From: Cristatella mucedo | Lineage: Eukaryota; Bryozoa; Phylactolaemata; Cristatellidae | Reading direction: 5' to 3' | NCBI GenBank assembly: GCA_009760855.2 | Contig: WPIO01000090.1 | Span: 1,375,001-1,439,000 of the forward strand | Length of the DNA stretch: 64,000 bases | In this document: positions 1 to 64,000 of the stretch, one piece after another | How the letters are laid out: each line of letters starts with the position of its first letter | Position numbering within the stretch: the stretch's first letter is position 1 | Position numbers and translations under genes: made by a program | The notes under the pieces: generated by a model | Databases searched by the model: none | Seen by the model: only the letters and a program-made list of their open reading frames with translations | Told to the model about the DNA's origin: nothing

Positions 1-78
1 GCATGTGCCTCAGAGCTTGAGCCCACGACCTCGGCCAGACCTTGATCGGGGCGAGCACCTTAACCGCTGGTCCAAACG
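1..78 (-). mobile_element. tRNA-derived SINE, head portion, cut by window edge
   Basis: Read on the minus strand, this stretch has a tRNA-like head: an A-box-like GGTTAAGGTGCTCGCCCCG and a B-box-like GGTCGTGGGCTCAAGC. The same head occurs at 17900-18011, 33776-33929 and 61258-61363, so it is an interspersed family and not a true tRNA gene. The 3' tail would lie left of base 1. It lies in the last visible intron of the EAG gene. Confidence 0.7.
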
Positions 79-870
79 GATGCAGAGGTCGGATTGCGCC
101 GAGTTGGCGCATTACGAAAATAAAGCGGAAAATGGAACTGGAGCTTACGGCGGATATCAGTGAAGAGCAGGTAAGTGCGAGTTTGCCGCATGAGATCAGA
201 GTGAGCGGTAAAAAAAAGTCTTTGTGATGTGCATTTAGGGCGCTGATGTTTAGGCTGTGAAGTACGCAGCTGGCCTTTGCGCCTAAGGTACTGCAAAAAA
301 GTTTAAAGGTGAAACGAAATTTTACAGCCGAGCAACGGCTCTGAGCCGACTCTGCCGCTCCATTTCGCTGCTGCCGCCGCTGCCGCCGCTCCGCAGATGA
401 CGAGCCGAGTTTGAGACGCGAGCGAAGCTTCGGTCGGACACGTGGTTGGCTTCCGTGCGCGAGATTACCTAATGGTATTGACCTGCAATGCCACTAGGTA
501 CGAGAGTCGCGTCCCGCGAACTAAATTCTGAACCCTTCGAGTCCCTAGAGCCCTTAATTTTACTGCACCTAAGCGCTTTAGATCCTTTACCCTAAGGACA
601 CTGTGCGCTCGCTTCCCCATGAAATCCCGAGGAAGTCGATGCAGCACGTTGGACTTTTGTCACGCACACACAAATCAAGAATGTAGTGGTCACAAGAATG
701 TAGCGGTCACTCGCATCCTGGAGGCTCTAGCAGGCTTCTGGCGAGGTTTCGGTGGAGCCGATCCTCCGTCATCAGCCGAAACTTGGGAGACTGACGGTCG
801 GCGGATCGAAGAACGAATGTCGGATCGAGACGTGATCAGCGGAGCCGATCATCCCTCGTCGCACTGAAGC
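79..870. other. EAG intron 5 (part), no gene seen
   Basis: This stretch lies downstream of the S1-S3 exon in transcript order. No continuation of the channel (S4 or pore) was recognised on the minus strand, so the next exon should be left of the window. Nothing else recognisable was found apart from a short run of CTGCCGCCG triplets near 369-390. Confidence 0.5.
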
Positions 871-1155
871 TCCTCCTCCTCCTCCTCCTCCTCCTCCTCC
901 TCCTCCTCCTCCTCCTCCTCCTCTTCCTCCTCCTCCTCCTCCTCCTCCTCCTCCTCCTCCTCCTCCTCCTCCTCCTCCTCCTCCTCCTCCTCCTCCTCCT
1001 CCTCCTCCTCCTCCTCCTCCTCCTCCTCCTCCTCCTCCTCCTCCTCCTCCTCCTCCTCCTCCTCCTCCTCCTCACCCTCCTCCTCCTCCTCCTCCTCCTC
1101 CTCCTCCTCCTCCTCCTCCTCACCCTCCTCCTCCTCCTCCTCCTCCTCCTCCTCC
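871..1155. repeat. (TCC)n microsatellite, about 285 bp
   Basis: This is an almost uninterrupted (TCC)n tract with only a few single-base changes (for example near 923, 1074 and 1122). It reads as (GGA)n in the EAG transcript, in the intron about 270 bp past the S1-S3 exon. The long poly-Arg and poly-Glu frames across it are artefacts of the repeat. Confidence 0.97.
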
Positions 1156-1428
1156 CACCGAAGTGTGCATGCTCCGCATTTGATCGAATGCTGCATGCCT
1201 CCTGAACTCTCGCAATCACTCGCGTAGCTTCTGAATGGACTGGACGCTGCACGAGTCTTTCGCAGACTTTTCGGCCGCCTTGGAGCGGACGTTCGCCCGA
1301 CCTTTGCACTCGCTCGCTGGCGCCGCCGCGTGGGATGCGAGCAGCGGGGCGGGGCTCTCCCGACCGAAGCGATGGCGCGCGGCACGGGGCCGGGCGAGAG
1401 CTCGGCGGTCGCAGCCGCTCCATCCTAC

Positions 1429-12927
<11,499 letters not shown>

Positions 12928-14300
12928 GCCGCAGCAGCAGCCGCCGCGAAGGCAACTGCAGCGACTGCGGTCGCTGGCCGCCGCCGCCGCTGAGGCCGCC
13001 GCCGCTACGGCGGCTGGCTAAGCGGGCGAAGCCGCGCCGCTAGCGCCGCGTCGATGAAGGTCGCCGCTGTCCGCCGCCGTCAAAGCTGGAGGCGGCTGAA
13101 GCCATCGGTCGAGCGGTCGAGGCCGCCATCGTCGCCGCCGCAGCGGCCGTCGCAGCCCGCCCCGCCGCCGGCGGCGACGCGGAGGAGGCCATTGCGGCCG
13201 GCAGTGGGCACGTCGGTCGGTATAATCGCTCGCTGCGAAGCGGGGAAGCGGTGAGAGAGCCACGGGTGGAGAGGCGAGTCTCTATTGAGTCGGGGCGCGT
13301 GCGGCGCGCGCGATAATTGATCGGGCTCTTTAGCTGCGAGCTCGCGCTCTCGCCATCGATCGCCGTGTCATTACTGTCGTCCGTTTTCTGAAGTAGGCGT
13401 CGCGGCCCGTCTCAGAGCGGGCGCAGCGGGAAACGCGAGCGCAGATGGCGGCGGCGGCGGCGGCGGCGTTATTTCAATCGACGGCGCACGATCGGCCCGG
13501 GGGAGCGCGAGAGTCCGCCGATGCGGCCTGCAGCTCGCGAACGCGTGGCGGCGGCGGCGGCGGCGGCGGCTGCTGCTGCTGCGGGGTGGTGGGAGAGAAG
13601 TAGATTCGACGCCGTCCGACGCCGTCCGATCCTTCGCATGCCGAAACCGGATTTTCGCTCTTCCACGTCGCTCTCGCTGCCGCTCGACGGGTGGCGCCCC
13701 CCCCCCCCCCCGGAGACGGTGGCTACGCTCGCGACGTCTGCACCACAACGCGCGCATGCGCGGCACGAGATGTCGAGGCTCCGGCTCAGCACTAACGCGC
13801 GCTCACCTACCCGCGCTCAGCACCAACGCGATCCGCCCCGCCGGCAATCGAGTGCGCTGTCTTGCGAGAGAAAGGGCTGGGCAATGCGGGCGCCTGCCCA
13901 CCGCCGCCGACATCGTCGCAGGCGTTGAAGAAGAGTCGCTAGTGGAAGCATTAGTGGAAGAGTCACTAGTGGAAGCATTAGTGGAAGAGTCGCTAGTGGA
14001 GCCTCATTTAGAAAATGTTTCGCGGCCGCTGCTGCCTCGGCGGCGGCGGCCGTCGCCTCGGCGGCAGCGGCCGCCGCTCAGAGGCGCCCGCCGCCGCAGC
14101 CGCGACTGCTCTGAGCCGCTCGCGCCGCCGCTCTACGCTTCGCGCGCGCGCTCGTCGGCGCGTCCCCAAAATTATAGTTTCCTATCCTCAGCCGCATCTA
14201 AGAAACTGCTCGAAATCTGGATCTGCATTATCCTCGTCGCTGTCTGACCTGCTGCTCTCTCCTGGCGATGCCCGATCCTTCTTCGGAGGGGTGGGGACGG
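12928..14300 (-). promoter_or_regulatory. GC-rich 5' region and putative CpG-island promoter of the EAG gene
   Basis: This 1.4-kb block directly upstream of the EAG start codon is rich in CG dinucleotides and GCC/GGC runs (for example 12974-13012, 13447-13468 and 13545-13570). The transcription start and 5' UTR should lie here, but no TATA box or initiator could be placed with confidence. Long frames through it are low-complexity artefacts. Confidence 0.5.
13930..14000. repeat. 27-bp tandem repeat, 2.6 copies
   Basis: The unit GAAGAGTCGCTAGTGGAAGC plus ATTAGTG repeats at 13930 and 13957, with a partial third at 13984. Its length is a multiple of three, and on the plus strand it reads EESLVEALV repeatedly. 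No flanking protein homology was recognised. Confidence 0.93.
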
Positions 14301-14534
14301 ACTAAGGGCAGTTTGATAATAATGATAATAGCAATTTGTAAAACACCCTCAGAGAGCTTTATCTCTTTCCACGCACTTTACCTATGCTTTTAAGGAAGCA
14401 TATGGCTAGTGGTAACGTGCAGTGTCGTCGACACGCATAATTTGGTTGGTGGTAACGTGCACAGCGTGAGCGTAAGCGTCAGTGCGCAAAAGACGAATCG
14501 CATGCTGGGGCCAGCGCATGCTAAGACGAACAGA

Positions 14535-14720
14535 CGCATTTTGAGCTTCTACTTAAATGTCGTCAAGTCAGGAGATGTCGCGACGTCCGTCTGTCGGAAT
14601 GAGTTCCGGGCTTTGGGAGCTTACGAACTAAAGGCAAGGTCTCCAAGGTACTCGAGGTTGGTTCGAGGCACACATTTGAGTCAGGAGAGCGAGCGGTACG
14701 ATGCCTGGTCTGATTGGGGG
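14535..14720 (-). mobile_element. LINE-B internal fragment
   Basis: The reverse complement matches the C-terminal ORF2 region of LINE-B. It shares GTCAAGTCAGGAG, GAGTTCC.GG.TTTGGGAGC and GGTACGATGC.TGG.CTG blocks with 46505-46690. Confidence 0.75.
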
Positions 14721-15663
14721 ATCAGTTCTGATAAGTAGGCTGGAAATAGTGAAGGAAAGGACATAAATGTGAGCGAAACACAAAACTGTAGTCGACAGCG
14801 GGCGACGGATGAACGAATGCCCGGATGGACGGATATTACGTACCGGTACGGAACGACTTCGGCCCGTTCGTTATTTGGTAGGGCCTTGCGCCGTGCAGAG
14901 CCGTAGCTTTCTTACTTGAGTAGCAGGAGCTACTAACTCTGTTCCAGCCTCTTCCTAGGGATAGCAGATATTATACGGATCCCTTTTTCTCCTTTACGGG
15001 CATGTGAACATTACAGAGTTATGTAAATTTAAAAATCATATTCCGCAAGGGCTTAATACTGTCCAAGAAAGTCCATCTAGCGAGGGCAATTTTCACCTCA
15101 CCTTCAGGAGTTGTCTTGCAGTGTTCGCACGTGAAATGAAATGCCGTGCTCCCGTGCAAGTTTGTCAAAGCGTGCGCTTTGTAGGCATCGCACAAATCTT
15201 TACGCACATTCGATCCTAATTCATTCATAATTCAACCATAAACATTTGACCATAATCATCTTGTCAGACGCTTTCGCGAAGTACATATTTGCTGTAGTCT
15301 TGATAAAAAAAATGCCCTCACGAATAGCAAGAGACGACTACGCAATATTCGAGCAACGCCATCTTGATGCCACGCTCCCTGCAATAGTATGGACTGCAAT
15401 ATTTGTGTGTAAGGTCCCTGTGACTGCGACTCCTATCTGGATACTACTCTATATAGTGCTACGTATCAGCCTAACCCTCAAGAATTCGGGTTGTGGCGCA
15501 ATGGGGGCGTTGCGCATGTGCGCACCTGGCATCCGAGCCAAGCCTAGCAGCGAAAGCAGAGAATTACGAAACGCCACTGTACTTACCGCCGCCGCAAGGT
15601 TCTTGTTAAAGATTAGCCGTCCTCTATTTTAATTATTGGTAAGGACTACACACTTTGTATCCG

Positions 15664-15925
<262 letters not shown>

Positions 15926-16307
15926 TGAAATTTGTTAACTGGAGTAAATAAAAATACGCTAGAGAATGGCCGTGGTCACCCTTGAAGGTCGGAGCTTAGT
16001 CAACGTGACCAATAGCCAGTCAGTGGCCCGAGAGTAATACATTAGGACGAAGATAATTTCAAATAAGTCTCGAGGAATCTCGAAGCAGTCGCCGCGTGGA
16101 GTAGAGTAGAGTAGAGTAGGGAGGAGCTGGGAGAAGCTCGGACAGTTGCAGGAGCCTGCACCGGCGGACGTAGGAAGGACGGTGCCGTCGGGTCGGACGT
16201 GAGACAGCAGGCCAGAGTCGCGCGTCAAAGGAGCGCCGCGACCTTGAGCTTGACCGAGTCGCAGCCAAGGAGGCAAGGGCTCGCGCTCTTCCCGACGCGG
16301 GTCGCGG

Positions 16308-16378
16308 GTGGGTTTGAGTCCTGCCTGCGATCCTGGGCGATAGCCAAAAAGGCTCTTCTGCCGCTGCATAAATAGGGA
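16308..16378 (+). mobile_element. Second SINE-like family, copy 2
   Basis: The B-box-like GGGTTTGAGTCCTGCC is followed by GGCTCTTCTGCCGCTGCATA, shared with 8071-8093. Boundaries are uncertain. Confidence 0.45.
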
Positions 16379-17899
16379 GCTGCTGCTACGTCAGCTACGT
16401 CGGCTTTTTCCTCTTTTCATTGGAATTTGGAGGCTTCGAAGCTTCCGGCGAATGAGATGCACGACCCGCCGCACGTGGCTCCGCAAGTGCCAGTAGCCGC
16501 TAAAGTGCGAGCCGCCGCCGAGGTGCGAGGGGAGCGGCCAGGGGAGGCTGACGGCTGCGGGGACTACCGCCTCTGCTGCAGCCTACCGACCGACCGACGG
16601 CTGGAAAAGCTGAGGAGAGCTGACGCGAGTACTGCCTCTCCGCGCGACCAGGAAACGCGGTATCCTGGAAACCCGGATATCCGAGATACCGGGTCCCCGC
16701 CACCGAGGGCGCCGTGGCAAAAGCTCGCGAGACAAAAGCGTGCAAGACAAAAGCCCGCAAAGCTAACAACCCCGACGAATGCGTGCGTGACAAGAGTGCG
16801 CAACAATATTTTTTTTGCAAGCATTTGGTTTAATCGATTTAGTTGGGCCCAATCAATTTAGGCTTTCTGCCTTCCGAATCAATTACTATTATACCAAGAA
16901 GAAGCCAATGTGGCACTGTACGAATGATGTGGCAGTAACAGTTGTGTGTCTAGTTTCCTCAAGCCTGTTGCGCAACAATAATAGAAATCCTATTTAAAAT
17001 AAATTCACAATAACTGCATGCAAAGATTGGCCTAAAACGCAATTAAATGTTAAAGTTACCACATTAAACGCAAAAGTGACCAGTGATACCTTTGTATGAC
17101 CAGTTCTGTTTGTCTATATACTATGAAAATTAAAGTTGGTAATTTTAGCGTGACCTTTGAATGGTGACGGTTGAGGAGACTTCATAATGATTGTATTGAA
17201 AGTCAAGTGTCAATAGTATATGAAATGTTACTACTAAAAATTGTTGATGCTGTTGACATATTTCAGATCAGCTCGTTTAACTAGTAGCGATAAAGCCCCT
17301 TGACTACACTTTAGGCAATGGGCCCTCATCTGGCCGGCGTGGGGTTTGCCTCCGCCCCGTTAACGTACCGCGAAAGTATCAATAATAGGACCAGTTGCTT
17401 TGACAACGCGGGTCTCCTCTGGCGCAGCGGTGGCCTCCCAAGGACCAGCCAGCGTTACACAGCGGCACTTTTACATATGCGGTCGCGATGGTAATACGAA
17501 ATACTACAAAGGGCGACAAATCGTTTAGACATTTAAGTTACGTAATGCAGCCATTGCAAGTTCAGCCTTACGAGTTTAGAACGAGATTTATTTCTCTTAC
17601 GCTGCGGTATGATTGTCTTATTATTATTACGATCGCTTTGCAGGTGAGAAAACCGCAATGGTAGACAATCGTGAACGCCGATGACTCAGCAGTAGGATGA
17701 AAAATCTGAACCCCTCGGCAAACCGCCGGGATTGTGTTCAAAAATTCCTTCCAGCCACTGCATTTGAGTGTAATGCCTTAATGATGACACGATTGCCAAT
17801 TAATATGGGTTCAAGAACTTGTAAAATGCCCGCCTAATCTCGCGGTGACCAACTACATATTTCACACCTGTTCACGATTCATGCGTAAATAATTAGTCG

Positions 17900-18011
17900 G
17901 TATAGCGCTATCAGAGGACTGATTCTCTATCCAGGCAGTTCACGTATGCTGCAGGGCTCGAGCCCACGACTGAGGTCGTAAAGGTGAGCGAGCACCTTGA
18001 CCTCTAGCCAT
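17900..18011 (-). mobile_element. tRNA-derived SINE with LINE-B-like tail
   Basis: On the minus strand the head (GCTCGAGCCC B-box region, GGTGCTCG A-box region) has an internal deletion relative to 33776-33929. It is followed by a tail resembling the LINE-B 3' end (GTGAACTGCCTGGATAGAGA, then AGTCCTCTGATAGCGCTATA). Confidence 0.75.
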
Positions 18012-19199
18012 ATCCCAGATTCGGAAGGCAGGGCAGAAAGTGCTGCTTGGGACAAAACCGATTCTCCAGACTTCGTTCGTGTCTCACAGTAGCGCTACGT
18101 TCTCTCTGACCCTTGCGCGGTGGCCACCGAGAACAGCATTTTTCCGGGAACAGTCTGGCTTGACTTGTATCTCGGGGGACTTGCTACGAAAGCGAGGCAG
18201 TGAGACATCCGCTGCTGCAGCAGCGACGCAAACAGCTCTCAGACTCAAGACATATATACGACTATTTCGACGAGCCCCGCGGTCAAGAGGAGGCAGGGGT
18301 CGATGTATGAAGTTACTACTGGCACTGGCAAAACTTATCAGATCTGCAAATGACCCTTAAGGACGTAAATGCCCGAACACTCTTACGAGCACAGCTTTCC
18401 AATGCCCAATATCTGGCCATGCCAATTGTTTTAAGCAGATGGTGCGACTTACCTAATCTGCAGATAATTTTTAACAAAGGTTGTAGCCTTCGGATTAAAG
18501 GAGGAAGGAAAGATTTAGCAGCAAAACATTAGGAACGAGCGACCGGACGTCAAAGCAACGCCTCAGATAGCTGCATCTTCCGGCCCGACGCGGTTTTGCA
18601 ACCACTTGGGCGCAGCAATGACGGCCGAACAGCAAAGCCTGGGAATTCTCACGGAATGTGCATACGTTTTTTCCACAGGCATGAAGGCACGTGCATACAC
18701 AAAACAAGCCGATACATAGACACACACGGAGGCAGAAGACGATACTGTTTACTAATTTACTGTAGAGGCTTCTTTGGAGAACTGCCAGCTGCAGGGAGCT
18801 TCTTCGCTGGTTCTGTGGGAGGTGTACACCGGCAAGGTTGTAATCGCTGTGCCTCAGCCTATGGCACTGATTGCCACTACGTCGAGTACTACTACATATA
18901 GAGTACGGCAAAAATACCAGTTGCCCGTTTGGGCTATCTTCTAGATCACTAAAATTTCCATTATCAGGACTTCCGTCTCTTCTCTAAATCGTCAGCAACT
19001 AGTGCACGACTAACTAGCTAGTCTGGTCTTCCGTCATCGACGTAGCTGCCACAGCCACGCCACTCTTTTCCGAGGTTCACCCAATCGAGTATCGAGATTT
19101 CACGGAATCCTCTCGGTCTGGCGTCACTTCGTTCGCTCGCACCAGCCTGCCGATACCCTGCCTCTGCTCCTCCAGTCACGCGCTCTCTAGCACCACCAG

Positions 19200-19440
19200 C
19201 TCATCAGCATATAGCCAGCTCGCACGTCCTCCAAAAGTCCGGAATTCGCTTCAAGCTAAGGTCACAGCCTGCAATTGCTTTGCATCGTTCAAGTCTCAGC
19301 TAAAGAGGCACCGCTGTTCCGCTCAGCTTCACCTTCACCTTCGAACGCTTTTCGTGCTCCAACTCAGCACGCGTTACGTGTTGCTACTCCTACTAATCCG
19401 TGATGTCCCGAGCGACTTCTTGCTCGGGCTTTAGCTTGCT
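19200..19440 (+). mobile_element. Third LINE type, C-terminal ORF2 relic
   Basis: The plus strand reads RPPKVRNSLQAKVTACNCFA then SFKSQLKRH. This resembles the conserved end of non-LTR retrotransposon reverse transcriptases (GP..WNSLP...SFK..LK.HLF). Its wording differs from LINE-A and LINE-B, so it is a separate family. Upstream limits were not found. Confidence 0.55.
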
Positions 19441-19604
19441 GGCCTAAGCATGATACTTGTTCGCAGTTGCATGCATGTCTATAAGTACGATGAATGCACT
19501 TCCATCAACCCATAGTCACTGACTCGCATACAACGCACGTAAAGCGTCTGGATGAAGACTTAGTTCTCGCAAGGTACTATAAAACGACCTAGTATATGTA
19601 CATC

Positions 19605-19768
19605 CGTCTGTAACTACACACAACCACGAAGACTGGGCGAGTGTTACGCAGGAGAATTTTGCATGGCACACTCAAAGTGATATCAAACTCTGATACGCAA
19701 AAGCTGCCTAAGCTGGCCTTCGGTACGCATAAGACAACCAACCGACTTCATTTTACGCAACAAAGGAA
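19605..19768 (-). mobile_element. LINE-A 3' fragment
   Basis: The reverse complement carries the LINE-A 3' end (GTTACGCAGGAGA.TTTTG.AT, GGTACGCAT, ACTTCATTTTACGCAACAAAG). It abuts a plus-strand LINE-B fragment, so one inserted next to or into the other. Confidence 0.7.
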
Positions 19769-20155
19769 CCTCAAATCCTTTGGAGATCGTGACTTTAGTT
19801 CGTATGCTCCCAAAGGTTGGAACTCACTCCCGTCTTCCGTCACACCCCTGACTTGACCAAATTTAAAAAGAAACTAAAAATGCCACTATTTATCGCAACA
19901 TTTAGTGAATCCCTGTGATTCGTCCTTTAAGTGCTTATTCTCGCTGACACATGCATGCTGCCATTAACCACACTTGCATGCTGACCCAGTGCACGTCACC
20001 TCTTAACTATGTTCTTGTTGTTCTTCTATTATTCTTGATGTTTATTGAGCATGCTACCACTAACAATTCAATCACGCTTCCTTTGCAACAAATGTAAAGT
20101 GCCTAGAAAGAGATTGAGCACTCTGAGAGCTTTATCAAGTGTTATTATTTTTAAG
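19769..20155 (+). mobile_element. LINE-B 3' fragment
   Basis: It starts in the C-terminal ORF2 (CCCAAAGGTTGGAACTCACT), runs through the TGCATGCTGCCATTAACCA 3' UTR, and ends in the conserved tail (TGCCTAGAAAGAGATTGAGC, then a T-rich end). A further 3' fragment lies at about 20230-20425 and ends in ATT repeats. Confidence 0.8.
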
Positions 20156-20429
20156 AAGCATAGCTCAGCCATGTTGGTAGTCAATCGCGTTCCGATACCA
20201 ACCGCTACTCGGGTTTCTTGTCCGTAGCAAAATTCTCTTCATCCACAAACCATATTTGCATGCTGACCCTGTTGATGACACCTCTAACCAAGTTATGCTT
20301 TCTTGTCATTGAGAATGCTACCACTACCCATTTGATCGTGATTTCTTTGCAGCAAGTGCGAAGTGCCAACAAAGAGATCTGAGCTCTCTGGGGGCGCTAC
20401 AACAAATGTATTATTAATATTATTATAAA

Positions 20430-20945
20430 GTGAGTAGCATGGAAGTAGCAGCTCAGGACGGCTGGAAAGGATGTGCCAAAGTCGACAGCAGGAGAGTAGA
20501 TGTCGAATTTAATAATAATATTATTATTATTAATGAATAGTTTAAAACCCACAAGGAAAGCTCCTCAAGATTTTCTCTACTCAAAACAATTTTCACGCCA
20601 CTTTTCGAAATTGCACAGCAGTAACAAACATGGCCCTATACAGTATATGAAGCAAGTTAACTCCAGGCAGCACTTCGATTAGTCAACGCTTGACATTACC
20701 TTTACCTCAACCAGTTTGGGTACAAGTAGGAGATTTTTAAGTGAGCGCATCGAAAGCAGCTTGGGCATTCGGTGACAACAGACTCCATCTCATGTAACAT
20801 AGAAAAGGTAAGAGGCACATCTGAGTCAGGAGGGCAGCCGAGGAAGCGAGCAGCATGGCAGTGGCAGCTCAGGACGGCTGGACAGGGTGTGACACAAAGA
20901 TGTGGGCAGGAGAGACGTTGTTGCGCAGGTCACGAATGAAGACTG
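20430..20945 (-). mobile_element. LINE-A fragments (two pieces)
   Basis: Two minus-strand stretches (about 20432-20505 and 20770-20940) share AGCAG/TCATGG.AGTAGCAGCTCAGGACGGCTGGA-type sequence with the LINE-A copy at 38982-39884. The sequence between them was not recognised. Confidence 0.65.
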
Positions 20946-21497
20946 AAAATACCCACATTGTGATCCTAAGCTATCACTAGCATTAGCTTTGCACAAGTAT
21001 TTGCTAGCTGCGAGGTCGAAACAGAGCATGCGATTTGACGGACGGAAAGCTCTAAGCTCATAAACATCCGTGCTGCAATGGCAAGACCCAATTCACAGGA
21101 GCCCGAGCTCATGGCCGGTCTGCAGAAATACCCGTCGTACCCATTGGTGAGTAGATGCAAGGTCAACGATGCAGACAAACAGGCTCAATCTCGGCTAAAC
21201 GAACCGTTAATTTCAAACTTTGGCAAAGCAGCAAAGCACCAACCTGAGCCAGCACACCTGCCGAGCGGCAGCCAGCACAGGCTGCCAAATACATACCCGG
21301 ATGCACGCCAGAGCGACGACACTGCATCCGTTTGCACAGAACCACAGCCCCGTGTGACAGCGAGCGAGCGAGTATCCCAGATCCCTGATCTGCAAGCATG
21401 CGGCTGCATGCTTGCAGAAGGAAATGCCAAATAAGATGGACGTTGCCACCCACCCACCCACTAGCTACGAACCCGCTGGACTACGAGCTACGGCTTA

Positions 21498-22097
21498 CTA
21501 CGAGCCCACTTGACTAAAAGGCCGAGAGCACCGGCCACCGGCAAGCGCTCGGGCGCAGATCCGCCTGATCAGGCACTGGCCCTGCGAACGAGGGCTGCAG
21601 CTGCTGCTGACTTCAGGTTGCTGCCGAAGCAGCGGCCACGACGGCCAACGATGCAGCGAGGCTGCCGCCGCCGGCAATTGACCTTCTTTGTCGGGGCAGT
21701 CGCCGTCGAGTGCCCCCTCCTCACGCCACCAGCTGCTCAACACGAGCAAGTGGCTGCGAAGCGCCGGCGTGCAGCCTCGCGCCAGCAGCAGCCGCTCGGT
21801 GACAGCGGCCGCTTGCTCCAGCTCAGCGGTGGCGGCCGCATTGGTGGCGTACTTCAGCGGTTCGGCGAACTGCCCGATGCTGCTGTTGATGCCATTGCCG
21901 CAGCAGAACCGGCAGCAGCCAGCTTCGTCTGCTGATCGTGCCACACTGTCGCCGCCGCTGTCACGGGTGGCGCTGTTTTCCGGGCTGCTGTGCAGCGCCA
22001 CCTGGAGGTTCACGGCAACGGCAACGGCGAGGCGCGGCCAGTCCATTGTCAGCGCCGTCTCGTTGCTTGCCGCGAACAATGCGCCGACGCCATTGCC
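21498..22097 (-). CDS. THADA: THADA exon 22 (last coding), C-terminus
   Basis: The acceptor TTCTCCACCAG|GGC (phase 0) opens 600 nt ending in TAG at 21500-21498. It encodes GNGVGALFAASNETALTMDW, then an amphipathic helical stretch (FAEPLKYATNAAATAELEQA) and a Ser/Arg-rich tail. The plus-strand frames here (for example 21510-21935) are shadows. C-terminal sequence conservation is weak, so identity rests on phase and position. Confidence 0.75.
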   Translation of the reverse strand, partial: GNGVGALFAASNETALTMDWPRLAVAVAVNLQVALHSSPENSATRDSGGDSVARSADEAGCCRFCCGNGINSSIGQFAEPLKYATNAAATAELEQAAAVTERLLLARGCTPALRSHLLVLSSWWREEGALDGDCPDKEGQLPAAAASLHRWPSWPLLRQQPEVSSSCSPRSQGQCLIRRICARALAGGRCSRPFSQVGS

Positions 22098-22256
22098 CTG
22101 GTGGAGAACAACGAAAAATGACATTCGGAAGGCCTGCTGCTGCGGTCAACGCACGGAAGCTTCTGTGCCGTACTGCAGCAGCAGCCAGCATCTGCAGGAG
22201 CAGAGTAGCTATAGCCTAGAACTGGAAGCAGGATATATATATATATATATATATAA

Positions 22257-22290
<34 letters not shown>

Positions 22291-25200
22291 TATTAGTATT
22301 AATATATGTTATAATATATATTATAATATTATTATATTAATATATAGCTTATAGCCTAGAACCAGAAGCAGGCAGAGCACAGGACACACCAGGCAATGCC
22401 ACCCAGTAGCACACGAGAGCAATCTCTGCTAAATGCCAACGCCATCGCCGAAATCATTCTGAAGTAACAGCACTACCAATGGCTCTTAGCATGGTTTTTT
22501 AAGTGGCAAAAAACAATAATCGCTGTGTGCAGCGATTATGACGGTTGAGCTTGGCAGCCGAAGGTGAAGCAGACAGATTATCTCACCAGCGACAAATATT
22601 TATGCAAAGTTTACTTAAATATTGTCACGGTCGCATTGTAGGGACTATCGTTCAGGTGGATACGATTGATGGCTTCCGACCTGGCTACTACATAATGAAA
22701 AACGCTGAAAACGTAAAGTGGCAGCCTATTAGACATATTGATGGCTAGGCAAACGTGACATATTAACCGAAAGATATTCGCGTGAGCTAGCAAAATTGAT
22801 TTGTGCATGCTACCAACTTGGTGTGTGTGCTTGTCTGGTGGAGAATCTATGCAAAAGGAGCCTGTTTAAGCGATTTCCACGAGCAACTTGCGACTTCTAG
22901 ACACTTCACCGATTTCGAAGGATGCTATTTTGTGGCAATATCAGAACACTCCGAAATGATACTTCGTGAATGTGCCAAGTATGCCGTTGTCAAAACAGTG
23001 CAATTATCGATGGTGTCTGGCATTTTCTTTATTACAATCACGGGCTCGAGTCAAGCTATTTTGCGCATGCACAAATAAGCCAAGCTTGCTTCAAAACTAT
23101 AAAAGCAACAGAACCTCAAATCCTTTGAAGACCTCGGCTTTAGTTTGTGCACTCAAAAAGCCTGACGTCACGACATCCCCTGACTTAACCATATTTAAAA
23201 GAAGCTTGATATGTACCTGTTAAACGGCATTTAGTGAGTCCTCGTGATTCGCCCTTTGAGCGGTAATGTGTGCTGAAACTGTGCATGCTGCCACTAACCA
23301 TATTTAAATGCTGACCCTGTGCATGTTACCTCTAAGCATGTTATGCTTGTTGACATTGTGCTTGTTACCACTAAGCATTCGATCAGGCTTGCTTTACAGC
23401 CTATGTAAAGCGCCTAGAAAGAGTTTAAGTTCTCTGATGGTGCCAAACAAAGATATTATTGTTACAAAAATCATGGAAAACTCTTAACTTTTAGCTTTAG
23501 CTTCTTTTTTAGCTTTAGAAGGCAGGTTTGAAGTGTCCACTGACCCTAACAGGTGCACCACCCTCACTGACATATAAGTCTTGCAGTTGTTTCTTTATGT
23601 AGCAAAATCGAATGATGACTATTTCAAATAGCACAAATTATGTTTATACCAAATAAACGTGAATCCAATTGCAATCACTATAACACCAACGCTCTCCGTC
23701 GTTCAGGATCGACTGCTATCAAATTTTGCCAATTTCTCACTTTTCATTCTCGCTTCTCATCTTTTTCTAATGACACAATTTTCTTTAAACTATGTAAATG
23801 CATTTTACTATTCCCATTTATAAGCAAGTGATTTCGAATCCCATTGGTCAGTGCTAGCTGGCGAATAAGCCGTGACTACCGTTCACGGGATGCACAAATA
23901 GCCAAACGAATTTCAGTTTATACGTGCAGTATCTAAGGAAATTCAAAAGCAAATATTTTTGGAGAACATTGGCTAACGAGGCTCGTGCGGCCACCAACAG
24001 ATTCAGTCGGGAAGACACAAGCGCGGCTCGGACTGACTCACCTGACACGCCAGCGACTCGTCGAGCGACTCGTCGCCTGGCGACTGCACGAGGAGCCGAT
24101 GGAGGGCCACCAGCTGGCCGAGGAGAGCTTCGCACACTCGAAAGCAGCAGCCTGGCGACCTAGCGGCGGCGGCGGTGACAGCCGCTCGGTCGCCGTCCTC
24201 GTCGGCACTGCCGGCAGCTAGCAGCTCGCAGGCCACGTGACCAACGACGTAATCCACCATCATCTCGGATTGTACTAGGCAAGCGGTAAGAAAAGGCACT
24301 CGCTGAAAACAGGCTCACGGGCTGCCGGAAGGTAAAGGTCATTGACACGACCAGACAGGTTGCCGGCCAAGCACAATGGCCGTATAGGGTCAGCTGCCCC
24401 TGATGAGAAGCCAAAAGCCAACCGAACTCCAGCTGCTGCGCAGGCACGGCACAAGGAGCAAGCACACCTCAGTTGCAGTGCAGCGCTCCGGGCTGCTGCG
24501 TGGCACTACTGATGAGCGTAGCGTCACTTCGGGAGACGATGCGAAACCTGACCCACACAGTCCCCCCACCCCCAAGGGCATCCTTACCTGCACCGGCCTG
24601 CCGCCGCCTGCTGCACCGGTGCTTGCTGGAGCAGGACTGCGGCCGCCCGCAGTCCTGCTCCAGCAACCGCTGGGCGGCAGCGGCTGCATCCCGCCTCACT
24701 GAGCTGCTGGCATCGAGCAGCAGCCTCGCGAGGCACCACCACCATCGCCACTCTGGACTGGCAGCGGAACGAGGCTCCACAGTTGCCGCATCATCATTCC
24801 CTTCGGTGGCACGGTCGTCTGCGCGAGCACATGCACAGAGAGGGTGAAGAGCAGCGAGGCGAAGCAGCGAGCCCGCGTGTGGGTCACGTGACACGACAGG
24901 GCCCGGCAGCAAAAAACGTCTACACAACTACCCGGGAAATGAATGCATGCGCTCGTGCACGACGGCGACATGCCTACCTCTGCATGGGCAACCACATCAA
25001 GACATTTGAACACACACACACACACACACACACCAATATGCAAATACACATACTAGCTCAATCCACAAACATGCGCACACAAACTAACGTGCACACACCA
25101 ACATATGAACACACACATTCACGATACACAAACATGCGCGCACACAAACAAACACAAACACACACACTGATACACAAATATGTGCGCACCCACGCAAACA

Positions 25201-28200
25201 CAAACATAGGTAGACGTAGGTAGTCAGGCAGTTGCATTAGCAAAACGGCCAGGTGGCACGTTGTGCTCAAAACAAGAGGTTCCATGGAGATGGGTGCCAC
25301 GCCGAAGTCCCCTCCAGTCCAGCTCCAGCGAAGCTGCAGACATTCCGTCAAAGAGATTTGCAAGAAAGTCACGTGACATGCGTTGCCACTAGAACCAGGC
25401 GGTGAACTAAAACACATCGCTTGTCGATGTTCTGGACGCAACTCCGACTAGGCTAGTAGTATGCCTACAGGACGTTAGCTGAATATGGTAATCTGGATAC
25501 AAATACTACAAATCTAATACAGACACTACTCCAGATGGAATAAACATATACAAATTGATGACGGACATTGTCAATCGCTCGGCACATGATGATGATGATG
25601 AGTGCTGGCCCTATTCGTCCATCGCAGCCCACGTAACGTTTAGCTTCGACAAAAACACGGTCGTACCATCGAAGGTAGATAAGCAAAAGAATCTTTAAGT
25701 CGACAAATCAACCATCTCCAGTAAATGCACCTACGTCACCACTATGCCAGCCCACACTTATAGCTATCTAGCTAATCTTTCTCTAGCTTCTTACGCTGGA
25801 AATAGAACTAGGCCTTAAAAGTAGGCCTTTTCCAAGGCTTCTTATGCCGACACATTGACTTTCTTATGTCTTTCTTAAGCCGACAAAAGCAAAGAGCCCA
25901 TCCTCAACATTGGCAGGCACCTTTTTGTCGCACGGCCAACGGGTCAATAATAATAACAACAACAACAACAATAATAATAGCATTAACCATAATTATAATA
26001 ATACCGATCTCTTTCTTACAGCGCCCCAAGAGAGAGCCAAATCCAAGGCCTCACGGATCGCTGCATGAGAAGCACTGACCACGAGTTCGAGGCACGAGCC
26101 TAGATAGCAAACACGTGCAATCCTTGCCGAGTGGTTGCAACTGAACAATGGTCGCGGCGGCAGCAGCAGCACCGAGGGGCAGCGGCCCCGCTGTCTGCTC
26201 GGCACAGCTGCGACTCACCACGTGAGCTCTCAGAGGACCTGCTCAAGGCTACGAAAGCCGACGGTGGCAGTGGGCAAGCTTCGAGGAGGCAAGCCACTGC
26301 TTGCCGCCTCGTCTCCACGGCCCTGCCAGGCTCGGCGAGCTGCTCGATGGTCGAGATGAGGTCACTGTAGCCGCAGCTGCACGCTACCAGCTGCCCGCCA
26401 CCGCAGGCAGGCAGGCCTCCCTCGGCATTACACGATTGCTACCAATGACAGCGGAAAAAAGAGCCCAACTTGAGCGAGGAGAGCGAACAGGCTCTGGGCG
26501 GTAGCCTGCAACCTGCTCACTTCGGGGCGAGGACCTCGGTCGACTAAGGCCTGCCAGTGGGACGTGGCAGCCCGTGACTGGCTCACCTCCTCGTGCCAGT
26601 GCCGCAGCAAGCATGCCCAGAGGCGGGCCAGGTAGGCCACGGTCGACTCTTGGAAGGCTCCGACGCGACAGTTTGCCGAGAAGTCGGCGGTGGAGCAGCC
26701 TGAGTCATCATCGCCTCGGAGGCCGCTTGCGCACATAGCGCCCAGCTGCCGAGCGACCTGAAACGAGCGACAAGAACGAGCGGCTGGCAGAGCGTTATCG
26801 GTCAGCGCAAGGAACAGCAATGCAAGAATGGTGGCCGTGGCCATATCTGATCGTTATCAATCAGATCACCCCGATCGCTATCAATTGCAGAGATGTCTAA
26901 GAGTGAAGACGCCCAGTTTGAGGTACTACCGTTCTGCATTAAACATGTCAAACGATGCTAACGATGCAGGTGCGATGACAGGAATGCTGAGAGCAGGAGC
27001 CTTTGAAGGTCGCAACTTGTTAAAGGCGGTGTTTTGTCCAGCAAAACACTCGTGCTCCCACAAGGGACTGGCCGGTTCTGGCTGGGAGGGATCATCCTTG
27101 CTGACCATGCAAAGATCGTGGAGCACTTGATGAGGAGGAAAGCAAACTGCTCCCGCTAAAGCTTAAAAACGCACCTGTTTCTTTTGCAGCAAATGTAAAG
27201 CGCCTAGAAGGAGATTGAATTCTCCGAGGGGGCTTTATCAAGCATGTTATTATTCTTATTAGTACTACAGCATTTGGTGAATCTTGGTCGTGTGCACGTA
27301 TGTGCTTACACTAATCCTGCTGCTTGTGGATATTACTACCAAACATTTGGTAGTGCTTTCCTTGTAGGATCTGTGAAGTGCCTAAAGGGAGATTTAGTTC
27401 TCTGAGGGTGCCGTACAAATGTATTATTATTAAAATCAAATAAACTGGGGTATGATTTGCGACAGTACCACACCCAGCCAGCATATGAAGTTCAAGCGAC
27501 TGCTCATATAGGTGAAAACTAGTGAGTAGGCAGACTGCAGTGGCTTGGCAAGACACTGAATTGGCAGGCACAGCTGGGGGACGGCAGATAGAACTTTGAT
27601 CTCATGCCGGACGGTACTTCGAGTAGCAGTAGCATTATGTCAGGGAATAGTGAACCGGCGGCAAGCTAAATCAGCCAGATTATGACCGATGTTCATTATT
27701 TGCAGGTTCCTGAATTGTAACAGCTAGGAATCGATTATGTGATTATCCACGACCGTTGCTACATAACAGTCGACACCAAGAGATAAGTTGTCAGATGTGT
27801 TTTCGGAGTTGGCCTAGGCATTGCAGCTGATTTGAGCTCAGTGCCACTAAGCTGCTGGCGTACGTCATGGCCGCTGTTGAATGCCCACAACCCTCTGTCG
27901 CTGTCAAATATATTTCTCTAAGCAATAATTATTGAATTGCTATACCTCTATGCAGGCCCTTCACACATGCTGTACGAATTGAACCCACCTGGTTGTGGGT
28001 GAGCAGATTGAAGGCCGTTAAAGGCAAGCACATTTTTAGGCAGTTATACTATTCATTTCATACAGCATACAGTACATTTCAATCAGCAGTGACTTTGCAA
28101 GTCGGCTATGCAACATGGAGGGCGGAGGGAAGCATCGAGCAAACATCGCCATATTCAACTTGGTCAAATGGTGCTTACATCTATCCCTTTTCCTGAAATA

Positions 28201-30066
28201 AAGCCAAGCTTTATGTAGCCGAGCTGCGTACTTAAAAACATACCTATTTAGGACAGCATTTAGTGGGTCCTTGTGATTCGTCCTCAATGTGCTTATGCGT
28301 GCTGACACTGTTCATGCTGCCACTAACCACATTTGCATGCTGACCCAGTGCATGTAACCCCTAACCATGTTATTCATTTTGTTTGTTTTTCAAGCATGAT
28401 TTTACTTACTATTCTATTGCGTATCACTTTGCAGCAAGTGTAAAGCGCCTAGAAAGAGATTAAGTTCTCTGAGGGCGCTTTATCAAGTGCAATATTATTA
28501 TTACTTGTCATTCAGCAATTCTGATACTGGGTGCATTCCTTATCAATCTCAGCTATCAGTAGCTGGACCATCGATCAGCCTACTTACAGAGTTGCTTGAC
28601 GCACGTGCGCGTGCACGCACGCACACACACACAGAGTATCTGAAGGGTCGTACGGTACTGTCACTGGCCTTTTTTTTCTACGCCCACACTTCTCCGGAAC
28701 TCTGTGAGCAGAATTCTACACTCTTCTTAATAATAATAATAATAGTAATGCACTTGATAAAGCGCCCTCAGAGAACTCAATCTCTTTCTAGGCGCTTTAC
28801 ATTTGCTGCAAAGGGAAATGCAATTGAATGGCGAGTAATATCATGCTTGGATATCCGTGCTGCGTCTGTGGGATCGGCAATAATCAAGTCTTTGTCACTC
28901 ACAGAACACGCCAAAATTGTCATCATCATCGGACTAGATTGATCCAAATTCAGCTGCTGTATCATCACTGGGCACTGCAGACTGTTCACACAGTGAGGAA
29001 CATTATTATTTTGTTACGATTTCGTTTTAATAGACATTGCAAACACATTTAATCTTATGAAAACACTATTGGTTATTTAAAAACCCTCAACAAATGTGCA
29101 GAAATTAAACTATACATTTAAAATTATAAATTCAACGTCAATATAAACTTTGACTATATAAGCAAATTATCTTCCTCCTTTCGACACTAATTATTGCTGT
29201 ACTGCAATGCACCTGCTACAAATACACCACTAAAGATGCAAGGTAAATGCACTGTCAGGGATGTAATGTAATGTAATGTATCTCCGTCAGTAACTCCACA
29301 AAGTCATAAAGACCATGTGGGTGTTACGCAGGAGAGTTTTGTATAGCGCACTCACAGCCTAAGCGGCTTTCGGTACGCATTCGGTAGCCAACAGGACAAA
29401 AGGACTAACCGACTAACAAACATAGCTTATCATAAGGGTAAATTATTTGAATCATGCAATAATTATGCTCAAGTTCCAATCTATAGTGGCTTACCTAACA
29501 CGCTACACTATATGATAAATTGTTATTTAGCAAATGACGTCTTGGGTCACAAATGACCACATTTTTTTAATCTTTCGAAGCAGTGAGTACGACCGATCCT
29601 TCTTAGGACACCACTTGCTCCAGACTTACATGGAAGCTCTCAATGGTCACACTGCTGTTGTGAATAAAGCAGAAAGAATGAGAAAAATGTTACCAAACAA
29701 CATCAAGGACCAGTATCAACGAAGCTTTTGATGTCCGTTAGCCTTGATAATACAGGTTTGATCCTACAATTACCATAACTTTTTTTGTTAGGCTCCCATG
29801 ATCGTTGCTACAACAAAGCATTCCTTCTGCCTGCCTCTGCTCATTAAGATGTTCACATCCTCTCAATCCACGACGATGGAGAACAAAGGACAACTGGGCT
29901 GATTAGGATCAAAGTTTAACTCGGCTACAATTTTTTTGGCAACAACACATTTAAGGAATAAAGCCAATCAAACTGTACACATACGCTATGCACAAAGTAT
30001 TCCGTTATTGGTTGCACCAGCACAACTCTCGAGCATACTAGCATGATCTACAGTGCAGTCAAGATA

Positions 30067-30163
<97 letters not shown>

Positions 30164-33100
30164 GTAGCCAGCAGCCACATAGATGCACGTGCAGATCCAA
30201 GCATATCACGAGGAATAAATAAGCCCAAGGCTTACATACGTTCGATCAGGTATGGCTGTCGGTCCTAACACCTCCATGACCGTTGACGATCACACGACTT
30301 GCCTCACAATCAGCCAATGTCAAGGTGAAATGCTGCATAGCATGCTCTTTGGAATACCATACTGGCAAATGGTACTGAACGAAAAATAACTGACTACATA
30401 TGGCCATCAAAGCCACTAGCCGTAAGAGGACTTATAAGACTACGACTGAGAATCGCAATCCATGCCAATTTTATGCAAACTAAGTGCAGTGATCAAATGG
30501 AACGGTGAACAAAATCGCCACATTGGCTGTGGAAACTTGGAAAAACTGGCAACATGTCTGTCAGCCTCGTTCTGAGGTACTCAAGCTGCCGCCGACATGC
30601 ATCAGCCATTAAATGATCCACTAACAGGGGGCAGATGAACGATTTAGCTGAAGATGCCTGGAGCAAGATCCAAGCCGAATTGAGAGTCGGAGCCAAAACT
30701 CAGTCAGGAGCTTTGCTAAATTATCAGTAACGCTCCCACATAACCAGCAGCACATATAAGAAGCTATTACTGGTACAAGGTGAATATCGTAAACTGCACA
30801 CACGCAGTCTATCTCCAACTGCAACACCTATCACTATACCATCTACAGCTATAACAGCAAAAGTACTGAAACCTGTCAATAGGTCAATTTTCAAAATAAC
30901 TCACCACAATGGCCTCATCAGTATTCTCAATGAGCTTCAGTCCATGCAGCATCACATAATGAAGGATAGCTTGAGACACCTGAGAAGGATTAATCATAGT
31001 TAAGGGCCAAATAAATGTACAAAGTATAGCACGGGCAAATTTAATATTTTTAAAACATCAAGCTACAAGATAGTCTGAAAAAGAGCTAAGAGAAAGAAGA
31101 GAAAAAGCAAAACGTGGAAAGACATTGCTGCATACATCTACTTGCTTAAGGTAGGTACTTGTGAGTACTACAGGATGATTTCTGCACCCGATTTGATTGG
31201 AAGAGTAATAGTTGTTGTACAGGATATTGGGTAACTGAAGCAGCAGCAGCATTGATAGAAGCTAGGGAATGCGATTAAACACTGAGATAGAGAACTACCA
31301 ATAAGCAAAGCGATATGCAGATTCCATACTAAACACATAACACACGTACATTCCACACGAGAAAGAACCCAAAAAAATATAGCTACAAATTCAATAGAAG
31401 AAGATGATGGTCGAGTCTATAGACGAAGACCGGAGTCTACTGACAATGAGAAACCTTAAGATTCGGCTAAGTTGGGAAATTCCAGAAATGCACTCAGTTA
31501 TGCAATACCAAGCGTAGGATTTCATAGCTCCAGGGTAGCAAATTGTCTATACATAAGCACGGGAAGGTTATGCAATGAATAAGGCACCAGGAAAAAGGAA
31601 TACAATAAACACAGGAGGCAAGCGACATGTCCGAGAAATACATTGCTGGCATTATAACTCCAAGCATCCAGCGAATAAATGCAAATTTAAAACGCGTTGC
31701 TGAGTTTTACAAAATCAAGGCAAAAAATACTTGCACAAGGTAAGATTAATGTGAGGAAGCAATAAATGCACCAAAGCGTGCATGCTGCCACCTTGGTTAG
31801 CCTATTAGGTGAGAGAACATATCTGGTTTTGCGCATGCGTACACTGAGCAAGAAAACTAGCACAGTGCAGTTAGAGCAAGAAACCAGCCAACTACGTTTC
31901 TTGATGAAAAAGAGCCGAATGAGACAGCTTTAGAGATCTTGGCAAACACGTGAGATGTCCAAGCCATGGTGACCTTAAGGAAACAAGTGTTCACTGAGAT
32001 AATGGGAAGATTGTCTTATGTAAAGGATGACTTTGGCAAAAGGTAGAGAGTGAGAGAGAGTGTGTGTGCGCGTGTGTGTGTGAGAGAGAGAGTTAAGACC
32101 GAGAAAATAATTTGAAGGAATTACCTAATTCCTTGTTGATCAGAAAATCCCTTTAGGATATATTTTCATTTACACCACATCATCAATTCTGGCATCTCTT
32201 CGAACAATGTCAAACCTGTGATTGTGCATCCTGAAAATAGGATGCTTCAAACTCTCGATGATTGCTAAAAAAAATGCCCGACACGATTGAATTACATTTT
32301 TAGGAGAAATACCGGATCTTGAAAATCTTACTTACGGCACTAGAAAAAAATATCCACCAAGAATGGTCATTATGTCGGAAGCCGGAAATTGCGCCAGACA
32401 CTGCGAAAACAGGGTCGTTGCACATATACGATTTGTTACAACAATTTCTAATTCATGTAAATCTATGCTCTGGTGAATTTTGCAGGCCCGAAATCCACGG
32501 TACACTGAAATATCTGGGGTTAAACTTTAACCCCAGGGTGTGTGAATTTTCCGGGCGAGCAGTGTTCATCCAGGCTCCGAGAAAATGATCAATATATAAA
32601 CTCAAGGTAGCTGTAGTCGTTTAAAGATCTTTTGACGCTTGAAGGCAGTCACTCAACAATTCCTGTTTGTAGGGGCCGAGGCCACAGGAATCCCGGTTTT
32701 TAGAAGCTTCGACCACAGGACAATAATTGGAGGCAGTCTCATAAGCAATTAGCAGTACAACCGATGAACACCTGCAACTATCCGTCAGCCCTGATTTCCG
32801 GCTTCAACGGATCGAGTTGCTTTGCACATCGAACCCTCTTGTCCTGGATGAGACTCAGGGGCGGCCTCTGCTACCTACCTGAGGAGCCATTCAAAACATC
32901 ACGCTCTCATCGTATCGCCATTTCACACGCTGCTCACGTCAGTTTCTCAAGGACTGCCAGCACCCGGCTTCGTCTGTGCGAGCACGATTCCGCTCCTGCT
33001 TCCTTTACCAAGTGGCCTTCTGAGCAGATCACTGGTCCTACGAGCTCTAAGCAAGCAGGGTCAGCCGGGGCACGTCCCAGGCACCTCTAAGCTCGGACCA

Positions 33101-35363
33101 CCACGTGCTCTTCATGGGCAGCGCCGACCCCCAGGTCGGCCATCGATCCAGTTGCGACTGTCGGACGGCATTACGGCAAGACCCTTAATTTCTCAAACTT
33201 TCCGGGCTCCCCGAATATTACTGCACTATTCTATTTTGGAGAGGTGCAATCACAGATCCATTAAAAAGAGGCCACTCAAATTGAGAGGCGGACATAAGAC
33301 CACGAGAGCTCGAGCGACTTCTCATGAGCAATTCCATTGCAATCAAAGTCGAGTGCCTAATCAACGACACTACACTGACTGCTCACAAAGCATGCAGTAC
33401 AGAAACAAAGTCAAGGTCATAGTCAGGTACCTTCCTTTGCCGGTTTGGGTTCACTATCGGAAATATTTGCTCATTCCATTTTGTTTCGTAGCATCAGCTC
33501 CTCAGATTCAGAAAATGCTTCGATGCCACGATTCTAATCAACCTCAAATCCTTCACAGAGAGAGCAGCTTGCAGGCTCCAAATCCCGTAGCTTATTCTCG
33601 ACGAAAGTGAGACCATCTCTAATTTGATGCCATTTTGTATTTCTTTGTTTGCGATTATGCATGCTGAAATTGGTTATGCAATCACTAACAAAATTTCGTT
33701 TCCGTTCCAGCATATGAAATAAAAAATTCCTTCAAACCGCTTGAGTTTAATTAGGTTCCAATTTAAACGTGTTATTATTATCATAATAAATAAATAAATA
33801 AATAATTCATTTATATAGCACCCCAAGAGAACTTAATCTTTATTCAGGCGCTTCACATATGCCTCGGGGCTCGAGCCTACGACCACAGTCAGACCGTGGT
33901 CGGGGCGAGCACCTTAACCGCTAGACCAAACCATTACTACAATCCTTCACTGAAAAGCCCTAAACGAGGTTGCTGAGATTAGATCTTTCATTGGTAGTCG
34001 GAGTATCCAAGCTCTAGTGCATAGATATACAAAGGGTACTAGCTCTAGCTCACTTTACAGCAAATGTAAAGCGCCTAGAGAGAGATTGAGTTCTCTGAGG
34101 GCGCTTTATCAAGTGAATTATTATTATTATTATTATTATTAGCCCCCTACAAAATCGCCTTGCACAATGCGAATATATAACCAATGCCACGTTTCAATAC
34201 TCAGTCAAATCGAAATAGGTGACCACGAAACCCCTAAAAAAAAACTGACCCTGCAGCTTTCAGAACCCCTAGGCAGAACTTGCTATGGGAAGCAGCTCCT
34301 TAATGGCACCTTAATCCATAGCGAAACCAACCTTGAAGGTTTCTGCCGAGAAGAGACGAATTCTTGCGATGTCAAGGACCTTACTTGGAACTTACTGGGG
34401 AATCTAGATATGATTATATTTATGATAAAATCAAATTAGGGGTATAGCCTTGGTCCTCCCAGCATTTGCTGGGTCGTTGTGATGCGACCTACATGCGTTT
34501 ATGCCGGTTGTCACCAACCACATATTATCAAATATTACCACTAACCACACGGTCAAGCTTCCTTTACAGCATTTGTGCAGTGCCTAGAAAGAGAATAGGT
34601 TCTGACGGTGCTATAGGAAAGTATCATTAATATTATTATTATTATTATTATAGAAATGATTGTAAGGCCGAGTTCCCTCAGTCTAGGATTCATATTGGAA
34701 ATGCATTTCTTGCCAGCAGTACATATACTTCTTGGGTAACCTGTGGTGAGCAGCTAGGTCAACTTATACATTACCGAAACAAGCTAGTCGGGCACTATAC
34801 GAGTGCTAATTAGTCTTTCCCATGGCCACCATTACGAAATGATACTGATAGAAATTGACAGAGAGCTTCGAAAACTGCACACCCTGATGTAAACATATTG
34901 TTTACCTGTTTGCTTGGCATCGCTCCAGTACACGAGGATCAAGGATCAAGGCCACAGAGCAGGAAGCACAGCAAGATGCACTGTCACTACAGGGGGCAGC
35001 CCATCCCAGTCAACTTCAGTCATACCTGGTGTACAGTCAGCCCCCTGTCGGCCCCCTTATTCGCACCAACCAAAAGCTGCTTAAAAAATACCAGCTGATT
35101 CAACAACATCTTTTGTACAGCAACATAATAGCCTCTACGACTATCACCACCACTTGCAGCATCAATAAAGGGTCACCAATCGCATGATTCAAACCCACGA
35201 CCTCAGGACCGAGATCGTAAAAAGCAACCACTTTACCCTAGTGTGCCATCGCGGCATACCATTGAACAAGATCTAAGGAAACTCTACACGGCACACAACA
35301 TGCTTAGTTTTTGGAAAGTTATAGACTGACACACACACACATGCAAGCACACACAGACATACG

Positions 35364-35394
<31 letters not shown>

Positions 35395-38300
35395 GGGCAC
35401 ATGTTGAGACATATACACGCATACACAAGCAGACACGCCCGAGCACGCCCCCAACACACACCGAAGGCTCGAGAACCAAAGCCTTCAGCAGCAGCAGCAA
35501 TGCAGCAGCAGGTGCCAGCAGCCGGAGCAGCAGCTTCGAGCGCTTTCGGTAGAACCACGCACCAGTTGCAGCTCCTCCGAGCAATGTCCGGCATAGGTAG
35601 GCGTCGAGGCGGCTGCGCCACATGCAGCCGCGCCACTGCCATCGGGTGGGTAGCTCGGGGAGCCGATGCCGAGCCCCAACAGCTGACGCAGCAGCTGCCA
35701 CAGGCTGGGGAACAGCTGCTGGGCATGGCGAGGCGGCTGGCGAGGAAGAGGAGAAAGAGTGGCTGCATCGTCGCCGGCTGAAAGTGAAAAAGAGAGCATC
35801 GTCAGCCGCAGCACGATAAGCGACAGCACGCCGCTTGCGCTCCGCTCCTGCTTTGCACGCTGGCAGACAGGCACGCCGGAAGACGAAGCCGAGCGTCAGC
35901 CTCAGCAGCACCCACCTGGACGGCTCAGCTCGACGGCTCGCCTCAGTGCCGCCATGCGAGCGGAGTTGTGCTGCGAGCGAAGCAGCGCTATTGCGACGTC
36001 CTCGGTAGCCCGCTCGTCGGCGCCGCCGCAAGGGTGCGAGGCGAGCAGCAGCAGCGCCTCGGCAGCGGACTCCACTGCTGCCTCGCGCCCGACCGTCTGG
36101 CTCGGCAGAGGAGCGGCAAGGCTGGGACGAGCCACAGAAGCAGCAGCAGCCGCCACGGATGCCTGCTGGTCGCAGTCGTCAGCGCTCAGCTGCACCATGG
36201 CGGCCACCTTTGCGCTGGAGGCGAGACACTGCACGGTGGATGCATCAGCCAGCTGACTGGGCTGACCGACCATCAGCACAAGCCGAACCAGGTCGAAATA
36301 GGCCGCCGCCAAGATGGGACACCTACCAAACAGGTGCAGGCATAGGTTCGACAAGGCGAGTTGGCGCTATCGTCGCGCCACTGCGGAAGCTTGCATTTGC
36401 TGTGCCACCGCAGCCGAACAGTCCACGGGCCTCGGCGCGCAACGATTGACAAGAGGGCTATGCTGCGATCGCGCAGCCGGCGATTAATCGGCCGGTCTAG
36501 ATCCCCCCCCCCCCCCCCCCCCCGCAGCATTGCCGTGGAGTCATCGGCTGAGGCCAGAAATTGCAGGCGTCCGGCCAGGCGTATGGATTGATGGGCCCAC
36601 TGGACAGGTCTCGATAACAACATGGCTGGTGTGCTTCTAGACGGACTAGATTGGCCAATTAGCCAAGCAGCAGACCAATCGCTAACCGGCTGGCTGCTCA
36701 CACAAGGCCGGCAGACTGAAATGACGTCTGCTGAACTGACAGGAGATTCAACTAAAGGAAAAATTGTTGCTAAGCAGCTAGTTGAACATATTGAAAATAA
36801 TGGAATGTCAGAAACATTTCAATCGGGGTTCAAGAGGCAGCACTCTACTGAAACTGCTCTCCTCCGTGTTAACAATGACATTCTACGTAGCAACGACGAC
36901 GGGAATGTCACTGCCCTAGCTCTGCTAGATCTGTCTGCTGCCTTCGATACCATTGATCACGAAGTTCTGCTTGAACGATTGAGAACAACGATCGGTCTGG
37001 CAGACGAAGCACTGGCATGGTTTAAATCATACTTGTCTGATCGTGTTCAATCCGTGTCGTGTGGGGGTCAGGTCTCAGACATGAGAAGGGTCACCTGTGG
37101 AGTCCCTCAAGGGTCTGTACTCGGTCCCTTGCTGTTCTCCATTTATATGCAACCTCTGGGAAAAGTGATTAAGGCCCATGGAATAGGATATCACTTCTAT
37201 GCTGACGATACTCAGTTGTATTTGTCATTTAAACCGTCGGAATCTGCTGCAGCAACTGAGAAACTGAATGCTTGCCTTGCCGATATTCGATCCTGGATGT
37301 CGGAAAACTTGCTGAAATTAAATGACGATAAAACCGAACTGCTGCTCATAGGACACCCTAAGCATGTGGCTGGAGTAAAAGGCTTTGCTGTTCTAATAGG
37401 TGATGCTATTGTGCGACCTTCACCACGTGCTCGTAATCTAGGTGTCGTGTTCGACAGCTGCCTCAATTTCAAAAGCTTTATTCAGAAGACTGCCTCTACA
37501 GCTAGCCATCACATCCGATCCTTATCCAAGATTAGAAGCTGTCTCCCACTGTGGCTTGTAAAAAAATTAACTAGCTCTTTAGTTCTGTCTCGGCTTGATT
37601 ATTGTAATTCCCTTTTGGCTGGGCTACCAAAGAAAGCTATTATGCCACTACAGCTGACTATGAATATGGCTGCAAGGCTGGTCTTCAAGTCCCAGCAGTT
37701 TGAGCACGTGTCACCTCTGCTGAAAGAGCTAGGATGGTTGCCGGTTGAGCAAAGGATACAGAGCAAAGTTCTTACGCTGACCCACAAGGCCCTATACGGC
37801 TTGGCTCCTTCGTACCTAGCTGAACTGCTGCATCAGTTTCAGCCTGTTTGCGTCCTCAGGTCCTGTGTGGACAATAAATTAGCTGGCCCATTCCTCCACT
37901 TAAAGACAGTTGGCGACAGAAGCTTTAGCTTTAGCTCTGCAGGTCCTAGACTGTGGAACTCGCTTCCACAATTCTTACGCAACGACAACTATTCTCCTAC
38001 TGCCGACTATGGCACATCATTTTCAGCGGTCCTGAGCTGCTACTTCTATGCTACTCACTACCTCAACTGCTCTCCTGACTCTGCTATGCTTCCCACTTTC
38101 TCTTTGTTGCGTGAGACGAAGTCTGTTGGCTACCGAATGCGTACCGAAAGCCTCTTAGGCTGTGAGTGCGCTATACAAAACTCTCCTGCGTAACACCACA
38201 TGGTCTTTATGACTTTGTGGAGTTACAGACGGAGATACATTACATACATATACAGACATTGTGGGCTGTAACAAAACAGGCTAAAATCAGACCGCATGAG

Positions 38301-40773
38301 TCAGTAGATCCATTTTTTAAAGGTAGTGATATCTTCAAGAATTTTGCAACATTTATTGCCAACTAGCAACACATTTCCACCCACTGATAGATATGTGGCA
38401 CGAGAATAACATGCACGCCCAGTATATAAATACTTCTGCATCTAAACAGCTACAAAATACCAGGAGAGAAACGCTGCAGTGAAAGTGATAGTGAAAGGGG
38501 GTTGTTAACACTGCTGCCCCAACAAGGCAATCCAAGTAATCTTGAGATTAGACCGTGTCTTTAGTTTGCGTGCACCCAGGGCAGGGAACTCACTCCGGAC
38601 TGACGTCACCACATACCCTGCTTTGCCGAACTTTAGAAAGAAGCTTAACACCCATCTGCCTCTCCTTACGTTTGCTGGATCCATGTGAATTGTCCTGTGT
38701 ATGCAAAAAATGCATGCTGACACAGTGCATGTTATCACTAAGCAATTGACATGCATCCTTTACAGCATGAGTGAAGTGCTTAGAAAGAGATTTATTTCTT
38801 GTGAGGTGCCAATCAAATATCTTGCTAAAATGTTCTTACTATTACCAGCCGGCAGCACTTTGTGTCTTACGGTGTGCTTTTGCTTGAGCTTCGCAAAAGT
38901 CTTATTATTGCTATTATTATAATTACAAGCTTTTTCCAACTTAACCAATGTGAATGCGAGCAGGTTGAGGGAAAATAAAATGTAATGTATCTCCGTCGGT
39001 AACTCCGCAAAGTCATAAAGACCAGGTGGGCGTTACGCAGGAGAGTTTTGTATAGCGCACTCACAGCCTAAGCAGCTTTCGGTACGCATTCGGTAGCCAA
39101 CAGACTTCGTCTCACGCAACAAAGAGAAAGTGGGAAGCATAGCAGAGTCAGGAGAGTAGTTGAGGTAGTGAGTAGCATAGAAGTAGCAGTTCAGGACCGC
39201 TGAAAATGATGTGCCATAGTCGGCAGTCGGAGAGTAGATGTCGTTGCGTAAGAATTATGGAAGCCAGTTCCACAGTCTAGGACCTGCAGAGCTAAAGCTT
39301 CTGTCGCCAACTGTCTTTAAGTGGAGGAGTGGGACAGCTAATTTATTGTCCACACAGGACCTGAGGACGCAAACAGGCTGACACTGGTGCAGCAGTTCAG
39401 CTAGGTACGAAGGAGCCAAGCCGTGGCGGGCCTTGTGGGTCAGCGTAAGAACTTTGCTCTGTATCCTTTGCTCAACCGGCAACCATCCTAGCTCTTTCAG
39501 CAAAGGTGACACGTGCTCAAACCGCTGGGACTTGAAGACCAGCCTTGCAGTCATATTCATAGTCAGCTGTAGTGGCATAATAGCTTTCTTTGGTAGCCCA
39601 GCCAAAAGGGAATTACAATAATCAAGCCGAGACAGAACTAAAGAGCTAGTTAAATTTTTTACAAGCCACAGTGGGAGACAGCTTCTAATCTTGGATAGGG
39701 ATCGGATGTGATGGCTAGCTGTAGAGGCAGTCTTCTGAATGAAGCTTTTGAAATTGAGGCAGCTGTCGAACACGACACCTAGATTACGAGCACGTGGTAA
39801 AGGTCGCACAATAGCATCACCTATTAGAACGGCAAAGCCTTTTACTCCAGCCACATGCTTAGGGTGTCCTATGAGAAGCAGTTCGGAAGCTAGCCTGAGC
39901 CAGAGGACTACGTCAGCTTCAGGAGCTCTCGGTATTGGTCATGCCAGCAAGAATGCCAAGGCACGCGCACACAGACGACACACCCGCCCCTGTGCACCCA
40001 CACATGATCGCATGCTCGCTCACACACAACACACGGGCATCAGCCAGCAGGCAGAAAGCTACCCTTCCCCCTAAAGACCGTCGGCTTTCCTAGCTCACCG
40101 AAAAGTGCCAAAGCTACTCGAAACCTGCAAAATAAACAAGATTCATCCGAGCATGTGCAATGCTCCTGCTGCTGCAATGCACACCTCGATATGAGCCCAT
40201 TAGGACTCAGCGGCCCGCCGCATGACAGAGAGAGCGCGGTCACTGAGAGCAGCTCCGAATTCGATGCCGATGCGCAGCTTGCCGACGACTTGACGAGTTG
40301 CTGCAGCTGCAACAAAAGAAGAAAAGGCCGCCGGATGCGTCCGGCTTGCGCACACGCTTCCGGTTGCCTCTGTGAGCTGGGAAGTGCTGCGCAGGCAGAG
40401 CAGCAAAACTCGGTTTCGGCTGGCTGTGTACGGCACGGCCTGCTCACCGCCAGTAGCACGCCGTGAGTGAGATTGGCTGGCGCGCGGCACTCTGGGGCGT
40501 TCGAGGCATCGTAGCCATCCAGAGGTCCGTCGCCCAGATCTGAACCGGCTGCCGCCAGCAGGTGGTCGAGCAGGCGCAGGGCGAGCGGCAGCAGCGAGTC
40601 CGCAGGGACGAGCCGGGCGAACACGCGGGCGCTCAGCAGACGAGCTTTGTGCACCGGGCTGCCGAGACACCTAGGAAGGAGAAAAAGGAGAACCTGCAGA
40701 CATGCGGCAAGAGCGGCTGGGAATATCTGACAATGCTTTAGCCAATTTACTTTCACTTCTCGTCTGCATACTA

Positions 40774-40827
<54 letters not shown>

Positions 40828-43800
40828 TACTCCCCTCGAACCCTAATTTGCCCTGAAGAAATTCCAATGCCGCTGCTTGACAACAATCTAAACGGTCGAC
40901 CTAGAGTAATGATGCAAGTGATTGCACCATCAAGCTCATCACACATAAGGGTAAATGTCGAGAAAGTACTGAACATTTTTTATCTGTTTCTCATATTGTT
41001 TATCATTATTCTCATTATTTGAGATTTGAAATCCAACTAGATTGGCAAACATCGACTTGAGTAAAGGACTTTTTTTTTGGGGAACGCAGGAGCAGCACTG
41101 ATTCAATGGCTTGGCCCAGAGGTCGGCAAACTCCAGCCTTTAGGCCTAGCTAGTCTACTCCAGGATGGCCCAAAGCCCAGCTCTCAATTATTTATTGTCG
41201 ATGATCCGACCTATTGAATTGGCAAGGTTTTGTTACTGCTGGTTTCAGCTTAAGCTGTGGCCCATGTTTACTTTTAGAGCTGATGTTGATTGTCAGGAGC
41301 TTGCATAAAACTGAAGCACCTGACCGGGGAGGGATGACAAATGTCTACCCCTATGATTGCAGTACATGTCTGTTGGGACTGTTTGCTTGTTCGGCTGGCC
41401 AGCGTCCACAAAGTTTGCCGGCTCCTCCTTAGCTTGGCACGCAGCTTGATCGGACCATCATAGACCAACCACTGGAGCGACACCGACAAGAGGCTGACGC
41501 AGGTTAAAAGAAAATCCAGATGACTGTGGCCTCTATGCCTGGCCAGATAATGGAGGTCACAAAGAACCAATGTGAGGCAGCATAACACTTAGCAGAATCA
41601 AACCAACCACACGCGATTGCTTTTGGGCTGTGAATAAATATTTTCGCACCCCGTGTGCAATTTTAAGATGCCTGGCATCATTCACAATTCTCTTATTAAC
41701 CGATCAAAATATCAGCCAGAGTAGCTGCCATCAAACTGCGAGGACTTTTTGTTATGACTGAGTGCACAAATTTAATATAAATATGAACGTCACGAGATTA
41801 ATGTATGACTCACGACCAGGCCAGCATATTAGGCACGAGCCTGGAAGCAGCCGCTCTCTTGAAGCAAGGGTCATTCGGTCAGTGGGTCGTAGAAAACAGC
41901 CAGCTCGAGAGGCAGTATGTCCGAACATCCGGGACTTGGTAAACATTATATATCACCATATTGAAAACAACATATCTTAACATTAGCTGCTGCAAGTTTG
42001 TTTATGAGTAAGCTGAAATTCATCTGTCGTACCAGCCACAACCGACAGGTCATTCTTTTTTTGTTGCTTTCTAATTTGGAATTGATGTTAGCACTTCTTG
42101 AGCCCAAGCAAGTTGATGTCACAGGTCTATACTAGGCTTGGTTTGGCTACAGGTCTGTACTAGGGCTGCATCGACTAGCTACTTATTACTGTTTGGCTGC
42201 ATACGAATAATTGAAAGACTGTTCGGCCGAATAGGAACAGTGTACAGAATAGGTGCACCAACATAATTTTAAAGTTAAAATGCAAGCAAAAGTTTTATTT
42301 AGGCCAGCTATTCGGTCCTCGAGGCGAAGTATACAAAGTAAATGTTCGGTAGAGCTCAAGTCTCTACAAACTGCATGCATTGAGCCGATTGGCAAATCAG
42401 TGAGGGCCACTGGCTGGCAACTTGTGAGGACCACTTGGATGTAATGCTCTCGACATTAGCTTGCTTAAGACCAGCGAGTTGGACCGCCTTTACGAAGAGC
42501 CAGTCGTGAATGCTGTACCAAATAGAACTTTCCGGCTTTCCAATCGCTAAAGAGCTGCGAATTCGCAAGACTACTTGGAGTTAAAACCTGAAGAAGATAG
42601 CCGCGGCAGGTGCCGTGGATAATGCCTAAAGTGATGCGGCATCCCTCGTGGTCACTACACTCCGAAAGGAAAGACAGACAGATAAAAGAAAGCAGCGATA
42701 AAGCATCATTTCGCCACTAAATAGCTACCCAGGCTGCTATAGGAAAGCAATTAGGCAGCAAACCGATTAACCAGCTGCGTTTGCTCGGATCATTAAAAAA
42801 ATAGAAGCCATTTCTGTCTGCTCAGAACAAAGCTACTTCTGTGCAGTGGGCTAGGGCCAAGCACACTGGAACCCAGGAAGATTCGAGCTAGCTTAACATA
42901 ATCAGTGTGGTAACTGCAAATCTCCAAAGTATGGACTCGGTAGTCCCAATAAAGGTTCCAGTCCTAATTGCATTCAGAAGAGGCTGAAATTTAGCAGTGA
43001 AGGGGTGTGGCCATGATGGTGGCCACCTGGGATCATGAGGCACGTCGTTTATTGTTAGCTATTTAAGTACCCAGTGCTATAAGGCTTCGTGGAGATATGT
43101 TTATTTTCCAAATGGATAATGGCCCTAAGCAGGCATTGCACTTTGCCTTCCTGAAACAGGGGTTGAGTTTTGTTTAGGGCCCGTGTGACGTAATGTTTAT
43201 TGCTAATCGTGGTCAGGCACCTTCATCTAAGCAGCATACATTTCTGTACTTGTAGCTTACCTTATATAGAACAGGGCTTATTTTATATACCTCGTATGGC
43301 TGCAGCCATGGCTACAGTAACGCTTTTGCTACTGGATTTGCTTTAGCTTTCGATGCATTTGCTCTCGAGTGTACGAATGGACACTCTAATGCAGTATTTT
43401 ATCTAATTATGTCTAAATTTTTTGCAATATCACAAAACTTGACGTAGGCAGACTTAACTGTGGAGGTCGTGAGGTCACCCGGCATAAGGTCATTTTAGAG
43501 AGTGCCACGATACAGCGGCAAAAACAATATACCAATCGACGACTTCCGTGCTCTCATCGCCCAATGATGCAGCAAGATATTACCAATAGAGCTTCAAATT
43601 CGTTACGACAAACCGGAAGTTTGCACGCTACCCTCCTTTTAGAACATTTTGGCTGTAGGTTCGCACGTTTTGGTGCTGCCAAACTTGCAGGTTGGGAGAA
43701 AACTATAGAGTCCTAGTCAAGTCTTTTGCCCTGCATATATATGTGTGTGCGCGTGCGTGTGCGTGCGTACACTGGTCAAATGAAGTGCAGTTCACGCCAG

Positions 43801-46800
43801 TATCTCCATCTGAGCGGTGACATTACCAACTTATTATTATTAGCTATTAAAAAGCAAACAGATGAGCTATGCAGACATAAGAAAGCACAAACCTCAAAAT
43901 AGGCTCGGTTAGCAGGTCTCCTGGAGCCTGCCACGAGACTGCCCTGTCCCAAATCTGTCAAGAAAACCCAAGACATATGTGGGGCATGAATCTGGAAAAT
44001 GATTGCCAAAAGGCCAACTGAGTAAGGATCAGGGGAGGCGTGGGAGCTCTCTTGCCCACTTGCACAAAAACATCTGAGCAGAATCAACATTTAAAGAAAA
44101 AAATTATCTCAGAAGCAAATTTAACAACGCATGCAACCTATAGCCAATAAACAGGTGCCACGACTGCGTACTTACTCAAACAATGCCCGAATAAATGGCT
44201 CCAGCGGTGCACAACCACCACTGGACAAAGAGCGTGCAGATTTGCCTGCTACTACTGGATTAGCCATGGATGCAGGGATTGGCTGCTGCCCGTGCAGAAA
44301 GCTCGTCAGTCGATCGAGAGCCCACGAATGCTCGTTTTGCAAGTCATCTGCACTCATCCCACGGCTGTCGTCGTCCACAGGCGAAGGATACAGCTTGCCA
44401 AGAATTAGCAGCGTCAAATACAAGCCGGGCTGCAGCAACGCCTCGCCGGAGTCACTGCCAAACAGAAGACAACTTGACAACATGACATAAAAAGGCTACA
44501 CGAGAGTGATACCGTGGCAAATTCCTAGGTGGCAGAACAACTGATACTGCTAATAAAAGACCAAATGCAAAACTGTCAAATCAACCCGAGATATATCGAA
44601 GACCTAGCATAAAAGGCAAACCAAAGATCAGCAAGTACACTCACTCACAGGACAGCATAAGTGCACCAAAGCTGCTAGCTAAGATGTGTTCCAACTCAGC
44701 GAAGCCTAATTATAAAGGTGGGGGGGGGGGGTTCCCTGAACTAATCACGGAGACTGCAAAGCCGATTTTGAGCATCAAGCTTTCACATTTCTGAGTCACA
44801 CCATTTTTCCCCATAACTAGGTATTGTGTGTTATCGTCATGTAATTTAATGAAGTTTTCTGCCATCGAAGTGCGAGTGTCAGTAATAAGCCCATCAAGGA
44901 AGTTGAGGTTGTTTGATGTGGTAGACGGCATAGGTGTGACATCGGCATATGAAGTGAATCTCGTAGGGATCAAGACATCGCTATGTCATCGGCATAGAAG
45001 TCAACACCTAATTTGTGCTTGGCTATAAACGGGACTTAGCAAGGCTGCAATTGCTAAACAATGTGAATTGGCGAGCCTTCAGTAATGTACAGCCATACGA
45101 AGATGGCTACTACTGCCTATATGATCGATAATGCTAAGAGACTCGGCCGCCCACAGGCCACTGCAGCCCCAAGGACAGGCAGATAAAGATCAAAGCTTTA
45201 ACCACCATTTAACCCCTACAAGGCTTCATACTCAAATGATATGTTTCTTCTACAGCAGTAGTTCTCAATATTCTTAATGCAGCGACCCTTTAATACAGTT
45301 CCTCATGGTGTGGCAACCCCAACCATACAATTTTTTTCGTTGCTATCTCATAGCTGGAAATTTGCTACTATGAATCATAATGTGAATATCTGATATGCAG
45401 GTTATATTTTCAATGTTACAAATAGAACATAATTAAAGCATAGTGATTACTCATAAAAAACAATATCGGTTCCTAAGACCTTCGGAAAATGCGTTTTCTT
45501 AGGTGACCCCTGTGAAAGGGTCGTTCGATCCCCAAAGGGGTAATGACACGACTCACAGGTTGAGAACCACTGCTCTAAGGCATATGTGAAGTGCATAAAT
45601 AGAGATCTAGTCCTCCGACGGTGATATCTACGTATTGGTATAATATTATTAGTATTCTTATTAGGCCTGACGGCTGCAACTGGGAATCTAGTTGGGAGGG
45701 ACACAATCAGGACTCGACTAGCCGAGCAAGGTGCGTTTGCTCGAAACGAGATAAAGAAAAGCCTAAAAGTTCTGTACATGTAAAGCATCAAGTAGCTCGT
45801 TGGAAGTGAGCTAGAACAAGAGCTGGTGTAAAATCGAATGAGGCATAGATTCAAGTTCATTTCACACTAGAACGTCACAGTACTCAGTACAATAAGCCTA
45901 AGTGAAGGTACTTTTTGGTTCAAACATGTGGGCAACGAGTCTAAGCATCCAGCTCAGTGTGTCGAATGTTTTCCCCAGCAACATCGCTGCATTCAACTTA
46001 AGGCCATTGCGCTAAAGGAGTGGCCAAATAAATATTGAGACCCGAATCCTATTGAGTGTTTATGGGGCGAAGTGGATACAAGGCTAAGAGCTAAGGGGGT
46101 TGCATTACATCTGAAGAAACTCTTCTCTCAAGTTTGCCTATTGCTCGGAGAGCGATAAGTCTTAGTCTGCTCTGTACCCGAGCTGCTCAGACATTGCTAA
46201 TTGCGGTGGTAAAACATTAAAACACAAACCATTTCATAATACTAGTGATAATAATGCACTTGATAAAGCACCCTCAGAGAACTCTATCTCTTTCTAGGTG
46301 CTTTGCATTTGATGCATAGGGAAACGCGATTGAATGGTGAGTAATATCATGCTTGATAAACAACATGAATAACATGGTTAGGGGTGATATGCAAAGGGTC
46401 AGCATGCAAATGTGGCAATAGTGGCAGCATGCACAGTGTCAGCACGCATAAGCACGTGAAGGACGAATCACAGGGACCCACTAAATGCTGTCCTAAATAG
46501 GTGTTTTTTAAAGTTCTTTTTAAATGTGGTCAAGTCAGGAGGTGTCGTGACGCAAGTCGGGAGGGAGTTCCATGCTTTGGGAGCATACAAACTAAATGCA
46601 TGGTCTCCAAAGGATTTGAGGTTTGTACGAGGTATTGGTAAACTGTTGGATTCCGAAAAGCGGGTGGTACGATGCTTGGCCTGGTGGGGGAGTAGATCTG
46701 AGAAGTTGATCTCATGAGTGCAGCGGCAGGGCGGTCTAGAGGCAATTCCTGTTACTCTACAAAGCCACAAAGACTAAGTGGGTGTAACACAGACGAGTTG

Positions 46801-49800
46801 TATATAGCCCACTCAAACCCTACTGGCTATCACTACGCATGCGGTAGCCAACAAACTTCATCTTACCCAGCAAAGAGAAAGTGGGAAGCAGAGCAAGTCC
46901 AAGTAAGCTAAGTAAGATTCTCAAGGCTTAAACACCACTCACAGCAGTGTGGTATCTATCGTCAGCATCTAGGTGATAGTCGACCCAGGGGGGTCCTGTT
47001 CATTTTTGATGAGGATCGGTATAAATGTAGAATAGCGAAGGAAAGAGAACGGACATTAGTGGAATTTCACAAGAGACCGGTCTGCTGAATGAGACATAAC
47101 CACTGCGAGACACAGACTGCACACAATCGGATAGAGAGATTACAACCGAAGCTTGAGCTGCCAGACCGATCGTTGTTGTCGATCGCTAAAGTAGGGTATT
47201 GTGATCAACAGTGCCAAACGAAGCTAATAGATTGAAGCAGGACCGGGGAAGTGACGTTGCCAGCATCGTTTCTGCCCAGATTGTCGTTGGTCACACGAAC
47301 GAGAGCATTTTCAGTGAACTGGTCTCGCTTGAATCACGACTAGAATTGCTCTGATAATTCATTCTTGTCAATGTGTTCCATAAGGCAATAGTGCAGCAAC
47401 AGACTTGTCATTATGTTCCACAAGGCAATAGTACAGCAACAGACTCAGACAGACTGCTTAATATCGGCAGGTAGACAGTGGTAGGTTTCAAAACTGCCTG
47501 GTATATCAACAGATTACAGATCGAGCACAGAACACCGAAGAGTTACTACAAAGCCGTTGTTGGTGACGAGTTGCTATGATATATAAAGTTTTTAGCATTG
47601 CTTACTAGGATCCACTGGATACAGCCAATCAATGCCACGAGTGCATCAAACCGTCAACGACCGGCTTGCTGAAAGCTGAGAACCTGATCACAAAGCCCTC
47701 CTCAAGGCTACAGGTTATCTCATATTCGACCGAGCTGAAACATGTATTTAATACATGGATATGAACTATCAGCATGTCTCTGTCTCAAATTTTGGTAGCT
47801 CGATCGTTCTGTGTGCGTGAGTGTGCGTGTCAGCAAACGACTTGGAGCACGTGGACGCAACCGGACTAAATAACGTTTAATGATCAACTCAGTTTGCAGA
47901 CGTTAGCGATAACCGGAGCTTTGGTCGTGTGTGGCTCAAAAACGCTGCGTTCTGATTGGCTAGCCAAGGTTGGGAGGGGCCCCAGTCCAGTTCCGGAAGA
48001 AAACATTTGGGTGCAGCACGGCCATAGGCTGGGATATGCATTCACACATCACGATCTCAACACTGCCACAGGCTGGGATATGCATGCTCACATTATGATA
48101 TCAACAATCACTAAATCAACTTTATCGAGTTATTTTTTACACACGAGCGCACACACTAAGGTACATACGCATGCATCTGCCCTCTCGTATGCATGTGCGC
48201 GCACACACCCGCACGCACAGAAATCACAGAAATCTGCGCAAGAAAACACTTAACTGCAAATGCGAGCAAAGAGCACAGACATGCTAACAGGATCGAATAT
48301 GCAAAAGCAGTACCTGACAAAGGTCGAGTGTACGTTCAACTGGTCGAGCAAGAAGCCATACAAGTCTGGAAACTTAAAGAAGAAGGCCCTGGCGGTCATG
48401 CTAAAACGACGGCATCGACGGATGCGCCTGTCAGCAAGGCTTCACCTGCCTCACACAGCTTCGTCCTATTGCTGCACTGATGCAGCAAGCAGTGGGTTGT
48501 TGCGGTCACCGAGGCAGCATCGAGCCGCTGGCTGCAGTCAGGACTGCGAGCAGACGATTGCGGCGCGCGGGATCAAGCACGGCAGTGCGAGGCGGCAAGC
48601 TGGATTCAGGCAAACAGCTTCTATCTATGAAGCCAGGCACTCCTTTTCGTTAAGGTGATTGAAGGGAGAGAGAGGGGGAGATGCACTCACTGCACGCCAC
48701 TCGGAGGCATGGCATGCAGTCGAGCACGCCGCAGCAGCTGCTGCGATCGCAGCGGCACACAAAGCAGCACCTACCCGTTCCGTTTTGCCAGGTCGTCCTT
48801 CGAGCACTTGACACCGAAAACCCTCTGAATGAGGGCGCTAAACAGCAGCGTGGCCGAACTGCGTACCTTCAATAGCCACGCACGCAGTCGCAGTCGATGC
48901 AGTCACGACACGAAAGCCAATCGACGTTAACAAATGCTACATTCTGGGGGTGGATGGGTGGGTGGGGGGCAGCTAAAACACGCCCGTGGCAGTCCATTGC
49001 TGATGTCTACACCATCGAAAGCAGAGAATGCACCAGCCTGGAAAGCATGCCGTGCACGTATACACACATATGCATCTTCTGCAGTAAGCTCATAAAGCAG
49101 CAAGCGACTAAGCAGGTGCTACGCCGGAGAAATTGCAATTGGGCATTAAAAGTCTACATCGCTTTCTGCATGCGCATACGGCAGGCAGCCCACGACTTCG
49201 CTCACACAACATAGAAAATAGGAGAGGCATAGCTAGGTTAGAAGGGCAGTCGGAAGAACAGAGAGGCAGCTGAGTAGCTGTGCAGGACGGCTGGAAATAC
49301 GCCATAGTCGGCAGCAGGAGAGCAGATGTCGTTTCCTATGAATTGTAGGAATGAGTCCCATAGTCAAGGACCTGAAGTGAAAGGATGTAACAGCAAACTT
49401 ATTGTGCACAGAAGACCTGAGGAGGCTGAAATTGGGACAGCATGTCATCGAGGTGTGAAGGAGGTTATTCATGACAGACCTAATAGATCACAGTAAGAAT
49501 TCTGCTCTGTATTATTGATCAACTGGGGGCCATCACAGCTCTTTCAGCAAAGGAGACACGCGAAAGAACGCCTTGTGCTTATTAACCAACTGTGCCGGCC
49601 ACAATCGCCAAAAGCTGTAGGGGGCGAGATAGCTTTTTCTGCAGACCAGGAAAAAACGCGAGCTAGCACGATCTTTAGCTAGCCTCCCCGGTAGCTAGTC
49701 TCTAACCTTAGGACAGGGATCAAACACGATGACCAGGTGGGGAAGTGGTCCTCTGAATGAAACTTTAGATGCATACCAGCTGTCATAAAGGACACCTAAA

Positions 49801-52800
49801 TCACGAGCACGAGACGATGGCAGCACCGAGGTGTCACCAATTAGAAGAGCAGTTCCTTATTACAGCAGCTCTACGTTTACGGTATCACACGAGTAGTTTA
49901 CCAACGTTTTGGTTAAGGAAATGGGCTGACATCGCTTAGCTTAAGCAAATGGACAGGTATCCAGAATTTAACATCTACTAAGCAGACATCAAGTCAGTCA
50001 CGTCAGCTGATTCAGATGGTTTAAATGACAATTACAGCTACTTACTGCCAGCCCTGAGGTTATAGTCGACACCATGGGTTAGCGGGTTAGCATCATTTTC
50101 ACGAGAGATCGTACAAACTGAGAACAGCAACAGAGGGCTAAGAACTACTTAAAGGTTGAACTCCAAAGGTGAGACAGACCTGATGGATGAGACTTGGCCC
50201 CCACACGACGTGAGTTCGGTAAAACCTATCAGGGGGCCAAATTATGACAATGGATCGGCCTGCTGACACGACAAGGCAAAGTAGGCGAACCTAGGAAAGT
50301 GCCTGTGCATTTAGCTGATGGAATGGGAGCTGATTAGTGGCCGATGGGTTGTCATACTGGGGCCCCACGGACAGGCAGAAAAATTAGGTCGACGTGGTCT
50401 CGTGTATGTACAAAATGATTCAGGAAGAGCAAAGCAACGGCAGTAGGACACCGGTCCGGCTAACAATAAGTTCCTTTGAGTATTTGTGAGGTAAGATCTG
50501 GGGTAACAAAAATCATGATTCTGGGAATATGGTTCTCTAACAACGTGAGCAATTTCAAGGTCACAAGTTCTTCTAGAGTGCCTCTCATCTCGCCTGGGCA
50601 TCACTGGCACTGCTCTGCAACGGTTCAGGTCCTTTCTCAGTGGGAGTATTGACGTGAATGGACAAAGATCATCCGAGGTACTTCTGAAAAATGGGGTACC
50701 TCTAGGCTCCGTGCTAGGTCCACTTCTTTTCACGGTTTATAATCTCCCTCTTGTTGATGTGATTAGCAAACAATCTAGGCTTTCACTTCTATGTTGATGA
50801 CAATCAGTTATACCTTTGCTTTGATCCCTTCGAGCGTGTCGAATTCTCTCAACTCTCTTGCTGCATGTATTGATGACATCTGCACATAAATGGCAGCAAA
50901 TTTTGTTAAACTAAACAACGATAAAACTAACTTACTAGTTATGGGCAAACCCAGAGTGATTCAGAGATTGGAAAGGCTGACTCAAAATTGGCTCTGCCAG
51001 CATATCTCCTGTTGAATCAGCTCGAAATCTAGGTGTCATGTTCCAAAGTGATCTCTCATTAGACGACCATATCAGCTCCACAGTCAAATCTGCCTATTTT
51101 CAGCTTCACAACTTTGCTAAAATTAGGGCTTGTTTAGATAAGGATACCACGTCTAAGTTGGTCCATGCATTTGTGACATCCCGTCTTGACTTCTGTAACT
51201 CACTGCTTGCTGTCTTACCGGCAGGTGTGATCAGGCGCTTAGAGCTGGTGCAAAACTCGGCAGCGAGGCTTGTCTGTCGCGAGTGTCACAGTTGCCACAT
51301 CACACCACTTCTCGCCGACCTGCACTGGCTACCAGTCAAGCAACGGATCGACTTCAGGGTTCTGTCACTCACTTGTAGGTCCCTTCATTCTTTGGCTCCA
51401 GTCTATCTATCACAACTTCTCCCCCGTCAGGCAAAGCATCGTACCACCCGCTTTTCGGAAACTGTTTATCTATACCTCGTACATATCTCAAATCCTCTGG
51501 AGACCTCGCATTTTATTTTTACGCTCCCAATGGGTGAAACTCCCATCTTGCGTCACAAAATCTCTTGAATTGACCACATTTAAAAAGAACTTAAAAACGC
51601 ACCTATTTAGGACAGCATTCGGTGGGTCCCCGTGATTCGTCCTTTATGTGCTTATGCATGCTCACATTGTGCATTCTACAACTAACATTTGTTGCATGCT
51701 GACCCTATGCATGTCACCCCTAACCATGTTGTTTTTGTTATCAAGCATGCTACCACTTACCATTCGATCGCGCTTTCCTTTGCAGCAAATGTAAAGCGCT
51801 TAGAAAGAGATTGAGTTCTATGAGGGCGCTTTACCAAGTGCATCATTATCATTATTATTTTTATTATTGTTTGCATCTCTAGCCGCTACATCCATTGGCA
51901 GGAGTATCAAAATAGCTTTGCAGACCCAATTTGGCCTACACCCGACAGAGCGATGAGACATATTATACACAGTTGTGGCTTACAGGTTTCGATTTGGTGC
52001 TCAAGTTCGGCAGGCTCTAACGCGAGTTCTGCTATATGTGTTCTGTGAATTTCCTATACAGCAAATGTAAAGCGCCTAGAAAGAGATTGAGTTCTCTGAG
52101 GGAGCTTTATCAAGTGTATTATTATTATTACACAGAGCAACAATTAAAAGTTACCAACCAGTACAAAGAAATTCAATACACAAACTTTATGCAGTAAGAA
52201 CCTAACGACACCATTACGATCCCTAAGCAAATGGTGCTAGAAAGGATGAGTGACTGAGAAATGGCAATTTCCTTACCATCCAGTGCCGGTCCTGGTAGCC
52301 ACAAACTGCAGCCTCAATGCCAGCAGAGACGAACGGCAGTACTCTCTTGCCGAGCTGATTATTGAGAAATGCCACTCTAAGAACATTGAGGGCATGCACC
52401 TTCTGCTGCATGCTGACGGGAGACTCCAGGCCATCACTATGTTTATGCAGAGTATCTGCAATCGCAAGAAAGCATGCTTCCTAGTGAGCGTGCACCAAGA
52501 AAACAAGATCCAGTTTGTTAAAACCGAATAATCAGTAGCAGCCACTCACTCAATTCCCGACCTTCACCTGCAGGTGAATTCACGTGCAATGCAGCGTCTG
52601 CACTCCTCCCATTCACGTGCCCAACAAGACTAGTAACTCTATATATATATATATAGATTCAAGTTCAGATTTCATTCGTGTACAACTAGCTTGACCATTG
52701 CCTATATGAGCATATCACTGATGAGCTAACTGCACAGCAAGCATACCAAGCAAATGGTTGGCTAACCCCATTAGACAGGTCCATAAAGGTCTCAACTCTG

Positions 52801-55230
52801 GGGTTCCCCCGAAAACTACAGCCTCTCTATCGAAACTCAGCGTTTGGATGCGGGGATAAACGCAGTAACATAGGATGTCAAATTGTGTTGCCATTAGTAG
52901 AGTTCCATCTTTGTCTAAAGTCAACCAGTTGTCAATCAATTGATTTAACGGCCTCATTGATAAACCCGGTGGAAGAGCAATAACAGCTATTACGCCACTT
53001 GCAGCTGGCAACAAAATATTGCCTGCTGAAGGATGTGAACCCACGACCTGGGTCGTAAAATGCAAGCTCCCTGTAACGAATTAGGTCATATAAATTCTAG
53101 CCATTGTGCCAGTGATCCGATCAACTACTTTGAGGACAACCAAGTCTTTAGACAGCAGTGCTGTCAACATGTACAGGCAAACAAGGCGGCACTGTTTGTC
53201 GGCACTGGGAGGTCGAAAGAGAGATTCTGCAAAGCTACAAACTAAACCAACTGTGACTAAAAAAGCCTTTTGGCACCAACAAGTGCTCAGGCAGCCCTAC
53301 TACCAGATACCAGGCAGAAAAACTATGGGCGAAAGTGCCCCATAGTGCCTTCGGTCTTCTTCAGCTCCACGATAAGCATGAGTGCCAATGTAATGACACG
53401 GCTGCCAAGTCATCAAAAGGTAACAGCAACAACGCAAGTCGAGATAGTAGGACTTATCACTTTTTCTCACTTCAACATGCTCACTCCACCAGCTGGAACC
53501 AGTAGGAGTGGAGCTGTACCTACAAGTCGCTAGCCGTGCTTTCAAGGCTTAATGATTCACTGGTACTTGTCATGCATCGGCAAAGACTAGCAGCCTTATG
53601 AGCGCTGTGCTCACGACTTTGCTCTGACTGGACACAGAGAAGACTCTACACCTCTGTGTAACACTGCCTTCTTCACATAATCACCATTCATGCACTTCAC
53701 ATACAACCTCAGAATAAGGTCTTGCAGGAAAATCTAGAACCAAAGCGTCTCAAGAAAAACAGCTGAATGCATTCAAACCAGGCCTGCACAAACGACCTGT
53801 TTGCATGCATGCCGAAAAGCTTATTCGAGGTAGTCAATTCCTGTATGCAGACACATATGTGAGGCATCATTAGAAAATGAGAACTAATCATGAAGAACAC
53901 CAAGCATGCGAGTTGGTGCAGCAGATTTGAAGGATATAAAGTTCGCCAGTCTTGCCCAGATTGCTAACCAAGAATCTCACCACTGTAAATATCAAGCGAG
54001 TTAGCAACGGTACACCACGTCAATCACGGTGTGAATGTATCACAAACAAGGTAATCTTCTGCACCAACTTCTACTTTTGTGAGAACGACGGGGAACAGAC
54101 AGAATGATGCAGTAGAATTAAGCAAAGACAGATCTTAAGAAATATTTCTTAGGCTTCCCGACAAAAAGCACGAAATTGACAGTTTTCAAGCGACACAGGA
54201 TCCTCAGAGCAACTAAATTCACACTTCATCAAGTGGTTCGCCAAGGAATCCAAGGTGAAAATCCAAGTATTGCTTGTAAATAGCGACAGATGGCCGGACT
54301 CCTCTCACAACCCAACATTCAACAAATACCCTGTGGACAACAACAACAGGGCACACTGAGGGACAAACCATCGAGATATAATAATGTCAACAGCTTAGCA
54401 AGATGTTAAACTTTCGAGTTCTTGCAGCTGAAAGCAAGAGAGGCTCTGCTCGGCTATGTGGCAGAAAATTAGGAGGCCCCCCCCCCCCGATGGTTCTGCT
54501 CCGTTGGAACTACTTTTGCGCTGTCGGCTGCCAACGATTGGTCAAACATTCACACCTCCAAATTGCATAAATGTCTACAAGAACAGCTTGCCCTGCACCG
54601 ACTTTCTGCACAGAATGCATGCGACTGTCACCATGACAGCAGGCTATTCTGATGGACAAGGTCACCGTACTTACTGTCCTCTCTCTACCTTTGATATCGC
54701 AATTGCAAAAGGCTTGCGCCAGATACGATCTCTGCAGTTGGGCAGAAGATCTAGGCAGAAATCACAGCATAATAAGCTTAGTAAATTGACCGGAACACCG
54801 TGTCGGTCTTCATCGCCTGCCAGCCAGCAGCACTTACCAGCTGCACCGGGCATAGCAGCAGGCTCATCGTCTGCTGTACGGCTTCTGGCGACTCGCAGCA
54901 GAATGCTCATCACACCGTTAAGGCCATGCTCGGAGCCCACGTCGGGCGGCTGGGTCACGAGGTAGGCGAGCACTGCATACGGCAGCCCGGCACTACGGCG
55001 CGTCGAGCACGCCTCGCTGGCGAGCTTCGGGTCCAGCACCACCAAGATTGGCGATCGCTCGCCAGTAAAAAACCGCCGACAGAGGTCGCTGGCTGGCAAG
55101 CGCCTGCAAGGGAAACAAGGCACTACTCGATTGGTCCATACTTGCCGGTCACGGGCAACCAACTATTGGCAAACTGCTCACGACTTCCGGTTAGTGCAAC
55201 GCTCGGCGCAGAGAGTTAGAGAGAGTGAGT

Positions 55231-55309
<79 letters not shown>

Positions 55310-58300
55310 TGAGAATATCTGCTATTGTGATGGTGCTGCACAGCCAGCCAGCAGTTGCCATGCAGAAGCTCACTTGGGCATGCGAGTTGTCACCGAGGCC
55401 ACGAGATCAATGCGAAAGGATCTGGGGCAAAAGCGATCATCATTTTATTCCTCAATATACAGCCATTTCCAATCCAAATAAGGCAAAAATGCCACCGACA
55501 TGCCGATAGTGCTAGGCAAGCCTGCCCAAGATGCAGCCCACTGCATCTTAACTCAATTTACAATTCAAGCAGCTAGAATAAAACTAGAACTGCCACGAAA
55601 ATCGAACTTCATCTACTCCACGAAGGAACTTCTTTCACGGTGGCTTGCCAAGAATTTAACTAGCACCTTAGTTTTGTCTCGGCTAGATTATTGTAATTCT
55701 CTTTTGGCTGGGCTATCGAAATAAAGCCACTAGGCCACTGTAGCTGGCAATGAATATGGCTGCGGGGCTAGTTTACAGATCCCAGAAGTTTGACCACGTG
55801 TCTCCTTTGCTGAAAGTGAATGGATTCCTGCCGGTCGATCAACAGTTACAGTGTAAAGTTCTTATGCTGACCCACAAGGCCAGCCCAGCGTGGCTCCTCC
55901 GTACTGAACTGCTGCGCCAGCTTCAGCCTCCTTGTCCTGCCAGGTCCTGTGTGGACAATACATTAACTGTTCCACTGCTCTGCTTAAAGACCGTGGGCAA
56001 CAGAAGCTTTTGGTCTGCAGGTCTTAATCTGTGGAACTCACTGCCACAATTCTTATGCAACAACGACTACTCTCCAGCTGGCAATATCGGCACATCCTTT
56101 CAGCCGTCCTGAGCTGCTACTTACATGCTATTGACTGCCTCAACTGCTCTTATGACTCAGCTATGCTTCTCACTTTCACTTTGCTGCGTGAGATGAAGTA
56201 TATTCGCTACCGTTGGTGTACCAAAAGCCGCTTAGGCCGTGAGTAGGCTGTAGAAAACTCTCCTGTATAACACCCACATACTCTTTGTGGCTTTGTATAG
56301 TTACAGACAGAGATACATATGAAAAGCATGAGATGCAAATTGTTAGGGCTCCCAGAATAATACTGTGTTCACTGTTATGGCTCTCTGCCGACTGCAATGG
56401 TATGCGAATGCCAACGAAGGCGCCGCCGGTCTCGGCAGCGGCAGACGATGAAAAAAGAAGGCTCTCAGGAGAGAGCTGGGCAGCTGGACATATATAGCCG
56501 ACGTCGAACAGGCAGTCAGCACTCGTGCAAGGTGCTGCTCCATCGAAGCAGCGGCTCGGCGGACCTACCGCCAGTAGGCACGCCAGACCTCCGCATAGCC
56601 TGTGAAAGCGATCTCGAATGCACCACGATGTCGAGCATTGGCCAGGATGTCGGTGAAGAACTCCTCGATGGGGCCAAGGACCTAAATTGATGCGACCTTT
56701 GCAGCGAGGCGAGCAAGAGGCTTGCGCTTACCAATTGCAAGTGCACAAGTGAGGCTAACGATGCAAACCACAAGACATCGAGCCGGTCACGGCTTTAACA
56801 CGAAGTGAAAGCCACACAAATGGAAAAACCAGAAGTAGCATCGAAATCGTCGGCATCTTAGATGCGTTTGCCTGCACCTAGTGCCCAAATACAACTGGTA
56901 CATAGTGAGTGAAAGATTTCAATATTTTTACTTTTCCTACTCCCGAATGCCAAAGATAAACAGAAAATATAGTATGTCCACTTGGTCCAATGCTGAGACT
57001 CTTGACATCTAGGCTCAAGGAGCGGAACTTGTTGGATATAAGTGTGAAAGCAACAGCTGTTTTTCTAAATTACCCAGTCGACACGATAGACTGTTTCTGC
57101 AACAATGCAGCCACTCTATTAGAGGCTTTAGGAGTAAACTTTAGACAGATCGCCCCAGAGCCTCAGCCATGAGTGCAGCCTCATAACGGGAACATGTACC
57201 CGGCTCTCGCAATAGCTCACACTGTGCTCCCAAAATAGTACTACACCAGTGTCAAGGTGTTGCAGAGTGCCTTTAAGTATTGCTGCGTAGACAATGGAAA
57301 CTTAAAATGGGTAATTCTAGATGGGCCAGCCAAGGTAGTTATGAAGTTTTCATTGGCCCTCGTCTACCTATTTTTGAACCCTATCGAGTGGCAATTTTTG
57401 TATGACGTCAGAGTATAAAAACTGCAATTTGTTGTTCTTTCCGACCAATTGTAAGCCACAAACTGCTAATATGTCAGCTGTCTAACTTGAAATGGGTTAA
57501 ATTCAAATTAATCATCTGCTCTGGTTACGAAAGCAAGGCAAGTGGCGAATAATGGCAATTTTTAATACCCGTGAGGCATAATCAACTAGGAAAATATAAC
57601 TTACTGTAAGGGACAACAATTGTAACAGCTACTGCAATGTAGCTAATTGCAGTGGCTATTAGATGTCCAATTAGAAAGCAAACGTTAGGAGAATCATCTC
57701 ACTATGACTCGCAGACACTCAATATGGCCATATCAATTTGGATTCCGAGATAAAACGGAGACCGGCGGTGGCTGAAACAACTGGGCGATTGCATTTCCAG
57801 TTAATCTCTGCAATCTAGGGCGGCCCAAGAGCGTGTACAGGAAAACGTCGGTGGCGGCGGCCGACACACACCAGCTGGATGTCCAATGGATGGCACGCGA
57901 GCAAGCACGCTTCGTCTTCAGCAGCCTCCTTGGCCAAGAGTCCGAACAGAAGTGCGATTTCCTTCGCAGCGCGCCAGCAGCAGACGACGACGTGCCGTGG
58001 CCACAGGACAGATGCTGCCTGGGTGCCCTCATCATGGGCCTCATCATCGACAGCTTCTAGCAAAGTAGAAACGAATAAACTAGAATGGTGCAAGCTAAAC
58101 GCCGACGCTGCCAACGAGGATCGAGCCGGTCGGCAGCTGCCGCTAGCGCGCCGACAGCACCAAAGGCCGCGGCAGACAGGTTTTTATGCCGGCAGCCGCT
58201 GCAGCTGGCAGCTGCCCCTGCACCAACCGGTCTCCAATTCGTAGCCTTCGGGCGAGCTGTGACACACGACGGGCGCCACGAGCGAATACGTGTCCTTGCA

Positions 58301-61300
58301 GGCCTCGACCAGACGCGACAGGAAGTCGGCGCGGAGCAAGCTCACGCTCGCTGGTGGCGCATTGCTACAAGACGATCGACCGGCCTCTGCAGAAGCCGCC
58401 GCTGCTGCTGCTGCTACTGCGCCAAGCATGCTGGGAAGACTGGCGCTCGCTAGACAACGGCGTTCGACACCTACTGAGGCCGTGGCATCGGCAGTGAGCT
58501 ACTGTCCCGACCGACGCCTGCTTCCGACGCCGGCGCGTGACGTCTCGTCTTGGCAGCCACCGAAGCACAGCCGAGGCCGAGAGCAACGACCTCGCGGATG
58601 CACAGGATGGCCGGGTAGAGCTGCTGCCCGCCTCCGCCGAGCGCCGACGTCAAGTCACTCCGGGCACGGGCGATCTGGCGCAGCAGCACGTCCAGCAGCC
58701 AGTCGACCACTGCTGCAGCAGCGCCGCCTGGCACTGGCGGCGCCGCTGCAGCAGGAGGGGCGGCGGTGGCAGAGGCGGCCTCGAAGCCACGCTCAGTCAG
58801 CTGCACGAACAGCTTCACGAGGGACGCGGCCGTGGCCGCGTCGCCGACGTCGCTGCCCTCGAGCAGCGATCGAGCCCGATCCCAGACAATGCCCGGAAGG
58901 AGGGCTGCAAACTAGGAAAATGGGATACTGTTAGGCGGGCTGCCGAAGCCTCACGACTGTGGCCAATCAAGGCAGCGCTGCCTGCAGAGACCAGCAGCAT
59001 CAGCGGGTGCGTCGCATGCTGCAGGGTGCGTCAGAAGCACTGGCTAAGAAGCCCTTCTTAATAAGGATAAATTGGCTTGGCAGCAACAGTCTCATCAATC
59101 GGTTTACCGAGACACTACAAACCGCACGCCATCGACTGCAACAGAAGGAAGTGAGGGTAGGAAACATACTGCCTCAGTGATGCCACAGTGTGGCATGGCG
59201 ACGTCTTCCAGGCCGAGCAGGAGCAGCCGGGCAGCTGCAGCACGGTTTTGCTCGTAAGTGTCACAGAGGCAGGCCAGCAGACAGGCAGCAGATGAGTCGG
59301 TAATGAGCTCAGTTATTGAGAAGAGGTTTGCTGAATCGGCTGTGCCTAGCAAAGAAATGGTAGTGCAAAAGCAATAGGTTTAAACCCTTTTCAAGAGAGC
59401 CTTGCACCGAGAAAAACTACCTTCACAGCAGCAGTGGCCAGTGTGTGCATGTGTTTGAACTGGCACGGCAATGCTCTAAATTTGTCCAAACAAACGTGTG
59501 GAATGTCAGTCTTTCAATCAACTTTAGCTGACAAGGCTTCACTGAATGAAGCCGACATATAGGTGAGCACGTAATGACAACAGAAACAAAGTTAACTGAG
59601 ACAGCTTTAACAAACAACGTTAACACAAATGCCCTTGTTCCTGGCTTCTGGGACTGGCTAATAGGAAGTGAGGCAGCTTGCAATCCTAGAAGCAAGTCTT
59701 GAAGAGCTAATATCTTCATTTTACACAATGATTTGGGAGGGAGAGCTCGACAGATATTGTGGGCAAAATCTTTGATTGCACATCACGTGTATGCAATAAC
59801 CTCTCTCTCCTACTAGATCTGAAAGAAAATTCTACAAGGTCACGACATCCCCTGATTTGACAACATTTAAAAGAAGCTAAACACACATCTATTTATCATA
59901 GCAGTTAGAGGGTTCACGTGCTCAGTCTTTTGTGTGCTTCTGCGTGCAGACACTGTGCATGCTGCCACTAACCATATTTGCATGCTGATACTGTGCGTGC
60001 AACCTCTAACCATGCTATGCTTGGCGTCATCGAGCATGCTAACACTAACCATTCGATCACGCTTATTTTGCTGCTAATGTGAAGAGATTGAGTTATCCGA
60101 GAGCTATAAAAATCTATTATTTTTTATTAATGGATACATATATAATATAGCCATCGACCACAGTTATGTCGAGAACTACATATAGTAGATTAGTCAGAGG
60201 CTAATTGATTAAGGGCTGCGTTTGACCGTGTAGACGAAAGCAGTTGGGCCGCTAACAGGCAAGCAAGCTCAGGGTCGATGGCAGTCAGCCTGCTTCCGGT
60301 GTCCGTAAACCCTTCGAAAGATCGGTTACCTACTCGTAACATTTGAGTACGTGGTGGCAGGCGGGCGCACTACGCACGTGTGCATGCACATCCACACGTG
60401 CTTGAGAGTGTGCGCACGAACAGACAGACAGACGAGATGCTGACACTGTAGCAGGGTGTTAGGGAAGGAAGGTTTCATTTCATGTCCTCTAGCCCCTGGC
60501 TTCCATGCAGCCCCTGGCTAGCCTCTGACCTTCCGTCGCACAACTCATCATCTTATCCAGCGACGCTGCTAAGATCGATTACCCCAATCGCCAGGCTAAT
60601 CGACCGGTCGGTAAACCAAGCTGACACGCCCTTGCTGATGCTAAAAGTGGATTGACAGTCCAGCTGAAACAGCCGAAAACAGGGACCATGGTATAAGACC
60701 TTCGAGGGAGGAGCAGCTGAATGCACTGCAACAGTGCACTTACCAGTCGCAGTGGACGAATGCGTGGGAGCAGGCGATCGCCGTGAGATCGGCGGAAATG
60801 CCTCGGCCACAAGATCCAGCAGCTCCAGTGCTACCGTTCGCAGAGCATACGGAGTGTCGATTCCGTGCAGCCTATCCAGCTGCTGACGGCCCAGTGACAA
60901 CAAAAACGCCTGCAGCAACCAAGCCAGTGTACCGCGCATTGCCTGTCTTACTCAGTTCGATCACTGGCCCAAAAAGCCAAGAGGCAGTCAAGAGGGTGAT
61001 GGCGCTATCGGATGCAAAAATACATCAAAATGTCTTGGAGTGGTGATGTTTGGCGATTTCTGCTGCCTAAATTTGAAATTGGGCAGCAGGTAGGAATGGC
61101 TGCCCAGAAGCTTCTATCGACTAACAGAGAGCAAGACCGACTTCTAATCATAAGCAGCATCCTCAGTTCTGCTATTACGACACAAAATCTTTAAACAGTA
61201 CAACATATAAACAAAACAAAACAGGGCCACAAATAGAAAAATATGTTTCATTTGTATATGCTCTAAGAGAACTTAATCTCTATCCATGAGCTTTACATAT

Positions 61301-63049
61301 ACTGCAAGGCTTGAGACAGCGACCTTGGTCGTTAAAGGTGAGCACCTTATCCCTAGGTCAAAACAGGATGCAGCGCCTTGTGAATGGTTAAGGTCCCTGT
61401 TCTCGGCGAGTGCACTCGGCATGCACGACATGAATACGACGCTGCCTAGTGCACACGCCTGGAATAAGTAAATAGGAGGTTTTGCATCCGTAAATAAAAC
61501 CTTGGAACCATCATAAAAAATTAAGAGTTCTCGTCGTGTCAGACCTATGCTTGCATTCACTACCCAGTATTTGAAAAATTCAAATGATCGTACAGCTGCC
61601 AGTCATTAGGCTGGCTCCAATTTAGGACATAGTGGTGACATGTCAGCAGCTGGCGACGAATCTTACTTGGATCCCGCGAGCTGATCAAGACAGACTAGAG
61701 TAGGGACACATTTATGCACGGCTCTCCCAGACCAACTCGGAGCCTATGCATTCAACAATCCAATTTGGCTATAAATTAGCCTCAACCTAACAAAAGCAGC
61801 AGTACTACTCCATGTAGCAGATTTGGATAACAAGTCTCCACCGAGCAGCTGAGGTTTTCCAGGAGACTGATCCGAGTTAAAAAATTTGTAGTCAGCCTGA
61901 CCAGCAGGGTGCAGATCTACCTTTCGATTCCCAGTCGTGGGAAAAGCTCAACCGCCTCCCCCAGTCAACACGGTTAACGACAATCATAAGATGTTACCTC
62001 TACACATTAAGTATCACATTAAGTATCAATATGACTCACTTACTGGACTGGACTCCTGCTACACCACCAGCCGGTTAGATGCAAGTCTTCAAAGCTGGTC
62101 ATAGCAAAGCTCACAAAAATAACTGCCCAACAACCGAATCAGCACGACCTCTAATTAATGTAATGCCATTTGTGAGCAGTCTAAAGTTTAAGACCATGTG
62201 TTCACTCTAAAGTTCTCCGACTAGGGAACACATTCCTAAAATTCTAGAACAACGGTGCTGCCTTTGCCCGGCTGCATATTTGCTTTCTATATAGCATCTG
62301 CAAAGTGCCCACAAAGAGAGTCAGTTCTCTGAGGGCGCAATACAAATGCATTATTATTGTTATTTTTATCATTATTATTACAAATGAATTACTTTATCTT
62401 TAGGCCCTGCCCCAGCTATTAACAGCTAGTTGTTTTTGCCTCAGACTTCTGCCAGGCTGCTCCAGCATGCTTTAAGCATGCTGCATGACACACGTACTGT
62501 AAGGCAGCTGACTGTGCACGTTTAAGGCACTTTTGACTTCTTTTTTTCATCTTAGAATTCTAGACTATGGAACTTACTGCCATATTTCTTAAACAGCGAC
62601 AAACTCTCTCCTGCTGCCCACTAATGCACATCCTTTCAAGCCATACTGAGCTGCTACTCCCATGCTATGTGGAGCTCGCTTCCACAATTCTTGTGCGACG
62701 ACAACTACTCTCCTGCTGCCGACTATGGCTCATCCTTTTCAGCGATCCTGAGCTGCTACTTCCATGCTACTCACTACCTCAACTGCTCTCCTGACTCTGC
62801 TATGCTGCCCACTTTCTCTTTGTTGCGTGAGACGAAGTCTGTTGGCTACCGAATGCGTATCGAAAGCCGCTTAGGCTGTGAGTGCGCTAAACAAAACTCT
62901 CCTGCGTAACACCCACGTGGTCTTTGTGACATTGTGGAGTTACAGACACTAGATACATACATGCATGCATACACACATGCATACATGCATGCATACATAC
63001 ATACATACATACATACATACATACATACATACATACATACATACATACA

Positions 63050-63083
<34 letters not shown>

Positions 63084-63819
63084 CTTCCTCGACTGCCCTC
63101 AGCTCTGCCTAACGTCGTATCTTTGCTGTGTGAGATGTAGTGTGTTGGCTACCACATGTGTGCCAAAAGATGCTCGGTCCTTGAGAGCATGCTACGAAGA
63201 ACTCTCCTGCATAACGCCCACTTAGTCTCCGTGACTTTGTGGAGTTGCAGACGAAGATACGTTGCATGCTAGGTGCCGAAAATCGACACGATAGTGTCAA
63301 TTAGTGGTGCATGCACGCCCAAGTGTCAATTAGTGGTCTGAATCAGCCAGGAACTTAACCAAAATAAATCACTTCAATAAGGCGGCTAGTTATCAAAATC
63401 GAAGAAAAATCAAGCCATTAAAACGAACGATCATTCGTTTATCTGGCGTTATTTTTCTCATGATTTAGTCACTAATTTCGATTACAATTTAACCAGACAA
63501 TGAATGTGGGCTTCGTAGAGAAGCAACTGGAATACAAGCAGCTTACCCGGTAGCATTCTGACAGCGCATTAGAGCCGGCGGCAGTGGTGGTACCGCCGCC
63601 GTCAGCGTGGCCACCAGCGGAGGCACGATGTCCGACGAAGCTGAGTCGGCAGCGCTGCAGCACCTTCTTCGTGACAGCACATACAGCCTGCCGATAGGCG
63701 GGCGACTCGTGGCCGGCCGAATAGTGCAGGAAGGCCAACAAAAGGTCAAGGTCGTCGGCCGACACAGGGCTGGATGCTCGCCGGTCGTCGCACAGGAGGT
63801 TAAACGTGGCCAGGCGCAG
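21498..63819 (-). CDS. THADA: THADA, tRNA (32-2'-O)-methyltransferase regulator (22 exons, N-terminus outside window)
   Basis: Twenty-two minus-strand exons join in a consistent phase series into 1619 codons plus a stop; the largest part of a protein of nearly 2000 residues in humans. Family landmarks run in order: RLATFNLLCDD; RHVVVCCWRAAKEIALLFG and RHRGAFEIAFTGYAEVW; STRRSAGLPYAVLAYLV; QKVHALNVLRVAFLNNQLG; VRSSATLLFSALIQRVFGVK; SPVHKARLLSARVFARLV. The middle block is the DUF2428 region. THADA, like yeast Trm732, is an armadillo/HEAT-type cytoplasmic protein that partners the FTSJ1/Trm7 methyltransferase for 2'-O-methylation at anticodon-loop position 32; it is also linked to SERCA and energy balance in flies. 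No internal stop or frameshift was needed. Low-complexity Ala, Gly and Ser insertions are frequent. One junction (58512/58386) is uncertain. The N-terminal exons lie right of 64000. Confidence 0.93.
22098..24041 (-). other. THADA intron 21
   Basis: It holds AT-rich repeats at 22232-22345 and a LINE-B 3' fragment at 23095-23460. The rest shows nothing recognisable. Confidence 0.7.
23095..23460 (+). mobile_element. LINE-B 3' fragment
   Basis: It contains AACCTCAAATCCTTTGAAGA (ORF2 end), the GCATGCTGCCACTAACCATA 3' UTR block, and the tail AAAGCGCCTAGAAAGAGTTT ending before an ATT repeat. It is antisense to THADA. Confidence 0.85.
24042..24274 (-). CDS. THADA: THADA exon 21
   Basis: The acceptor GCCTAG|TA (phase 1) and donor TGTCAG|GTGAGTC (phase 0) bound 233 nt. 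It reads QSEMMVDYVVGHVACELLAA, an Ala/Arg linker, then FRVCEALLGQLVALHRLLVQ. It corresponds to the Q.D.S.AL.L...LCDLL helices near the THADA C-terminus. Confidence 0.82.
24588..24818 (-). CDS. THADA: THADA exon 20, with internal inverted repeat
   Basis: The acceptor CGCGCAG|AC and donor GGTGCAG|GTAAGG (both phase 1) bound 231 nt. WCLARLLLDASSSVRRDAAA matches the W...L.LL.S....VRDAA helix pair of THADA. The following QRLLEQDCGRPQSCSSK is encoded by a perfect 20-bp inverted repeat (24623-24666), which looks like a lineage-specific insertion kept in frame. Confidence 0.87.
24623..24666. repeat. Perfect 20-bp inverted repeat, 4-nt loop, inside THADA coding exon
   Basis: The left arm TTGCTGGAGCAGGACTGCGG (24623-24642), loop CCGC and exact complement (24647-24666) form the palindrome. 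The arms and loop lie wholly inside exon 20 and are translated. The GC-rich stem would be very stable in the mRNA. Confidence 0.95.
24819..26218 (-). other. THADA intron 19
   Basis: It contains (CA)n and CA-rich degenerate repeats (25012-25206) and ATA/ACA-rich simple sequence (25946-26005). Nothing else was recognised. Confidence 0.7.
26219..26390 (-). CDS. THADA: THADA exon 19
   Basis: The acceptor GCGGGCAG|CTG (phase 0) and donor CACGTG|GTGAGTC (phase 1) bound 172 nt. It encodes LVACSCGYSDLISTIEQLAE then ETRRQAVACLLEACPLPPS. This aligns with the QLV..C....PTESRLAVVEVL segment of vertebrate THADA. Confidence 0.87.
26587..26757 (-). CDS. THADA: THADA exon 18
   Basis: The acceptor CGTTTCAG|GTC and donor GAGGAG|GTGAGC are both phase 0, giving 57 codons. 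It reads VARQLGAMCASGLRG, an Asp/Ser linker, then ESTVAYLARLWACLLRHWHE. It matches ALRLASKV...L....L..WV.L in the family. Confidence 0.85.
27160..27430 (+). mobile_element. Two adjacent LINE-B 3' ends
   Basis: The first copy shows an ORF2 remnant TTAAAAACGCACCTG joined directly to the tail (AAAGCGCCTAGAAGGAGATT, ATTATT end at about 27258), so its 3' UTR is deleted. The second (27260-27430) has a diverged 3' UTR and tail ending in ATTATTATT. Confidence 0.8.
28215..28830. mobile_element. LINE-B 3' ends facing each other
   Basis: A plus-strand copy (28215-28500) runs from TTTAGGACAGCATTTAGTGG through the tail AAAGCGCCTAGAAAGAGATT to ATTATT. A minus-strand tail (28725-28830) follows after 225 bp, in inverted orientation. 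Confidence 0.85.
29255..29400 (-). mobile_element. LINE-A 3' end
   Basis: The reverse complement matches the last 130 bp of LINE-A almost exactly and ends in (TTACA)n, seen here as TGTAATGTAATGTAATG at 29263-29280. Confidence 0.85.
30069..30166. repeat. (TG)n microsatellite
   Basis: About 48 TG units with two CG interruptions lie in THADA intron 17. Confidence 0.97.
30905..30979 (-). CDS. THADA: THADA exon 17 (75 nt)
   Basis: This short exon was found by its splice sites: CCTTCTCAG|GTG and GCCATTGTG|GTGAGT, both phase 0, giving 25 codons. VSQAILHYVMLHGLKLIENT then DEAIV joins directly to VARQLGAM in exon 18. The joined stretch aligns with the FLIWTMDIASNE...VALRLASKV segment of vertebrate THADA. 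Confidence 0.85.
33776..33929 (-). mobile_element. tRNA-derived SINE with LINE-B-like tail, best copy
   Basis: On the minus strand it reads TGGTCTAGCGGTTAAGGTGC (A box), then GGTCGTAGGCTCGAGCCC (B box), then a tail GTGAAGCGCCTGAATAAAGA, AGTTCTCTTGGGGTGCTATA and (ATTT)n. The tail corresponds base by base, with drift, to the LINE-B 3' end. The head resembles a tRNA with a long first stem region, but mismatches in the anticodon arm rule out a functional tRNA. Confidence 0.85.
34035..34650 (+). mobile_element. Two LINE-B 3' ends
   Basis: The first (about 34040-34140) is only the tail plus (ATT)n and is nearly identical to other young tails. The second (about 34440-34650) is an older copy that includes the 3' UTR (CCTCCCAGCATTTGCTGGGT onward) and ends in (ATT)n. 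Confidence 0.8.
35331..35394. repeat. (CA)n microsatellite
   Basis: This is an interrupted (CA)n about 170 bp downstream of THADA exon 16 in transcript order. Confidence 0.93.
35563..35777 (-). CDS. THADA: THADA exon 16
   Basis: The acceptor CACTTTCAG|CC (phase 1) and donor CAACTG|GTGCGT (phase 0) bound 215 nt. It encodes HAQQLFPSLWQLLRQLLGLG and a Gly/Ala/Ser-rich rest. It occupies the place of the KFLLLA...CF.KILKIL segment. Sequence similarity is low and the donor is not ideal; the identity rests on phase and order. Confidence 0.65.
35916..36322 (-). CDS. THADA: THADA exon 15
   Basis: The acceptor GTTTGGTAG|G (phase 2) and donor CGTCCAG|GTGGGT (phase 1) bound 407 nt. CPILAAAYFDLVRLVLMVGQ corresponds to NPCLVTRAVYIDILFLLT of THADA. 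After a long Ala/Ser-rich insertion come ALLLLASHPC and VAIALLRSQHNSARMAALRR, matching SFSQLLESAFPEVRSLTLEAL. Confidence 0.88.
36503..36523. repeat. Homopolymer C21
   Basis: There are twenty-one consecutive C residues. The length is prone to sequencing error. Confidence 0.9.
36750..38265 (+). mobile_element. LINE-A (CR1/Rex-like non-LTR retrotransposon), 5' truncated, open RT frame
   Basis: A frame open to the stop at 38191-38193 encodes most of the reverse transcriptase: KIVAKQLVEHIE and FKRQHSTETAL, motif A LLDLSAAFDTIDHE, motif B GVPQGSVLGPLLF, catalytic FYADDTQLYL (about 37193-37222), LKLNDDKTELLL, and the C-terminal LSRLDYCNSLLAGLP and GPRLWNSLPQFLR blocks. The endonuclease half and the 5' end are missing, as usual for target-primed insertions. 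The 3' end is GTTACAGACGGAGATACATT plus ACAT units. It lies antisense to THADA in one intron. An intact frame and few differences from other copies suggest a young insertion. Confidence 0.92.
38540..38840 (+). mobile_element. LINE-B 3' fragment, diverged
   Basis: It runs from GGGAACTCACTCCGGACTGA (ORF2 end), through a TGCATGCTGACACAGTGCAT 3' UTR, to a tail AGTGCTTAGAAAGAGATTTA with loss of the terminal repeat. Confidence 0.75.
38982..39884 (-). mobile_element. LINE-A, 5' truncated copy in inverted orientation
   Basis: The reverse complement encodes VKGFAVLIGDAIVRPLPRAR through GPRLWNWLP with very few differences from 36750-38265 over the shared 0.9 kb, ending in the same GGAGATACATT end. The 5' break lies in the ELLLIG motif. 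With the upstream copy it makes a tail-to-tail inverted repeat separated by about 0.7 kb. Confidence 0.92.
40185..40306 (-). CDS. THADA: THADA exon 14
   Basis: The acceptor TTTTGTTGCAG|CTG (phase 0) and donor ATATCGAG|GTGTGC (phase 2) bound 122 nt. LQQLVKSSASCASASNSELL follows HGVLLA of exon 13, matching HGTLLQVFHLLQ...S..H.L. A second CAG six bases on could serve as an alternative acceptor. Confidence 0.85.
40448..40670 (-). CDS. THADA: THADA exon 13
   Basis: The acceptor TCCTTCCTAG|G (phase 2) and donor CTGGCG|GTGAGC (phase 0) bound 223 nt. CLGSPVHKARLLSARVFARL and LPLALRLLDHLLA then APANLTHGVLLA match C.HSPVYHSREMAARALVPF...NHIHGTLLQ. It is one of the best conserved segments. Confidence 0.93.
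40671..44175 (-). other. THADA intron 12
   Basis: Apart from (AT)n at 40779-40825, no repeat family or conserved exon was recognised in 3.5 kb. Confidence 0.65.
40779..40825. repeat. (AT)n microsatellite
   Basis: About 23 uninterrupted units lie 110 bp upstream of THADA exon 13 in transcript order. Confidence 0.95.
44176..44454 (-). CDS. THADA: THADA exon 12
   Basis: The acceptor CTGTTTGGCAG|T and perfect donor TTTGA|GTAAGT (both phase 2) bound 279 nt. ALLQPGLYLTLLILGKLYPS and CAPLEPFIRALFE match the PSMFLLLLVLERLYASP...FVPFI segments. Between them is an insertion of roughly 45 residues (Asp/Ser-rich). Confidence 0.92.
45256..45572. mobile_element. Non-autonomous hAT element, OposCharlie1/SPIN-like, 317 bp
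   Basis: The terminal inverted repeats are CAGTAGTTCTCAA (left) and, in complement, CAGTGGTTCTCAA (right). Flanking 8-mers TTCTACAG and CTCTAAGG share five of eight positions and fit a degraded nTCTAGAn-type hAT target duplication. Internal landmarks are GCGACCCTTTAATACAGTTC, GTGAATATCTGATATGCAGG and GGGTCGTTCGATCCCCAAAG. As I recall them, these match the vertebrate OposCharlie1 (OC1) non-autonomous consensus over its whole length. No transposase is present. It lies in THADA intron 11, inside an older LINE-B-type tail (CATATGTGAAGTGCATAAAT follows). The family match is from memory, not a search. Confidence 0.88.
46230..46720 (-). mobile_element. LINE-B 3' part
   Basis: The reverse complement encodes the ORF2 end (HQAKHRTTRFSESNSL, then KAWNSLPTCVTT...TTFKK.FKKHLFR), followed by the CATGCTGCC 3' UTR and the conserved tail. 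It is in the sense orientation of THADA, unlike most LINE-B copies. Confidence 0.88.
46745..46890 (-). mobile_element. LINE-A 3' end, diverged
   Basis: The reverse complement carries the CGCAACAAAGAGAAAGTGGG-like and GTAACTC.ACAAAG landmarks of the LINE-A 3' end, with more differences than the copy at 38982. It directly follows the LINE-B copy. Confidence 0.7.
48510..48599 (-). CDS. THADA: THADA exon 11 (90 nt)
   Basis: The acceptor TGAATCCAG|C and donor CCTCG|GTGACC (both phase 2) link exons 10 and 12 in frame. The peptide LPPRTAVLDPARRNRLLAVL occupies the place of REFFSRFPELYPFLLKQL. Direct similarity is weak, so the main support is that both neighbours are phase 2. Confidence 0.6.
48775..48866 (-). 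CDS. THADA: THADA exon 10
   Basis: The acceptor CTATTGAAG|GTA (phase 0) and donor AACGG|GTAGGT (phase 2) bound 92 nt. VRSSATLLFSALIQRVFGVK then CSKDDLAKRNG matches AVRNSSTLLFSALITRIFGVKRAKDE nearly residue for residue. Confidence 0.95.
49200..49880 (-). mobile_element. LINE-A, diverged copy
   Basis: The reverse complement follows the LINE-A C-terminal ORF2 order (CACGAGC start, the CTTTCAGCAAAGG.GACACG block and the AGCAGGAGAGCAGATGTCG block), with frameshifts and deletions. It is an old copy. Confidence 0.7.
50565..51870 (+). mobile_element. LINE-B, longest copy, decayed reverse transcriptase
   Basis: The plus strand shows RLGITGTALQRFRSFLSGSI, motif B changed to GVPLGSVLGPLLF, motif C as HFYVDDNQLYLCF after a frameshift, RNLGVMFQSDLSLDDHI, TSRLDFCNSLLAVLP and LADLHWLPVKQRIDFRVLSL. 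The 3' UTR and tail AAAGCGCTTAGAAAGAGATT plus ATT repeats follow. The Gln-to-Leu change in motif B and the frameshifts mark it inactive. It defines the link between the common tail and a CR1/Rex-type LINE. Confidence 0.9.
52010..52130 (+). mobile_element. LINE-B tail
   Basis: CAGCAAATGTAAAGCGCCTA, AGAAAGAGATTGAGTTCTCT and (ATT)n are present, lying 140 bp from THADA exon 9. Confidence 0.85.
52277..52455 (-). CDS. THADA: THADA exon 9
   Basis: The acceptor GCGATTGCAG|AT (phase 1) and donor TGGATG|GTAAGG (phase 0) bound 179 nt. After a variable start come QKVHALNVLRVAFLNNQLGK and GIEAAVCGYQDRHWM, matching QVHALNILRALFRDTRLGE...GAKAAILGFTS..WA. This is the most diagnostic THADA segment. Confidence 0.96.
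52456..54837 (-). other. THADA intron 8
   Basis: It contains a tRNA-like relic at about 53025-53110 (B-box-like AGGTCGTGGGTTCACATCC on the minus strand), a short (AT)n near 52640 and a C10 run near 54479. The rest was not recognised. Confidence 0.6.
54838..55103 (-). CDS. THADA: THADA exon 8 (DUF2428 end)
   Basis: The acceptor TTTCCCTTGCAG|G (phase 2) and perfect donor GCAGCTG|GTAAGT (phase 1) bound 266 nt. It encodes DLCRRFF, then LDPKLASEACSTRRSAGLPY and AVLAYLVTQPPD, matching LCATRRSAGIPFYIQALLASEP. The CSTRRSAGLP core is a family signature. Confidence 0.95.
55236..55306. repeat. (AG)n microsatellite
   Basis: About 35 units are preceded by GAGTGAGTGAGTGAG. The tract lies 130 bp downstream of exon 8's acceptor side, in intron 7. 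Confidence 0.95.
55635..56325 (+). mobile_element. LINE-A, 5' truncated, diverged
   Basis: The plus strand reads SRWLAKNLTSTLVLSRLDYC then NSLLAGLSK followed by a stop, then further matching frames up to the GTTACAGACAGAGATACATA end. Several frameshifts are present. Confidence 0.88.
56569..56681 (-). CDS. THADA: THADA exon 7
   Basis: The acceptor CAATTTAG|GTC (phase 0) and donor TGGCG|GTAGGT (phase 2) bound 113 nt. GPIEEFFTDILANARHRGAF and EIAFTGYAEVW match VKEIGDYFKQHLLQSRHRGAFELAYTGF. Confidence 0.95.
56682..57871 (-). other. THADA intron 6, nothing recognised
   Basis: This is 1.2 kb without recognisable repeat family, microsatellite or exon. Confidence 0.6.
57872..58056 (-). CDS. THADA: THADA exon 6 (DUF2428 start)
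   Basis: The acceptor ACTTTGCTAG|AA (phase 1) and donor CAGCTG|GTGTGT (phase 0) bound 185 nt. WPRHVVVCCWRAAKEIALLF then GLLAKEA matches MVLVCCWRSMKEVALLLGML. The CCWR.KE motif is a family hallmark. Confidence 0.95.
58228..58386 (-). CDS. THADA: THADA exon 5
   Basis: LLRADFLSRLVEACKDTYSL then VAPVVCHSSPEGYELET matches the VSEW.PVVEKLLL.CYRLS.VVSPVIQSSSPEG segment. The start is uncertain: CTGCAG|AG at 58386 fits phase 1, while a stronger-looking CTTGTAG|C lies at 58364 (phase 2). The donor ACCG|GTTGGT is weak but joins in phase to exon 6. Confidence 0.8.
58512..58911 (-). CDS. THADA: THADA exon 4
   Basis: The acceptor TTTCCTAG|TTT (phase 0) opens a frame reading GIVWDRARSLLEGSDVGDAA, TAASLVKLFVQLTERG, an Ala/Pro linker, WLLDVLLRQIARARSDLTSA and QQLYPAILCIREVVALGL. 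It corresponds to YDCVTASYLLNFLI..., VKCLMENLEEE and AFPMYGRVHCITGAL. The left end is chosen at GTCG|GTCGGG only because its phase fits exon 5; an in-frame TAG follows, so some donor must be used before about 58490. Confidence 0.8.
59170..59345 (-). CDS. THADA: THADA exon 3
   Basis: The acceptor TCTTTGCTAG|GC (phase 1) and strong donor GAGGCA|GTATGT (phase 0) bound 176 nt. It encodes ANLFSITELITDSSAACLLA then CLCDTYEQNRAAAARLLLLG. This is the L..CL.D.YE.NK..A..LLL helical repeat of the THADA N-terminal half. Confidence 0.9.
59346..60743 (-). other. THADA intron 2
   Basis: A LINE-B 3' fragment occupies 59830-60130 on the plus strand. Nothing else was recognised. Confidence 0.7.
59830..60130 (+). 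mobile_element. LINE-B 3' fragment
   Basis: It carries the ORF2 end (CATCCCCTGATTTGACAACA), the GCATGCTGCCACTAACCATA 3' UTR and a partial tail ending in ATTATTTTTTATTAA. Confidence 0.8.
60744..60942 (-). CDS. THADA: THADA exon 2
   Basis: The acceptor AAGACAG|GCA (phase 0) and donor GACTG|GTAAGT (phase 1) bound 199 nt. It reads LAWLLQAFLLSLGRQQLDRL then PYALRTVALELLDLVAEAFP. It matches FMSSVCENLFDALFPGSSY.TRFSALTILGSIAEVF. Confidence 0.9.
61258..61363 (-). mobile_element. tRNA-derived SINE, internally deleted
   Basis: The minus strand shows the A-box-like GATAAGGTGCTCACC, a shortened middle, then a LINE-B-like tail GTAAAGCTCATGGATAGAGA and TTAAGTTCTCTTAGAGC. It is most like the copy at 17900-18011. 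Confidence 0.75.
62555..62955 (+). mobile_element. Two partial LINE-A copies in tandem
   Basis: A diverged piece (62555-62665, CTAGACTATGGAACTTACTG onward) is interrupted by a near-intact copy (62667-62952, GTGGAGCTCGCTTCCACAAT onward). The second starts at the same point of the element's ORF2 and ends at GTGGAGTTACAGAC. Confidence 0.85.
62953..63079. repeat. (CATA)n microsatellite seeded at a LINE-A 3' end
   Basis: About 20 pure ACAT units at 62998-63076 are preceded by CATG/CATA variants. They continue directly from the LINE-A terminal GATACAT. Confidence 0.95.
63085..63270 (+). mobile_element. LINE-A 3' end, diverged
   Basis: CTCGACTGCCCTCAGCTCTG and GTGACTTTGTGGAGTTGCAG match the LINE-A 3' end beyond the (CATA)n block, ending GAAGATACGTTGCATG. 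Confidence 0.8.
63547..63819 (-). CDS. THADA: THADA exon 1 (first visible)
   Basis: The acceptor CTCGTTGTAG|CTG and donor TACCGG|GTAAGC are both phase 0, giving 91 codons. LRLATFNLLCDDRRASSPVS then ADDLDLLLAFLHY and SPAYRQAVCAVTKKVLQR match VRLATLGLLCE...LV..FL.YNINSQSPSVRQQICSLLKKLF. A stop codon lies in frame just upstream of the acceptor, confirming a splice. Earlier exons lie right of the window. Confidence 0.93.
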
Positions 63820-64000
63820 CTACAACGAGTCAGCCGACGGTTACCGACAGAAAAGCGTGCACCGGTCACGCAGCTGATTCGCGAAAAAAGGTTGCATTTA
63901 AACCGGAAGTTGCAATTTACAGACAGCAAAGTAAGAGCCAACCTTTTAATGCTAAATATTACAGCACGATAAGAGAGGTTCAAGGGTGAAATCAGCCATG

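Follow-up and report, generated by a model that had tools for sequence, protein, structure and literature searches.

How did a freshwater bryozoan come to hold, inside one of its own genes, a short transposable element that looks like those of tetrapods? The question is raised by a non-autonomous hAT element (MITE) at 45256..45572, plus strand, of the Cristatella mucedo window, by which we mean the whole 64,000-nucleotide stretch analysed, on contig C677 of the host assembly. An earlier note, made from the sequence alone, had recognised the element, assigned it to the OposCharlie1 (OC1) family and proposed that it arrived by horizontal transfer. We find that the best overall explanation, and in our view a very probable one, is that the element is a dead copy of SPIN, founded in this bryozoan by horizontal transfer.

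The element and its insertion site

The element is 317 bp long, reads in the orientation of a 321-bp family consensus and aligns to that consensus end to end. Its inverted-repeat arms (45251-45268 and 45560-45577) are 18 nt long and 89% complementary, which confirms both the length and the hAT terminal inverted repeats that had been proposed. Within these arms, the 5′ terminal inverted repeat occupies 45256..45268 on the plus strand (CAGTAGTTCTCAA in the window copy, CAGTGGTTCTCAA in the consensus) and the 3′ terminal inverted repeat occupies 45560..45572 on the minus strand (TTGAGAACCACTG in the window copy, TTGAGAACCGCTG in the consensus). Chance inverted repeats were considered as a source of the element's ends and rejected.

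The flanking 8-mers, TTCTACAG at 45248..45255 and CTCTAAGG at 45573..45580, are alike at 5 of 8 positions, as in a decayed target-site duplication, for which this agreement, taken singly, is weak support. The degenerate 8-bp duplications described in the earlier note are nevertheless borne out across the copies of the family. Of the 40 copies, 25 match to within two bases of both element ends, and their paired 8-bp flanks share on average 6.32 of 8 bases, compared with 3.75 in shuffled pairs (2000 shuffles, maximum 4.64). These flanks follow the motif nTCTAGnn, and the TA at its centre hardly varies: 43 of the 50 flanks have T as the fourth base and 47 have A as the fifth. The Buster-type target site, nnnTAnnn, has its TA in this central place too.

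The element sits between exons of a THADA/Trm732-like host gene on the minus strand. One exon, at 63475..63819, matches Pfam PF25150 (TPR_Trm732; 32.1 bits, above the cut-off of 27), and a probable C-terminal exon at 40043..40777 matches PF25151 below the same cut-off (E 0.00058, 20.2 bits). Pfam returned no family for three minus-strand frames between those exons (52718-53080, 58474-58911 and 60556-60951), and Rfam at its gathering threshold returned none in the window. Elsewhere in the window, a reverse transcriptase frame of a non-LTR-type retrotransposon (RVT_1) lies at 36592-38190 on the plus strand, and a piece that by eye is closely similar to it runs in the opposite direction at 39255-39938 (minus strand). 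A PAS-domain exon at 6882-7550 (minus strand; PAS_9 above cut-off) is presumably part of a potassium channel of the ether-a-go-go type.

Copies in the host genome

The host assembly comprises 572,011,866 bases in 688 contigs. A DNA search of it with the window copy gave 1822 first-look candidates, of which only the 40 likest the window copy were scored; these are 75-86% identical to it. The 321-bp consensus was built from the 40 aligned copies and is unchanged when the window copy is omitted. The mean Kimura two-parameter (K2P) divergence of the copies from the consensus is 0.100 (sd 0.025, 40 copies), a value that is probably too low and understates the family's age since the scored copies are the ones nearest to the window copy. 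At the marsupial rate of PMC3621081 (3.21e-9), a divergence of 10% would correspond to about 31 My, as a rough guide. The window copy itself differs from the consensus by 8.1% (K2P 0.085). Over the 780 pairs of copies the mean difference is 0.18, about twice the copy-to-consensus mean, which points to a star-like pattern of the kind left by a single burst. Changed cells relative to the consensus number 167 of 1078 at CpG sites, 427 of 3901 at other C or G sites and 612 of 7034 at A or T sites.

Another hAT family in the same genome (loci L052-L081) presents a different picture of its own. An identical score is shared by 55 of 138 PF05699 matches in the genome, all 29 of the other fetched loci are at least 99.0% identical to L063 in the main piece (1.3-2.2 kb), and many of the loci keep long open frames. 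That family is very young and may still be active.

A full-length relative with a broken transposase

Two partial copies, L040 and L047, continue into other sequence at about consensus position 205. When extended, L040 proved to be a 3110-bp element (positions 4833-7942 of locus L050), the ends of which are 89% identical to consensus positions 1-205 and 91% identical to positions 213-321, and which is flanked by a perfect ATCTAAAT target-site duplication. Because the long and short forms have the same ends, the short form is an internally deleted version of the long one, in which about 205 bp from one end meets about 109 bp from the other. The long form carries a hAT transposase, on the strand opposite to the orientation of the short form, that is broken by stops and frame shifts.

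When 72 of 905 own-genome candidates were scored for the transposase, SPIN-like sequence was found at four places, with pieces 45-80% identical to a snake protein, and the remaining matches shown were no more than 33% identical. Each of the four places carries stops or shifts. No Pfam family was found in the query joined from the L050 pieces; its relatives carry PF14291, PF27073 and PF27046. As with SPIN elsewhere, short copies outnumber transposase copies, here by 40 to 4 places among the scored matches. SPIN is 2.9 kb at full length, compared with 3110 bp for the bryozoan full-length copy. Given the ends and target motif common to the two forms, we infer that the SPIN transposase mobilised the short one in trans.

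Probable assignment to SPIN

The family is also present in mouse. A stretch of mouse Adh5 printed in the available part of PMC8376875, where the gene is named FDH, aligns over 96 bp to consensus positions 1-96 with 81% identity (E 5e-21); the alignment scores 85.4 bits, whereas the same stretch shuffled 200 times never exceeded 26.8 bits. Four published mouse primers also match the consensus (Ate1 R1 at 18/20, Ate1 R2 at 18/20, Kcnq1ot1 R at 19/20 and Kcnq1ot1 F at 15/20), with scores that shuffled primers reached 0, 0, 0 and 2 times in 4000, respectively, whereas eight other primers of the same papers (PMC2767504, PMC2837401 and PMC6221546) score 10-13. This mouse DNA was found by a text search with words of the element, 3 of 18 of which matched, in four papers. 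Selection therefore affects Ate1 R1, Kcnq1ot1 R and 15 of the Adh5 bases; it does not affect Ate1 R2, Kcnq1ot1 F or the remainder of the 96-position Adh5 alignment. The Kcnq1ot1 R and F primers face each other inside one element. A practical observation is that published genotyping and RT-PCR primers for mouse Ate1 and Kcnq1ot1 fall within a repeated SPIN-type element.

A putative SPIN stretch agrees with the consensus at 218 of 222 aligned sites, though it was written out after the consensus was known. SPIN is recorded in galago, murine rodents, opossum, tenrec and vesper bats at 15-46 My in the available text of PMC5857283, and table 1 of PMC3621081 includes no rodent among the hosts of OC1. 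Since the family occurs in mouse, where SPIN and not OC1 is recorded, the OC1 label looks wrong, and from host range we infer that the family is SPIN (SPACE INVADERS). The bryozoan family further resembles tetrapod SPIN in having a transposase near the tetrapod consensus and an 8-bp duplication; it differs in that its host belongs to a phylum apparently new to the family.

The competing assignment, that the element is OC1 and was horizontally transferred likewise, has in its favour that the OC1 transposase, also of hAT type, is 602 aa long and that the hosts of OC1 include tetrapods, a triatomine bug and a planarian (available text of PMC3621081); many intact relatives of the bryozoan transposase are 596-614 aa long (listed lengths 346-1010). 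The mouse copies speak against it, as does the presence of rodent proteins in the same transposase clade as the bryozoan row, and we regard it as improbable. According to the same source, OC1 too belongs to the hAT superfamily, has crossed phyla and has produced short non-autonomous derivatives. The deletion points of the OC1_Das short form are 36 and 2337 of 2571, those of the bryozoan short form about 205 and 109 from the ends, and OC1 invasions are tabled there at 2.2-10.5% divergence, compared with 10% for the bryozoan family. Of the earlier proposal, the claim that an invertebrate harbours a non-autonomous element from a tetrapod hAT family stands, as the transposase and the printed mouse DNA indicate, and the name OC1 probably does not.

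Transposase relationships

With the L050 transposase as query (pieces joined by hand and linked with X), 524 proteins were found at E ≤1e-20 (7990 candidates scored, 120 listed). Over the full query, the joined transposase is 71% identical to a Protobothrops protein, 70% to one of slow loris and 69% to one of Bufo. Among the 120 listed, all named rows above 46% are from tetrapods (snakes, geckos, anoles, frogs, toads, bats, slow loris and rodents) except for one tunicate, Clavelina lepadiformis, at 62%. The listed rows that cover at least 94% of the query drop from 57% to 46% identity with none between, and the weaker relatives listed include Hydra and sea spider. As is characteristic of SPIN, the transposase is close across tetrapod hosts and far from other hATs.

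The hand-joined bryozoan copy agrees with a 15-row tetrapod consensus at 450 of 565 sites (79.6%). A founder identical to the tetrapod consensus and decayed at 10% of nucleotides, which is about the divergence at the element's own ends, is expected to agree at 80.1 ± 1.6%. Automatic reading of the copies gave lower figures than the hand-joined one, namely 455/594 (76.6%) for L050 and 442/589 (75.0%), 309/479 (64.5%) and 169/233 (72.5%) for the three other copies, which suggests heavier decay or wrong framing in those three and a founder that was maybe nearer to 92% than to 100%. At least two of the four bryozoan copies agree with each other at 505 of 608 positions, and at 465 of those 505 (92.1%) the residue is that of the tetrapod consensus. 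The single rows behind that consensus match the bryozoan residue at 80-89% of the 505 sites, and rodent rows match it at 77-81%. The sequences thus suggest a founder transposase about 92% identical, or closer, to the tetrapod consensus.

In a midpoint-rooted tree of 37 rows (the bryozoan row plus 36 that we chose from the 120 listed proteins), the bryozoan row falls inside a 21-row clade (support 100/99) in which 19 of the 20 other rows are named tetrapods, rodent ZBED8-like and related proteins among them. Two frogs lie outside this clade. Within it, the bryozoan row is tied to bats and loris, a weak placement (85/78, 88/70) on a long branch (0.27).

The Clavelina protein (P0282) shares 62% of residues with the decayed copy of the bryozoan and 77% with the snake protein, and its row falls just outside the tetrapod clade; perhaps it represents another entry of a SPIN-like transposase into an invertebrate. 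Pattern searches of viral sequences and genome contigs, and blastn against plasmids and phages, found no vertebrate relatives of the element's DNA.

The host lineage

The host is a phylactolaemate (freshwater) bryozoan: its nad5 protein is 74% identical to that of Pectinatella magnifica and at most 53% identical to the other named rows among the 120 listed, with one further row at 67%. Between Pectinatella nad5 and five rows from annelids and molluscs, identity is 49-51%. The host could not be placed by COI, which is too conserved, the listed named rows (mainly molluscs, plus two nemerteans, an annelid and insects) being 81-85% identical and one further row 96%. According to the available text of PMC9653232, Cristatella and Pectinatella split about 247 Ma and bryozoans originated about 603 Ma.

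The mitochondrial genes lie on a 21-kb contig, C688, and were read with code 5; cox2 and nad2 were not recognised among its frames of at least 85 aa. This contig has an exact 2119-bp tandem duplication before nad1, plus other repeats (L015-L017). There is also a recent nuclear copy of mitochondrial DNA (L010, C166:4374126-4377890), 96-97% identical over about 3.7 kb. Since C166 is a 5.6-Mb contig, this copy ties a bryozoan-like mitochondrion to the nuclear assembly.

Origin of the element

Horizontal transfer, as the earlier note had argued, appears by far the best reading of these sequences: a founder about 92% identical, or closer, to the tetrapod consensus, a bryozoan row nested among tetrapods and other resident relatives at no more than 33% all point to it. 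The closeness of the founder can be set against nad5, a constrained protein that is nonetheless only 74% identical to Pectinatella and at most 53% identical to the other named rows listed. Vertical descent from the common ancestor of bryozoans and tetrapods might draw on the distant transposase relatives that are common in the same genome and on the weaker relatives in Hydra and sea spider. Against it, the copies are broken and decaying, yet at 92.1% of the 505 sites on which at least two of them agree they still show the tetrapod residue, and bryozoans arose about 603 Ma (PMC9653232, available text). Vertical descent also fits neither the drop among the own-genome matches shown, from 45-80% to 33% or less, nor the nesting of the bryozoan row within tetrapods; we give it almost no credence.

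Contamination of the assembly with vertebrate DNA would account for a transposase near tetrapod proteins, but the copies are spread over many contigs of up to 24.8 Mb and differ in their flanks and in their decay, the window copy lies between host exons, and the assembly holds the bryozoan-like mitochondrial copy described above, so that this explanation too is extremely unlikely. A transfer in the reverse direction, from a bryozoan or other aquatic invertebrate to vertebrates with invertebrates as the reservoir, deserves more consideration. It is favoured by a SPIN-like hAT in the freshwater snail Biomphalaria (available text of PMC5440852) and by the position of the tunicate protein just outside the tetrapod clade. 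The bryozoan row, however, lies inside that clade and is not basal, even if its exact place is weakly supported, and we consider this direction unlikely, though less so than the other alternatives.

We therefore prefer horizontal transfer into the bryozoan, with direction and carrier as follows. A full-length SPIN would have entered the germ line horizontally, either from tetrapods or via a carrier common to them. Its transposase would have recognised the terminal repeats and cut and pasted the complete element, along with a short derivative left by deletion, into nTCTAGnn-type sites, duplicating 8 bp at each insertion. A burst would then have multiplied the short form, after which the transposase genes broke, and the copies would have been decaying since.

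Implications for the spread of SPIN

A literature search on SPIN or OC1, horizontal transfer and Bryozoa, in which subscription papers were thinly covered, found no report of either element in a bryozoan. The SPIN family itself is known, and as far as the literature searched shows, Bryozoa appears to be a new host phylum for it. The nearest parallel is the SPIN-like hAT of Biomphalaria glabrata, likewise in a freshwater lophotrochozoan host but of another phylum, where about 1000 copies are reported (available text of PMC5440852). SPIN elements are also reported in Rhodnius (PMC11614815, in its available text).

Because the host lives attached, filters its food and takes no blood, the question of the carrier becomes a testable one. 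We suggest, tentatively and with more doubt than conviction, that the spread of SPIN used a water-borne route that reached the bryozoan without blood-feeding contact. Candidate carriers are parasites common to vertebrates and phylactolaemates, such as the myxozoans that alternate between fish and bryozoans, and a candidate route is the passage of phylactolaemate resting stages through waterbirds. As far as the literature searched shows, the finding extends to a further phylum what is among the widest horizontal spreads of a transposon known and, if a water-borne route is true, fresh water would be a mixing ground linking the snail, planarian, frog and bryozoan cases.
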